Source: Polychytrium aggregatum
Lineage: Eukaryota > Chytridiomycota > Chytridiomycetes > Polychytriales
NCBI RefSeq assembly: GCF_025602895.1
Contig: NW_026516271.1
Coordinates: 186,001-250,000, forward strand
Direction of reading: 5' to 3'
DNA: 64,000 bases
The notes beneath the pieces are model-generated. The model was given only the letters and a program-made list of their open reading frames with translations. It ran no database searches and was not told where the DNA came from. Positions 1 through 64,000 of the stretch are shown here, piece after piece; position 1 is the stretch's first letter; every line of letters begins with the position of its first letter. Made by a program: the position numbers and the translations under genes.

Positions 1-2021
1 CAAGCATGGGGTGGCCAGCGTGTCTGACACTGCAGCCATTGACAATTCGAGTATCATCGTCTTTGCTTCTTCATGCAGCTTCGACGACAGTCAGTTCGAA
101 ACCAAGCAGGTTTTCTATCCTAGCAAGGACGGAACAAAGGTGCGGATCGCGCAGACTCTTCAAATGCTGCAAACTTGACCGTGTGTGCATAGAGTCCGCT
201 GCAGCGATCGATGCTCGATGAATCGTCTCCGAGCAGCGTGCTCATCAATTCCCCTCACTGTCTTGCATTGTTCTGTCCTGGACCTGATCTACTGGCCGCC
301 GCAGATCCCCATGTTTATCATCTCCCGCAAGGTGAGTCGCGTGAGCTATAATGGCTGTCTCGAAGCTGAGCGCTCGTCAGATGGTCAGCCGCAATGTCGA
401 TCTTGAAGCTGCTGTGACTTTGACGACATGTCTTTGGTAACCGCTATTGTGGCGTGGCTCTAGGGCATCGCTCTGGACGGCTCGCATCCTGCCCTGCTCT
501 ATGGCTACGGTGGCTTCAACATCTCTGTGACCCCCACCTTCAACGTCACTTGGTAAGATCACTCTGGACATTCATACGCGAGTCCTTGGCACTGAACAGA
601 GTCGACGGCTCCTAAAGGCCAAGCTGCTTGTGTTGCTCGCCAACATGCTTCCGTGGATGATTGGCTCTGACTCTCTCTTGTCCTCTTGTTCCTCTGTGTC
701 CAGGCTCGTAAGTCATGTCGCGACTGTCAATAATGAATCTATCGGCCATGATGTGACTTCTCACACGCTATTTTCTGATTTCCTTCCGGGACATTTGCCC
801 ATCGCCTCTGAATTCGTTGCGACCGGCCCCACAGACCTTTATCCAGAATCTCGGGGTAAGTTACCCGTCTTCCGCTGCTTCCCCTGGGTTCTGGCCCTGG
901 AATCTCCACGTGCGACGCCTTATTGGCCTGCAGTATCTGACAGCTTTTGCTTTACCGCTACACAGGGTGTCGTTGCCGTAGCCAACATCCGCGGCGGAGG
1001 CGAATACGGCGAAGAAAAGTGGTATAACCAGGGCAAGCTCTTCAAGAAGCAGAACTGCTTTGACGATTTCCAGCACGCCGCCAAGCACCTAGTTTCTGGA
1101 GGCTACACAACTTCGTCCAAGCTGATCATCAACGGCGGCTCCAACGGCGGCCTCCTGATCGGCGCTTGCGTCAACCAGGCCCCCGAACTGTTTGGTGTTG
1201 GCATCGCCGATGTCGGCGTTATGGATGTTGTCCGCTTCCACAAGTTCACCATCGGCCACGCCTGGGTCTCGGACTACGGCAACCCCGACAAGAAGGAGGA
1301 TCTGGAGTATATCCTCAGGTAGACACTGCAAAGCGGGGGTCTTGGGAATCGCGAATGGAGGGAATGCGAATTGTGATGCCCTCCCCCCCCCCATATGTGC
1401 TCTTGGTGGCACTGATGCGGAAGGGATATGCTTCCCTGTCCTCCGAATGACTCGGTCTGACTCTGCAATCTACAATCTGTGTCGGCAACAGCTACTCGCC
1501 TCTCCACAACGTGCAGTCTACCAAGCCCTATCCCGCTGTTCTGCTGTGCACCAGCGACCACGACGATCGCGTAGTTCCTCTCCACTCGTACAAGCTGATT
1601 GCGGAGCTGCAGCACACTGCGCGCAACAACCCGCAGCCACTTTGCATCCGCATCGAGACCAAGGTAGGGGAGGGACTTGCCACTGGCAGCCCTTTAAATG
1701 CGCTGACTGAATGTCATTGGATTACCCGGTGTCGGCGCACCATTCTAAGCACCATCCAACCATGCCTCCCACTGTCGATCACAGGCTGGCCACGGCGCTG
1801 GTATGAGCACCAAGCAGAGAGTAAGTGTCTCCCGCTGAGTGCCGTGTGCTGTTGAATGTCGAGTGTTGTTGAATGCCATGAACTGTTGGATAGCGTTGAC
1901 GGCTGCATGTTGCGCACCCGGATACTGATCGTGCTTTCGCTCGATTACCCCACAGATCGACGCTGCTACCGACAAGTTTGCCTTTGCCGGCGCCGTCCTG
2001 GGCCTGGAGTGGAGGGCTTAA
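1..2021 (+). CDS. Prolyl oligopeptidase (S9A serine peptidase), 5' end outside window
   Basis: Cytosolic-type prolyl oligopeptidase that cleaves short peptides after proline. Nine exons are visible: 1-139, 305-331, 464-552, 704-707, 835-855, 966-1318, 1492-1663, 1785-1820 and 1956-2021 (stop TAA 2019-2021). The catalytic triad is seen: Ser in GGSNGG, Asp in [13 protein letters not shown], and His in AGHGAGMS. The oxyanion-side motif [14 protein letters not shown] is also present. The N-terminal beta-propeller lies mostly upstream of the window. The model needs a 4-nt exon (GCTC, 704-707) between two consensus introns; it restores the frame to read WLTFIQNLGG, as expected for the family. All other junctions are GT-AG and in phase. 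Family assignment is very secure; the precise substrate is not inferable. Confidence 0.95.
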
Positions 2022-2263
2022 GAGTGACATCGAGAGAATTATCTCGTCCCGAGATCCGCCGCAGCCTAATGGAGCGGCAGCAGGTGTCGCCTTTGCATTA
2101 CCGACCGAGGCAATGCATGTGAAACGGGTGCACCGGCTCGGTGAGATGAGCGCATGAGCAATGGCTGCATATCTATTTCAATATAGCCTTTGGGCCGGAA
2201 AAGCGCTGCATCGACTGTCCCTTTGGTCTGTCGATGGCGGCACAAAGACATGAACGGCAACTG

Positions 2264-2290
2264 CAGCAGCAGCAGCAGCAGCAGCAGCAG
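2264..2290. repeat. (CAG)9 microsatellite
   Basis: Nine perfect CAG units in the 327-bp gap between the convergent stops of the prolyl oligopeptidase and aminotransferase genes. It is not in a supported coding frame. Nothing else is recognisable in 2022-2348. Confidence 0.9.
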
Positions 2291-2348
2291 AGAGCATCCA
2301 AGCCGGCTGCTGTAAGAGTCTGGAGCAAGGCAAGCACGGTGACAGCTA

Positions 2349-4666
2349 CTACTGCTCCATTTTCTGCAGGACCTGCTTGAACACGGCCGTAGCCTCGTCG
2401 ATATCAGACTCCTGGATGATCAGCGGCGGGACCAGGCGGACGGTGTTGCATCCGGCCGAGATGACAAGCACGCCGTGCTCGCGGGCAAGATCAACAAAAG
2501 TCTGGGTGCTGACGCCCTCGTTGAGCTGGATGCCCACCATGAGACCCTTGCCGCGCACCTCCGCGACGAGCTTGCTGCCGGCGGCAGCCTCCTTGCACTT
2601 TTCCAAGAGGTAGACGCCCTTCTTGTGGACGCCCTGCAGGAACTGCGGGGTCTGGATGATGCTGCACACCTCCTTGGCGACGGCTGAAGCGAATGGCGAG
2701 CCGCCAAAGGTAGTGCCGTGGTCACCAGGCTTGATCACCGAGGCGACGGCCTCGCTCACAATGGTAGCACCGACGGGGAGGCCGTTGGCAATAGGCTTGG
2801 CAATCGTGACGATGTCGGGAGTAATGTCGTACTGCTGGTGGGCATAGAAGCTTCCAAGTCGACCCAAGCCACACTGTCAAGTTTACAACCGCAGGAACAG
2901 GCCAAGCGATGCGGAGACGACAGGGGACGGGGCAAGCGTTTGTCAGCATAGACCATGTGTCGACTCCGAGTCAGCGCCCTTTGCGAACCTCCTCCATGTG
3001 AGAGATGCGTAGTGCGGCACAGAGGACCGACCTGGATCTCGTCAAAGACAAGCACGGCGCCGACTTCGTCGCAGCGCTCGCGGAGGGCCTTCAGGAAGGC
3101 GTGGGTAGACGGGTGAATGCCGCCCTCACCCTGGACAGGCTCGACAAAGACACCACAGGTGTTCTCGTTGATAAGATCCTTGAGCTGGGCAATGTTGTTG
3201 AACTCGCCGTGAACAAAGTGGGGAATCAGCGGCGCAAAGGGAGCTTGGTACTTGGGATTGGGGGTAGCCGACAGAGCACCGAGCGAGCGGCCGTGGAAGG
3301 CATTGCTGAAGGAGACGATCGTGTCTTTGTTTGGGTTGTTGCCCTTGGCCTTACCATACTTGCGGGCGAACTTGATGGCGGCTGGAAGGAAATACGGGTT
3401 AGCCAGTTCCGAGAGCGGCCGCGGCAGTGGCGCCATCGCAATAAGCGTCCCAAACCGTGCCCAAAGACGGATGGGCAACGCAGCCCAAGCGCCGGGCAGG
3501 GCGGCGGATGTTCGGACAGGCTATGCAGCAGCGCACCTTCGTTGGCCTCGGTGCCGGAATTGCACAGGAACACCTTGGCGCCCTCAGACCACTTGCCGCG
3601 GCCGTTGAGCTGCGCGACGAGAAGCCTGGCAAGGTCTCCAGCGTTTTCGTTGTGGTAGAGGTTGCTGAGATGGATGAGCTTCTGGGCCTGCTCGCTGATG
3701 ACCTTGGTAACCTGCGGGTGGTTGTGGCCAAGGGCGTTGACGGCGATGCCGGCGTTCATGTCGAGGTAGGAGCGACCGGCAAGATCAAAGAGTCGGACAC
3801 CTTGGCCGTGGGTGAAGATGAGCGAGGGGCGTCCGTACAGCGAGAGCAGGACCTTGGAGTCCTCCTGGAGACGCTGGGCAGTGGAAGCGTGGGTATCTTT
3901 GTCCAAGTGGGTTGCCTGGAGCCGAGCCGAGCCGAACCGAACCGATCAAGAGGATGACCGGTTTGAGCCGCGGAGAGTTGGATCGGAAGATAATCATCCA
4001 TATTAGCCCCGGCTAGCAACCGACAACGAGAACGCTGCTCCAGAGTCAGACAGAGTGCGTTCTATTGATGACGGTCCGACCGCCAGTTCTCAGATCCATG
4101 TCCGAGGAGGACAACTGGCCCAACCGACACCTGCATAGGCTTGTCAAAACAGATGCGGATCGACATGTCGGACACATGTGGCAATATCGAGATCCAGCCA
4201 CTCAAAGGCAAACTCGGCCGGTGCGATGGGCATCCCGGAACTTGCATCCGTAACTGCTCTCGAGCGACATATCGAAGCAGGGTGCCAGATATAGTTGTTG
4301 AGCGAGGTGCTCACCTGTCGGACACACGACATGGACGAGAAGCCTCTGTGAACCTGGAACTTGGCGCGGAGCTGGCGAGACAGGAGAAAGCAGGAGAAAG
4401 CAGATCAGGTCAGCCACCGACAAGGAGCAGCCGAGGGAGCCGCCAGAGTCCGGGTCGAGAGTTCATCGAGACCACCGTTTGCAGCGATGCTCCTCAGTGC
4501 CTGCAGCCTGCGTGTTCCAGCGACACACAGAGACTGAATCGGCGACAGACGCAAAGCTAGGTGCATATGCGAGGCTGTGCTGTGGACGCAGCCTTGATCG
4601 CCGGCCGGTCGAGCAAAAGCGGGGACTCACAGGAGCCGCGCGGGTCAGACGAGCGATGGTCAACAT
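2349..4666 (-). CDS. ARG8: Acetylornithine aminotransferase, mitochondrial
   Basis: PLP-dependent class III aminotransferase converting N-acetylglutamate semialdehyde to N-acetylornithine in arginine biosynthesis. Four exons: 4631-4666, 3537-3915, 3032-3381 and 2349-2873, all GT-AG and in phase, giving 429 aa, close to the yeast enzyme. The 12-residue first exon MLTIARLTRAAP is basic and lacks acids, as expected for a mitochondrial presequence. Seen motifs: GRSYLDMNAGIAVNALGH near the N-terminus, FLCNSGTEANEAAIKFARK, VFDEIQCGLGRLG, and the PLP lysine in IVTIAKPIANGLPVGA. Ornithine aminotransferase is the nearest alternative, but the presequence and the motif set favour ARG8. It is transcribed away from RPL18 across a 450-bp divergent intergenic region. 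Confidence 0.93.
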
Positions 4667-5116
4667 GGTTGCTGGGTGGTGGTTGAGCGAGGCGGAAAAC
4701 GATGCGGGTGCTGGAGACGACGTCGGATCAGACAGCCAGGGACCGGGAAATGCGGTGGGCACGAGATGCGCAAGCAGAGAGACAGGCTCGGGAAGGGCGC
4801 CGATCGAGTGCTTAAATCGAGATGGTGGTCGAGTCGGAATCGGCGTGACAGATCGACTTATCTCGGAATCACCCCCATCACATGCGCAGCACTCTGGCTC
4901 CAGCCGGGCTCGAGCCGGGTGCAGCCGGCCACAGCCCTAACCCTCGGCTGTGCGACCGCACAGCCCTTGCTTGTACCACGCCCTAGCTCGCGCCCGTGGC
5001 TCTGCGTGAGGGCCGCGCTGCTGCCACGGCCCAAAAAGTTGCTGGGCTGGCTCAACACACATTTCCCTCTCTCCTTTTGCATTCGGCCATTTCCTGTTGG
5101 ACCGCAATAAGACATA
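4667..5116. promoter_or_regulatory. Divergent ARG8 / RPL18 promoter region
   Basis: A 450-bp intergenic segment between the start codons of two divergently transcribed genes. It must hold both core promoters. The only recognisable motif is a telobox-like site at 4933-4944, annotated separately. No TATA box stands out on either side. Confidence 0.6.
4933..4944 (+). promoter_or_regulatory. Tbf1/telobox-like site upstream of RPL18
   Basis: AGCCCTAACCCT begins 184 bp upstream of the RPL18 start codon. Its first eight bases fit ARCCCTAA, the Tbf1 site known from ribosomal-protein promoters of non-Saccharomyces yeasts. The position on the RPL18 side of a divergent promoter fits such a role. This is a motif match only. 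Confidence 0.45.
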
Positions 5117-5164
5117 ATGGTGAGTCGGCGGCCGCGCTCATCGATCCATCCGTCCATCCATCCG

Positions 5165-5197
<33 letters not shown>

Positions 5198-6647
5198 CCG
5201 TCCATCCATTCGTCCATCGATATATCGATCCACCCGTCGATCCACCTATCGATCCACCCGTCGATTCAGCAGTCGATCCAACAGTCGACCTGCGGCAGCC
5301 GGGCTGATACCAATCAACAGCATCTCGACCTCGACCTGAACTCGACTTGTGAAAGTCCTCGACAATGCGATGGCCGGCGACACGACTCTATCGACTGCAA
5401 GCCCGAGAATTGCATGCACGGAATAGGCCACCCCTCAGCAAGTCAGTGGCAAACCGGACTATTGGAGCACAAAACGACTCTCCGGCGATCACGGAGACGG
5501 CGTCAGACATCCCCAAGCCTTTCTCCAGCACCAGCAGATGGCACCACAATCGGCAAATTCATACGGATTTGTTGCAGGAATCAGCGAGCGACAGCGATGG
5601 CTGTGTCAAGCCGGATCGGTCAATGGATGGATAACGGACGGATGCGCATTCATCACGCACAGCGGTGTGCCAACGAGGAATATCAATCCGTATCGGCACA
5701 CTCATTCGGATCTTGTCCTGCAACTTAGGGTATCGACATCAGAAAGCACCACGAGAAGAAGCGTGCTCGCGCCGCTCCCAAGTCTGACGTAAGCATCATC
5801 GCATGCTGCGGCATTGCAATCGCAACCAGCCGTGCCGATAGCGATCGTAACGGATGCATCTAACACCCCGCTGCCTTTGATCCAACAGAACGTCTACTTG
5901 CGCCTGCTCGTCAAGGTTAGTGTGGCCCTTATGCTGCGTCGGCCTCTGGCTCGGTGTCGTGTGCGGATATATTCTGGATCCAGATTGCTGCATCTGTCGC
6001 ATACTGGAGACTGCCGATCCGAAGTGCATCGCCGAAAGATGTAGCGTGCAGAAGCGCAAGTTGAGAGGACAGGTGTCCTGGCAAATCTGCGCGGCTTTGG
6101 CCTGTCGAGGCAGGCGCACTGTGGGCTCGTGTGCTAAGACCAACTCGACCGGATCTGCCCCTGCCCCGTCCCCGAACAGCTCTACCGCTTCCTTGCTCGC
6201 CGTACCGAGTCCAACTTCAACAAGGTCGTTCTCAAGCGTCTCTTTATGTCGCGTGTCAACCGTCCTCCCGTCTCCCTCTCTGGTCTCGCTCGCTTCACCG
6301 CCGGCAAGGAGGACAAGATCGCTGTCGTTGTTGGAACCATCACCGACGACAACCGCTTGCTCGAGGTCCCCAAGGTCACCGTTGCCGCTCTCCGTGTCAC
6401 TGAAACCGCTCGTGCCCGTATTCTGGCTGCTGGTGGCGAGATCCTCACCTTCGATCAGCTCGCTCTCCGCTCTCCCCTTGGCAAGAACACCGTCCTGATC
6501 CGCGGTCGCCGCAACACCCGCGAGGCCGTCAAGCACTTTGGTGCCGCCGGTGTCCCTGGCTCCCACGTCAAGCCCTACGTCCGATCCAAGGGACGAAAGT
6601 TCGAGCGCGCTCGTGGCCGCAGATCTTCTCGTGGCTACCGCAACTAA
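5117..6647 (+). CDS. RPL18: 60S ribosomal protein L18 (eL18)
   Basis: Structural protein of the large cytosolic ribosomal subunit. Four exons: 5117-5119, 5729-5788, 5889-5915 and 6180-6647, giving 185 aa (yeast has 186). Exon 1 is only the ATG, followed at once by GTGAGT and a 609-bp intron, an arrangement common for fungal ribosomal-protein genes. Exon 2 encodes [20 protein letters not shown], exon 3 NVYLRLLVK, and exon 4 the rest, including [18 protein letters not shown] and ending [10 protein letters not shown]. Introns 1 and 3 are long enough to host a snoRNA, but I saw no convincing box C/D or H/ACA pattern. The gene is probably highly expressed and coregulated with other ribosomal-protein genes. 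Confidence 0.96.
5143..5270 (+). repeat. CCAT-type tetranucleotide repeat inside RPL18 intron 1
   Basis: Imperfect tandem CCAT/CCGT units, grading at the 3' side into CGATCCAC and CGATC variants. It lies just after the 5' splice site of RPL18 intron 1. It generates spurious His/Pro-Ser or Trp-Met ORFs on both strands that should not be annotated as genes. Confidence 0.85.
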
Positions 6648-6769
6648 GTGCCAAATACAGACTCATTATGTGAAAAGGACGATTCCTGGTGGTTTTGACC
6701 AAATACACTGGGGATGGATCATATCCGTCTATATGCATTTGGAGCTGGCATTTTTATTGTCGATGGTTC

Positions 6770-6775
6770 AATAAA
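6770..6775 (+). terminator. Polyadenylation signal of RPL18
   Basis: AATAAA lies 123 bp after the RPL18 stop codon in an AT-rich stretch, the expected position for 3'-end formation. Confidence 0.6.
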
Positions 6776-7585
6776 GCTCTCGGTTCAACAAGAATGCCGA
6801 CCCAATCCTTTGTCCAGCGGCCACGTCTCTCCTCCCCCCTCGGTCGGTCGGTCTGTTGCTTCGAGCCAGACTCCTCGTCGTGCGGTGATAATGTCCCCAT
6901 TGGCCCAGGAGCATATGCGATCGCCGTATCTGCATCCGGCCAGACAAATGTCTACTCTGGCCATCGCCCTCCTCACCGCCTTCCTCACCGAGCAGCCCAC
7001 ACCCCACTCGGTTGTTGACAACATGCCCGGGCCCGCACCCACCCACAACGCAGCCCCACGACGGGATTGCAGCATGGGCAGTGCGGTCGCCCGGTCCCGG
7101 CACTACTCCGCTGACTCGATTGACTCGCTCTGGCTTTGCCGCTCTGCCTGGCCCGCTTGATCCGCTTGATCCTCTCGGTGCTCTCGATCCGCCCGTGCTG
7201 GCATGCAGCGGCCTCTGCGCTCGCGGCCATGGACGTGCTGCGCACATCAGGGTGGGCACGCTCGCCCCACCGCGTCCTCCGGCCTGGCCACGCAAGCGGT
7301 GCATGGAAGCAGCCCCCTCCTGCAGGCCCGACGGGGCTGCGACTGCGATCCGCATGGGCTCTCCTGCAATTTGTCAGTGCCGACAACACTTAAGAGACGC
7401 AGGTGTTCTCCGGCGTGGGCTTCTCTGCAGCGTATCCCGCCGTTTCTGCCGACTGGTGCCGGCTTGAATCCTCACCGGGTCGCATTCCGAGCTCGCTCTC
7501 GATCTTCAAGCGTCAATCGCTCCCTCGCCTTTTGGCTGATCCCTGCACTCTACTCTCTCTCCCGAGTCAGCAACCCTCGTCTGAT
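6776..7585. other. Intergenic region between RPL18 and the ABC transporter
   Basis: About 0.8 kb with no ORF resembling a protein on either strand. It is GC-rich with short CTCGATC/CTTGATC-like repetitions. It presumably holds the promoter and leader of the ABC transporter gene; no specific motif was recognised. Confidence 0.5.
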
Positions 7586-10500
7586 ATGACCCCCGGTCGG
7601 CATCCCTCCGTCGCCGAAAAGCCCAAAGCCGAGGTTGTGGCTGATGACACCATCGCCACCCCCGATCCTGCCCAGCGTCCGCTGCGATCGAGAACGGCTT
7701 GGTCCATCTGGACCATCTCCTGGCTCAATCCGCTCTACAAGCTGGGCTCCAAGCGGCCGCTGCAGCCCGAAGACCTCTTCCAGCTGGACCATGAGCAGAA
7801 ATCCAGCGTGCTTGTGCTTCAGTTTGAGGAGCATTGGAATCGGGCCCTGCAGAGCGGCAAGGCCCCGAGCGTTCTCGGGATCGTTATCAGGCTTCTCGGA
7901 TGGAAGTACTTTTCCGTCGGACTCTTGAAGTTTGTGGCAGATTCGTCGATAGCATTCTGGTAATGCATCTGTGAGGCATTGCTCAGCTCTCCCGTATTTC
8001 GCTTCATGCCCAAGCATTCCTCGGGCGGGCGCTTCATTTTGGATCATTCGGATGGGCTTTGGCTTGGTCCATGCAGCAATGGACGTCGCCTTTGACGGCT
8101 TTTGTTCTGACTCCTTCGTAACGAACCCACGCCAGCCCGTTCTTGATGCAGGGGCTTATCCAGAGCATCGTGCAAAGCCAAGCCAACAACGGCCAGAACC
8201 CTCCTCCTCTCGCCAACACCTACCTGATTTCGCTTGGCTTTCTCCTGCTCACGAGCCTGTCCTCGATCTGCAACATGTTCCTGGGCCAAGTCTCGATCGA
8301 GTATGCCACTGCCATCAAGGGCGTGCTGACCACTGTCATCTATCGCAAAACCTTGAAACTGTCGGGCAAATCCCGCCAGGAGTTTCATGGAGGAGTCGTT
8401 GTCAACATGGTCTCAACGGACTGCACTCGGTAAGCTCGCTCCTGCCGACTCTCGGAGCTGTCCAACCCGGTCACGCCAGCGGTGCAGAATAATCGCTCAT
8501 GCAGCAGTTATCGTCTCTTGCAGAATCGAGAACTCGATCCAGCAGTTTCATCTCATCTGGACGTTTCCGCTGTGGCTCTCGGTCACAACCGTTGTGCTGT
8601 ATCTTACCATCGGCGTCGCTGGCCTGGCCGGCATAGCGATACTACTTGTGTTTGTGCCCATCCAAGCCATCATGATCAAGGCCCTCGTCAAGCTCAGAAC
8701 CTCAACCGCCAAGATCACAGACCAGCGCGTCAAGTTCACCCAGGAGATTGTCAGCGGAATCCGGGTGGTCAAGTTCTTTGGGTGGGAGCGGAGCTTTATT
8801 GGGAAGATCCTGGACATCCGAGACTGGGAGCTGAAGCTGGTCGTTCGCGCCAGGTATATTTGATGCAGACGAACCGGGCGGCGGAGCGAGGGCGGTGCTG
8901 ATGTCAGTGCCGATGCCAGTGCCAGTGCCGGATCCGTGGGTCGATCCGGCTTGCAAGAGTCATCGCTGACGACATCTCCGATCTTCCCTGCGGCTCTCAT
9001 CAACAACTCTGGCGTGCGTCATCGATCATTGTCCATCTGTAATCGCATCGCATCGCATCGCATCCACACAACGCTGTCCTCAGCTTGATCCGGGCCGTGT
9101 TCTCGGGTCTTGGTTTTGCCCTTCCAGCCATCGCGAGCGCTGTAACGCTCTTGGTCTATGGATCCATCTCCCCGGTTTTCAACGCAACCTCGGTCAGTAT
9201 GTCTGATGGTCCGGCGGTCGTCCGTTTGACCTCGCATAGCACCGCATATCCGACTCACATTGTCTCGTATCGGTGGACTCGCTCAGGTGTTCTCGGCCCT
9301 TGCCCTTTTCAACCAACTCCGACAGCCCATCATGTGGATTCCGGTAAGCAGCTCTGTTTGCGAGCTCTGTTTGCGAGCTCGCTGTCCGGCTGGCTGATGC
9401 CCAATGGCTCCTATGCGATTCCTCCGACCGTCTAATCAGTGATTTTCCATTCTGTCCCAGGTCATGCTCGGGTGAGTTTGCCTGGTATCCGCGCAGTCGT
9501 TTGTACAGCCTCCGGCCAACGAATCCAGCCAAGCCGAGCTGCACTAACGCACCACCACTCTCGCTTGCCAGCACGCTCATGGACGGCATGGTCGGTTTCA
9601 GACGCATTCAGAGATTCATGGATGCTGCCGAGATCGAGTCTCAAATCCAGTACAATCCCGATGGCAAGCTTGCAGTCGAGATCAACGGCGCCCACTTTGA
9701 GTGGGAGGTGCCGTTGGAGACACCTGTTTCGCCAGAGAAGCTCGCAAAGCCCAAAGAAGAGAAAGAGTCATTCAAGCACACAGATGCCATTGGCTTCGAC
9801 ACACATGGGAGTGAAGTCGATCTTCTTGTGCCTGGCAGCATCTTCTCTCTAAAGAGCCTCGATTTGGCCGTCCCTCGGGGCTCGCTAGTGGCGATTGTTG
9901 GGCCTGTTGGATCCGGCAAGTCCTCGCTGCTCAGTGCGATCATCGGCGAGCTCAAATGTACGAGCGGACACATCACCTTGGGCGGATCTATTGGATACTG
10001 TCCCCAGCAAGCGTGGATCGTAAACTCGTCAGTCGAAGAGAACATCACGTTTGGCTCCGCCTATGACCGAGTCCGGTACGAGCGAGTCATATCGGACTGC
10101 GCTCTCGCCAGAGATCTGGAGATCTTGCCCGATGGCGATCAGACAGAGATCGGAGAGCGTGGCGTCAACCTCAGCGGCGGACAGGTAAGCTGGGACAAGT
10201 CCGGTGCTTGCGTACACACAGCTTGGGAACAACCATGCGCATCGCGAAAAGCAGTCGATCCGAGCCGCAAGATCGAACCTAGTGGCGTTTCAGCACTCCA
10301 TCAATAGACGGCTCATTCGGTTCAATCACTGACTAACTGCCGCTTGCCTTACTTTGTATTGATAGAAACAACGAATTTCGATCGCAAGGACAGTCTACGC
10401 CGACTCGGATATCGTTCTGCTGGATGGTATGTCAGCCAGCAATAATCGCCTCGCTTTCTGTTGGGCAAAGTGCAAAGCCACTGCATCTCCTACTATGGCC

Positions 10501-13500
10501 GTCTTGCATGTCGATTGGCACCCATCCCGACATTAAGCCCACGGCCTTGCATCCAAAGTGTCGATTTGGCATAGTACGAACATGGACTTGTCCTATATTT
10601 GGTGATCTGACCGTTTGCTTCATATCTTCAACAGATCCTCTCAGCGCCGTTGATGCACACGTCGGTCGTTACATCTTTGAGCGGTGCATTCGAGCGGCGT
10701 TGAACCAAAAGACTCGGCTCTTTGTCACCCATCAGCTCCATCTCGTTCCACAGTGCGACCATGTCATCTTGATGGCCCATGGCCAGATTCAGGAGCAAGG
10801 CAGCTTTGCTGACCTGATGGCGCTTGATGGAGAATTCGCCCGGCTGATGACCTCCTACGGAGGCATCGATTCGGTCGGCGGCGATGAAAGCTCGGATGAC
10901 GACAGCTTGGAAATCGACGACTCCTTGGACCGCCACCAGGCCGAGACCATGCCATCAATTGAGACCCTGGCCGAGTCGGAGGTCCCTTCGAAGCATGCTA
11001 CCCTCAGCAACGAAAAGGAAGCCAATGCCCGAACCGAGAAGGTCGTCCGCCACGAGATGAAGCGTACACGGGATCAAATGCAGCAGGAAGAGCGCCTGAC
11101 CGGTGCCGTCCAGACCAAGGTTTTCCTCTCGTATCTCAAGGCATGCGGATCAGTGTCGTTCATCGCGGTGTTGGCATTCAGTTTGATATTTACGCAAGTC
11201 ACCCGGCTCTCGAATGATCTGTGGCTGGTGTCCTGGTCGCAGCTGCTGTACCCCGACCTCCCACGGGCCGATTACATGAGCATTTTCGCGGGGCTGGGGC
11301 TTCTGCAGAGCTGTGCGCTGTTGCTTTACTCGTGCCTGGTCGCCATTGGCAGCATCCAGTCTGCCAAGAATCTGCACGGACTTGCTCTCAACGGAGTCTT
11401 TGGATCGGCCATTCGGTTTTTCGACACCACACCCATCGGCCGCATCATCAACAGGCAAGTCTGGCGATGGCGCCCCCCCCCTCCGCCTTGTCTCGCTGGT
11501 GCCGCCTTGCTGCCGTCTTACCGTCTCTCGATCGAATCGTCTTGTCTTACTCCTCCAGATTCGCAAGGGACCAGGACTCGATTGACACCGCCATTGGCGA
11601 TGCCGCCCGCCTGCTGTTCTATAGTATCCTCACGCTGATCTCGTCGTTCCTTGTGATCATCTACTTCACCAAGGCGTGGTTCCTAGTTGTGCTGGTGCCC
11701 ATGATGGTGCTCTACTTTTTCATCCAGCGTCTCTATCGAACGAGTACCCGTGAGCTGAAGCGCATTGAGTCGCTGACCCGCAGTCCGCTCTATGCGCACA
11801 TTTCCGAGTCCATGTCTGGGCTCTCGACCATCCGTGCTTACAAGGACGAGTCCAGGTGTGTGCCCCAAGTCGAGGCTGCTTGCATGCATATGAGCCTCGT
11901 GAGATCGACCCCATTCTGGCCTTGGCTGAATCCCACAGCACCAAAGTGCTCTCCGTAGTTTGTCGTCGACCGTTACTGATCTGGCCACGTCAATCCTGGC
12001 GGCCACACTCTGTAGATTCATCGAAAAGACCGAGGCTCTGATTGACCTGAACCTGTCGCCAGCCCTGCTGATGTACTCGGGCCAGAAGTGGATCCAGATC
12101 CGGCTCGAGATGATCGGAAATCTGATGGTCTACAGCATGACGCTCTTTGCAGCCATCTTCCGGGTATGCATGCCCAGTCATTCGACGGGGAATACTTGCC
12201 ATGAATGCAGTGTCTGTCCTCTCTGCCATGACTTTGACCGAGGGTAGCAGATCCTCGACCACCACTGCACAGACATCAACGCCGCATCAAGATGCATCCA
12301 GCAGCCACTGACATGTGCACTCTCGGCTTTCCCTCCATAGGCAACCGTCTCGGCCTCGCAGATTGGCTTGTCCATTTCATATCTGCTGCAGCTGACTTCG
12401 CTGCTGAACATGTGTATCTTCCAAGCAGCCGAACTGGATATTCAGCTCAACTCGGTCGAGCGCATCGTCCACTATTCCAGTCTTGAGCCCGAGGAGCGGC
12501 TTGTGGCGACCAATCTTCATGTCCGCGAGCCACGTATCCGCACCGTTGAGAGCGAGGCCGAGCCGCACACCCCCGGCATTTCTCCGGAGATGGATACTGA
12601 GATCCAAGACTCGGCGCTCACAATCCCGGCTGCCACCGCCACTGCGGGTCCTGTCAAAAAACCACGCATTCGACCCCTGCGGTCGTGGCCTGCACAGGGC
12701 CTCATTGAGTTCCGTGATGTGCAGATGCGCTACGCTGCCGACTTGCCTCTGGTCTTGAAGGGCGTCATGCTCCGGGTCGAGCCCAAGCAAAAGATTGGCG
12801 TCGTTGGCCGCACCGGGTCGGGCAAGTCGTCCCTGGTCTTCAGCCTCTTCCGGATGACTGAGCTGAGCGGCGGTGCGATCGTTATCGACGGTATCGACAC
12901 AGCACAGCTCACCCTGCATGATCTTCGGTCGCGCATCGGTATCATCCCGCAGGACCCTGTTCTCTTTTCCGGCACCATCCGCAGCAACCTGGATCCCTTC
13001 CAGGAGCACTCGGACGCCAGGATCTGGGATGCTCTTGAGCGCAGCGGCATGAAGAGCGCCATCATGGCGACGGACGACCGTCTCGACTCCAAGGTCACCG
13101 ACAATGGCGAGAACTGGAGCGTCGGACAGCGGCAGCTGATCTGTCTGGCAAGAGCCATCCTCAAGCGCCCCAAGATTGTTGTCCTCGACGAATGTACCGC
13201 CAACGTCGACTACGAGTCCGATCAGGTACAGTCTCCTCTCTCACTCTCACTCTCACTCTCCCTCGCTCCCGTTGCGACATCCGGGAATGCCGGTGGTGCG
13301 GTGCGGCTTGTATGGACAGAGCGACGAGAACAAAGACAAAGTGGGCAGTTCCATTCGGCGGCGGCCTGCCGTGCCCTGCGTGGCCACCAGAGATACCCTG
13401 CGTCGGGATACCCTCCGGACTCACCAGCTGCTCGGCTGGCAAGATGCGAGGAGCTCGTGGCGCATTCCTGTTCTGGACGATACATTGCCTGTGTCCTCAC

Positions 13501-13819
13501 CCCTCCCGCTCTCCGTCCATGGTGGATGTATTCCCGCCAGCTGATTCAAAAGTCAATCCGGGAGGACTTTGAGAACTCGACCGTGCTGACGATCGCCCAC
13601 CGCCTCAACACCATCATCGACTACGACAAGATCCTGGTGATGGACCAGGGCGTCGTGGCCGAGTTCGACACACCCGCGGCGCTCCTGCTCGACAGAGGCA
13701 TCGAACAGTCGATCTTTGCGCGCATGGTCGAGGACAGCGGGCCGAGCAATGCCGCCTTGCTCAAGGGCCTGGTGAGGCGGGGCAGGGAGGGCTGCCCCCA
13801 GCAGATCTCCCCGGCGTGA
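7586..13819 (+). CDS. ABC transporter, subfamily C (MRP-like, no TMD0)
   Basis: ATP-driven exporter, probably of glutathione conjugates or other organic anions across plasma or vacuolar membrane. Thirteen exons: 7586-7959, 8136-8429, 8524-8853, 9084-9192, 9287-9343, 9461-9471, 9572-10184, 10366-10426, 10635-11454, 11559-11855, 12016-12163, 12341-13225 and 13541-13819, giving 1425 aa. Layout is TMD1-NBD1-TMD2-NBD2 without an N-terminal TMD0, like short MRPs. NBD1 has Walker A GPVGSGKSS, signature NLSGGQ and Walker B IVLLDDPLSAVD. NBD2 has GRTGSGKSS, the class-C degenerate signature NWSVGQRQ and IVVLDECTANVD. TMD1 opens near RTAWSIWTISWLNPLYKLG. Exon 6 is 11 nt. Intron 9 (11455-11558) has a GC donor, CAG|GCAAGT. 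The substrate is unknown. Confidence 0.93.
13226..13262 (+). repeat. CTCTCA repeat in last intron of the ABC transporter gene
   Basis: Short TCACTC tandem tract immediately after the 5' splice site of intron 12. Low-complexity intronic sequence with no evident function. Confidence 0.7.
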
Positions 13820-14287
13820 CCATGGGGGTATCGAATTTGTACAACTGCCGTGGCCAAATGAAGCAATCCTGCGCCCCATCACTCTGCCCACCTGTTCCTT
13901 TTCTGCCCATCCCCCCGTCGTCTCTTCCCCGGCTGCCTTCTCGCTTTGCCAAGTGAGCTTTGCCCAGCGAGCTTTGCCGAGCCAGGCCATTTCCTCCTGC
14001 TGCTGCTGCCACTACCGTCTCTCTCGCCTCCGTTGCTGATCACGGCTCTGCGGCCAGCCTTCTCGTTGGCCAAGCCTGCCCTTCCTTCCTTCCTTCCGGT
14101 CAAGTCATCTCTCATTCTTCGTCCGAAACTAAGCCTCGTGTTGGCTCGCCCCTCCATCAACACCCCTTCATTTACCCCCTCCTGTGATCAGTCGCCCTTA
14201 CCTTCTTTCCACTGCTCAGTCCATCGTGCTGAAAACCCTCCCTTCTGTCCAGACTCTTCACTGCCGTTTAGCCACCAGTAGTCCACC
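13820..14287. other. Intergenic, strongly pyrimidine-rich leader of the VWA-Vint gene
   Basis: A CT-rich segment (many CTTCC/CTCTC runs) ending in the start context CCACCATGG. It probably contains the promoter and 5' UTR of the downstream gene. No other feature seen. Confidence 0.5.
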
Positions 14288-16684
14288 ATGGAACCAGATT
14301 ATGCCGCCCCCGCGGTCCCTGTTGCTCATCCCTTCGTTGCTGAGGCTGTTCCTGTTGCTTATCCCGACGCTGCTGATGCTGTCCCTGTCGCTCATCCCTT
14401 CGTTGTTGATGCTGTCCCTGTCGCCCATCCCTTCGTTGCTGAGGCTGTCCCTGCTCATCATGTCCTTGCTCAGCCTGTCCCTGCTCATCATGTCCTTGCT
14501 CAGCCTGTCCCTGTTCAGGCCGGCGCCGTCGCAGACTCAAAGCTCTGGGAGCAGGTCAGCGTCAGCCTCAGGCGTATCCAGGAGACCGATGAGCTTCTTG
14601 TCATAATCCAACCTCCTGCGTTGCAGCAGCGAGCGCCCCTCAACATTTGCTGTGTGATCGATGTCTCGTACTCGATGAGCGATGAAGCATCTGTCACCAA
14701 CGCCAACGGCATCAGAGAGAGCGACGGCCTCACCACTCTGGACATTGTCAAGCACGCCGTCAACACCATCATCCGCTCCCTCAACGAAAACGACACCATC
14801 AGCATCGTGTCCTTCTCCAACACCGCCAGAGTCATTCTGGAGCCTACTCGAGTGACTCCCGAGAACCTGAATCACGCCCTCGCCAGGGTCGACGATCTCG
14901 ACTACGAAAGCAACACCAACCTCTGGGCGGGTCTGCACGCAGCCCTCGATGTGCTCAAAGCCCAGCAAAGCAACAACACGATCCCAGACTGCATCTCATC
15001 GATCGTTCTCTTGACCGACGGCTGTCCCAACACGGAGCCGCCCCGCGGTCATATCCCAACCCTCCAAAACTACATCCGCACCAAGATGCGCGGCAACTTG
15101 AACGCCGTCCTCAGCACCTATGGCTTTGGGTACAGCCTGCTCTCGGACCTGCTTGATGACATTGCCACGGTCGGAAACGGCTCGTACTCGTTCATCCCCG
15201 ATGCCTCTTTTGTTGGCACTACCTTCATCCATGCCGTTGCCAACTTGCTGGTCACTCGGACCATGAAGGCCAAGCTTACCGTCTCCTTTGGCGACCACAA
15301 CCCCGTATCCGAGACGCTCGATGTGTATGGCGTCATCCAGTCCGGCCAGAACCGCCATTTGATCAAAGAAAACTCACAGCTTGCCAAGGCAGCCAAGAAC
15401 TCGATAGCAAGGAGACCCAAGGCCCTGGTGAAGCTTGAAGTCGATGGCCATATTCGTGAGTTCGAGGTCAACATCGAGCAGATCTCCGAAACCGATGAGC
15501 TTTACGGGGTGCAGCGTGCTCGTCTGGACGCCGTCAAGGCCATCGAGCGCGGTCTGGCCGCCCCTGGAACCGGCACCGCCATCATCAACGAGCTCATCAC
15601 CAGGATCGCGACCTCTCCCGTCGCCAATCATCAGCAGGTGGCTGCTCTCTTGAAGGACTTGCGCGGGCAAATCTCGCAAGCGTTCCAGCCTCAGTACATC
15701 GACAGATGGGGCAAGCATTTCCTGAGGTCCATCCGAAAGGCACATCTGTCCGAGCAATGCAACAATTTCAAGGATCCTGGCGTACAGGTCTACGGTGACG
15801 ACTATTGCAAGGATATCATCAACGATATTGAAGATATATTCCTTCGAATCCCCCCGCCCGTCAACCAGCTCGCCGGTGGTGGCGCCGCCGCCGCAGCGCC
15901 AGCCAACCAGAACGCACTCCAACGAGGCGCCCCAGGTGGCAACAACCCTATTCCCAACATGCACGACGTTGTGGACCATGGGCCGGTGCCCTACAATGCC
16001 CAAGTAGTAGAAGGCAACGCACCTGGCGCCAATTATGCCGGCGCACATCAACCGACCCGTCCTGGCGCTGCTCAGGACCAGCAGTCTGATAATGTCCAGC
16101 GCCAACCGTACATGTTTCGCTTCTTGGCCTCGGGCAATCCCTGCTTTGCTGAGGGTACACGGGTGCGCATGGCTGGCGCGGACACGACCTTCAAGCACAT
16201 TGAAGATCTTGTCGCTGGCGATCAGCTCCACATCCCGGCCGCTGGTCAAGACACTTCCGATGCAAGATCAGCCACCGTCCTCTGCGTCATCAAGACACCG
16301 CAACTGCCGCTGCACAAGACGGCTCTAGTGAAGCTGGCTGACAAGGCTATCCTCACACCATGGCATCCTGTGTTGCTCCCTGGATCTGATATCTGGAGCT
16401 TCCCAAGCGAGCTTGCCGATACCCACTATTCGACCGAGTGTCCTGCGGTTTACAACCTGGTTCTGGATCAAGGACATGTCATCGAACTCGATGGCGGCAT
16501 TCAGAGCGTAACCCTTGCCCACGGCTTCTCGGGCGATATTCGAGAGCACCGCTACTTTGGATCGCAGCTCTGTCTTGAGAGCCTGCAGCAACTGGATGGG
16601 TTTGAGCAGGGCCGAGTTATCGTCCGCGGCATCCTGCGTGATGAAGACGGAAATGTCTGTGGATTCGATCGCGGCGAGCAATAA
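14288..16684 (+). CDS. VWA-Vint protein: von Willebrand A domain plus Hint-type domain
   Basis: Single-exon gene of 798 aa with a strong start context (CCACCATGG). Residues about 8-78 are tandem repeats built on VPVAHPF-VAEA and VPAHHVLAQP. A VWA domain follows (about 95-300) with the MIDAS motif DVSYS (DxSxS) in CVIDVSYSMSDE and later LTDGCPN. Residues about 370-530 fit the helical Vwaint region. A Gly/Ala/Asn-rich linker leads to a Hint-fold Vint domain beginning at GNPCFAEGTRVRM (Cys at residue 619) and including LTPWHPVLLPG and TLAHGFSGD. In Hint domains the first Cys drives self-cleavage by N-to-S acyl shift. Only about 180 residues follow it and there is no separate C-extein, so the outcome here is unknown. 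VWA-Vint architecture is known mainly from ciliates and some fungi; the cellular role is undefined. Confidence 0.85.
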   Translation: MEPDYAAPAVPVAHPFVAEAVPVAYPDAADAVPVAHPFVVDAVPVAHPFVAEAVPAHHVLAQPVPAHHVLAQPVPVQAGAVADSKLWEQVSVSLRRIQETDELLVIIQPPALQQRAPLNICCVIDVSYSMSDEASVTNANGIRESDGLTTLDIVKHAVNTIIRSLNENDTISIVSFSNTARVILEPTRVTPENLNHALARVDDLDYESNTNLWAGLHAALDVLKAQQSNNTIPDCISSIVLLTDGCPNTEPPRGHIPTLQNYIRTKMRGNLNAVLSTYGFGYSLLSDLLDDIATVGNGSYSFIPDASFVGTTFIHAVANLLVTRTMKAKLTVSFGDHNPVSETLDVYGVIQSGQNRHLIKENSQLAKAAKNSIARRPKALVKLEVDGHIREFEVNIEQISETDELYGVQRARLDAVKAIERGLAAPGTGTAIINELITRIATSPVANHQQVAALLKDLRGQISQAFQPQYIDRWGKHFLRSIRKAHLSEQCNNFKDPGVQVYGDDYCKDIINDIEDIFLRIPPPVNQLAGGGAAAAAPANQNALQRGAPGGNNPIPNMHDVVDHGPVPYNAQVVEGNAPGANYAGAHQPTRPGAAQDQQSDNVQRQPYMFRFLASGNPCFAEGTRVRMAGADTTFKHIEDLVAGDQLHIPAAGQDTSDARSATVLCVIKTPQLPLHKTALVKLADKAILTPWHPVLLPGSDIWSFPSELADTHYSTECPAVYNLVLDQGHVIELDGGIQSVTLAHGFSGDIREHRYFGSQLCLESLQQLDGFEQGRVIVRGILRDEDGNVCGFDRGEQ

Positions 16685-16813
16685 GCCAGATGAAAATGCA
16701 GCGCTTGGAGGCCCCAAGAGTACCGATGGGTATATCCGATATCCGATGCTGCGTTGTGGTGTGCTATGGCGTGTTGTGTTGAGAGATGGAGATGTGCGGC
16801 AAACATATACACC

Positions 16814-16828
16814 TTTTTTTTTTTTTTT
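16814..16828 (+). other. T15 tract in 3' flank
   Basis: Fifteen consecutive T residues 130 bp after the VWA-Vint stop codon. Probably part of the 3' UTR; the AATAAA at 16906-16911 follows. Confidence 0.6.
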
Positions 16829-16905
16829 CAGACACATGGGGGAAACTGCCCGATTTCAATCGAACGAGTAGTCTGCGATAGTCCACGTCCAACAGTTCCA
16901 TTAGC

Positions 16906-16911
16906 AATAAA
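16906..16911 (+). terminator. Polyadenylation signal of the VWA-Vint gene
   Basis: AATAAA 222 bp downstream of the stop codon, in the 529-bp gap before the helicase gene. No other feature is evident in that gap. Confidence 0.5.
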
Positions 16912-17213
16912 AACCGATTACCTCGGCAACCATCGAATGACGACCGCGGACCGGTCTTTGGCCACCACAACCAAGCAGCGCGAGATGTAGAGATGTGGTC
17001 GATGATCAAAAAGATGGATGGCCCGTTTATTTCTATTCACTCATGGGTCTCAAACAAGGCTGCCCCGGCGGGTTCCCTGGGTTCCCTGGGTGCGGCGCCG
17101 ATGCTGCGACACCCCGCCGAGGATTCTTCAGAAGTTTGTGAGCGCACACCCTTCTTGCTCCGGATCGGGCAAGCTGTCGCCGCCAGGTTCAGCCCGCAGC
17201 CGTGTCCTCCACT

Positions 17214-20200
17214 ATGACCGAAGTCGATTCGTTTGCCGATACGCTCATCAAGTTGGTGCAAGAGGAGAAGCAGTGCGAAATCGAAGAGGTGGGGGCAATG
17301 CCCGTTGTCCACAAGAGCTTCAAAAGCATCCATATGCGACACTGCCAGAGATTGCCGAGAGCCGGCAGCGCAATAGGCTTATCCGATGTGACGATGCCCG
17401 ACAGGTCGCCTTTCTCAACTCCAAGTTTCCTGCGACGCTGCTGCAGCGATATGGCCTGGCTCTGCTGAACCTCAGAGTCTCAGGTAGTGATGCGGGCGAT
17501 GTCTGCGATACGGGGGGCATCTCGGGCCATCCAGACATCTGCATATCTCTGTAGACATACCAACCTTCACAGCGATCTCTCAGCCGTCCAGACGACGGCT
17601 GCAGTGTGCGTCGGCCAATCCAGCCACCGGCCCGGCGAACAGCAAGCGCTGTCTCCTTTGTCGCTGCCGACAGACCAACTAAATCCTCGACATTCGGCAT
17701 CCAGGACTGCGAACGGGTCTTGGTGGAAAATGGTGGGCATGTCTACCGCCGTCTCGGCATATCATCCACGACCGTCCACACGTCCGATGCGTTGGGTCTG
17801 CGTTGCCCAATGGATCGCATCTTGACCTGCCGATTGTTACTGATCTGTCGGCGGATTTCCGCAGCATCGTTGACTTTGAGCCCGTTCAAGGAGGAGAATG
17901 CCGGCTCCCCCCTCACAAGTTCAGGTATAGATCCTGTCCCGATTGCAGTCAGTGCGAGAAGCTTCTGGCCAGGTCGACCGACGCAGCGTCCTTTCTCTCC
18001 ATTTGCCACTGCCGCGAAATAGACCCGGCGACATTGTCGGCGTCGGCCAGCAAGCATCGAAGCAGAGCACCAAGAGTAGCTCCCAGAAGGGCGATAAAGA
18101 GCAGCCAGATATCAACGCATCGGGAATTGTGAGTTGGTCAATCCTCCGCCGCAGGCCCGCCTTGGAATGAGCTGACGATCGACCGACGGCCGCCTCTGCA
18201 TCGCTCAGGTCTACAAGGTCCAGGACCAGAGGATCACCCTGGCTTTCACCGATGACTTTGATGTCGAGTTTGACAAATTCCGGATGTAGGCAGCAGGTCG
18301 ATGGGCGCAATGGATCGCAGTGCTCGCTCCGAACAGATGGACGGACGGACGGTGAATGTATCTCGTTCTGACCATCTGGTTTGCTTCGCCGTTATTTGAT
18401 TATTACTGGACGGGCTCTTGGGCCATACCTGTGCAATTAATCTCTCAACAACAGACTCAAGCTAGCCAACAACATCACATATGAGAGGTACCTGGCCTCG
18501 GATAACTGCACGCACAACAGTACAGTCCCAGAGCAACAACCACCACGCCGAACCGTTCCGCGACTCATTCCCACTACCTCCGCCCCACATCAGAATGACC
18601 GAAGCCATGAAATATCTCAAGCGATGCTACGGGTCGGGATCGCAATCTGTGCCTTTGGTCAGGGTCCTGTTGGGTCTGCAAAAACCAGAGTTTCGGTCCC
18701 AGGTCGAGCGCTGCGAGTTCCTTGACGAGAATCTCAATGATTCGCAGAAAGAGGCCATCCAGTTTGCGATCTCTGCCGAGCATGTGGCACTCATTCACGG
18801 TCCTCCAGGTTTGTATGCCATGCCTCGTAGACATGGGCGATCGGTGTGGAAATGTACTTCTTTCCGTCCAGCCGCTCCCATCAGCCATCGGTCGATCAAA
18901 TCAGCGGATATCACATTGCGTCAGCCGGTCCGCTTTCGCTCCAGCTTCAATGGCATTGTCGCTCGGCTCTACATACTGTCAGCCATTTGGCTGTCGACAC
19001 AATCTTGATGTGGTATTGGTCTACGGGGCGCTGGTTCCATCCTGATCTGGGGTTGCACGCTTCCATTCTACCACCCTCAATTGCAGGAACCGGAAAGACC
19101 ATGACCTGTGTTGAAATCATCCGCCAGCTCGTCCAGCGTGGAGAGCGCATCTTGGTCTGCGGGCCCTCCAACATTGCCGTGGGTACGTCCGCATCATCGG
19201 TGTTCAAGTGTCGTTGTTGTGAATCTTGTCGAGAAGCAGCTAGAATCTCGTGGCGCTTCATCGTCCCACTCCAATTGGCATGAGCCGCTATCTCAAACTG
19301 CAAGTGCCCGCCCGGGGCATCGCTCGCCACTGCTCCGGGCCGCCGAATCTAACAATCATCGGCCCATAACTCTCAACGTGCCTGGCAGATAATCTGGTGG
19401 AAAGACTGGCCAAGTGTCGGGTCGATCTCGTGCGCATTGGCCACCCAGCTCGCATTCTGCCCACAGTCATGGAGCATGCGCTCGAGATCCGGATCAAGAC
19501 ATCCGACGAGGGCCGCATTGTCAACGATGTCCGCAGCGACATGGACAAGGCGTTCAGCTCGATCCAGAAGGCCAGAAACAGACAGGAGCGGCATGCTCTC
19601 TATCAAGAAGTCAAGGCGCTTCGGAGTGAGGCAAGTGCATGGCAGACGTGCTGGCTGTTTGGGCATGAGCGCGAGGGAGCGAAGGCTGGAGAGGGGGGGG
19701 AGCAGCGTTGGTCTCTACATTGTAGCCACGCACTGCAGCTTTTCTTCTTGCCCTGGGTCTTGTAATTGAACGAGTGATCCATGGCATGCTCATCTCGTGG
19801 ATGTGACCTCTGTTTCGACTCGCACAACACAGCTGAGGCAGCGCGAGCAGGTCGTCGTCACCACCACGATCCGAAACGCCAAAGTCGTGCTCTCCACCCT
19901 GAACGGGGCAGCCGGAAAGAACCTCCTTCACGAGGAGTTTGACACCGTCCTGATCGACGAGGCAACTCAGGCATTGGAGCCAGAATGCTGGATCGCCATC
20001 ATGAAGGCCAAGCGAGTGATCCTGGCTGGCGACCATCTCCAACTGCCGGTGTGTATTTACTGGTCGGAGCATGCGTCGGCGTATCGGATGTCTCCGACAA
20101 GAGTCGAGATGCGTGTGTCTGTTCAGATGTGCAGTGCCACTGCCATTCGCCAGTGAGCAGCTGCGGATCGTTGGAAGAGGAAGAGGGGTGATAGCAGAGG

Positions 20201-21661
20201 CTAAACATGCGCTGGCTGTATCGCCTGCATCCTTTCGCATCCAGCCCACAGTCAAATCGCAGAAGAAGAAGGACGGCAAGAAGACCTCAAAGCCGGGCAA
20301 GCCATATGTCCCCACGTCCCTGGAAACCACGTTGTTTGATCGGATGCTGGATTTCTACGGCGACACGGTTAAACGGATGCTGACGGTGCAATACCGCATG
20401 GTAGGTGCGGCTGGAGCCAAGCAATGTGTTATCACCTGTATCTGAGCGATTGGATGTCGACGACATGAGTGTCATGACTTTCGAGGCTTCCACTACAATA
20501 CTCTAGCGCTGTCGGCCGCGGACAACAGACTCATAGCTTACCTGGTTCATTGTTGGCTCGACTCTAGCACGAAGCAATTATGGGGTTCTCGTCAAAGGTG
20601 GGTTGGCAAGCTGCTGATGCTTGGGAGTGGTGCTGCAATGCACAAAGCCAGTGCACTGACAGGGTCGGCGATCGGTCCTCCGTCGTGGGAACAGGAGCTC
20701 TACAAAAGCAAGTTGGTTGCCGATCCAAGCGTCAAAGAAAGGCTGCTGATGGACCTAGACGACGTCGCGGAGACAGGTGTGTATCCTCGTCCCCGATCAA
20801 TATGCCCGAGGCGGAGACGGGAACACTGCTGCCAAACAGGCAGTAAAGCCAACACCAGAAGTGAGGAGCGCATGTCTTTGGCCCTGACAAGCAGCGTCCC
20901 TTCCAGATGAGACTTCGGTGCCTCTGGTCTTTATCGACACAGCGGGCTGTGCATTGTTTGAGCGAGTCGATGGCGGCAGCGACACAGGCGAAGGCAGCAA
21001 TGGAGGCGGCCCTGGCAAGCTCCCCGATCTCTCGGGCGACTCCAAATTCAACGAAGGAGAGGCGCAGCTTGTGGTGAAGCATGTCGAAGGGCTTGTTCGG
21101 GCGGGTGTACCTGACGCAGAGATTGCGGTCATCAGCCCCTACAATGCCCAAGTGAGCTACCTCAAGACGCTGCTCTCGGAAGCATACCCGGGCATGGAAA
21201 TCGGATCAGGTTCGGATGCCGTCAAGAGCAGCTGTGACGAGAGGAGTGGAGAGGAGCCGATATTGGAAGGATGTCGGGGTATTGGAAGCCAGTGGATGGG
21301 CTGAAGATTCACAGGCGGGCGGGATCATATCCATCGCGCTGGGCGGCGACAGTGTGACCCATTTCATGCACTCGGCCTGCTTCCTGCCTCACACATTGCT
21401 CGCTTCATCGGTTCGCTAGTGGATGGATTCCAAGGACGCGAGAAGGAAGCCGTCGTCATTTCGCTCGTGAGGAGCAACGATCAGCGAGAGGTTGGCTTCC
21501 TGAGCGAGCCCCGTCGGCTGAATGTGGCTCTAACTCGGCCCAAGCGACATCTGTGCGTTGTCGGCGATAGCGAAACACTCTCGATCAACCCGTTCTTGAA
21601 ACGGATGGTGGCGTATCTGGAGGAGATAGCCGAGGTCCGTGTCCCAGAAATGTACGAATGA
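17214..21661 (+). CDS. HCS1: SF1B DNA/RNA helicase, IGHMBP2/Hcs1 family
   Basis: UPF1-like 5'-3' helicase homologous to human IGHMBP2 and yeast Hcs1 (DNA polymerase alpha-associated). Sixteen exons: 17214-17288, 17351-17483, 17705-17732, 17865-17924, 18023-18128, 18209-18285, 18455-18487, 18594-18808, 19087-19182, 19389-19630, 19833-20048, 20245-20400, 20568-20597, 20695-20776, 20907-21209 and 21420-21661. They sum to 697 aa (yeast Hcs1 683). Motifs: Walker A GPPGTGKT split by intron 8, CGPSNIAVDN, Walker B VLIDEATQALEPE, motif III LAGDHLQLP, VQYRM, VDGFQGREKEAV and VALTRPKRHL. The N-terminal beta-barrel is encoded by small exons, as in TGLGGKCIVDFEP. Intron 10 has a GC donor (GAG|GCAAGT at 19631). 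No R3H or zinc-finger extension follows, so it resembles Hcs1 more than IGHMBP2. Confidence 0.93.
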
Positions 21662-22482
21662 TCGACAGGGCGGCTGATGGAGGAGGAGGAGGAGGAGGAG
21701 GAGGAGGAGGGGGCGATGACTGATTGTTGTGAATATGAGCGAGTCTGGTCCGTGTCTAAAGTCGCAACATGCAGAACAAAAGATGATGAACAACTGAGCT
21801 GGATAGAATGAAGGCGAACGGGTGAAGCCAAGGGAGTGCTATGGGCATTTGTGATCAGCCCAGTGTCCATCCGGACCCAGATCTTGTCCTTGTCTACGGC
21901 TCGGTTCAGTCCTTAGCCCCCGATGAGAGAATCGCAAGGAAGAGGCAGTGCGTCGGACCTCGCAGGGGGGAGGACAGCAACATTGTGGATCACCATACGC
22001 CACACACATTATACCGAAGAAAGCCAGACCACCTCGAATGACGACGTGAGCGCTATTTCGTTTGATGGGTGCTGTGTATTGAAGGGAGTGGGAAGCTCGC
22101 TGTGCTTCGTGGGTGTGGCCGCCCAGTTGGAGGCCGTACACCCGCCTCCGCATATCCGAAGCGGCATTTCCCGATTCGGGCGACCAAAGCACACAGTCCG
22201 TAATATGCAGTACGCTGCAGGAGGGGGGGCTTGTCGATACCAACACCCTGGAGCCAGCAGATACACCCCCTTCGATGGATGGCGTGAGTCGGATGTCGAT
22301 CAGATCTTTTCGTCTGTGGATTGGGGAGATGCCATGCGTTAGCAGTGCTTGGCTGGGATCTTGATGTCGCTTGTGTCGTCGGTGCGATAATAGTTGTTCC
22401 ACGGGGGGAGGGAGAGTGAAGGGTCCCATACTGCTGGAGCCCTGTGGTCGACACATTGCCCAGCAGAGCACAGAGACAAGCA
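21662..22482. other. Convergent intergenic region, HCS1 / RPT4
   Basis: About 0.8 kb between two convergent stop codons. It carries a GGA repeat (21679-21711) and otherwise no coding or RNA feature that I could recognise. Confidence 0.5.
21679..21711 (+). repeat. (GGA)11 microsatellite
   Basis: Perfect GGA trinucleotide repeat just after the HCS1 stop codon. Confidence 0.9.
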
Positions 22483-25021
<2,539 letters not shown>

Positions 25022-25194
25022 GATGGCAATATGGATGGAGCGGGCGGTGGACGGCGGGTGACGGCAAAGGACGGCAGCGATCTGGTTGATGCACGAAGGA
25101 CGAGCACGAGCAGCAACCGACGAGCGACTGGGTCGGTGGTGGTGGCCAGACGAGAGCGCCAGGGTACGGTTGGTCAGATGTCTACGGGCAAGCG

Positions 25195-25264
25195 ACAAGG
25201 GTGGGTGGCTCGATCCGGAACAATGTAGATCGATCCAGGGAATGGGTGGCTCGATCCGGATGAG
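25195..25264 (+). repeat. Direct repeat GGGTGGCTCGATCCGGA (two copies)
   Basis: A 17-nt sequence occurs near 25201 and again near 25246, between the RPT4 start and the transposon remnant. It could be a local duplication linked to element insertion or simply promoter-proximal sequence. Confidence 0.5.
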
Positions 25265-25697
25265 CGTGACACATTCACTCAATGTGGGGGTGTGGTGCAC
25301 TCACTCGACCCTCTGGACAACTCCATGGTGTATCGATATCAAGATGCTCGGGTGACTCGAGTCGCTCGGCCTCCGGGCACTGTGAGCACACCTGGGATGT
25401 GTTGAACTCGTTCACCGAGCACACATGGATCTTGGAGACGGATCGGTCTGGTGGGTGTCTCTGGTGGTGGATGAACTGCTCGAAATACCGAGCGAACCAG
25501 AGTCTCCGTGGACTGGAAGCATATCCCTTCCCTTTCTTCCACGAGGCATTCCCAAAGGCAATCACCACCTCGGTCTCCTTGGACATACTTGCTTGGCCAT
25601 GAATGCAATGAGTGGGTGGGTGTATTCAGGTTCCGGAAAAAACACTGTCCTGGTTAAAAACGGGGGTGTCCCATTTTCGTTATGGGAACCGCGGTTA
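25265..25697 (-). mobile_element. Deletion derivative of the Fanzor/mariner element, copy A
   Basis: Encodes, on the minus strand, a fragment of the Fanzor C-terminal half: ETEVVIAFGNASW, KGYASSPRRLWFARYFEQF and VNEFNTSQVCSQC, then diverges. The high-coordinate end keeps a degenerate element terminus containing AAAATGGGACAC, followed by about 85 bp of leader that matches copy C (50614-51259) almost base for base, including CCAGGACAGTG and CCTGAATACACCCACCC. The RuvC-I and RuvC-III regions are missing. The low-coordinate boundary is not clear. It abuts the LINE fragment, so it probably inserted into that element. Non-functional. Confidence 0.8.
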
Positions 25698-26700
25698 AGT
25701 TGCGTCATATCATTCATCTGTTCGTCAACCGCACCAGCTCTCATGATCGACTTCCTGTCATTTATGGTGACCGTGCACGGGGTGCGCTCTTCAATCTTGT
25801 CCCAGAGCTTCTCCCTCCAGACAGTGTCGTAGGCCGCCTTGATGTCGAGGAACACCAGGGAGTACTCCTCGCCCGCCAGCTGGCGGTCCTTGATGAGCGT
25901 GTCCAGGCCAAAGATCTGGTCGAGGGTGCCTCGCTCGGCCCGGAATCCTCCTTGGGCAATGTCCATCAGTCCGAGCTTTCGGTTGAGCAACGGCAGCAGT
26001 GCTCGCTCAACAACCTTTCGGCAGACCTGGGTCAGTCCAATCGGCCTGTACATTGCGGGGTCGAGGGGCGATCCCTTGTTCTTGTAGACGGGATGGATCA
26101 GCACTGTGCTCCACTCAGTTGGGACCACGGACGCCTTGATGGCTGCTCCCATGAGGAGGTAGAGCCATATCGAGACTCTATGTGCGTTGGGCTGGAGCAG
26201 TTCGATCTTGATCCTGTCCGACCCTGGGGCCTTCCTTCGTGGTGTTGTAATGATCGCCTCCTTGATTGCCCGTGGGCTGATTATGGGGAGCTCGTAGCTG
26301 GGGGGGAGTCGTCTCTCCTGGCTAGGGGTTTCAGGTTGTTTGGTTACATCAAACACGCTGTCATCGTCTTCGAGGTCAGCAGATACTTGAGGTCGCTCAG
26401 CGACAGGTTGAAGTCTCCCATCACGATAACTTGGGCACTGGACATCCGCGCGTACTTTTCAATTGACTGCACCGCTTGCGCAAACTCTTCGGTCTCCACC
26501 GGGCGGGGGATGTAATAGGTTCCGATGTATGTTCTGGTGTCGCACGCCACCACCAATTGTGGCAGACACCACATCGGACGACGAAGCCAGCATCGGCGAA
26601 GGTGTTTCGGATGACGACAGGGAGTCGCTCTGGTTCCCACACCGAGAGGTGCTGGCGCGACTAGAGCGACTCCGGCTGACTGACGACGACTCAACAGACC
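25698..26700 (-). mobile_element. LINE (non-LTR retrotransposon) fragment: endonuclease and reverse transcriptase
   Basis: The minus strand carries an APE-type endonuclease piece (SAGVALVAP, then THIYIG-like region and VIVMGDFN) followed, in another frame, by a reverse transcriptase: RRKAPGSDRIKIELLQ, YRPIGLTQVCRKVVERALLP, GGFRAERGTLDQIF and the motif-A segment SLVFLDIKAAYDTVW. The FADD/YADD catalytic box and everything downstream are missing, and the endonuclease is frameshifted. This is a dead, truncated, non-LTR element. The clade cannot be fixed from this piece. Confidence 0.8.
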
Positions 26701-27424
26701 TGAGCTCCGAAATGAGTTCGGTGCCAGACTGGGACCTGGATCTGGATAGAGATCTGGACTTTTCCTTCCTCACCAACATCGACGACGACCTGCCCAGCCA
26801 CGGATGTGACTGGGAGAGCGATCAGAGTGTCGACTTGCACTCGGACACAACACCAAGCATCGATCTGATCGACGATGCCGATCTGAGCCCGGACCTGGTC
26901 TCGGACGACGACCTCGGACTCGGAGACACACCGTTCCCAACGACCAGCAGGAGAGGCAGCCTTCTCCCCACACCGAGCAGTGACAGAGCGACTGGGGCGC
27001 TCAGGGCCACGAGGCCACGACAGCGACCCCAACGAACAAAGCCGTGGATGGGCTTTGAGGAGATCCCGGAGAGGAGCTCCCATGGCCAGAGAGAAAGGGT
27101 CCCCGAGTGGGACCTGGAGACATGCGAGTCCCTGTGGGACCTCTTGGAGGAAGTGTTCACCCGCATGGTCCGCCGTGTGGGCTGGAGAGTCGGCGAGAGC
27201 CGCAACAGGGGTGTGTGAGCCTACTTGTACGCCCACTGCCGGGTACCGCATGGTACTGATCGCCGGTTGTCTTGAATCAAGTCCCACCCATTGACTAACT
27301 GTATTCGATAGGATCCACTCTACAAATTGGGGGCAATGTCGTCATCACATCAAAAGGCACTTCATTTTGTTGGGACCATGGCCAGACGACATCTTGTGGG
27401 AAAAACTCGCAGTTGCGGATGTGG
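26701..27424. other. Unresolved region with overlapping long ORFs on both strands
   Basis: The plus strand is open from 26463 to 27218 and encodes an Asp/Ser-rich acidic sequence (SDDDRESLW, DWDLDLDRDLDF, SPDLVSDDDLGLGD) ending in a more globular tail (EWDLETCESLWDLLEEVF). The minus strand is also open across 26691-27287. One may be the 5' part of the LINE, the other a shadow. I recognise no family on either strand. 27290-27424 shows nothing. Confidence 0.3.
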
Positions 27425-29865
27425 CTAGCTGAGTTTTCTCCCTAATCGTCTCCTCGATCCATGAATCTGTAGACGAATGTTAAATACCTCGTGGTAGAGT
27501 CTCTCGGCTTCCTTGTATTCTCCTTGTGCCGAGAGGACGTTTCCAGTATCTTCAAGAGTCTCGGCAATATCGAGATGGATACGTGTCCCATGGGTCTCGA
27601 GTTGTTGCTTCAGAGCTCGATCGTAATATTCCTTGGCAGCAACATAGTGTCCTCTATCATTCGACACCAAACCCATGTGATGCAGAGTGAGCGCAGCCTG
27701 TGGATGGCTTGTATGTCCTTCAATCGAAGTGAGAATTCGAAGTGCGTGGTTAAGTGAATCCTCGGCCGGATCCAAGTGGCCCAGCCGGCGATGATTGTCG
27801 CCGAGGTGGTTCAGGATCCCAACGATTTCAATATGTTCTTCGGTGCCGAAGTACTGCACAGCCCGCTTGAAATGGGTCTCAAATCGATCACTTGCAGCCC
27901 CAAACCCTCCTCTCTCCTCGGCAAGCTCTCCCTGTCGAGTGGCGAGTCTGACATGTTCGAGCTTGGTGTATCCTTCGGCAACTGTAACATTGATGAACCT
28001 GTCGAGATGTTCTGCAAATTGTTGTGCCTTGAGATCCATCGAGTCAGTCAGCTTGATCAGCACTTTACCAGTTGCATCTTCGATTCCGTCGACATTCAGT
28101 TCATCGTGTGCCTGGACATACTCTCGAGCCACAAGCTGAGTGAGCAAGTGCGTCGAGTACCGTCCCTCGTTTCCACTTCGGAGAAGACCACTTTGGACCA
28201 CCATCTTGATCAGATCGGTCACTGTGGACAGATGGACTGGTCAGTTCCATGCACTGACATCAATTGCACTCCGATCCACTCGCAACTCACCTTCGGTCTT
28301 GAGCTCCATCTTCTGTGCAATCTCCTTGATCAACTCAAACTGGATGTTGGCCGGCGCCACCAGACTGAGGGCACCGAACAGCCTGGCTGCCTCGATACCT
28401 TCATTCCCTCGCTTCATCAGCGAGTCCAGCGACAGATCCACAATCACCTTGAGCGACGACCGCGTGTCGTCATCGCCATCCTGCAGCTCCAATGCTCCTG
28501 CAAACGTGGCCTCGAGCTCCGACAGGGGAGTGTCGTAGTTCTCGGCAAACGTCATGAACGTCTGGATGACGAGTGGATATCCGCTGATCTTGGCCACGAT
28601 GCTGTCCAGGGACTTCTTGGCCTCGTCCGACACAAGTCTCTGGACAATCATTGGCGACGACGACATGATGTAGTCGAGTGTGGTGGAGTCATTCCAGTTG
28701 CCGAGACGGAGTGGGTCATATTTGTAACCTGGGATCTTGGCCTTGAGAGCACTGGCGAATGCACCAGGAGGCAGCGAGGCCAGCCGGGTCGTCACCACCA
28801 CATCGCCGCTGAACCCGACCGACTTGGAGTGCTCAAATACAGAGTCGACCACGTTGATGTCATCGACATTGTCGAGCACCAGGAGATAGCCGTGAGTATT
28901 GGCGAGGAACTTGGCGGCGTGCTTCTTGACTTTCTCTGGTTCAACCGCGCCATCGAACACTTCGCACAACCCATCGATGGCAGTGGACTCGGTCGAGCAG
29001 TTGAGCCAGAAGACCTGGCGGTACTGCGGCTTGATGCCAATGGTCTTAGCTTTGATGACATGGAGGTCGTCCTTGTTGCTCGCATTCATAATGCCCATCA
29101 TGAAGAACAGGATTTGGACGGCCAGGACGGACTTGCCCATGCCACCCATGCCGGAGATGACAGCGCGGCCAGTCAGGGTGAGCAGTTTGAGCAGGGTGTC
29201 GAGGCGGATGGGATCGAATCGGAACTTGGAGTCACAGAAGAGCGAGTCGAGGACCTGCCGAGTGCCATCATTCACTTGCAACGGGTGGAGCAGATTGAGT
29301 AGACGATAGACTCGCCTGTAAATCTGGTCAGGACGAATGCCAAACATCTGGATGTCGGACAATCCCTTCAGGACGGCTCGAAGGGTGTCGAACTTGGAGT
29401 CGTCGGGGATGGTGGCTCGGTATGGCTGAAAATCGATCCACACGTCCTTATCAGCATCCTTCACGAGGCTGGACACACAAAGGGGCATCACCGAGATATC
29501 GACTCCTGAGTCAACGAGGTCGAGGGCGGTCTTGATCTCAAGCAGAACGTTGTCCTCCTGGCCAGACCCGGCTTTCTGTACCATGGACTCGAGCGATGCC
29601 TGGCTGATCACAGCGACAAAGACTTTGCTTCGGGGAAGAGCGCCGAGGAAACCGTCCTTCCACTTCTTTGCGTCTCGCAGACAGTCGATATCGTGGAAGA
29701 CGGCGAGGGGTTGGCCATAACGGCGCTTGGCAACAGCCGCCAGCACCTCCTTGAGGGACTGGACGGTGAAGCATCGGTGGCGACTCGATACGAGAGGAAC
29801 AGGTCGTGGTCAGGGCGACCATGCACATGGCAGTGATAAAGCTGATTGCGAGTGGTCTTGAGCAT
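27425..29865 (-). CDS. TIR-NB-ARC-TPR protein (NLR-like STAND ATPase), one-base frameshift in TIR domain
   Basis: Multidomain receptor-type protein. Exon 1 is 28291-29865 and exon 2 27425-28221, with a consensus 69-bp intron. The start ATG (29863-29865) leads into HDLFLSYRVATD, the first TIR box; the reading frame then loses one base near 29771-29772 and continues as VQSLKEVLAAVAKR, VFHDIDCLRDAKKWKDGF and KVFVAVIS. The NB-ARC follows: Walker A SGMGGMGKSVLAVQ, Walker B LLVLDNVDD, and VVVTTRLASLP. A winged-helix-like stretch leads to C-terminal TPRs (LNHLGDNHRRLGHLDPAEDS, ALTLHHMGLVSNDRGHY, DTGNVLSAQGEYKEAERLYH), total about 790 aa. TIR domains in such proteins are often NADases or adaptors; here the function is unknown. 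The frameshift may be a true lesion or an assembly error. Confidence 0.82.
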
Positions 29866-30108
29866 CCTTGGAGATGAATGCCAGCAGAGGTGCAAGTATT
29901 GAGGGACTCAAGAGGGGCAAGAGAGGAAAAGGGAAGGGAGAGGGAAAGGACAGGGATAAAGAGCCACCCTTGTGTGTGTGATTTCGATGGCCAATTTTTG
30001 GCTTGCCAGGGTTTGGCTTGCCAGGGTTTGGCTTGCTTCGCCACAACCTGCCTCTCTGTCTCCTGTCCATCGCCATCATCCACTTGCCTCCCTTCAGTCT
30101 CCGTCAAC
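29866..30108. promoter_or_regulatory. Shared divergent promoter, NLR-like / F-box-like-Sel1 genes
   Basis: 243 bp separate the start codons of two divergent genes. The segment is purine-rich on its left half and contains three tandem copies of TTTGGCTTGCCAGGG (about 29997-30035). Coordinate expression of the two genes is possible. Confidence 0.5.
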
Positions 30109-31683
30109 ATGACCAGCATCAACGAGCCTGCTTCAGCCACGGCATCATCAGCCACTCAGCAAACCCAAGCTGAAGCCAGAACAACCTCGATCCCCGATAT
30201 CACCGAACTCTCACTCGAACACAACCCAGACATCTTCACCATCATCTGCTGCAATGACAGCTTCCAACTCGCCCTCGACCACAGCACCATCAAGACCCTC
30301 CTCCGAGTGTGCAAACGAGCCCGCCCACTCCTGAGCTTCAAGCTGCCTTGTTTCAACACCTGGTGTCAGATGGCAGGACTGTGTCATCCAGATGGACAGA
30401 TTCAGATCGGTCTCACCCCCAGCGAGACGATTGCGCTCTCGCTACACTGCGAGAACCAATACACTGGCAGCCAGTCCTGGCTCGCTGCTCTGGCGGACCA
30501 AGGAAACGCATCCGCCTCCTATATCCTGGCAAAGATCCTCCAACTCGATCTCGACCAAGACCAAGTGAAATGGTCCGAGAAGGAAGCCACCAAGCAGCAA
30601 ATCTTCCGCCATTTGGAGAACGCCGCCAACACAAGCCATCCAATGGCACTGTTCCACCTGGCTGGCTGCTATCACGATGGCACTGGAGTCGACCAAGACC
30701 ACACCAAGGCCGCCGGGCTCTATCGCAGTCTTGCTGAACGTGGAATCCTTCAGGCCCAAATCTCCCTTGGTCAAAGTTATGAGAACGGCGAAGGTGTCGA
30801 TCAAGACTTCAATGCAGCCATCGAGTGGTACTCCAAGGCTGAAGATCAAGGCAGCGAGGACAGCCGACTCCATATCGTGTTCCTCCGTGGCTGGCTCTCG
30901 TTCATCGGCCATGGTGTCGAACAGAGCGATGTCGCTGCTCTTGGTCACTGGCAGGAAGTCAGCACCCAGTCCTCAGACCTGATAATCAAACCCATCGCCA
31001 CCCACATGGTCGGATGGATGCACTATCTCGGCCGGGGTACCCAGCTCGACAAACAGAAAGGCATCAAGATGATCCGTGATAACGAATCGGATGAGTTCCC
31101 TTTCGGAGAGAACGAGTGTCTGGCAGCATGGTGGAACAACATCAAGTCTGAATCACCCGTAGCATGCAAGTTCTTCGAATTGTGCCAGCTGGGATCGGAT
31201 CGTGACTGGCTCTGCAAGCATCTGACGGCTGTGTGTCTTGTCAATGGATTCGGAACCACCGAGGACGAGAAGAAGGCAGCTAGCATCTTTGAACAACTCG
31301 CCAACGATGGTCACAGCGACAGTCAGTTGTGGATCGGAGTGTGCTATCGATGGGGTCTGGGAGTATTACCGAGCCGAAAGAAGGCATTCGAGCGGTTCAG
31401 CATGTCGGCCGACCAAGGCAACTCATATGGGCAGTGGTGGGTTGGTTTTTGCTACCTCAATGAATACGGAGTCACCAGAGACGAACTCAAGGCAGTCGAG
31501 TGGTATCGCAAGTCGGCCGACCAGGACAATCGATATGGACAATATCATCTCGGCAACTGCTACAGGAATGGCTATGGTGTCCCTCAGAACATCAACACCG
31601 CCGTTTTCTGGTATCGCAAGTCCGCCGAGCAGGGTTTCCAAGATGCCATCGTCAGCCTCAAACAATTCGGCCAGTGGCCCTGA
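30109..31683 (+). CDS. F-box-like N-terminus plus Sel1-type repeats
   Basis: Intronless gene of 524 aa starting at ATG 30109 (context TCAACATGACC); the frame is open further upstream but that part is low-complexity leader. Residues about 25-90 form an F-box-like module: DIFTIICCNDSFQLAL then TLLRVCKRARPLL. From about residue 125 on, at least seven Sel1-like repeats are visible, for example ALFHLAGCYHDGTGVDQDHT, AQISLGQSYENGEGVDQDFN, QLWIGVCYRWGLGV, GQWWVGFCYLNEYGVTRDEL and GQYHLGNCYRNGYGVPQNIN, with spacer segments that have degenerated. Sel1 repeats are alpha-solenoids used as scaffolds or adaptors. The F-box-like module hints at a link to ubiquitin ligases (inference). It is divergent from the NLR-like gene, and its N-terminal module is shared with the LRR gene at 32765-34387. 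Confidence 0.82.
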   Translation: MTSINEPASATASSATQQTQAEARTTSIPDITELSLEHNPDIFTIICCNDSFQLALDHSTIKTLLRVCKRARPLLSFKLPCFNTWCQMAGLCHPDGQIQIGLTPSETIALSLHCENQYTGSQSWLAALADQGNASASYILAKILQLDLDQDQVKWSEKEATKQQIFRHLENAANTSHPMALFHLAGCYHDGTGVDQDHTKAAGLYRSLAERGILQAQISLGQSYENGEGVDQDFNAAIEWYSKAEDQGSEDSRLHIVFLRGWLSFIGHGVEQSDVAALGHWQEVSTQSSDLIIKPIATHMVGWMHYLGRGTQLDKQKGIKMIRDNESDEFPFGENECLAAWWNNIKSESPVACKFFELCQLGSDRDWLCKHLTAVCLVNGFGTTEDEKKAASIFEQLANDGHSDSQLWIGVCYRWGLGVLPSRKKAFERFSMSADQGNSYGQWWVGFCYLNEYGVTRDELKAVEWYRKSADQDNRYGQYHLGNCYRNGYGVPQNINTAVFWYRKSAEQGFQDAIVSLKQFGQWP

Positions 31684-32764
31684 TCCCTTGAGTTCCACTC
31701 CCAAAGTAATAAGCTACCACATCCAACATTCAACCAAATTGCACCGCCACCACCCACCATGATACCAAATAGTGGACTTGCAAAGTGGTTACAATCAATC
31801 GATATTGACCCAGTGATGATGTATTTGACATCCAATACATCCAATACATCCAATACATCCAATATACAATAGTGCTGTCCCATAACAATCACCGATGTTG
31901 ATCGATCGAGAGAGCCATCGAATGACTCGACAACAACAACTCGACCACAACAATCGATACTCGTTCTGCAACCATCGATACTCGAAAGAGTCAGCACAAC
32001 CAGACCATCCCTCGCCACAGGATACCGAAGAAAGCAGGCAGCAAACCACCAGCCTTCCCCGGCACCAAGACCATCCCCCCTCGATCCGACACCAGGCAGC
32101 GTGCCCTGATCAGCATCGATGAACCGACAAAAGAGTGGCAAAGGCGACTAATGGCCTGTATCCAAACGGGCAGAGGTTCGCCTCTCCAGCCGCCAAAAGA
32201 AAGAAAATGACCACACTGCAGCTTTCTGGTCCACCCTCGATCCACAACTGCCAGGACACGAGCATCATCAAGAGCGATCTCTTCTGCATCTATGCCCACC
32301 TCAATTCCAGTGCCCATGACTTGACCAGTTCACCGACAAAGCCGATGCCACCATGGGCTGCGTGTTCGAGTTCCCGATATGGAAGGAGCCACCACTCTCA
32401 AACATCCTTGTCCATACGCAAGAGAAGCCCGAGTTGATCCACTTGACCAAATGACATGATCGAGATGCCAGACTTGTACCTTCCTCAGTTGTGATCTCAT
32501 TGGGGTCTGGATGGACTGGAGTTGCAACGGTCATCATCACTCAGAGTTCCACCATCGAGAATGCGGGAGAAGGCAGTGCCTCAAGATGTCCGCGACAACT
32601 AGTGTCTGCTCTCGATTGGGTCCATGACCAAGTGCGGCGTGGACTGTCATAGATTGTGAGGGACTCGGACTCGCTTCGGGTTCGGCAGCCGCAAAGCAGG
32701 ACAGCCGCACAACGCAACACCGGAGCTGTCCTCCATTGTGAATATCACACACAATCTGATATTT
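31684..32764. other. Intergenic region between the Sel1 and LRR genes
   Basis: 1.1 kb between two convergent stops. Contains a 9-nt tandem repeat (31829-31864) and otherwise no supported gene, RNA or mobile element. Confidence 0.5.
31829..31864 (+). repeat. 9-nt tandem repeat CATCCAATA x4
   Basis: Four perfect copies of CATCCAATA, 145 bp downstream of the Sel1-repeat gene. Confidence 0.9.
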
Positions 32765-34387
32765 TCAGAAAAATTGGCTATCAAAGAGAAATTTTATCAA
32801 GCTGCAGATAATGAAATGCACTGACAATAGAGCTAAATAAAGGAAACACAGGATGTTGAGCAGCTCCATGCCGAGCCAGCTTGAGAATCGGCCAAAGGTA
32901 TACTCGAACGTATCATTGAACACCACTCGACATCCCTTCGGTAGCCCGGAGATCCTCCAGCTCGTGATCCTCCATCCAAGGTTAGAATAGCCAGCATATT
33001 GGCCAAATATGTCAACCAACAAAGATCGATCGAAGAGTCTCATCCTTGAGTCCAAATGCAGTATCTTGAGGGAGGGAAGCTTGTCGACGAGTCCGCTGAT
33101 TCTGCGAATCGATCGAGGGGCGTACAGTATCTCGAGCTTGGGATACGAGGAAATGTCACCCAGCGACTTCAATTCGCAGCAAGCATGCAAGTCGAGGACT
33201 TTGAGGGAGCTTTGATTCACACGCAGATCGGCCAGGCTCACAAACTGACTTGGGAGTATGAGGTGATTGAGCTTTGGCGTGCTCGGGAGTTGGCTCAAGA
33301 TGTTGTGGGGTTTGCGCGAGGAGATTGTGAGCTTGGTGAGAGACGGGAACTCCTCGGGGACATCCACGAGAGTCTCGATGCTGACCGGAATGTCGAGTTC
33401 AAGCAACCTTGGCACATTTGACAGCCCAGCGAGAGACATCAGTCGACTGTATGGGTTCAGATTGACCTTGGTGAGAGATGGCAGCTCATTCGGCATGCCT
33501 TCCAGAGACTCGATGGTCTTGGGGAGCTGGAGTGTCTCCAACTTGGGCATCTCAGGCATTCCCTTCAGCGACTTGAGTTCAGTGCATCCACTCAGGTCGA
33601 GCCCTGTCAGGCGAGGCAGTTCCTTCGGCATGCCTTCCAAGCTGATCAGTGGATCGGTCACTCCTCCCCAATAGCTATGCCCGATATTCAGATTTGAAAT
33701 ATTGGAGAGCCATATGGGCCATCCAGACACCTCTAGAAATGACACATCCTCGAGTGTTAGTTTCTTTTCCCTTGCTTGGTTGATCGCTGGGATGTCGAAT
33801 GGCAAAAGCCTGGAAACATAGGTGTTTCCACCCCTTCTCGCACTGGGTCGAATCGTGATATCCCATCCTTTGACCACTATCGGCCACTGAAAGCGAAAGT
33901 CTTGTCTTTCAGCGATGGTGATCATCTCCTCGACGGATGGCTGCTTGGAACTGTTTGGTCTTGCGTCCTCAGGAAAGCGGAACTCTGGATCGGTCACTTG
34001 GCAGTATCGTTGCACTCGGTTAAACAGCTGTTCGTCTCGATAGACTTCGGACCAGAACTCGTTCTCCTTCTCCAACATCGATGAGTTGGTTGGCTTGTGC
34101 TGGTTCTGGCGAAGTACATAGCAGAGGAGCCCTTCCGTCACTTTCAGCCGATCGATGGAGGGATCGACACCTTCGAACAGGAATTCGGGTGTGATTTGCA
34201 ATTTAGGAAATAGTAACCGTTCCCATATTTGATAAGTGTTGAGTATAGCCCGAGTCTGCTTCGAGACTCTCAGAAGCTTTCCAAGCAAGGGTGGACTCGC
34301 AGCTCGAATGAAGGCGTCATTTGTGATCAGGATGGTGAGCAGATCAAAGCGAGCGAGGTCCTCCTGGACCAGGGTTGATTCTGCCAT
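32765..34387 (-). CDS. F-box-like / leucine-rich repeat protein with C-terminal membrane segment
   Basis: Intronless, 540 aa from ATG 34385-34387 (the frame stays open upstream but through a pyrimidine-rich leader). Residues about 5-55 are F-box-like: DLLTILITNDAF, LLRVSKQTRAILN and IWERLLFPK. A middle region (about 60-190) is unassigned. From about 190 to 480 there are roughly ten LRRs, many with the phrase LEGMPKELPRLTGLDLSGC or close variants (LKGMPEMPKLETLQLP, LEGMPNELPSLTKVNLN). The last 35 residues are hydrophobic (LLNILCFLYLALLSVHFI, then CSLIKFLF), consistent with a tail anchor. F-box/LRR proteins usually select substrates for SCF ubiquitin ligases; a membrane-anchored one would act at an organelle surface (inference). 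Confidence 0.82.
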   Translation of the reverse strand: MAESTLVQEDLARFDLLTILITNDAFIRAASPPLLGKLLRVSKQTRAILNTYQIWERLLFPKLQITPEFLFEGVDPSIDRLKVTEGLLCYVLRQNQHKPTNSSMLEKENEFWSEVYRDEQLFNRVQRYCQVTDPEFRFPEDARPNSSKQPSVEEMITIAERQDFRFQWPIVVKGWDITIRPSARRGGNTYVSRLLPFDIPAINQAREKKLTLEDVSFLEVSGWPIWLSNISNLNIGHSYWGGVTDPLISLEGMPKELPRLTGLDLSGCTELKSLKGMPEMPKLETLQLPKTIESLEGMPNELPSLTKVNLNPYSRLMSLAGLSNVPRLLELDIPVSIETLVDVPEEFPSLTKLTISSRKPHNILSQLPSTPKLNHLILPSQFVSLADLRVNQSSLKVLDLHACCELKSLGDISSYPKLEILYAPRSIRRISGLVDKLPSLKILHLDSRMRLFDRSLLVDIFGQYAGYSNLGWRITSWRISGLPKGCRVVFNDTFEYTFGRFSSWLGMELLNILCFLYLALLSVHFIICSLIKFLFDSQFF

Positions 34388-34865
34388 CGTTTCAGTTGCA
34401 GCCGGCGTGGCAGAAAGGAGCGAGTGAGATGGCTGCAGATGGGAGACAGCCGAGGCAGAGCGAAGAGGCGAGATGATGATGAAGAAGCAGAGGCGACAGC
34501 AGGGTATTTGAGGGGCGGTGTGCTGATTTCTCGTTGATACCGTCCACTTGGTGTGGCTTAGTGATACCGTCGTCACACAGACCTGCTGTTTCGGGACAGG
34601 TGTCACCCAGCCAGAACAATATTCCTGTGCAGCGACAGATGTATTCTGGGCAACACAATCGACAGATGCATATGATGAAATGGACGGCGGAGCATTGATG
34701 GGCAGTCCCAAGCCGGTGGACATGGGAGTACGGTCTGGGACAGTTGTCTGAATCCCTTCCAATCCACTCCAATCCATGACTGGCATCAATGAGGCAAAGT
34801 ACTATGTGGGAGGTGGAGGGCTCGACAGTGTCTGACTTCTCCCGAGACTTGTCGGTGATTGTTAA
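34388..34865. promoter_or_regulatory. Upstream region of the LRR gene
   Basis: Pyrimidine-rich on the coding (minus) strand close to the ATG. Open in the LRR gene's frame up to 34789, but the translation is low-complexity, so I treat it as leader/promoter. Confidence 0.4.
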
Positions 34866-35370
34866 TCAATTCGATTTATTGGTATGGAACTGTACAGTGT
34901 GTTACTGGGTGTCTCTCACGTCAATCCTTGCCTGTTTGTTCCGGAAGCACAGTCTCGAATACACCCGGTCGACTGGCATTGATGTTGCGATGTGAGAATG
35001 TGACTGTATGCATCCGACCTTCTGGACAGCTCCATACTAACTCGAGTCGCTTGGCTTCCCGGCACTGTGAGCACACCTGGAGATTGAGTCGTTGAATCGC
35101 CGTCGCCGGGTCAGGGTGAAGTGCAGCTGTTTGTCCAGCATGTCTCCATCGAACACATGGCGAATGTATTGCAAGCATGAAGCCACCCCGGGAATCTTGG
35201 GACTTGGTGTGGTGCTCATCCAGCGCATTTTTGGGCTGGCAGCGATGCCCGCAATGGCGTCCTTGATTCAAATCACAGAACAGTCATGGTCAGCGCGCGA
35301 TGTTTTGGGTGATAACATTCACCAACGACCAAAAATCCGGGGGTGTCCCGTTTTTATTGGATTGGCTGTA
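34866..35370 (-). mobile_element. Deletion derivative of the Fanzor/mariner element, copy B
   Basis: The high-coordinate terminus (35344-35370) reads inward TACAGCCAATCCAATAAAAA then CGGGACA. The next 80 bp match the transposase-side end of the full element, through the place of the transposase start (CATCGCGCGCTGACCATGAC). The rest encodes Fanzor scraps on the minus strand: RWMSTTPSPKIPG, VCSQCREAKRLEL and RPGVFETVLPE. The transposase body and most of Fanzor are deleted. The low-coordinate terminus is a degraded match near 34866-34895, so that boundary is approximate. Confidence 0.75.
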
Positions 35371-35405
35371 AAACCAAGGCAGGACTCGCCCCAAGCGGAG
35401 CCACA

Positions 35406-37019
35406 TCAAATCGACGCGACCGCCTCAACGCTGCTGCTGTCGAATTGAGTTTTATCCTCGGAGGGAACATCCAGGGTGATGTCGTTGCGGAAGGTCTCGG
35501 GGACAAAGAAAATGTTGACGATCAGGCAGAGGGCCGACGCTCCGAGAGGGTACCAGATACCAGCATACTGGTTGCCGGTCGCGTTGATAAGGCTGAGGCC
35601 AACCAGAGGGACGATGCCGCCAAAGATGCCCGCGCCGAGCGTCTGGGCAACCGAGAGCGCGGTGTAGCGCACGTTGGTGGGATAGAGCTCGACCAAGAAG
35701 GCAGCCATGCTTCCAAAGCTGATGCTGCCGTAGAGCATCTGGACCCACACCAGGAAGCAGAGCATATACGGATTGTAGTTGGGGTTGAGGGTGAGGGCCT
35801 GGGAATCGGTGTAGTAGCGGTACTGGTTCATCAGCAGATAGATCGGGTAGAGGGTAACGATGGCCAGGATCAAGCCGGCCTGGATAAAGATCTTGCGGCC
35901 ATATCGATCAGAGAGCCAGCCGACGAGGACGTAGACCGGCGAGGACAGTCCGGCGGCGACAACCGAGATAACGTTGGCATCGACTGCTGGCAGCTTGAAG
36001 ATGGTCTGAAGATAGAACAGGGTGTAGAGCAGGCCCGTATACGACACGACACCTGATTGGGGCAAGCGAGCGGATCCGCATCAGTGTTGGTGAGCAGGCG
36101 AGAAGGGTGGGGGATCAGGAAACGAAGGGAACCACGCTTCAGGCAACCCGATAGACCCGACAGGCCGGCATCTGGGATCCAGACCGACGCTGCCGCAACG
36201 GATTTGCGGTATTCTGGCGTTGCATCCCATCGATGGCCACGCGTGACACGTACCTTGGCCCAGGGTAGCGCCGATGGTGCCGATGGCGATGGCGCGGAGG
36301 TTGTATCTGGTGAAGCACTTGGCAAACGGGTTGCGGGCGACCTTGCCTTCTGCCTTGAGAGCCTGGAAGATGGGCGACTCGTCCATCTTCATGCGGATAT
36401 AGAGGGAGGCGCCGACGAGGAAGATGGAGAGCAGGAAGGGAATGCGCCAGCCCCACACGGTGAAGGCGGTGCCGCTCATGCACTTTTGGCAGATCAGGAT
36501 GACAATGAGCGACAGCATGTAGCCAATAGCGGCGGTGGTCTGCAGATAGGAGGTGTAGTAGCCACGCTTGCGGATTGGCGAGTGTTCGGCAACATAGGTG
36601 GCAGCGCCGCCGTATTCGCCACCGAGGGCCAAGCCCTGGACGACCCGCAGGACGATCAGCAGGACACCGGCGGTGGGGCCGATCATATCGATAGTGGGAA
36701 GGCAGCCGATCAGGGTGGTGCAGGCGCCCATAAGGAACAGCGTGATGAGGAAGGTCTTCTTGCGGCCGGTGCGGTCGCCGAGGAAGCCAAAGAGCACGGC
36801 GCCGATGGGACGGAAGACAAAGCCGATGGCAAAGGCGCCCAGGAGCGCAATGACGTTGCCAAGGGCGGTCTTGGTGTCGTAGAACCTCGGGGCGATTGTC
36901 GAGCCGATGGAGGCAAACAGGAAAAAGTCATACCACTCGATGACCGTTCCGAGCGAGGAACCGATGATGATCCTGAAGACCTCGGCACGCGACAGATGCT
37001 TTGTTACGGCGTCAGACAT
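35406..37019 (-). CDS. MFS transporter, metabolite:H+ symporter (MHS/ProP-KgtP-type)
   Basis: Twelve-helix permease of 470 aa. Exon 1 is 36254-37019 and exon 2 35406-36052; GT-AG intron, phase 1. The start chosen is MSDAVTKHLSRAE because upstream sequence is His/Ile low-complexity. N-terminal GTVIEWYDFFLFAS is the hallmark of the bacterial MHS family (ProP, KgtP, ShiA). The MFS motif-A loops are GDRTGRKKTF (loop 2-3) and SDRYGRKIF (loop 8-9), and VQGLALGGEYGGAATYVAEH is also typical. Probable substrates are organic acids, betaines or similar small metabolites with protons. MHS proteins are common in bacteria and patchy in fungi, so ancient horizontal transfer is plausible; the intron shows it is domesticated. 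35371-35405 is the only spacer to the transposon remnant. Confidence 0.88.
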
Positions 37020-37202
37020 GGCGGCGGATGCCTTGGCGAGGGCAGTGGCAGAACGGAGCGGAAAAGGCGGGTGGTGGATGATGATGATGATGGAGCGGTG
37101 GTGGGCGAGGGGCTTCATATGAGGAACCGGCGGAATTCCACTCCTCCTCCCCCTCCACCACCACCATCACCGCCGCCGGCCTGTGCTGCTGAGGCGCTGT
37201 GG

Positions 37203-37255
37203 CTGCTGCTGTTGCTGCTGTTGCTGCTGTTGCTGCTGTTGCTGCTGTTGCTGCT
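37203..37255 (+). repeat. CTGCTGTTG-type repeat
   Basis: Five to six units of a 9-nt CTGCTGTTG repeat, potentially polyglutamine-coding on the minus strand but without a supported gene. Confidence 0.85.
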
Positions 37256-37949
37256 CGTGGTGGCTCTCCAGAATGCAGTGGAGCGGGGGGGGGCACTGCA
37301 AGCGCGCGCGGCCAGAAAATGCCGGACATGTGCGGCAGATGTGCGAGGCCGGGTGCCGGATTTGGATACAGCAATGAGACGGGGCATTTGGGTTCATGCC
37401 ACAGGCGGTCACCGGGGCTTGCGGAACTGCCGACCTGAGCCGAGTGGCCATGGAACAGACCAAGACGGGGTGTGGCTGTGGGGCGAGCGCCTTGTCGGCC
37501 GCATGACAGTTGACCGGATGTTTGGACCGGGCTGGCGGTGGTGATGGTTCGGAGGGGACTGGGGGGTGGAGGAGCACTGGTCATGTTGCAAACAGCGGGG
37601 CATGAACAAGCCCAGGCGAGCAATAGCCGTTCAGAGATGGACGAGGGCGAGGGCTTGAAAGAGGGTGGGCAGGCAGGCAGGCAGAGTTGGATCGACCACA
37701 ACGAAGCGATTCCATCCCAGGAAGAGCAGGACCGCCCTGGTGCTGCGCCGACAGAACGAAACACTGGCCATGATCATTTGTCATGTCCTGGATGTGCCGC
37801 CTGTGCCTCTGTCTGTGCATGGCTGTGCTTGTTGACCATCGAAGTGTCATGCATGAGGTGCTATGGGATGCAATGGGATGCAATGATATACAATGATGTG
37901 CAATCGTTCTGTCGATGCAGCGCCGCTGACAAACCCACACATCCACACC

Positions 37950-38124
37950 CACATCCACATCCACATCCACATCCACATCCACATCCACATCCACATCCAC
38001 ATCCACATCCACATCCACATCCACATCCACATCCACATCCACATCCACATCCACATCCACATCCACATCCACATCCACATCCACATCCACATCCACATCC
38101 ACATCCACATCCACATCCACATCC
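37950..38124 (+). repeat. (CCACAT)n hexanucleotide array, about 29 units
   Basis: Nearly perfect hexamer repeat of about 175 bp, 0.4 kb upstream of LPD1. It is open in all frames and yields spurious dipeptide-repeat ORFs. Confidence 0.95.
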
Positions 38125-38506
38125 ATCGGCAAAGCACCGCCCATCGCCGCTGGCAACCCTCGCCCTTGCCCTCGTCCTGCGGGCTTTGGGGAAGCTGCGG
38201 CTTACGTCAGCGGCCTCCGTCCCGGCTTGCGGCCCGAGCCGATTCCTGCGAAAAAAAGAAAACGCAAACCGAGCGAGGGCCGCAGCGAGAGCCCGGAGCG
38301 AGAGCACACACCGCGCGCAGTCGACTGTGGCTGTCTGTGCCGCCAGCGAGGGCGTGCGCGGGCAGCAGAGAGCGACTCCCGGCTGCGGCGAGAACGGCCT
38401 CCATTCGCCATCGCCATCCGGGCTTGGGTCGTCCTTCAAAAAGGCCCGTGGCTGCACCGGGTCGCTGGCCGCTTTCGTCCACAGGCTCTCGTCGCCATCG
38501 CCCAGC

Positions 38507-41705
<3,199 letters not shown>

Positions 41706-42333
41706 GCGCACGACCCGGCGCAGCTTGCACTCGTTCCTCGGTCCGCCATCCCCCTCCCCTCATTTCTCCTCATTCTCTGAGCATTCCTTCCCAGCGAATC
41801 GGCACTTGACGACGACGCTTGCTTTTCTTTCAATTCTTACACCGCTCGCATTTGATGCTTTGTCCCTCTTCGCGTGTATCGAGATGATCCCAAGGAGAAA
41901 GAGGGTGGGAAAAGGAGTGCTTTTCTCCACTGCCTGAAGCGACCAAAGGAGGCAGAGAGCAGGGATGACATTCATCCACCGCTGCTTGCTGTTTTCGAGT
42001 GCGGAAACGCCACCACACCTGCCGCCGCGCTTCGAGTCTCCGCCGCCGCCCCCCTTTTATCCCTTTTGTTTTCTCCCTCTTCACTTTACTTTTCTTGAGT
42101 TTGTCTGCAGATCGTTTGCCCTGCCATTCGCTCGCACCTCGCCTTCATATATCAACACAGCTCCTCTGAGAACTGCAGCTGGAAAAGACATTGCCGTCGC
42201 AAACCCAGAGTCTCACAAACACAAATGGGCCCGGCATAGCAAGAGGAGGTTTTGGCTCTGGTTCTGGTTCACGTTCAGCTGCTGCTGCTGCCGCCGCCGC
42301 CACCGCGGATCAGTCGGTCTGCTCGGTCTTTGG
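41706..42333. other. Intergenic region between LPD1 and the Fanzor/mariner element
   Basis: 0.6 kb of LPD1 3' flank, CT-rich in places (TCTCC/TTTTC). No gene or RNA recognised. Confidence 0.5.
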
Positions 42334-42361
42334 TACACTTTATTCAGAAAAAAACGGGACA
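42334..42361 (+). repeat. Terminal inverted repeat, Fanzor side
   Basis: TACACTTTATTCAGAAAAAA then ACGGGACA. The right terminus of copy C (read inward TACAGTCTATCCAGAAGAAA then CGGGACA) matches well. Confidence 0.8.
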
Positions 42362-42433
42362 ATATAGCCGTTTCCATGAACATGTAGTATGTGCTGTGCT
42401 TGCGTCAAGCAAAGCCACAATAAATAAAACAGA

Positions 42434-44807
42434 TCACTTTGGCAGCCTCCGAGTGAAGACCGCCGGTCGCTCTCCGATCTCCACAATCGACCTGCACACT
42501 GTGATCATGTTGCGCGCCGCATTGACGTCGCGATTCCACACTGTCCGGCAGCTGGGATTCTTGCAGCTCCTGACAAAGTGGGAATTCGCAACACTGGGCG
42601 CATCGAGTCCTTCCAACCGAACTGGCTCCAGGCACTTGGAGCACACTTGCGAGGTGTTGAACTCGTTCGTCGAGACTACCTTGACGCTTCCGTGAGGGCG
42701 ATGTGGGTGGCGTCGGTGGTGCTCGAACTGCTCAAAGTACCGAGCGAACCGCTGCCTCCGAGGGCTGGATGCATAGCCCTTGCCCTGTCGCCATGACGCA
42801 TTGCCAAAGGCGATCACCACATCCTTCTCCCTCGGGGCGTGCTTCAGGACGGCCTTGCACATCCTGTCGACGGCCACTTGGCGCCTCTTGTGGCCCGTGA
42901 ATCGATGGTGACGGGCCTTCTTGCCAAGGTGGAAGTCGAGCTGCACTCGCAGCTCCGGTCGCAGGACATGGGTGAGATGGACCTTGAAAGCCTCCGAGGA
43001 CGACACCTTGGGCGAGGGAGTGGTCGACATCCAGGTCTCGATGCTGAGTCGATACTTCATGGTATTGTGCCACTTGGTGTCGGACTTGTGGCCACACATG
43101 TGCTGGTAGTGGGCATTGGAGAATGAGACCACCTCGTCTTGGTGGCCCGGTGCTTGGATGACCGCCGTGAAGATGGAGCCGACTCCAGGATCGATGCCAA
43201 TCCAAGTGGTGCGGTTGGGGTCTGGGTCACCGATGTGGGCCTGGATGCGCTGTTCGGCAGTCGGAGGAGGCTCGATGGTCTCGGTGTGATCGGTTCGAGG
43301 CACAAACTTGACGAGGCCGATGGTGCATCCAATGCCAATCGGTGCTGATCTCGTAGTTGAACAGCTTGTGATTGATATCCCGTTCTTGGAAGAGGGAACT
43401 ACGCAGCTTGAAGCAACTGCGCCAGAGACGGTCCTGGTTGTTGATGCCGTCATCACCTTCTTCCTTGAGCTTGTCCCTGGTGAGTCCAAGGCGCTTCTTT
43501 GGACCCAGGAGTTGCCAAAGAGTGACCGTGTCAATCTTGACATACTTGGCCTTGGCTGTGCATAGAGGAACTATCGTGCACACGGCCGGAGGAGTGTCCA
43601 GAGCGAGCTGCTTGAGTGCCCAGTTGAGTTTGGATGCCAGCTTGTTGATCTTGGACTTGGTGGTGCCGAGCTCAGACTTGGCCTTGGTGAACCTCTTGTC
43701 GTCGGAGGGAATGCCTTGGGTAGTGAGCTTGTCCAGCTTGGCCTGGCGCTGCAGCTCGGTGACTCGGAGGGCGGGCATGTCGCAGTCGATCCACTTGTGG
43801 ACATTGTCGACCATCTTGTCCCGGGCGAGGATTCCCACATGGTGTGAGAGGCGATGGAGGGCCCGGAAGCGGTCCTGGTCGCTGCTGTACCGAAACTCGT
43901 CCAGGACGTGGCCAAACTCGGGATAGAGGAACTCGAGATCGGCCTTGGGTGGAGTCTGCCCTGGTTTCTCGAAGAGCTCGAGACAGGCCTCGATGGCTTC
44001 GTGCTTGTGCTTGTTGGCTGGGAAGACGGCAGCGCAGAAGCGGCGAAGGAGTCGCCAGTAGGCCAGGTTGAGGTGGGTGGTGCAGTTGGTAGCATAGGCA
44101 TTGACAGCCAGTGTGAGAAGCTGACTGTGAGCACCATCAGGCAGACGAGGGGCCGGAGGCAGGTCTGCGTGCCGAGTGGTCTGGTAGTCGCGAAAGGAAG
44201 CGACCAGATGCTCGTTGTATTTCTCATTGTCCCTGGTTGGGGAGAGCGCACCGGCCTGGACGATCCTGAAGCATTGGCGAACGAAAGCAGGGGTGGACTT
44301 GGAAATGACGGGGATGGGAAGATCCTGCTCGATGCACCGGAGGATGTGCAGGTTGAGCAGCCTGGATGCCTCGAACTGGATCTGGGTCATGGCCTCGACG
44401 GTGGCCTGGATCTTGTCGCGGAGAGCGGGATTGAGACAACAGCCATCCATCGTCTGCTTGAAGCAGCTGAACTGAGGGGCGGATGACCTTCCATCCACGA
44501 GTGGGACGACAGAACTCTTGAGGGGCCGGTATTTGGGACATTTGCTGGTGTTGCAGCGTTCGTGATCGGTGCCATCGCACTTGGGACATCGCTTGCTGGT
44601 ACTCGAGGAAGTAGATGGACCAGGCTCGGTGGGATCGACATCCATTGGATCTGCAGAAGCAGTGGTGGTGAGCGACGGAGCAACAGACGACCAAGCATGC
44701 GTGGGATCAGAATACGAACCAGAGACAGGCTCCGACTGTGACTTGGCTTTCTTGGGCCTGGGTGGCCGAGGCTGGCCATCACCGGCACCCTTACGCTTCG
44801 GAGGCAT
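42434..44807 (-). CDS. Fanzor (eukaryotic TnpB-like RNA-guided nuclease), frame broken by one extra base
   Basis: Reads from ATG 44807 to about 43338 in one frame and from 43336 to stop 42434-42436 in another, about 790 aa in total. The N-terminus is basic (MPPKRKGAGDGQ, RPKKAKS; likely nuclear signal), followed by a small zinc-knuckle-like CPKCDGTDHERCNTSKCP. The frame changes inside the conserved TnpB/Fanzor ISTDG segment, where an extra T on the minus strand (43337) turns TDG into TDW. RuvC-I Asp is in WIGIDPGVGS, RuvC-II region DVVIAFGNASW, zinc ribbon SQVCSKC...SCKNPSC, and RuvC-III Asp in WNRDVNAARNM. The usual RuvC-II Glu is absent, but a conserved Glu about 46 residues on (TNEFNTSQ) could replace it. 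Fanzors use an element-encoded guide RNA; I could not delimit one here. Confidence 0.88.
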
Positions 44808-45058
44808 GGGGGCAGAGGATGCTGGATGCCTGCCAGTGGTACTGGTCAGAACAGAGACTTCTCTTTATCGTACAATAGCGCGATGATCAGATCAAGGCGA
44901 GATGAGGGAAGAAAGCAGCAGGACGAAGGTGTGGCATTTATACCCGAGAGCAGGAACCCGTCGTTGCGGGCTGGTTGGGAAGCGACCCTGTTCAAAAATC
45001 GCCGAGAGGTTCAAGCCAGGGATTTGGGCGTGAAAATGGCGGCTTGATTGGAGGGAAC
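44808..45058. other. Spacer between Fanzor and transposase genes
   Basis: 251 bp inside the element. Probably holds the Fanzor promoter and the transposase 3' UTR. Nothing specific recognised. Confidence 0.4.
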
Positions 45059-45991
45059 TCAACCCCAGAAGCGCATCGCTCGCTCAATCAGCCGTGGGAA
45101 GACATCTGGAAGCACCCTCCGAACGGCAGACTCAAACAGGGTCACCATCCCGACTCTGAACCCCTCGGACGCATTCAGCGCTGCTGCCTTCCTGTACTGG
45201 TGCTTCACAATCCCAAAGAAGTTCTCGATGGGATTGAAGTCGGGCGAGGCAGGTGGGGTGAAGATCACTGACCATCCTCGGCGATCGATGCAGTCCAGGA
45301 CAGCCATTGTCTTGTGCATGCTGACATTGTCCATCACAACCACAGAGTCATCTGGGAGGGTCGCTCGCTCAAAGAACTCGACCATCGAGTGTGTCTTGAA
45401 TGATGTGGGGATGTACATGCGATGCAGCACACCAGAGTGGTTGATGGCAAATGCAGCCGAGACAGACTTGTGTTTCATGTGATTGCGCTGGCGAAGAGGA
45501 GCACCCTTCAGTGAGTACCCGTAAAGAGGAAAAATGGATCTCCTGAACCCTGTCTCGTCGACAAAAACGAATCGTCGTGGGTCGATGGAGCGGACCTGGT
45601 CCCTGAACTGTGCCACTCGCTCATCCAGTCGCTTGGACTTGTAGAGGTGTGTTGCCCTCTTGTGTGAGAGACCTGCTCGCTGGATGGCAGTGTGGCAGAG
45701 TGAGAGTGATACTTTCCTCTGGAGGATGGACTCGAGCTTGCATCGCAACACAGGACCAGTCTGGAACGGGTCCTGTTCAATCAGGGTGCGAATGACTGGA
45801 CATGCCTGCTCGAAGAAAGTGGATCTGCGAGCTGGGACCCGGGATGGGTCATCCAGCTTGCATCCTCGGTGCCATCGATGGATGGTGCTCTTGGATACAC
45901 TGAATATGGAGGCAACCTTACGCAGGCTATGGATGAGATCGTAGCATCGCAATGCGGCGGTGCGAAAGTCGGATGTGTGGCGAATGGTCAT
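45059..45991 (-). CDS. Tc1/mariner-type DD34E transposase
   Basis: Intact intronless ORF of 310 aa. N-terminal helix-turn-helix (SLRKVASIFSVSKSTIHRWH) is followed by a second DNA-binding segment. The DDE triad is seen: FVFVDETGF (D1), VVMDNVSMHK (D2) and FNPIENFF (E), with 34 residues between the second Asp and the Glu (DD34E, the IS630/Tc1 type). No stop or frameshift, so the enzyme could be active. Its start ATG lies about 57 bp inside the element's terminus, and copy B keeps this same terminus-plus-start region. It catalyses cut-and-paste transposition at TA sites in known relatives. Confidence 0.92.
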   Translation of the reverse strand: MTIRHTSDFRTAALRCYDLIHSLRKVASIFSVSKSTIHRWHRGCKLDDPSRVPARRSTFFEQACPVIRTLIEQDPFQTGPVLRCKLESILQRKVSLSLCHTAIQRAGLSHKRATHLYKSKRLDERVAQFRDQVRSIDPRRFVFVDETGFRRSIFPLYGYSLKGAPLRQRNHMKHKSVSAAFAINHSGVLHRMYIPTSFKTHSMVEFFERATLPDDSVVVMDNVSMHKTMAVLDCIDRRGWSVIFTPPASPDFNPIENFFGIVKHQYRKAAALNASEGFRVGMVTLFESAVRRVLPDVFPRLIERAMRFWG

Positions 45992-46048
45992 GGCCAGCGC
46001 GCGATAACATTGGGTAACAAAATATTCGATGAATGGTCAAAACCCGGG

Positions 46049-46076
46049 TGTCCCGTTTTTAATTTGATCGCCCGTA
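46049..46076 (-). repeat. Terminal inverted repeat, transposase side
   Basis: Read inward on the minus strand it is TACGGGCGATCAAATTAAAA then ACGGGACA. Copy B has the same terminus with few differences. Confidence 0.8.
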
Positions 46077-46319
46077 AATACCACGGGCACGCCCCCCGGA
46101 AGGCATTCTCTATTACACAATTATTACAGAGATCGCAACGGGATTCGGGGGGGGGAGAGTGGAAGTAGAAGAGAAAGGTAGGGGCTGAATGGAAACTAGA
46201 GCGAGATAGGGGGGGAGACAGCCAAGAGAGGCCTAGCTTCAGAGCACAAAAGCTCAGTGCCTTGGCAGCAAACCGGCTTGGCTCTTTGTTCATACCGTCC
46301 ACAAGCAAACTTCTCGCTC
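46077..46319. other. Short intergenic region between the element and PMT gene
   Basis: 243 bp downstream of the PMT stop codon. G-rich (GGGGGGGGA near 46148). No feature recognised. Confidence 0.4.
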
Positions 46320-49300
46320 TTAGGCGTGCTGCAGATCCCAGCTGTCGAACCACTTGCGAGTGCGGAGGGTCGCCTGGTCAGGGAAGCCTGTGCCGTACGT
46401 GAGCGGAGCAAAGAAGAAGAACGAGCCAATGCAGATCGCGAGCGTGACCACAGTCGTGATGGTGTAAATGACACCGGCCTGCTTCTTCATCCACTTGGAC
46501 ATGGGCGTTCGGTAGTCCGTTCTTCGGTTGGCGGCCTCCTCGCTGACGACGCGGCCGATAAAGTCAAACATCACGGCCGTGAGCATGACCGAGAAGATGA
46601 ATGAGGGGAGGTAGTGGTGCAGGAACAGGCAGCGACCCATCAGGAAGAAGGGCAGGTAGTGGAGGAGCCAAGCCAGGAGCAGATAGCCCGCGGTGTTGCC
46701 CCACCAACGGCGGACGTGGGCGCCGTAGTCGTCGATGCCCCGGCGGAGGAGGATCTGGTCAATGATCCAGAGCATCATGTACAGGAAGGTGCAGACGATC
46801 GCGAGCCACCAGATCAGCGGGTTGCCGAGCAGGTAAATCTGCTTGAGACCCTCCTTGGTTTCCCAGAAGGAGATGCCGCGGAGGACAAACGGCCAGGTGA
46901 TCGGGGTGGACGAGTACGGGTGCGGCGTGGTCAGGCCGGCATTGTGTTGGATCATCAGCTGCTGCAGCTCAAGGAACTTTTGCAGGAACGACAGCTTGGG
47001 CGGGGCCTCATGAACAGTCTCCTCTTCGGGTTCGAAGCCTGGACGGCAGCGTATCGGGCACGCGGGGACAGGAAATCCATAGACCATAAATCAGTGTCCG
47101 CCATCGAGTCTGATCCGTGCCAGCCGCGGTGCCCCGTCATCGCATGGACACGATTCACACCAGAGATGCCGAGCAGGTCCATCACGGCCGTCAAGCAGCA
47201 CCGACATCCAACATACCGTCGACAAAGGCAGAGTGGCTGACCGAGTCGATGTACCAGTTGTTGGCAACTTCTTTGAGGTTCTTGTTTCCGTTGATCTCCT
47301 GTTGGCTGAAGCCCCAGTCGGGAAGAGTGCCCTTGTGGGAGTGCACAGCGACATTGTGGGTGTGGCTGACGATGCGGATGGTGTTGCGCTTGGCACGGAT
47401 CTTGTAGCTGCCAGCATCGGCGTCGATGACCTCGATTCTCCAGACCGTCTCGTCGTAGCGCTCGAGCGGGTCGCTGATGGTGGTCATCTCCATATGCGTC
47501 GACATCAAGCTGGAGGCAACGTCGTGGGTCAGGAGATACGAGTTGGTGCCGGCATGCTTGAGGCGGACGAGGTCGCTGTTCTTGACGTAGCGGTATCCCT
47601 TCCTGAGCTCCTCGCCATTCCAGTGGTACGTATGCGCACCCTCAAGCAGAGCAGGGTCAATAGGCTCGATGATCCAGTCGTCGTTGACATCCTCGTGCGA
47701 ATAGCCTGTGACTTGCTGGCCCTGGCTGCTGACGCGCTCATCCTCGTAGCGGAGCGGGTAGTTCTCGGCGTGGGAGTGGAGGAAAACATTGGTGTTGCGG
47801 TGGCGGAAGCGGACGGTGGAGTTGAACACGAGAGGAACTGAATGACGAGAGCGGCAAGAGGAGCATGCAGTGTGAGTATCTCGGATGAGGACGCAGCCTT
47901 GAAACCAAAGGCCGATGGCTACAAGACAAATATCCCTGTGACATCAAAGAGTCCGCTCTTCAGCCCAGCTTGTACAAACGCAAACTCACTGGTGCGGGCT
48001 TGGTTCATCGAGTTGCCAATAAGTTCGGCCTGGAATTTGTGGCTCATGAAGGCATCGCCGGGACCGCTGTGGGTCAGGATGGCAAAGTGGATGTAGAAGA
48101 ACGAGAGGTAGAGGGTGATGGGCAGAATGATGAGGCAGAGGGCGCGAGCGGCAAAGTGCTGGCTGAATCGGCTCTGTGGCACGGTTGGGAGAGTCGAGAG
48201 CGGACAATGGACTGGATCAGCATATAGGCCTCGCAATAGTGCGTCGAGTCAGGGTCTGGATAGGGCGATATGGGCGATGGACTGCAACAGAGGCTCTGAG
48301 GCTGAAGTAAAGGCCAAACCGATGGTGCACACTTACCAGGGAGACCCCACGTCGGTAGTCAAGTAGGCGCCACAGATCAAAGAGGACAGCAATTCCGACG
48401 GTGCCGATGGAAAAGAGACCGACCATCTTGACGCTGCACAGCGCAGAGGAGATGGGTCAGCACGAGTAATGTTGACGCAGCTGGATGCATAGAACGACAT
48501 CGATCGGAGAGAACACATGCAGGCGCGGCTTTGCGTCCCTAAGGTCGTGAACATACCCGAGAGTCAGAGCCAGAGAAACACCCGTGAGGGTGAGCCAGAT
48601 CCACCATCGAATGGAGAACTCCCTGTAGTTTGACAAAGGAAGCGGAGGGATATCGATGAGTGGGCATCCATGGCGAGCAATCGACGCTCATCTGTATCGT
48701 CGCGCTGCAGATGGCTCGGGATCCTTCCGACGGCTCGGCCCAATGAGTTGCCGAAGACACACACACACTCGCATCCAAAATACGTACTCGTAGCGGTACT
48801 TGTAGAACTTGACCCAAGTGTAAATCGAGAGCACGCCAAAGAGCATGAGCATGCTGTCCAGCAGGATGAGACGAGACTGGGTCATCAGAGAGTTGTCTGG
48901 AGCAGAGAGCTGGAAGGTCAGTTCCTTGTAATAACGGTACCGCTGTTGGGGATCTTGGCAGTTGAATCGAGGCAGCCCCCACATTCAAGCGCTTCTATGT
49001 CTGACACCGGTAGACGGTATCATCCTGTCCCACCCCCTCATCTTTTGCCCGCCGGGACAGCACAATCATCTCACCAAACACGAGCAGGAGGGCGCCAAAG
49101 AGACAGCCCAGAACGGTCAGACCCATCTCCTTGAGAGTCAGATAGGCCACGGGGACGATCAGGGAGCCGCAGATAGCAGGGAATAAGCGGAGGCCAATGT
49201 GGGGCACGTTGTTGGTTGCGTAGTCGTCGCCGATGTTGTCAAAGAGGAAGTGGCCGTCGTAGCCGATCCAGTAGCCCGTAGCCGCCAGGAGCATCTTGCC

Positions 49301-49971
49301 AAGGGGCGGGTGGACATCGAAAAAGTAGGTGCGCTGGAGATAATGGCTGGCAAACTTGCCAAAGTGCACTTCGTCGAAGCTGCAAGAGGCAGAAGTGGGC
49401 GGGCGAGCCAAACATGGTCAGCCCAGGTGCTCAGATATCGCTCGCTGTGCAAGTGTGGAAGGCACGAATTCGGCTAGCCTCCAGCGTAGCCCACTGGGCC
49501 ACCTGTCGTTGCCGAACTGACTTTGATGTCGATCAGACAACGGGCTGTTCTCCGATACTTACACGACTTGGGCGGGATCCTGGATGCTGTAGACACGGGT
49601 GGCAAAGGCAAGGGCCGTCACAACCAGCAGGCCGATGTGGTAGTAGTATTCGGTGGCTGCCTTGGCCTTCTGCTGGGCCTTGACCTTTTCGGGCTTCTCC
49701 TAACGAAGGACATATCGCGATACAGCGGAGGAGGGTGTGAGTCTCCCGAGTGCTGGAGACGGCCATGCAGAGGGCAGAGAAAGGAGGGGGGGCACCAATC
49801 GGTGCGGAGACTGCTCGCTTCTGGTCGGCAGCGGCAACCAGCTATACTCACGCTGTCTGACTTGGGCTCGTCGTTGACAACAGGCTGCTGCTGCTGCTGC
49901 TTTGTCTGGGGCTTGGCCTCCTTCTCGGAGGGCCCACCCGAGGTCTTCTTCCTTTGGGTGACGGAAGACAT
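46320..49971 (-). CDS. PMT4: Dolichyl-phosphate-mannose protein O-mannosyltransferase, Pmt4-like
   Basis: ER membrane enzyme that transfers mannose from Dol-P-Man to Ser/Thr of secretory proteins. Nine exons: 49852-49971, 49563-49699, 49075-49379, 48788-48896, 48557-48622, 48337-48433, 47990-48173, 47217-47837 and 46320-47038, all GT-AG, giving 785 aa (yeast Pmt4 762). The catalytic first loop is FDEVHFGKFASHYLQRTYFF then DVHPPLGKM (the DE and HPP motifs), followed by multiple membrane spans and three MIR motifs in exon 8 (HRNTNVFLHSHAENYPLRY, VRLKHAGTNSYLLTHD, VWRIEVIDADAGSYKIRAK). The C-terminal GT39 part has WWGNTAGYLLLAWLLHYLPF then FMGRCLFLHHYLPS-like sequence. FDEVHFGKFAS favours the Pmt4 branch over Pmt1/Pmt2. 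The N-terminus has a short polyglutamine. Confidence 0.92.
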
Positions 49972-50613
49972 GGATGAACGGCTATATCTGGGTCTGGAGC
50001 GGTAGGGTCAGGTTAGTGCACGGGAGAGCGTATATGCAAGGCAGAGCGGTGCCCGGAGCGACTTTCGAGAAAACGTTGAGGAAAAGGGCACAGCCAGATC
50101 GTCGACCTCCGGGGTTGGAAGTTCACAACGGAAACGGAGGCGCAAGTCAATGGGAACTGGTGGGGGGGGGAGGAGAGGGGAAGACCCCCTTTCCTTCTTA
50201 ACCCCCACAAGACCATCGACCAGATTGCCGACGGCTACCCAAGCGATCGAGAAGCAAAGACGCCTCCCGCAACCTGGAGCAAGAGCGAGGATCAGTGGGA
50301 ACTCCGAGGAGGACAGCTCGGTCAGCGTACCCTTCAGTCGAGCAGGAGATGTCGGATGTCGAACGGACGCAGCAGATCGCTGGGGGGGGGTGAAGGAGAG
50401 GCTGGCGATGTGCGGCAGGTCGAAACGGGGTGACGCCGATCGAGGCAGCCAGCAGACAAAGAAATGCGCCGTGCTTGGCTTCGATTGGCTGGGAACCTGG
50501 CAGGCGAGAAACGCGTTGCACCAGCAAGATCGAAGCCGCCGTCTCTCGGCCAGGACCCAGCCCGTCGATACTGCAGACGACACTCAAATACGTGCGATAC
50601 ATTGCGGGCCAAT
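49972..50613. promoter_or_regulatory. Upstream region of PMT4
   Basis: 0.64 kb between the PMT4 start and transposon copy C. Contains a G-run (50161-50170) and purine-rich stretches. No specific site recognised. Confidence 0.4.
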
Positions 50614-51259
50614 TAGAGCGTTTCCAAAATGAAATGGGACACTCTCCGTTTCTAACCAGGACAGTGTGTTTACTGTGACCTGAATACACCCACCCACTCA
50701 TCGCATTCGTGGCCAAGCAAGTATGTCCAAGGGAGACCGAGGTGGTGATTGCTTTTGGGAATGCATCCTGGAAACAGGGGAAGGGATATGCTTCCAGTCC
50801 CAGGAGGCTCAGGTTTGCCAAATACTTTGAGCAGTTCATACACCACCAGAGACGCCCACCAGACCGATCCGTCTCCAAGATCCATGTGTGCTCGGTGAAC
50901 GAGTTCAACACATCCCAGGTGTGCTCACATTGTCGGGAAGCCAAGCGACTCGAGAAGGTTGAGTATCTTGATGTCGAGAAACCACACTTTGTCCGGAGCT
51001 GTGCAAGCTGCCATACGCTGTGGGATCGAGACATCAATGCAGCCAGGAACATGATCTCGGTATGCCAGTCGATCATCGCCACAGGAGATCGGCCATGTGT
51101 ATTCAAGGCTGTGCTCCCGAAACCAACCAAAACAAAGCGATTGCCAACGAAGACAGGAGTGCAATGCCATGGCCTGCCCGCTGGGCCTACAGTCAGTCAG
51201 CGGGGTTCAGACATCTGAAGCCAGGAAGGAACTGTCCCGTTTCTTCTGGATAGACTGTA
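50614..51259 (+). mobile_element. Deletion derivative of the Fanzor/mariner element, copy C
   Basis: 646-bp element with both termini recognisable (left TAGAGCGTTTCCAAAATGAA then ATGGGACA; right, read inward, TACAGTCTATCCAGAAGAAA then CGGGACA). It holds an open Fanzor C-terminal fragment on the plus strand: ETEVVIAFGNASWKQGKGYA, VNEFNTSQVCSHC, SCASCHTLWDRDINAARNM, ending VLPKPTKTKR. RuvC-I, the N-terminal half and the transposase are missing. The leader from the left end to the Fanzor fragment is shared with copy A, so both descend from one deleted ancestor. Non-autonomous at best. Confidence 0.85.
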
Positions 51260-51766
51260 GAGCTTCTTGTGGCGCTGTTGATCGCAAGCGGATATAGAGG
51301 CAGGGGAGTGTATGTATCGAGAGGCTCAGACAAACGAGAGAGCAACGAGGCGAAGATGGGAAGGAAATGACCAAAGCGAACAAACTTGCTGCAACCAGGG
51401 ACAGCCAATGAGAGACCCGCCAGTGCGGGCGGCGGAAGGAAGGAGACTAGCAATACAGTAGAGGCAGACAAAAAGCAATTTAAAAGGGAAAAAAGGGCCT
51501 GCTGCATCGACAAAACCGATGAAATATGTTGGCAAAACGAACAGCGCCGACATATGGGGGCTCAAGAAGCATGGCAACGTCAGATGAGTGCCATCTTGAT
51601 GAATGCCATCCTGACGAGTGCCATCCTGACGAGTGCCACCCAGACGACAAAACAGCACGGGAAGCACTTCTCCCGACACACACACACATCCTGTCTATGG
51701 ATCCAGCTCGTGTTCCAGCCACTTTGTTCGTCCAGCTTGCTCTAGCACCTCTCGAACAGATCCCGC
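51260..51766. other. Intergenic, 3' flank of the Sat4-like kinase gene
   Basis: 0.5 kb with a 15-nt tandem repeat (51583-51641) and no supported gene. Confidence 0.5.
51583..51641 (+). repeat. 15-nt tandem repeat around GACGAGTGCCATCCT, about four copies
   Basis: Imperfect tandem units of GAYGARTGCCATCYT, 126 bp downstream of the kinase stop codon. Confidence 0.85.
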
Positions 51767-54543
51767 TTAGTTGGCGCCGGGGCCCTTGGTATGTACATGG
51801 TTGCTGGATTGCCGCTCGGGGGTGCAGTACTGGAGAGTCTGGATCCACTCGTCCGCGATGAGCTTGTCGAGGGAGAATCGCGTCAAGGGCGAAGGATCGA
51901 GCATGCCGTACTGCGAAGGTTTGAGTGGGAGCGAACAGCGAGACGGGCGATGGAGAATGAGTCAGCGACTCTGCTTCGACACTGCACCCTCAAAAGGGCG
52001 AATGGGTGACCAGGCAGAAGCAACCAAGAATCTCTGGCGATGCCATCCACCACGCATGCACTGCCACGATGCTTACAATGACTTTTCTCGGGCCAGGGGC
52101 CAGCTGCTCAAAGGGCCAGAAGGAGCTGCGGTGGTCGAGATAGTACTTGAAGCGCGCATCGGTTTCCTCGGCGCTTCTCCACGGGATGGCATTGTTGACC
52201 ATGATGTAGCTAAAGGCGGCAGCGCGAGACATCAGTCATCGACATCCATAATAGATTCAACCCATCCATCCTACGGGCGCAGATGCCCAGCTGTGCGCGA
52301 GCCACAGGGTGCCTGTGAGGGAGAACCACTTACAAGATGATGCCCATGGCCCAGATATCGACCAGTTGTGAGTCATACTCAGGGTCGGTGTGTTCCTAGG
52401 ATGTCGAGCATCATCATAATCAGCAATGAGACGACAAACGCAGGGTTGCCAGTTATATTCGCCGGAAATTCGGCCACTCTACCGCGTCAGCACGACTGGC
52501 AAGGACCTCCTACCTCTGGGGCGATATAGGGCCCGGATCCACAGAGACCCTTGGCCTTGGTGGGCTTGCCAAAGGGCGTCTTGAAGACCTCGGAGACACC
52601 AAAGTCGGTGATCTTGAGGATTTTTCCGTCGTCGTCCAACAGGAGGTTTTCTGGAACACAGCCGGACCCGACATCAGCCTCGGTGATTGTCAAGGAGCAT
52701 GCGAGTGCCAAGGGTCGCTACCAACACGATGGCCAGAATCCGCCAAAGACGTACCTGGCTTCAAGTCACGGTGAGCGACACCCATGCTATGCAGATACTT
52801 GACACCCTCAATGAGCTGGCGGAAGTAGCTGGCGGATACGAGGGCCCACGAGGTGATGTCAAGTTAGCGACACGGGCGAGGGGAAGGACGAGAACGACGG
52901 CAGCCATAGACGACCGGCCGGACGAGTGGCAGAGCGGTGCGCTGATTGCGAAGGATACACAATCAGGAATCCGTAGGCAGAACCAGACCGACACCGGCAC
53001 TGTCCAGCTACCGAGATACACACCAATACGACTCGTAGAGGTCGGTGAGCTGGCCGGCGTGGATCTTGGCGTAGAGATCGCCGTCGCGACAGTACTCCAT
53101 GACGACACACCACTTGTGTTTCTGGATAACCGGATAAACAGCGTCCAAAGCGATTGGGTGAGCTGGGCTGACTCGACAAGAGGAGCGGGGCTGACACCGA
53201 CAGCAAGAGGGGCGGGGCTGACATCAACAGCAGGAGGACAACGACGCTACCTCGTCTTTGATCAGGTCGACAGTTTTGATGATATTAGGATGGTCTAGGG
53301 TCGAGCTGATGCAGAACTCGGCAATGAGCTTCTTGACATACTCTTTCTGTGGCGGTGAGGCGTTGACGTCCGGGACGGGGAAGGGCGCAGCGAAAGCAAG
53401 CCGAGAATTAGCCCTGAGCGCGACTGCGCGTGACGTGTCATGAGATGGCGTCCTGAGGGCCATTGCGAATGCAGAGGCGGTGGCTCCAGGGCGAGCCAGG
53501 CAGCGCCGGCAGTATGGGGGGGAGGGCGGCGAGGTGCGATCTGCGCAAAAGCGGATGCGGCTGCACTAAAGCTGTCGACGAAGGGGCAGGGGAGCACAGG
53601 GGATGGAGTGCGAGTGCAAACAGCGTCAACCTGTTTTGGGGGGTGAAGGGGGGGGTATTACCTGGCCCTCATTTCGTCTTCGGTTGCGGAATTCCTTGAC
53701 GGCATACTTTTTTTCCGAGTTCATCGGGCAACACAGGCGGACGACGGCGTTGGCACCACGGCCGAGCTCGGTCGCCACCTTGCCGTACTTTTCAGCAAGC
53801 GAGGTGTCGGAGGCCGAGTGTTTCGACTCGTAAAAGTGGTCCGAGCCCTTTTGCGAGGTGGTCGAGGGACGGCGCAGGCCGGGGTTCATGAGACCCTTGA
53901 AGAGCCCGCCGTCAGACTTGTGGACCGAGCCATCGTCCGAGTCGCTGTTCTCGCTGTTCTCGTTGGAGGAATTGCCGCGCGAGCTCGAGGACTTTTTGGG
54001 CTTGAAGCTCTGGCCGCCGAGCAGCTTCAAGAGGCCAGGGCGCTTGGACTTGTCGTGATGCTGCTCCTCGGTCTCGCTCTCGCTGTCCGAAGCCGGGTGG
54101 GAGAAGGGCGACTGCACCGACGATTCTTTTGGCTTTTGCGAATCGTTAGCAGCGACGAAAAGACCCTGAACGGGGTCCTTGCTGGAGAAGACGTGGGTGT
54201 TGCCCTCGTCGTCGGTGGCTTGGTCCGTCGAGTAGCCCTGGTCTTCATCGGTGGACTCGCTGCCGGATTCGTATGTTCTCCGGGAGCGACCGACGATGGC
54301 GCTGCCTTCCTGGCCCGGATGAAAAATGCGATAGAGGATGTTTTTCTTGGGCGGAACGGGAGCAAAGAGAGCAGGATCGGATCCGGGGGCAGCCTTGGGC
54401 TTGAACAGCGAGCCCGCAGAGGAGGTTTTCCGCTCTGGTTTTGGCGATGGGGCTGCAGCCGCTCCATTGGCCTGGGACTGCGACTGGCGAGTGTTGGTGC
54501 TGGAAAGACCCGGAGTCCATATCTCGGTACTGAAGGTAGACAT
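51767..54543 (-). CDS. Ser/Thr protein kinase, Sat4/Hal4-Npr1-like
   Basis: Fungal kinase of the family that controls plasma-membrane transporters and salt tolerance. Eight exons: 53662-54543, 53251-53346, 53024-53121, 52755-52828, 52514-52650, 52334-52395, 52077-52209 and 51767-51910, giving 541 aa. The first 230 residues are Ser/Pro/Asp-rich and probably disordered ([35 protein letters not shown]). The kinase domain is complete: Gly loop [12 protein letters not shown], Lys in [12 protein letters not shown]-helix Glu in [10 protein letters not shown], hinge [13 protein letters not shown], catalytic loop [16 protein letters not shown] in [13 protein letters not shown], and YIAPE. The DFGxSEVF segment and short C-tail match Sat4/Hal4/Hal5 relatives. 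Exon 1 alone holds the whole regulatory region. Confidence 0.9.
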
Positions 54544-56449
54544 GGCTATGGAGAGAGTGTGGAGAACGGGGGGGGGAACTGAAGGCGATGGGAGCGAGAA
54601 AACCCGGCAAGCGCAAAGGGTGCTGTATCGACAAAGCTGAACGAATGAAACCGGACGACTGTCGCCACGAGGAGCAGCAGAGAATAAAAGGACGTGCGAT
54701 GGCGGTCGAATGGGCAGGATGACGGAAACACGATAGTTAGGAGCAGATCGAGGCCGATTTTCAATCCGGTGAGTACCGATGACGTGGGGGCTGGGTCTCG
54801 AAAGGGGTGGGACGAAGATGCTGGAAGGGCTGCCTCGACAGCCAGCATGCCACACTGGGGACCGGACAACTGAGCCGAGTCTGGTCGATCCGCCAATAGA
54901 GCTGGCGGGTGGTAGAATTGGTCGAGAGAGGAGGGGGGGCCAGCAAGCAGCAGCACGATGATGCGGCGGTGTTTTGATGCAAACGAGCGGCTGGCAGTGG
55001 TGGGAAGTGGGTGGCTGGTCCGATCGCCCGGGGCCGATCAGAGAACGTACCTGGGAGTTTGCCGACGACGGCGGAAACGAAGGGCAAGGAGAGCCTGTGG
55101 CCGTGCGAGGCGAGCAGGAGGAGAAGGACGGAGCAGAAGAGCGATGCAAGCGAGCGATGCAAAAGGGCGATGCAGGCGACTACAGAGACATGGCGGCGGG
55201 TCCAGGAAAGTCGCAAAAGTATAAATATGCATAGAATGGCCAAACAAAAAGCCGACTCTGAAGGAGCAGCGGGCTGCGATTGGCCCGAATTCGGGCCTTG
55301 GTGCGGGAGCGCGCCTGTGGGGCGAGAGCGGGCGAGAGGAGTGCGAGAAGGCGCAGAAGCAGAGCGAGGAGACACAGAGTGTTGCCACGGCTCGGCGAGA
55401 ACAGCGAGGGCAGGCAGAGAGCGGCGCCGAGGAGACGACGCACATTCGATCCAGTCGATCCATTCGATCCAAGCAAGCCGATCGAGCCATTCGAGTCATT
55501 CGAGCCAGCGAGTCGAGCCGGCTGCGCGGTGGGGCGAGCGCGCGTGCGCGCGTGCGACGTGGCGGGACACACGCGTCCGATCCCTTCCCTTTTCTGAGGG
55601 GCACGAGCGCGCCTTTCTTTTGCAGCGTGACGACGATGTGTCGACCGAGGCAGCCCGATGCGAGTAATAACGTTGAGGCCTGGCATTCCAACGCTGGCAA
55701 CAGCACTGCGACGGCAGCACGGCGATGCCAAACGACGCTGCACCAGCTGCCCGAAGCAGTGCCCGCATAACACTGCCGCGGCCTCTGGCCCAGCTCCGTC
55801 ACTGCCCAACCGCAGCCCGGTTCCACTATCGCCCAACCATCGCCCAACCGCGGCTCGACATGTCGCACTGGCCTGTCCACTGGCACCTGCCGCGCTCAGC
55901 AGCCACCGTCCGGAGCACAACTCCATCGGCAGCAGTCTCTGTGAGCCTCCAGCTGCCCTTGCCCTGCACCGCGGCCTTGTCGCTCTCGCCAACGTCTCGC
56001 TCCTCGCCGCCCACAGTCTCTGTGGCCCTCGGTGTCGCACTGCTTCTCGGCTCCTGTCTCGTTCGCCTTCGTCTTTGCCTTGCGTCCTTTGGTCGGCTTT
56101 GCGACCCATTCTGGTCATCGGCCTGCCCTTCCTTCCTTCCCTCCATCGTCCCTGTCGTCCTCGATCCTTGGCCCTTCCCTTCCTCTTCCCTGCTCCCTTT
56201 CCCTCCACTCCCTTCGCTCCCCCCCATCACCTCCCCTTTCCTCTCGTCTCCCTCTCTCCCCATCTGGTCTGGCCCATATCAGCTTCCCCGACCACCTCCG
56301 CCCCGTTCCCACCCTCCCAATACCTGCTCCGGGTCAAGCCAAGGCCGAACTCCAAGCCACCGCCGTCTGGGCCTCGCATCTGCCACCTGGATACCACCAT
56401 CCCAGTCTCTGGGCATCCTCCCCGTCTACCCGCCACCCGACTGCCAAAC
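54544..56449. promoter_or_regulatory. Divergent intergenic region, kinase / F-BAR-RhoGAP
   Basis: 1.9 kb between two divergent start codons. GC-rich, with a degenerate GATCCATTCGAGCC-type repeat (about 55446-55510) and a long pyrimidine tract (about 56108-56290) before the RhoGAP start. ORFs across it look like random translation. No gene supported. Confidence 0.5.
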
Positions 56450-59400
56450 ATGCGTCCGCTTCTCAGCTTCCATGATCACTTCTGGGGCCTCGACGACACT
56501 CCCCCCACCAGCGGCGTCGACCAGCTCTTCCACATCTTCACCGCCCATCTGTCCGAATGCGAGCTCGCACTGCTCTCCTTCAAGCAGCGGGCCTTTGTCG
56601 AAGACCAAACCGCCCTGCGATTCTCCGAACTGTCCCTCGGCAAGATCTCGGTCCCCTCGGACGACTCAGCTGCCTCGTCCCTGTCCTCGAGCATCGCCCT
56701 TGCCGGCGCCGGCCTTGCCTCCACCTTCTGGTCGGATGAGCGCAGGTCTCCCAACCAAAAAGTCTCGCTCTCGGGCGACGGCTCGGCCTTTGGAAACACC
56801 ATTGCTCAGTACAAGGACCAGATGAGTCGCCAGGCTGCCATTCACGCCACGCACTGCCAGTCCATTGCCCATGGCGTCATCACCCCGCTCTCCGAGTTCA
56901 TCGTCCGCTATCGCAAGCTCATCAACATGAAGAAGAGCGAGGTTGACCAGGCTTACAAGGGCTTTCCCAAGCTCGTTCGCGAAGTCGAGAAGAAAAAGGC
57001 TGCCTTTTTCGAGAAGATGAAGTTGGCCGAGGACGAGGAGACTCGCTCGCGCCAGGATGCCGAGATCAGAGACGCCCCGCAGTCCACCGACACAGGTAGC
57101 CATCGCCCACCATCATCATGCATGGTCTGTTCGTCAGTGCGTCGACTCATCTCCATGACTCGCGATTCTGTCCGTCCTACTCTTGTCCAGGCGTAACCTT
57201 TGGCCATCGCGGCGTCCCGTACTCCGAGCTGATGGACATGTTCAACCTTATGAAGAAAGAAGTCAAAACCAGAGCCATCTCGACTCCCTTTGGTATCTTC
57301 GAAAACGGCTTTGTTGGCGAAGACGTCGTGGCCTTCCTCCGCGGAAGATACCCTAGCGTCACGTCCCCGTTGCTGGTGGCGATGGCCCAGGCGTACGTCA
57401 ATCGCCGCCTCATCACGGCCGTTGTCGGCGGCTACGACGGAGCCTTCAACCCCGAGACCCTCTACGTTTTTGGCCGTCCTCTTCTCAAGAACGGCGACAG
57501 CCCCTACGTCAAAGCCAGAAAGGACGCCGAGTATGCTCGCCAGGACTACCTCCGTTCGGTCCTCAATGCCGAGCACAGCCGCTCCGCCCTCAACTTCCAC
57601 ATCGAGGACTTTTTGATCTTCATCCAGCAAGCCGAGTCTGTGCGTATCTCGATCATGAGCGACAGCTACAAGGCCCTCGAGACCGCCCAGCGCACTGCCC
57701 TCGAGGAACTCTCGCGTCTCTGGAACCCAGAGCCGCTACAGTGGGTCCTGCCTCTCCCTCAGCCCGACGAAGGCATCGTCGCCATCTGCGAGAAGTGGTC
57801 CACGGGGCCTGTCCGCCAGCCACCCTTTGTCTTTGATCACTACGACGAGAACCGCGAGCCGATCAGCATGTTTGCCGCCACCATCGACCGGCTGGCCCAA
57901 TTCACCAACCGAAACGTTCCTGTGCTGATTCGCCAGTCAGTCCAGGTCCTGCATGAGGCCTTCCAGGCTGCCCGGGGCTCTGTTGACATCTGGTTGACGC
58001 CGAACCCCGAGATGCCCTCGGTCCAACTCCTCCGGATCGAGTTTGGCCGCGGCATCCGTGGCAAGAAGATCACTCTGGACAAGATGCGGCGCCAATCTCC
58101 CGCCGTCGTCGCATGTTTGCTCAAAATGTTCCTGACCGAGTCGACCTCCGGTATCATCTCCCCTACCTACTACGAGGAAGTGGCGGACCTGTACCGCGCC
58201 AAGGATGGTGAGTAGCTGATAACGCAGCTGGATTCTTTGGTGCTTGGGGAGGTGCACTGAGCTGCTGCGAGAGTGGCCATCGGCGGCGCGAACGAACCCA
58301 GGCGGCTGCTGTTACTCTGGAGCGAAGCGATTCTATCCAACCCGATGCTTACGCGACTGTATCGCAATGCGATCTCCTGTGGCTGATATCAACGCAGACT
58401 TCAACCTCACCGAGCTCGCCGATGAAAACGGCCGCATCGAGAGGCTCAAGGCCATCTTCAACAGTGTTTCGGCGCCCATCCACGACACTGTCCGCCTCCT
58501 GAGCGCGTACTTGCACTGGTAAGCCACCCCGCTCCAGCCGCCTGCAGCCTCGGCGCCGTGTACTTTCATGGGGTTTTGCCGGTGGCGCACACCGTTCGCC
58601 CGGGCATCGGCCGAATCTTCTCCTGCTCACTCTCTCCACGTGCCTCGAACGACTCACCAGCATCACCCGAGGCCTCCCCTCCAACGACCAGCGCTTTGTT
58701 GCCCTCTCCCGCACTCTGGCCTACTGCTTCCTCCGGCCCGAGCACACCACGACCGAGAATGCCAACGACCCCTACGCCTGGAAGCTCGTTAATGACCTGA
58801 TTCGCAACTGCCCCGCCATCTTCGACCCCGAGATTAATCTGTCGAGTCTCCTCGAGCAGGACCAGGTCGTATACAGCGAGGACGACGAGGACGAGGAGCT
58901 GGACGACAACTTTGACATTCTCGACTCGTCCGAGTACCAGTACAACGGAAGCACCGCCGACGGCATGTCCTCTGCCGGCTCGCTGCCCCGAACGGCTGGC
59001 TCCATGACCGATGGGTGGTTGAACGACCGGTCGGCAACCTCCTCGCCTGTCCTGACCAGTTCCAACTCGTGGTTCAACTGGAACTCCTCCCAAGCAAACG
59101 AGCCCGACTCGTGGGAAAAGCAAGGACTCGCTGGCCGTGTAAGTCCTGAGCCGAAAAGGCATCATCACCGTGTGAACAACAAGCTTTTGCTTCTCCACGG
59201 CAAGGTCAGACGGCCGTGATATACGTCTTGCCATCGAGCGACCGGTCACGGTCGGTTCAGCCGATGCCGAACTCTGTGGAGAACACACAGCTGTTTGCCT
59301 CGGCATGGAGAAAGCACCATCCGGGCATCCCCGCCCCTCCAACGTGAAACCCGTTGATATGCTCACTGCTCCCTTGCTCCCTCCTCCCCTTCGCTCGCTT

Positions 59401-59834
59401 CGATCCAGGACGACGACCTCGCTCTCAACCCCCGCATTCCACTTTTGCGCCCCGCGCATCGCAAGCGCAACTCCATTGCCGACATGGCGTTTGCGGCCAC
59501 CACGGCGCTCTTCAGCCAGCTGCCTGGCTCGAGCCCGCTCTCTGGCTCGCCCATCAACGATACCAGCATTTCCACTGCTGCCCGTGCCGCGATGCCCCAG
59601 ATCAACAAGGACGTACCCATCCTGCCGGATCCCTTCAGTCCCGGCTCGACCTTCCCAGGCATCCGGCGGTCGTCGCTGCATGACCTCAAGATCAAGGAGG
59701 GCCGTGCGCCGTCCATCACGGATATGCGTGGCAAGGCCCAGGCTGTGCTCTCGGGCTCCATCAAGCCGTACGGTGAGACTCTCAGCCACTCTCCCTTGAG
59801 CAACAGCCCTCCACTCGAGAAGCTCGAGGCTTAG
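56450..59834 (+). CDS. F-BAR / DEP / RhoGAP-fold protein, Rgd2-like
   Basis: Membrane-curvature and Rho-signalling protein. Five exons: 56450-57095, 57191-58207, 58398-58518, 58661-59138 and 59409-59834, giving 895 aa. Residues about 1-215 are the first half of an F-BAR domain (MRPLLSFHDHFWG..., LISMK-like helix ELIVRYRKLINMKKSEVDQA region). A DEP domain follows in exon 2 (FGIFENGFVGEDVVAFLRGR, VNRRLITAVVGG), then the rest of the F-BAR (SVLNAEHSRSALNFHIEDF), then a RhoGAP-like fold (NVPVLIRQSVQVLHEAF, VACLLKMFLTES). The same three domains occur in yeast Rgd2. The RhoGAP arginine-finger motif (G-x-[FYW]-R-x-S-G) is not found where expected; the aligned stretch is SVDIWLTPNPEMPS. The C-terminal third is Ser/Pro-rich and acidic (EDDEDEELDDNFD). 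The acceptor of exon 4 is the least certain junction. Confidence 0.85.
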
Positions 59835-60399
59835 AACGAACGGAGCCTTTTCTATGGTCTCCTGCCACCTCCTCCGAGGTGCCTTTCCCTCCCCCGTACT
59901 ATGCAATCGTTTACCCCGGTGGATGAGCACGGCAAGCTTCCCGGCGCCGCCTTCCAGTGCGGTGCTCGCCTCAGTGTCGCTTGTGTTCGTCTTTCCCTCC
60001 CCATCTCGCCTATGTCAGTTACATCTCTTTGTCCCTGTTCTGGTTTGCTGCTTGGTCTTTGGCTTTGCTTTTTTATTTTTTTGCTTGCCACCTCCCCGCC
60101 CCTTTGCCCCGTCCCCGCCTCGATCGTAATTCCAAATGTTTTGATGCCTGACATGTCCCCGCCCCCCGTCGTCTGTGATGTCTTTTGTGCCCTCGTTTTG
60201 CGTTGTCTTTGGTCCGTTTCTTTCTTTTTTTCTTTTTCCGTTCTATCCTCTACTCTCCTTACTACAGTATATACTTCAATCGTAAAGCAACCGATATACA
60301 TGTCAATCAATGTACACTGCCATTCGAAACCCGTCTGGGATGAAGCGACGAGACAACGGCAGCCGGCCCAGAGCCATCTTTCGACCCATCGACCCTGCC
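59835..60399. other. Convergent intergenic region, RhoGAP / TatD
   Basis: 0.56 kb between convergent stops, T-rich in its right half (TTTCTTTCTTTTTTTC), suitable for 3'-end formation. No gene seen. Confidence 0.5.
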
Positions 60400-60728
60400 T
60401 CATCGCTCCCAGAAAGCGCTCGAGTTGCGATGCAGTCGCTGCAGCGTCTCCTCTGGCGACCACCCACGAGCCTCGGCAATCATGGCGCAGACCCGGTCCA
60501 GGGCCTCGTCCACGAGCTCGGTGCTGCCGAGATCCGACTCGGCCAGGATGCGGTCCTCGGGGATCTCAGCGATCTGCTCCCGCCACTTGGGCGACCTGGA
60601 GTTGACGATGTGCGAAAAGCTGAAGTAAAACAGCCGGCTGATCCGTGGCGGCAGCTTCAGGATCGCCCGGGTGATCTCGTGCGAGCCAGACCAAGAATGC
60701 AGCATGATAGCTGGTGGCCAAAGCAGCG

Positions 60729-60759
<31 letters not shown>

Positions 60760-61455
60760 GTGTTGGTGTTGGTCCAATGCGCCTGGGTCGAGGACAGAGC
60801 GATCGGACGACCTCGCCGGTCGCTTGGCCTTGGCCCGAGCCTGGAGATATTGTAGCAGCTCGCCGTGACACCGGACGGCATGCACCGAGACCGGCAGGCC
60901 GAGTTGTGAGGCCATCTCGAACTGGGCCTCAAAGACCCTCATTTGATGCTTGTAATCGTAGCGCTCGCGGGTGCCGGGGTGGGTTGCGATCTTGTCGAGA
61001 CCGATCTCGCCCAGGAGGCACTTTGGATGCCGCCGCAGATAGTCCTCGAGCAGCTGGCGGGTGCAGCCGGCGTCGTCGCCGAGCGATTCGGCCGTGACGG
61101 TGTGGGCGAACCAGGGGTGGACGCCTACGGGTATGGAGCAGGACGATGCTGAGCCCTCGAGGCCATGTTTTTCGATCGTTGTTGCCTATTTCCTCATCTC
61201 CAGACTCGCCGAGTGGCCTCATGCGGGCGAGGATTGCACAACATTGAGATGGGCCAAGGCTGGTGCCGGCTTACCGAAGCCAGGGATGACCTTGGACGGA
61301 TACTGCCTCGCCATCTCGTCGATCTGGCTCCAGTCTTTGAGGTGGGTACCCATCACCCAGGTCTCTTGCGTTCGCATGTGAGGCAGGAGCCCGAGGGTCT
61401 CGGGGGTCTCGTTGATGTGCGAGTGGACATCGATCACAGGGACGCCGGCCGACAT
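60400..61455 (-). CDS. TatD-family metal-dependent hydrolase, Scn1-like
   Basis: Amidohydrolase-fold protein of the TatD/Cut9-interacting Scn1 group; relatives are metal-dependent DNases or of unknown substrate. Exon 1 is 61275-61455 and exon 2 60400-61124; 301 aa from the ATG at 61453-61455. Metal ligands are seen: VIDVHSHI (HxH), LLGEIGLDKIA (Glu), SVHAVRCHGE, MLHSWSGS (His) and ILAESDLGS (Asp). A polyglutamine/His insert (HQHQQQQQQQQQQ) sits in a loop before MLHSWSGS. The frame is open upstream and encodes a basic Ser/Ala/Arg stretch (MPRSARAASSSCRPAAALSA), so a longer, possibly mitochondrial form cannot be excluded. Lies 333 bp downstream of the ATG4 stop in the same orientation. Confidence 0.85.
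60731..60760 (+). repeat. (TGCTGT)n repeat coding for polyglutamine in the TatD gene
   Basis: In-frame CAG/CAA repeat on the minus strand, followed by CAC/CAA units; produces the Gln/His-rich loop of the TatD-like protein. Confidence 0.9.
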
Positions 61456-61788
61456 CCTCGTCAGGAGCGTCGAAAGCGGTGCAAGTCGTTTTGGATGCAG
61501 GATGGATGAGGGTATTGTGGCAGAAAGGGCAGCGGCGGGTCGGCAGCTCGAGGAAGCCGCCCTTGCGGATCGGGGCATCGTAGCGCTGTCCCCGTCATCA
61601 GTACTCCCGCATTCCCAGAGGCTCTCAGCCACCTGGCCTTGCGCATCAACTCTGCCACGGACACTGGTGTGTTGCTCAACGATAAAGTACAATTGAACCA
61701 TATATCGCCGCTGGTGCGCTGCCGTTCCACCGATGCACTGAGCTATCTGAATGGCGGACGGCATGGGGACAAGCCAGCGCAGGACGGA

Positions 61789-64000
61789 TTACATATCATC
61801 AGGGTCCGACACAATTTCCACCTCATCAGGATACTCGGGGCGGTTCTCAGCAATGGTAAAGAGCGGAGTCTTGCCCCTGGTCAGCTATCCACGAACAAGA
61901 ACCAGTGAGTGAGTGAGTGAGTGAGTGAGTGAGTGAGTGAGTGAGTGAGTGGTCGCCGGCTGCGCGGGCCCTCACCTTCTTCGCATGTTTGCAGAATTCA
62001 TCAAAATCGAGTGAGTTTCGACAGTAAAATCCAATGACAAGCGACGGATCTAGGTTGCTGATATGCATTGTTCGGACCGTGGGACAGTGGTAGCTTGACA
62101 AATCCTGCAGGCGTTATCATCAGTTTCACACATAATATGCTTTAGTAGGTGCTGGACGACTCTTTTGACCAGGCACGGCAAGTCGTTCGTCAACCATTGT
62201 CGTCTGCAAGATCTTCATAGGCCCTTCCCAGGCTCCAGCACTATAGCACAGCAGTACGCAGTTTTCTCGGGGGGGGGGAATGCCTCGATACAAGCAGCCG
62301 AGCGACCTATTTCGAATGCAGCTCACCTCCACCGTATACGAGTTGTAGTCCTTCATCGACACAGCTTGAGTAGGAGGCGACCGCGGTTAGAGGACCCGGC
62401 TGGCCAAAGTATTCATGTGCATTACAGCTGGCCATACCTGCTCGCGAATAGTGCGGATCCAAGTATATAAACTTGCTTCCTAGCGATTCAATTGAGAACA
62501 GGAGATCAGTTGCTCGTCGCCGGCCGCGCCGCAGTTCAAAAGCTATCGAAAGTCTACGCGGGTCGATAATCCGTACCCTGGTATCCGATGAAGAACACCG
62601 AGGAGTTTGGGCGGCCGCTGATGTCATCCAAAGGCTTCGATTAGTGATTCCGGCAGCGCTGAAGCGATTGTGATGCGTCCCCGGGACTGTCATGGCTCTG
62701 GCACACAAACCCGGCAATCCCAACGCAATGGGGGATATCGAAGCAGTTCTGCGGATGGGATTGCTGTTAGTCAGAGACGCAACCAATCGATTGTATCCCA
62801 TTGATACCCTCTGCAAACGCAGCCACCGGGCGAACCAGACCGCCTACCCTGAGGGCGTTGTGGTACACCGGGTTGAGATTCTCGACGCCGAGTCGCAGGG
62901 GAATCAGAAGCAGAAGTGGTTTCCACTCCGGATCGTCGTCCTCCGACTTGGCTGTGGCCTGAACGTCGCTCTTGTAGACTGCGCCGTCGAGGCAGTAGTG
63001 GATTTCGAGCCTGCTGTCTCTGTGGGTATGGAGCAGGGTTCTGTGGGAATCAGAGAGAGTACTGTGAGCATGTCGATTCCTTCAGAAGCCTGGGAAAGAT
63101 GGGCTCATGCACGCCTGGAGCACCGATCCAATGTGATCAGCAAGACACCGCAGCGCATCACCTGAGAACTTGGGAGATCGTGCCTGGGCCAAACCATGCC
63201 CCGATTTCCTTATCATACTGCTGGCCCAGCAGCGCCACCCGGTGAATGGAGTATGGGCTCGAGTTGGAATCAAGGAACCAGCTGACGATCTGGGTAGTTG
63301 GCGAGGACAATCACATCGTGAGCCAGCCATGATCGAGAAGGGGGCCATAATCGGGACGAGAGCCACCAGCGTCCAAACAGGCACTGCAAAGGCACCTGCC
63401 TTGGAGTAGAGCGTCATGGTCGGTTTGTCCGAGTTATTGGCCAGTCTCCAGTCTTGATCAGCAAAGCGACATTTTGGTCGGCGAGCGGCAGCGAGTGGAT
63501 GATCCGAATTCAGCCCGTGCGAACCAGATTGCTTGTCCCAGCCGGGATTATGCCCAAGTGGATGGGGATGCAGGCATTCGGTGTGGAGACTGCTTTGCCG
63601 ATCCCTCGCAGCACCATTGGCTGCTAATGGCCGTATACGTCGCCTGGGGAAACTCACCTCTTCCAAGATAGTGCAAAACGAATGCACTGGCGAGGAGCAT
63701 CTGGCCCGAGCGCAGCATGCAACCCCACCCGACATCCGAAGTGTAGGTGCTGGGCTTGATGGGAGGAAACGAGTAGCGGTAGGTGATCCACAGACGCGAG
63801 CGAAAGTCGTCCAGAAACGCCGGGTCCTCCAGCGATGGATAGAGGATGCCCAAAAAATGAACAAAACTGTCGGGGGAGCCCGAAGACTCGGTGTCGGAGT
63901 CGGACCGGTTGGGATAGAACGAGACGGATCTTATCGACTCGACCGCCTGGTGGACAGCGTTGTGGATGTTGGCGGAGACCTTTTGCCAGAGCTCATCCAG
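61789..64000 (-). CDS. ATG4: Cysteine protease Atg4, N-terminus outside window
   Basis: Autophagy protease that trims Atg8 and later releases it from phosphatidylethanolamine. Nine exons visible: 63658-64000 (continuing past the window), 63400-63452, 63162-63289, 62848-63040, 62577-62634, 62438-62479, 62327-62364, 61976-62104 and 61789-61884. The catalytic Cys is in TSDVGWGCMLRSGQ; the Asp-His pair is in IYLDPHYSR. Other family segments: SNSSPYSIHRVALLGQQY, EIGAWFGPGTISQVLR, PLRLGVENLNPVYHNALR and LDPSLVIGFYCRN. The tail LFTIAENRPEY contains an LIR/AIM-like core and ends in acidic residues. Intron 2 uses a GC donor (AAG|GCAGGT). The acceptor of the exon at 62577-62634 is tentative. Confidence 0.92.
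61905..61951 (+). repeat. (GAGT)n microsatellite in last ATG4 intron
   Basis: About twelve GTGA/GAGT units inside the final intron of ATG4 (61885-61975). Confidence 0.9.

Follow-up and report, generated by a model that had tools for sequence, protein, structure and literature searches.

Fine-scale mosaic copies and one-sided insertion sites of a Tc1/mariner-type element carrying a DD34E transposase and Fanzor1 in Polychytrium aggregatum

The window, the 64,000-nt stretch of DNA within which all element coordinates are counted, contained a Tc1/mariner-type element of 3,743 bp on the minus strand (42334–46076, both terminal TA dinucleotides included). Between two ends of 28 bp it carried one gene for a DD34E transposase and one for Fanzor1. 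Its limits were supported by at least 30 full-length places with the same two ends, and the boundaries were drawn from 39 loci. The 5′ (transposase-side) terminal inverted repeat of the boundary table (46049–46076, minus strand), read from 46076 to 46049, was TACGGGCGATCAAATTAAAAACGGGACA, and the 3′ (Fanzor-side) repeat (42334–42361, minus strand) was TACACTTTATTCAGAAAAAAACGGGACA. Each end was 28 bp long with TA first, and AAAAACGGGACA was common to both. Imperfect terminal inverted repeats of 28 bp with small variants were found at the 39 loci shown, the 5′ ends being damaged in L046 and L050, and TA flanked both ends in 36 of these loci (the exceptions were L014, L046, and L050). The 3′ TA of the window element was preceded by G rather than T. 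The same base preceded the terminal dinucleotide of the 3′ end in 29 of 29 copies, whose terminal pentamers were GTGTA (27 copies), GTGTT (one), and GGGTA (one).

The transposase (45059–45991, minus strand) was an intact open frame of 310 aa that matched Pfam DDE_3 with an E-value of 6.7e-23. The catalytic triad was D145/D221/E256 in copy L017, and the D-to-E gap of 34 residues corresponded to DD34E. An N-terminal HTH_23 match (E = 0.0024) lay under the gathering score. The Fanzor1 gene (42434–44807, minus strand) was frameshifted within 43227–43570 in the window copy, which left two frames, of 545 and 378 codons, that overlapped. A single intronless frame of 790 aa existed in 18 of the 29 extracted copies, and one more copy had a frame of 786 aa. 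The protein matched Pfam Cas12f1-like_TNB (PF07282; E = 6e-10 in the window copy and 1.7e-9 in a second search) and contained the RuvC-I DPG motif (D539-P-G in copy L017). The repositioned RuvC-II glutamate, a Fanzor1 feature as defined in PMC10711439, was located six residues ahead of the CxxC (E715-FNTSQV-CSKC). With its C4 zinc finger and RD motif, the protein also fitted the pattern D-X(125,275)-[TS][TS]XX-C4-X(5,50)-RD of PMC3627910; a stricter DPG...CxxC...CxxC pattern, used for TnpBs in PMC10711439, had no match in it. The predicted structure model had a mean pLDDT of 33.7, too low for reading a WED/REC/RuvC fold. The pN/pS ratios were 0.25–0.44 for both genes, and both are under purifying selection. 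In the viral contigs, the transposase pattern search gave 10 matches, none of which was confirmed, and the Fanzor pattern search gave no match. The first-pass annotation had described a mariner/Tc1 element with an intact DD34E transposase frame, a Fanzor, and inverted ends of about 28 bp that both started at TA and shared a sequence. These descriptions agreed with our results, and the two genes were bounded together in many copies.

The copy search scored 39 of 1,287 candidates, and these included at least 30 full-length copies with both genes between the same ends (the copy of the window itself plus 29 at 95–96% identity) and at least nine internally deleted copies. The genome held 396 five-prime and 276 three-prime ends at three mismatches or fewer, and reversed patterns used as a control gave 0. 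The proposal that the transposase and the Fanzor travel together was borne out by the full-length copies. Moreover, separately bounded genes were not seen: no element among the 51 with paired ends was of the size expected if the entire Fanzor were missing and the transposase intact. All nine deleted copies in the scored list, which favours near-complete copies, had lost transposase sequence only. Of the 20 end-paired copies of 3.2–3.7 kb, nine of which were checked, eight had a full-length Fanzor match in the Fanzor list, seven of them stop-free. Joint travel had also been argued from the Fanzor scraps of copy B (about 50610–51260), and this argument failed. Copy B was rejected as another copy of the window element, being a member of a different family (matches of ~530–660 bp at 38 scored places, 88–95% identity), whose Fanzor scrap shared 63% protein identity with the Fanzor of the window element. 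Nor was the description of the element as recently mobile upheld, as the copies were ~4% apart and presumed alleles were both occupied.

The insertion sites displayed a one-sided pattern, with T-TA at the transposase-side junction and G-TA at the other end of the element. In the window, the T-TA (46075–46077, minus strand) consisted of the duplicated TA and the conserved flanking T, and TTA is the predicted Fanzor TAM. Forty-four of 49 sites were counted as independent insertions, L026, L028, L037, L052, and L066 being omitted as same-site or same-flank duplicates. T preceded the 5′ TA at 40 of these 44 against a background of 13.6%, and at 40 of 42 once the two damaged 5′ ends were dropped. 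The mirror-image A after the 3′ TA was found at 6 of 44 sites, which equalled the background. Short copies without a Fanzor frame had the T in 10 of 10 cases read (nine independent sites, included in the 44). Fanzor would accordingly need to act in trans, or else the T reflects a preference of the transposase. TANNN duplications occurred in five copies and indicated that the TA is target sequence, for which reason the T before it was rejected as a part of the element. The first three bases of the 3′ flank were repeated in five of eight independent undamaged non-CAG 5′ ends (p = 5e-8, post hoc; eight of 11 ends, L037 being omitted because it shares the site of L009, and L046 and L050 because of their damage). 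The junction sequences supported a putative TA target-site duplication. By analogy, the T-TA pattern parallels the conserved CA that, together with TA, forms the CATA TAM of SpuFz1.

The 3′-terminal 168 bp of the element (3576–3743 of the element; 42334–42501 of the window, minus strand) is a candidate omega-RNA scaffold, which would serve RNA-guided DNA cleavage by Fanzor. This region was kept in 12 of 12 short copies read and had low diversity, as low as that of 12.6% of 100-bp windows, so that the 3′ end was not unique in this respect; the 5′ terminal inverted repeat was among the more diverse parts of the element (0.051). The candidate fold was weak (z-score −1.62), and the region had no match in Rfam. 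The guide of SpuFz1 is described as 14–15 nt beyond the right end (PMC10432273). On this analogy, the first 15 nt of the 3′ flank (42319–42333, minus strand) are the predicted guide copy and target.

Empty sites were searched at 43 sites, with about 40 of about 495 candidates scored for each. Thirty-nine sites gave rows, none of which spanned both flanks; the other four (L013, L020, L023, and L038) gave no row, their own loci included. A second locus was found at 27 of the 43 sites. By our reading of the combined searches these second loci were occupied, 25 with a sign of occupancy of their own and two (L015 and L035) by the match pattern alone. The lack of empty sites may mean only that these insertions predate the split of the haplotypes. 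Loci with common flanks were presumed to be alleles, and some carried differing versions of the element at the same site (3605 vs. 311 bp, 3743 vs. 280 bp, and 3743 vs. 3640 bp). In four same-flank pairs, the elements were 2.6–3.5% apart and the compared flanks were 98.9–100% identical, except for a 608-bp relic stretch at 95.6%. Mutation was ruled out as the main source of the same-site differences, because 74–86% of them were variants present in other copies. The nearest copy was still the same-site partner in five of eight comparisons, which indicated that the rewriting was incomplete. C385 and C364 differed by 422 bp, which was considered as a heterozygous control insertion; the extra sequence consisted of tandem repeat units resembling TPR coding repeats by eye and was not a transposon.

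The element copies were fine-scale mosaics in which the linkage between variants was gone within 30 bp. Among 28 copies (L037 was omitted from the linkage counts), r2 was 0.407 within 10 bp, 0.084 at 10–30 bp, and 0.035 at 30–60 bp. The linkage analysis retained 269 biallelic single-copy variants, and the Hudson–Kaplan bound was 134 exchanges. A block of seven differences and a block of five differences reassorted, which ruled out homoplasy behind the low linkage. This showed that the copies exchanged sequence at fine scale.

To account for this pattern, we infer that retention or homing guided by Fanzor is the best mechanism, with roughly even chances of being correct. The transposase would excise the element and insert it at TA. 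The 3′ end would be transcribed into the omega-RNA, with flanking host sequence as the guide, and Fanzor would cut the element-less version of the site, where the TAM T-TA is followed by a match to the guide; the filled site would escape because it has G-TA there. The break would be repaired with the homologue or sister as the source of a new element copy; other copies would frequently be taken up as templates along the way, and synthesis would sometimes end prematurely. As an outcome, sites would be filled on both chromosomes, TTA insertions would be favoured, copies would be shuffled, and internal deletions and miniature elements would be made.

An explanation that requires the transposase alone is rather unlikely: the element is excised, and the host fills the double-strand gap from the homologue, the sister or other copies, with template switching and premature stops producing the mosaics and miniatures. 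The T would then be a target preference of the transposase, and Fanzor would be there for another reason. Host repair of excision gaps from homologous templates is known for Tc1 and P elements, and interrupted gap repair ordinarily yields transposase-internal deletions and miniature copies. Both of these usual products were found, and the T at all 10 short copies lacking a Fanzor frame also fits this explanation. However, a transposase acting on two similar ends should choose symmetric sites, whereas T and its mirror-image A stood at 40 and 6 of the 44 sites. In addition, the pN/pS of Fanzor was as low as that of the transposase, and Fanzor was full length in the eight transposase-deleted end-paired copies in the Fanzor list (nine of 20 checked).

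Neither element gene would be needed if general ectopic recombination by the host shuffled all high-copy repeats in this genome, a possibility that we regard as improbable. Copies of the Pokey DNA transposon in Daphnia provide a precedent (PMC3575242), and between L017 and L028 the adjoining relic of a related family was 95.6% identical, compared with 98.9–99.3% for the other flanks. A control repeat (15 copies of 728 bp, five of 20 copies shorter than 700 bp being omitted) recombined as well, with an Rm of 4 from 19 sites and an r2 of about 0.27 at 60–250 bp. However, it retained long haplotype blocks, with an r2 of 0.64 at 30–60 bp against 0.035 in the element, and had fewer exchanges per site (4/19, where element samples matched in size averaged 0.46). 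The linkage count of the control was limited to 17 sites, and its diversity was below that of the element. The least probable explanation is an assembly artefact, in which mixed reads of different copies simulate both the mosaics and the same-site differences. A large family at ~96% identity is difficult for some assemblers. Within reads of at least 100 bases, mixing should nevertheless preserve phase, and the observed phase was lost within 10–30 bases; the surviving 269 single-copy variants, the kilobase size differences between paired loci with both flanks in common, and the haplotype blocks kept in the control family also argue against it.

Fanzor1-bearing mariner elements were cited as known in the first-pass annotation, correctly so according to PMC3627910, in which PGv-1 and PUl-1 were described (Bao and Jurka, 2013). 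As described there, these elements likewise combine a mariner-type transposase and Fanzor1 with terminal inverted repeats and TA duplications. PGv-1 is given as single-copy with a GIY-YIG nuclease as its third gene, whereas the window element has hundreds of ends, miniatures, and two selected genes. The Spu-1 elements of Spizellomyces punctatus resemble it as Fanzor1 elements with terminal inverted repeats and ghost copies (Saito et al., 2023; PMC10432273) and putative TA duplications (PMC3627910). In Spu-1, a conserved CA lies upstream of the left end, ghost copies included, and the measured TAM of SpuFz1 is CATA (PMC10432273); thus conserved left-end bases match the TAM there, and TTA is predicted here. 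However, Saito et al. reported no transposase within the Spu-1 repeats, whereas the window element has its transposase between the ends that also enclose Fanzor. At 790 aa, the new Fanzor is also longer than SpuFz1 (633 aa; PMC3627910) and weakly similar in sequence (phmmer E = 0.63). The proposed logic, in which the guide keeps a record of where the element was inserted and copies lacking the element are cut, is like that of TnpB-mediated retention and gene drive in IS200/IS605 (PMC11870625). That work consists of experiments with prokaryotic TnpB on plasmids, whereas here a eukaryotic double-strand cut-and-paste transposase is involved and the case is one of inference. Pokey is likewise a DNA transposon with recombination between copies; the copies studied lie in 28S rRNA genes, which are a hotspot of recombination (PMC3575242), whereas those of the window element are scattered over many contigs.

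The architecture of transposase plus Fanzor1 is already known; what merits following is the mosaicism of the copies, together with the T on one side of the insertion sites, in a family that has its own transposase. More speculatively, and on the doubtful side of possible, Fanzor could power a homing drive, guided by RNA, on behalf of a cut-and-paste transposon in a eukaryote. Empty TTA sites would be refilled and insertions made homozygous, and repeated copying with template switching would unite the dispersed copies, some hundreds in number, in a single gene pool with free recombination. This pool would also give rise to miniature copies that carry guides and act in trans. Saito et al. noted that whether Fanzor helps transposons needs more sophisticated genetic manipulation (PMC10432273). 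The family offers a ready data set on such a benefit, since it has transposase and Fanzor between the same ends, hundreds of ends, natural deletion derivatives and miniatures, and occupied loci in pairs. The retention reading predicts TTA as the TAM, the 3′ flank as the guide, self-protection by G-TA, and a population signature of mosaics and few empty alleles. The apparent rewriting between copies may reveal what a CRISPR-like, RNA-guided DNA cutter does for the element.

The element occupies 42334–46076 of the window on the minus strand (3,743 bp), and its identity as a transposon is firm. It is bounded by 28-bp imperfect terminal inverted repeats (TIRs), which both start with TA and have AAAAACGGGACA in common. 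The transposase gene ran from 45991 to 45059 (310 aa, minus strand; DDE_3 match, 6.7e-23), and the Fanzor gene was located 3′ of it within the element, from 44807 to 42434 on the same strand. In the genomic copy L017, the transposase triad comprised D145, D221, and E256, and the 34 residues between the last two bear out the DD34E type assigned in the first-pass annotation. The Fanzor of this copy contained DPG at D539, a repositioned glutamate (E715) six residues ahead of CSKC, a C4 zinc finger and the RD motif, and it matched PF07282 in Pfam (1.7e-9). The element's Fanzor had weak sequence similarity to SpuFz1, the Fanzor1 of Spizellomyces punctatus (E 0.63), and its fold model had a pLDDT of 33.7, which was too low for use. 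Fanzor1 together with a mariner transposase is described in an earlier report (PMC3627910), so the architecture of the element is already known.

The best 39 of 1,287 candidates comprised 30 full-length copies, including the window copy, and nine internally deleted ones; all nine deletions fell within the transposase, in a list biased towards near-complete copies. Across the genome, end patterns with ≤3 mismatches occurred 396 times for the 5′ end (transposase side) and 276 times for the 3′ end (Fanzor side), and the reversed-pattern controls gave 0. A 3′ end could be matched to 51 of 100 5′ ends, and the other 49 were unpaired partly because only the first 100 places per end were compared. 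The paired lengths were 3,718–3,790 bp (21), 3,177–3,666 bp (20), 1,114 bp (3, with parts of both genes gone) and 283–385 bp (7). Eight of the 20 intermediate copies appeared in the Fanzor list with a full-length match and a loss upstream of Fanzor, seven of them without a stop; a ninth (L033, contig C42) had lost transposase sequence and carried a premature stop in Fanzor. The Fanzor state was read in these nine, and the other 11 could be without part of Fanzor. As proposed earlier, the two genes travel together: 30 full-length copies have both, and none of the 51 paired lengths was that expected of an element with a complete transposase and no Fanzor at all. The transposase is the part lost in the copies examined.

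Copy B (window ~50610–51260) had been taken for a second copy of the element. This was ruled out, as it belongs to a separate family with 38 scored places at 88–95% and matches of ~530–660 bp. Its Fanzor scrap shared 63% protein identity with the C-terminus of the element's Fanzor, and a second scrap at 25353–25574 shared 66%. By eye, the 5′ TAGAGC of the family member at 50610–51260 recurs past its 3′ end, a possible 6-bp duplication. On the minus strand at 25353–25689 and 25783–26266, a Fanzor scrap adjoins sequence that by eye resembles reverse transcriptase. A possible end relic at 35283–35370 weakly matched the element's first 90 bp (72%, E 0.005). Parts of a protein O-mannosyltransferase gene lay at 46320–47943 on the minus strand (PMT_4TMC, 1.9e-65; MIR, 2.4e-16), the nearer frame stopping ~240 bp from the element.

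Among the 29 copies extracted whole, a single 790-aa Fanzor frame was found in 18 and a 786-aa frame in one more, and 12 had the full 310-aa transposase. Both genes were full length in six (seven if the 786-aa Fanzor is counted). The Fanzor of the window copy was frameshifted within 43227–43570, leaving one frame of 545 codons that overlaps another of 378. A Fanzor protein search gave 57 places, 49 without and eight with a stop; these were the best 57 of 1,280 candidates and biased towards top matches. The pN/pS was 0.43 for single-copy and 0.25–0.33 for shared variants in the transposase, and 0.44 and 0.26–0.36, respectively, in Fanzor; the two genes are under a similar degree of constraint. 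Diversity reached its minimum in the 3′ TIR (0.007) and was also low in the 3′ noncoding part (0.0175); the Fanzor body stood at 0.040 and the 5′ TIR at 0.051, and 12.6% of 100-bp windows matched the last 100 bp in low diversity. At least the last 168 bp were kept in 12 short copies (10 + 2). The omega-RNA at the 3′ end is no more than a candidate: its predicted fold exceeded shuffled sequence by a small margin (z −1.62), and an Rfam search with this end gave no match.

The base preceding the 5′ TA was T in 40, A in three and G in one of 44 independent sites (49 read minus five same-site or same-flank duplicates). The background of T before TA in the window was 13.6% (337/2,474; excess p ~2e-30), and the mirror base, A following the 3′ TA, was at background (6/44). 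Two of the four exceptions, L046 and L050, had damaged 5′ ends. T was also present in 10 of 10 short copies (nine independent sites, counted within the 44). The 5′ end was not TACAG in 11 copies, eight of which were usable after removal of one same-site duplicate and two damaged copies; in five of these, the three bases after TA equaled the first three of the 3′ flank (p 5e-8, post hoc). This TANNN duplication indicated that TA is target sequence and that the conserved T sits in the host flank. The element's 3′ end was GTGTA in 27 of 29 copies, GTGTT in one and GGGTA in one, and the G in front of the 3′ TA leaves a filled site without T-TA. In the Spizellomyces element Spu-1, CA is conserved upstream of the left end, ghost copies included, and the measured target-adjacent motif (TAM) is CATA, according to Saito et al. 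(PMC10432273). By analogy, the TAM of the element should be TTA, with the 3′ flank as the predicted guide. By eye, TIR-like sequence of related families directly adjoined the 3′ flanks of L015, L048, and L067 with the TA in common, as if the ends of related elements were favored targets.

The element copies are no clonal star; they differed pairwise by 3.9% on average (2.7–5.6%, 431 non-paired comparisons). Linkage was computed from 28 copies (L037 left out) and 235 biallelic sites with ≥3 minor copies each. Mean r2 fell from 0.407 at 1–10 bp to 0.084 at 10–30 bp and 0.035 at 30–60 bp, and was flat at 0.035–0.039 as far as 3.8 kb; the distance effect was never equaled in 1,000 permutations. 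The Hudson–Kaplan bound was 134 exchanges (218 sites). A block of seven linked differences (2574–2582) and one of five (2701–2710) each occurred in nine copies in varying combinations, and all four combinations were seen in two of three block pairs. L023 and L052/L053 shared a 5′ flank (99.7%, 300 bp) and had differing 3′ flanks, by copy exchange or one-sided duplication.

Four locus pairs, presumed to be alleles, had common flanks: L009/L037 (200 bases compared per side), L013/L026 (5′ match over 484 of 2,000 bases only), L017/L028, and L010/L094 (23 bases 5′, ~90 bases 3′). Flank identity was 98.9–100%, except for one 608-bp relic stretch at 95.6%, and the elements within the pairs were 2.6–3.5% different. 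Most of these differences were probably copied in, not newly mutated, because 74–86% of them were variants present in other copies. In L009/L037, the ends agreed and heavy divergence lay between ~750 and 2,750. The same-site partner was still the nearest copy in five of eight comparisons, which counts against complete rewriting. Same-site sizes also differed (L036, 3,605 vs. 311 bp; L048, 3,743 vs. 280 bp; and, by coordinates, L062, 283 vs. ~312 bp, and L070, 1,114 bp vs. ~3.5 kb).

Joined flanks of 43 distinct sites (sets of 28 and 23, eight in both) were searched for empty sites. Within the best 40 of 496 and the best 40 of 495 candidates, no match spanned both flanks at the 39 of 43 sites that were informative; L013, L020, L023, and L038 had no match at all and lie outside this result. 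A second locus was read from the match rows at 27 of the 43 sites. For 25 of these, an independent sign of occupancy was found (element end, well-spaced Fanzor match, separated flanks, or the sequence itself), and for L015 and L035 occupancy was taken from a match resembling that of the filled locus. This result fits homing, as well as insertions predating the haplotype split. At L059, window 27452–27465 and G000:C364:1004845–1005268 differed by 422 bp with a 14-bp repeat, and the extra sequence, by eye TPR-type coding repeats, pointed to a tandem-repeat length change. The flanks of the L027 site lay ~32 kb apart on contig C14 (G000:C14:63211–95200), with an element 5′ end at 63210, which was read as either one insert of very large size or several nested ones.

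Several explanations were proposed for the exchange between copies. Gap repair by the transposase alone is possible but rather unlikely. General host recombination is improbable: a control repeat kept its blocks (r2 0.767 at 10–30 bp, 0.640 at 30–60 bp, ~0.27 at 60–250 bp). This repeat is a rather weak control (728 bp, 15 of the 20 copies fetched, 17 linkage sites, mean identity 98.6%) and shows some recombination itself (Rm 4 from 19 sites; size-matched samples of the element had a mean ratio of 0.46 per site). Assembly error seems the least probable.

We have not seen this exchange pattern described before; mosaic Fanzor copies did not appear in the titles and abstract openings of the papers listed on Fanzor together with gene conversion, linkage disequilibrium, homing, mariner, Spizellomyces, and transposition, with subscription journals mostly outside. 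The favored mechanism, with roughly an even chance of being right, is Fanzor-guided retention or homing with template-switching repair. The strongest points against it are its purely sequence-based footing and the occurrence of the same T in copies without a Fanzor frame. The best argument for a role of Fanzor is the one-sided T together with the predicted self-protection by G-TA and the precedent of Spu-1.
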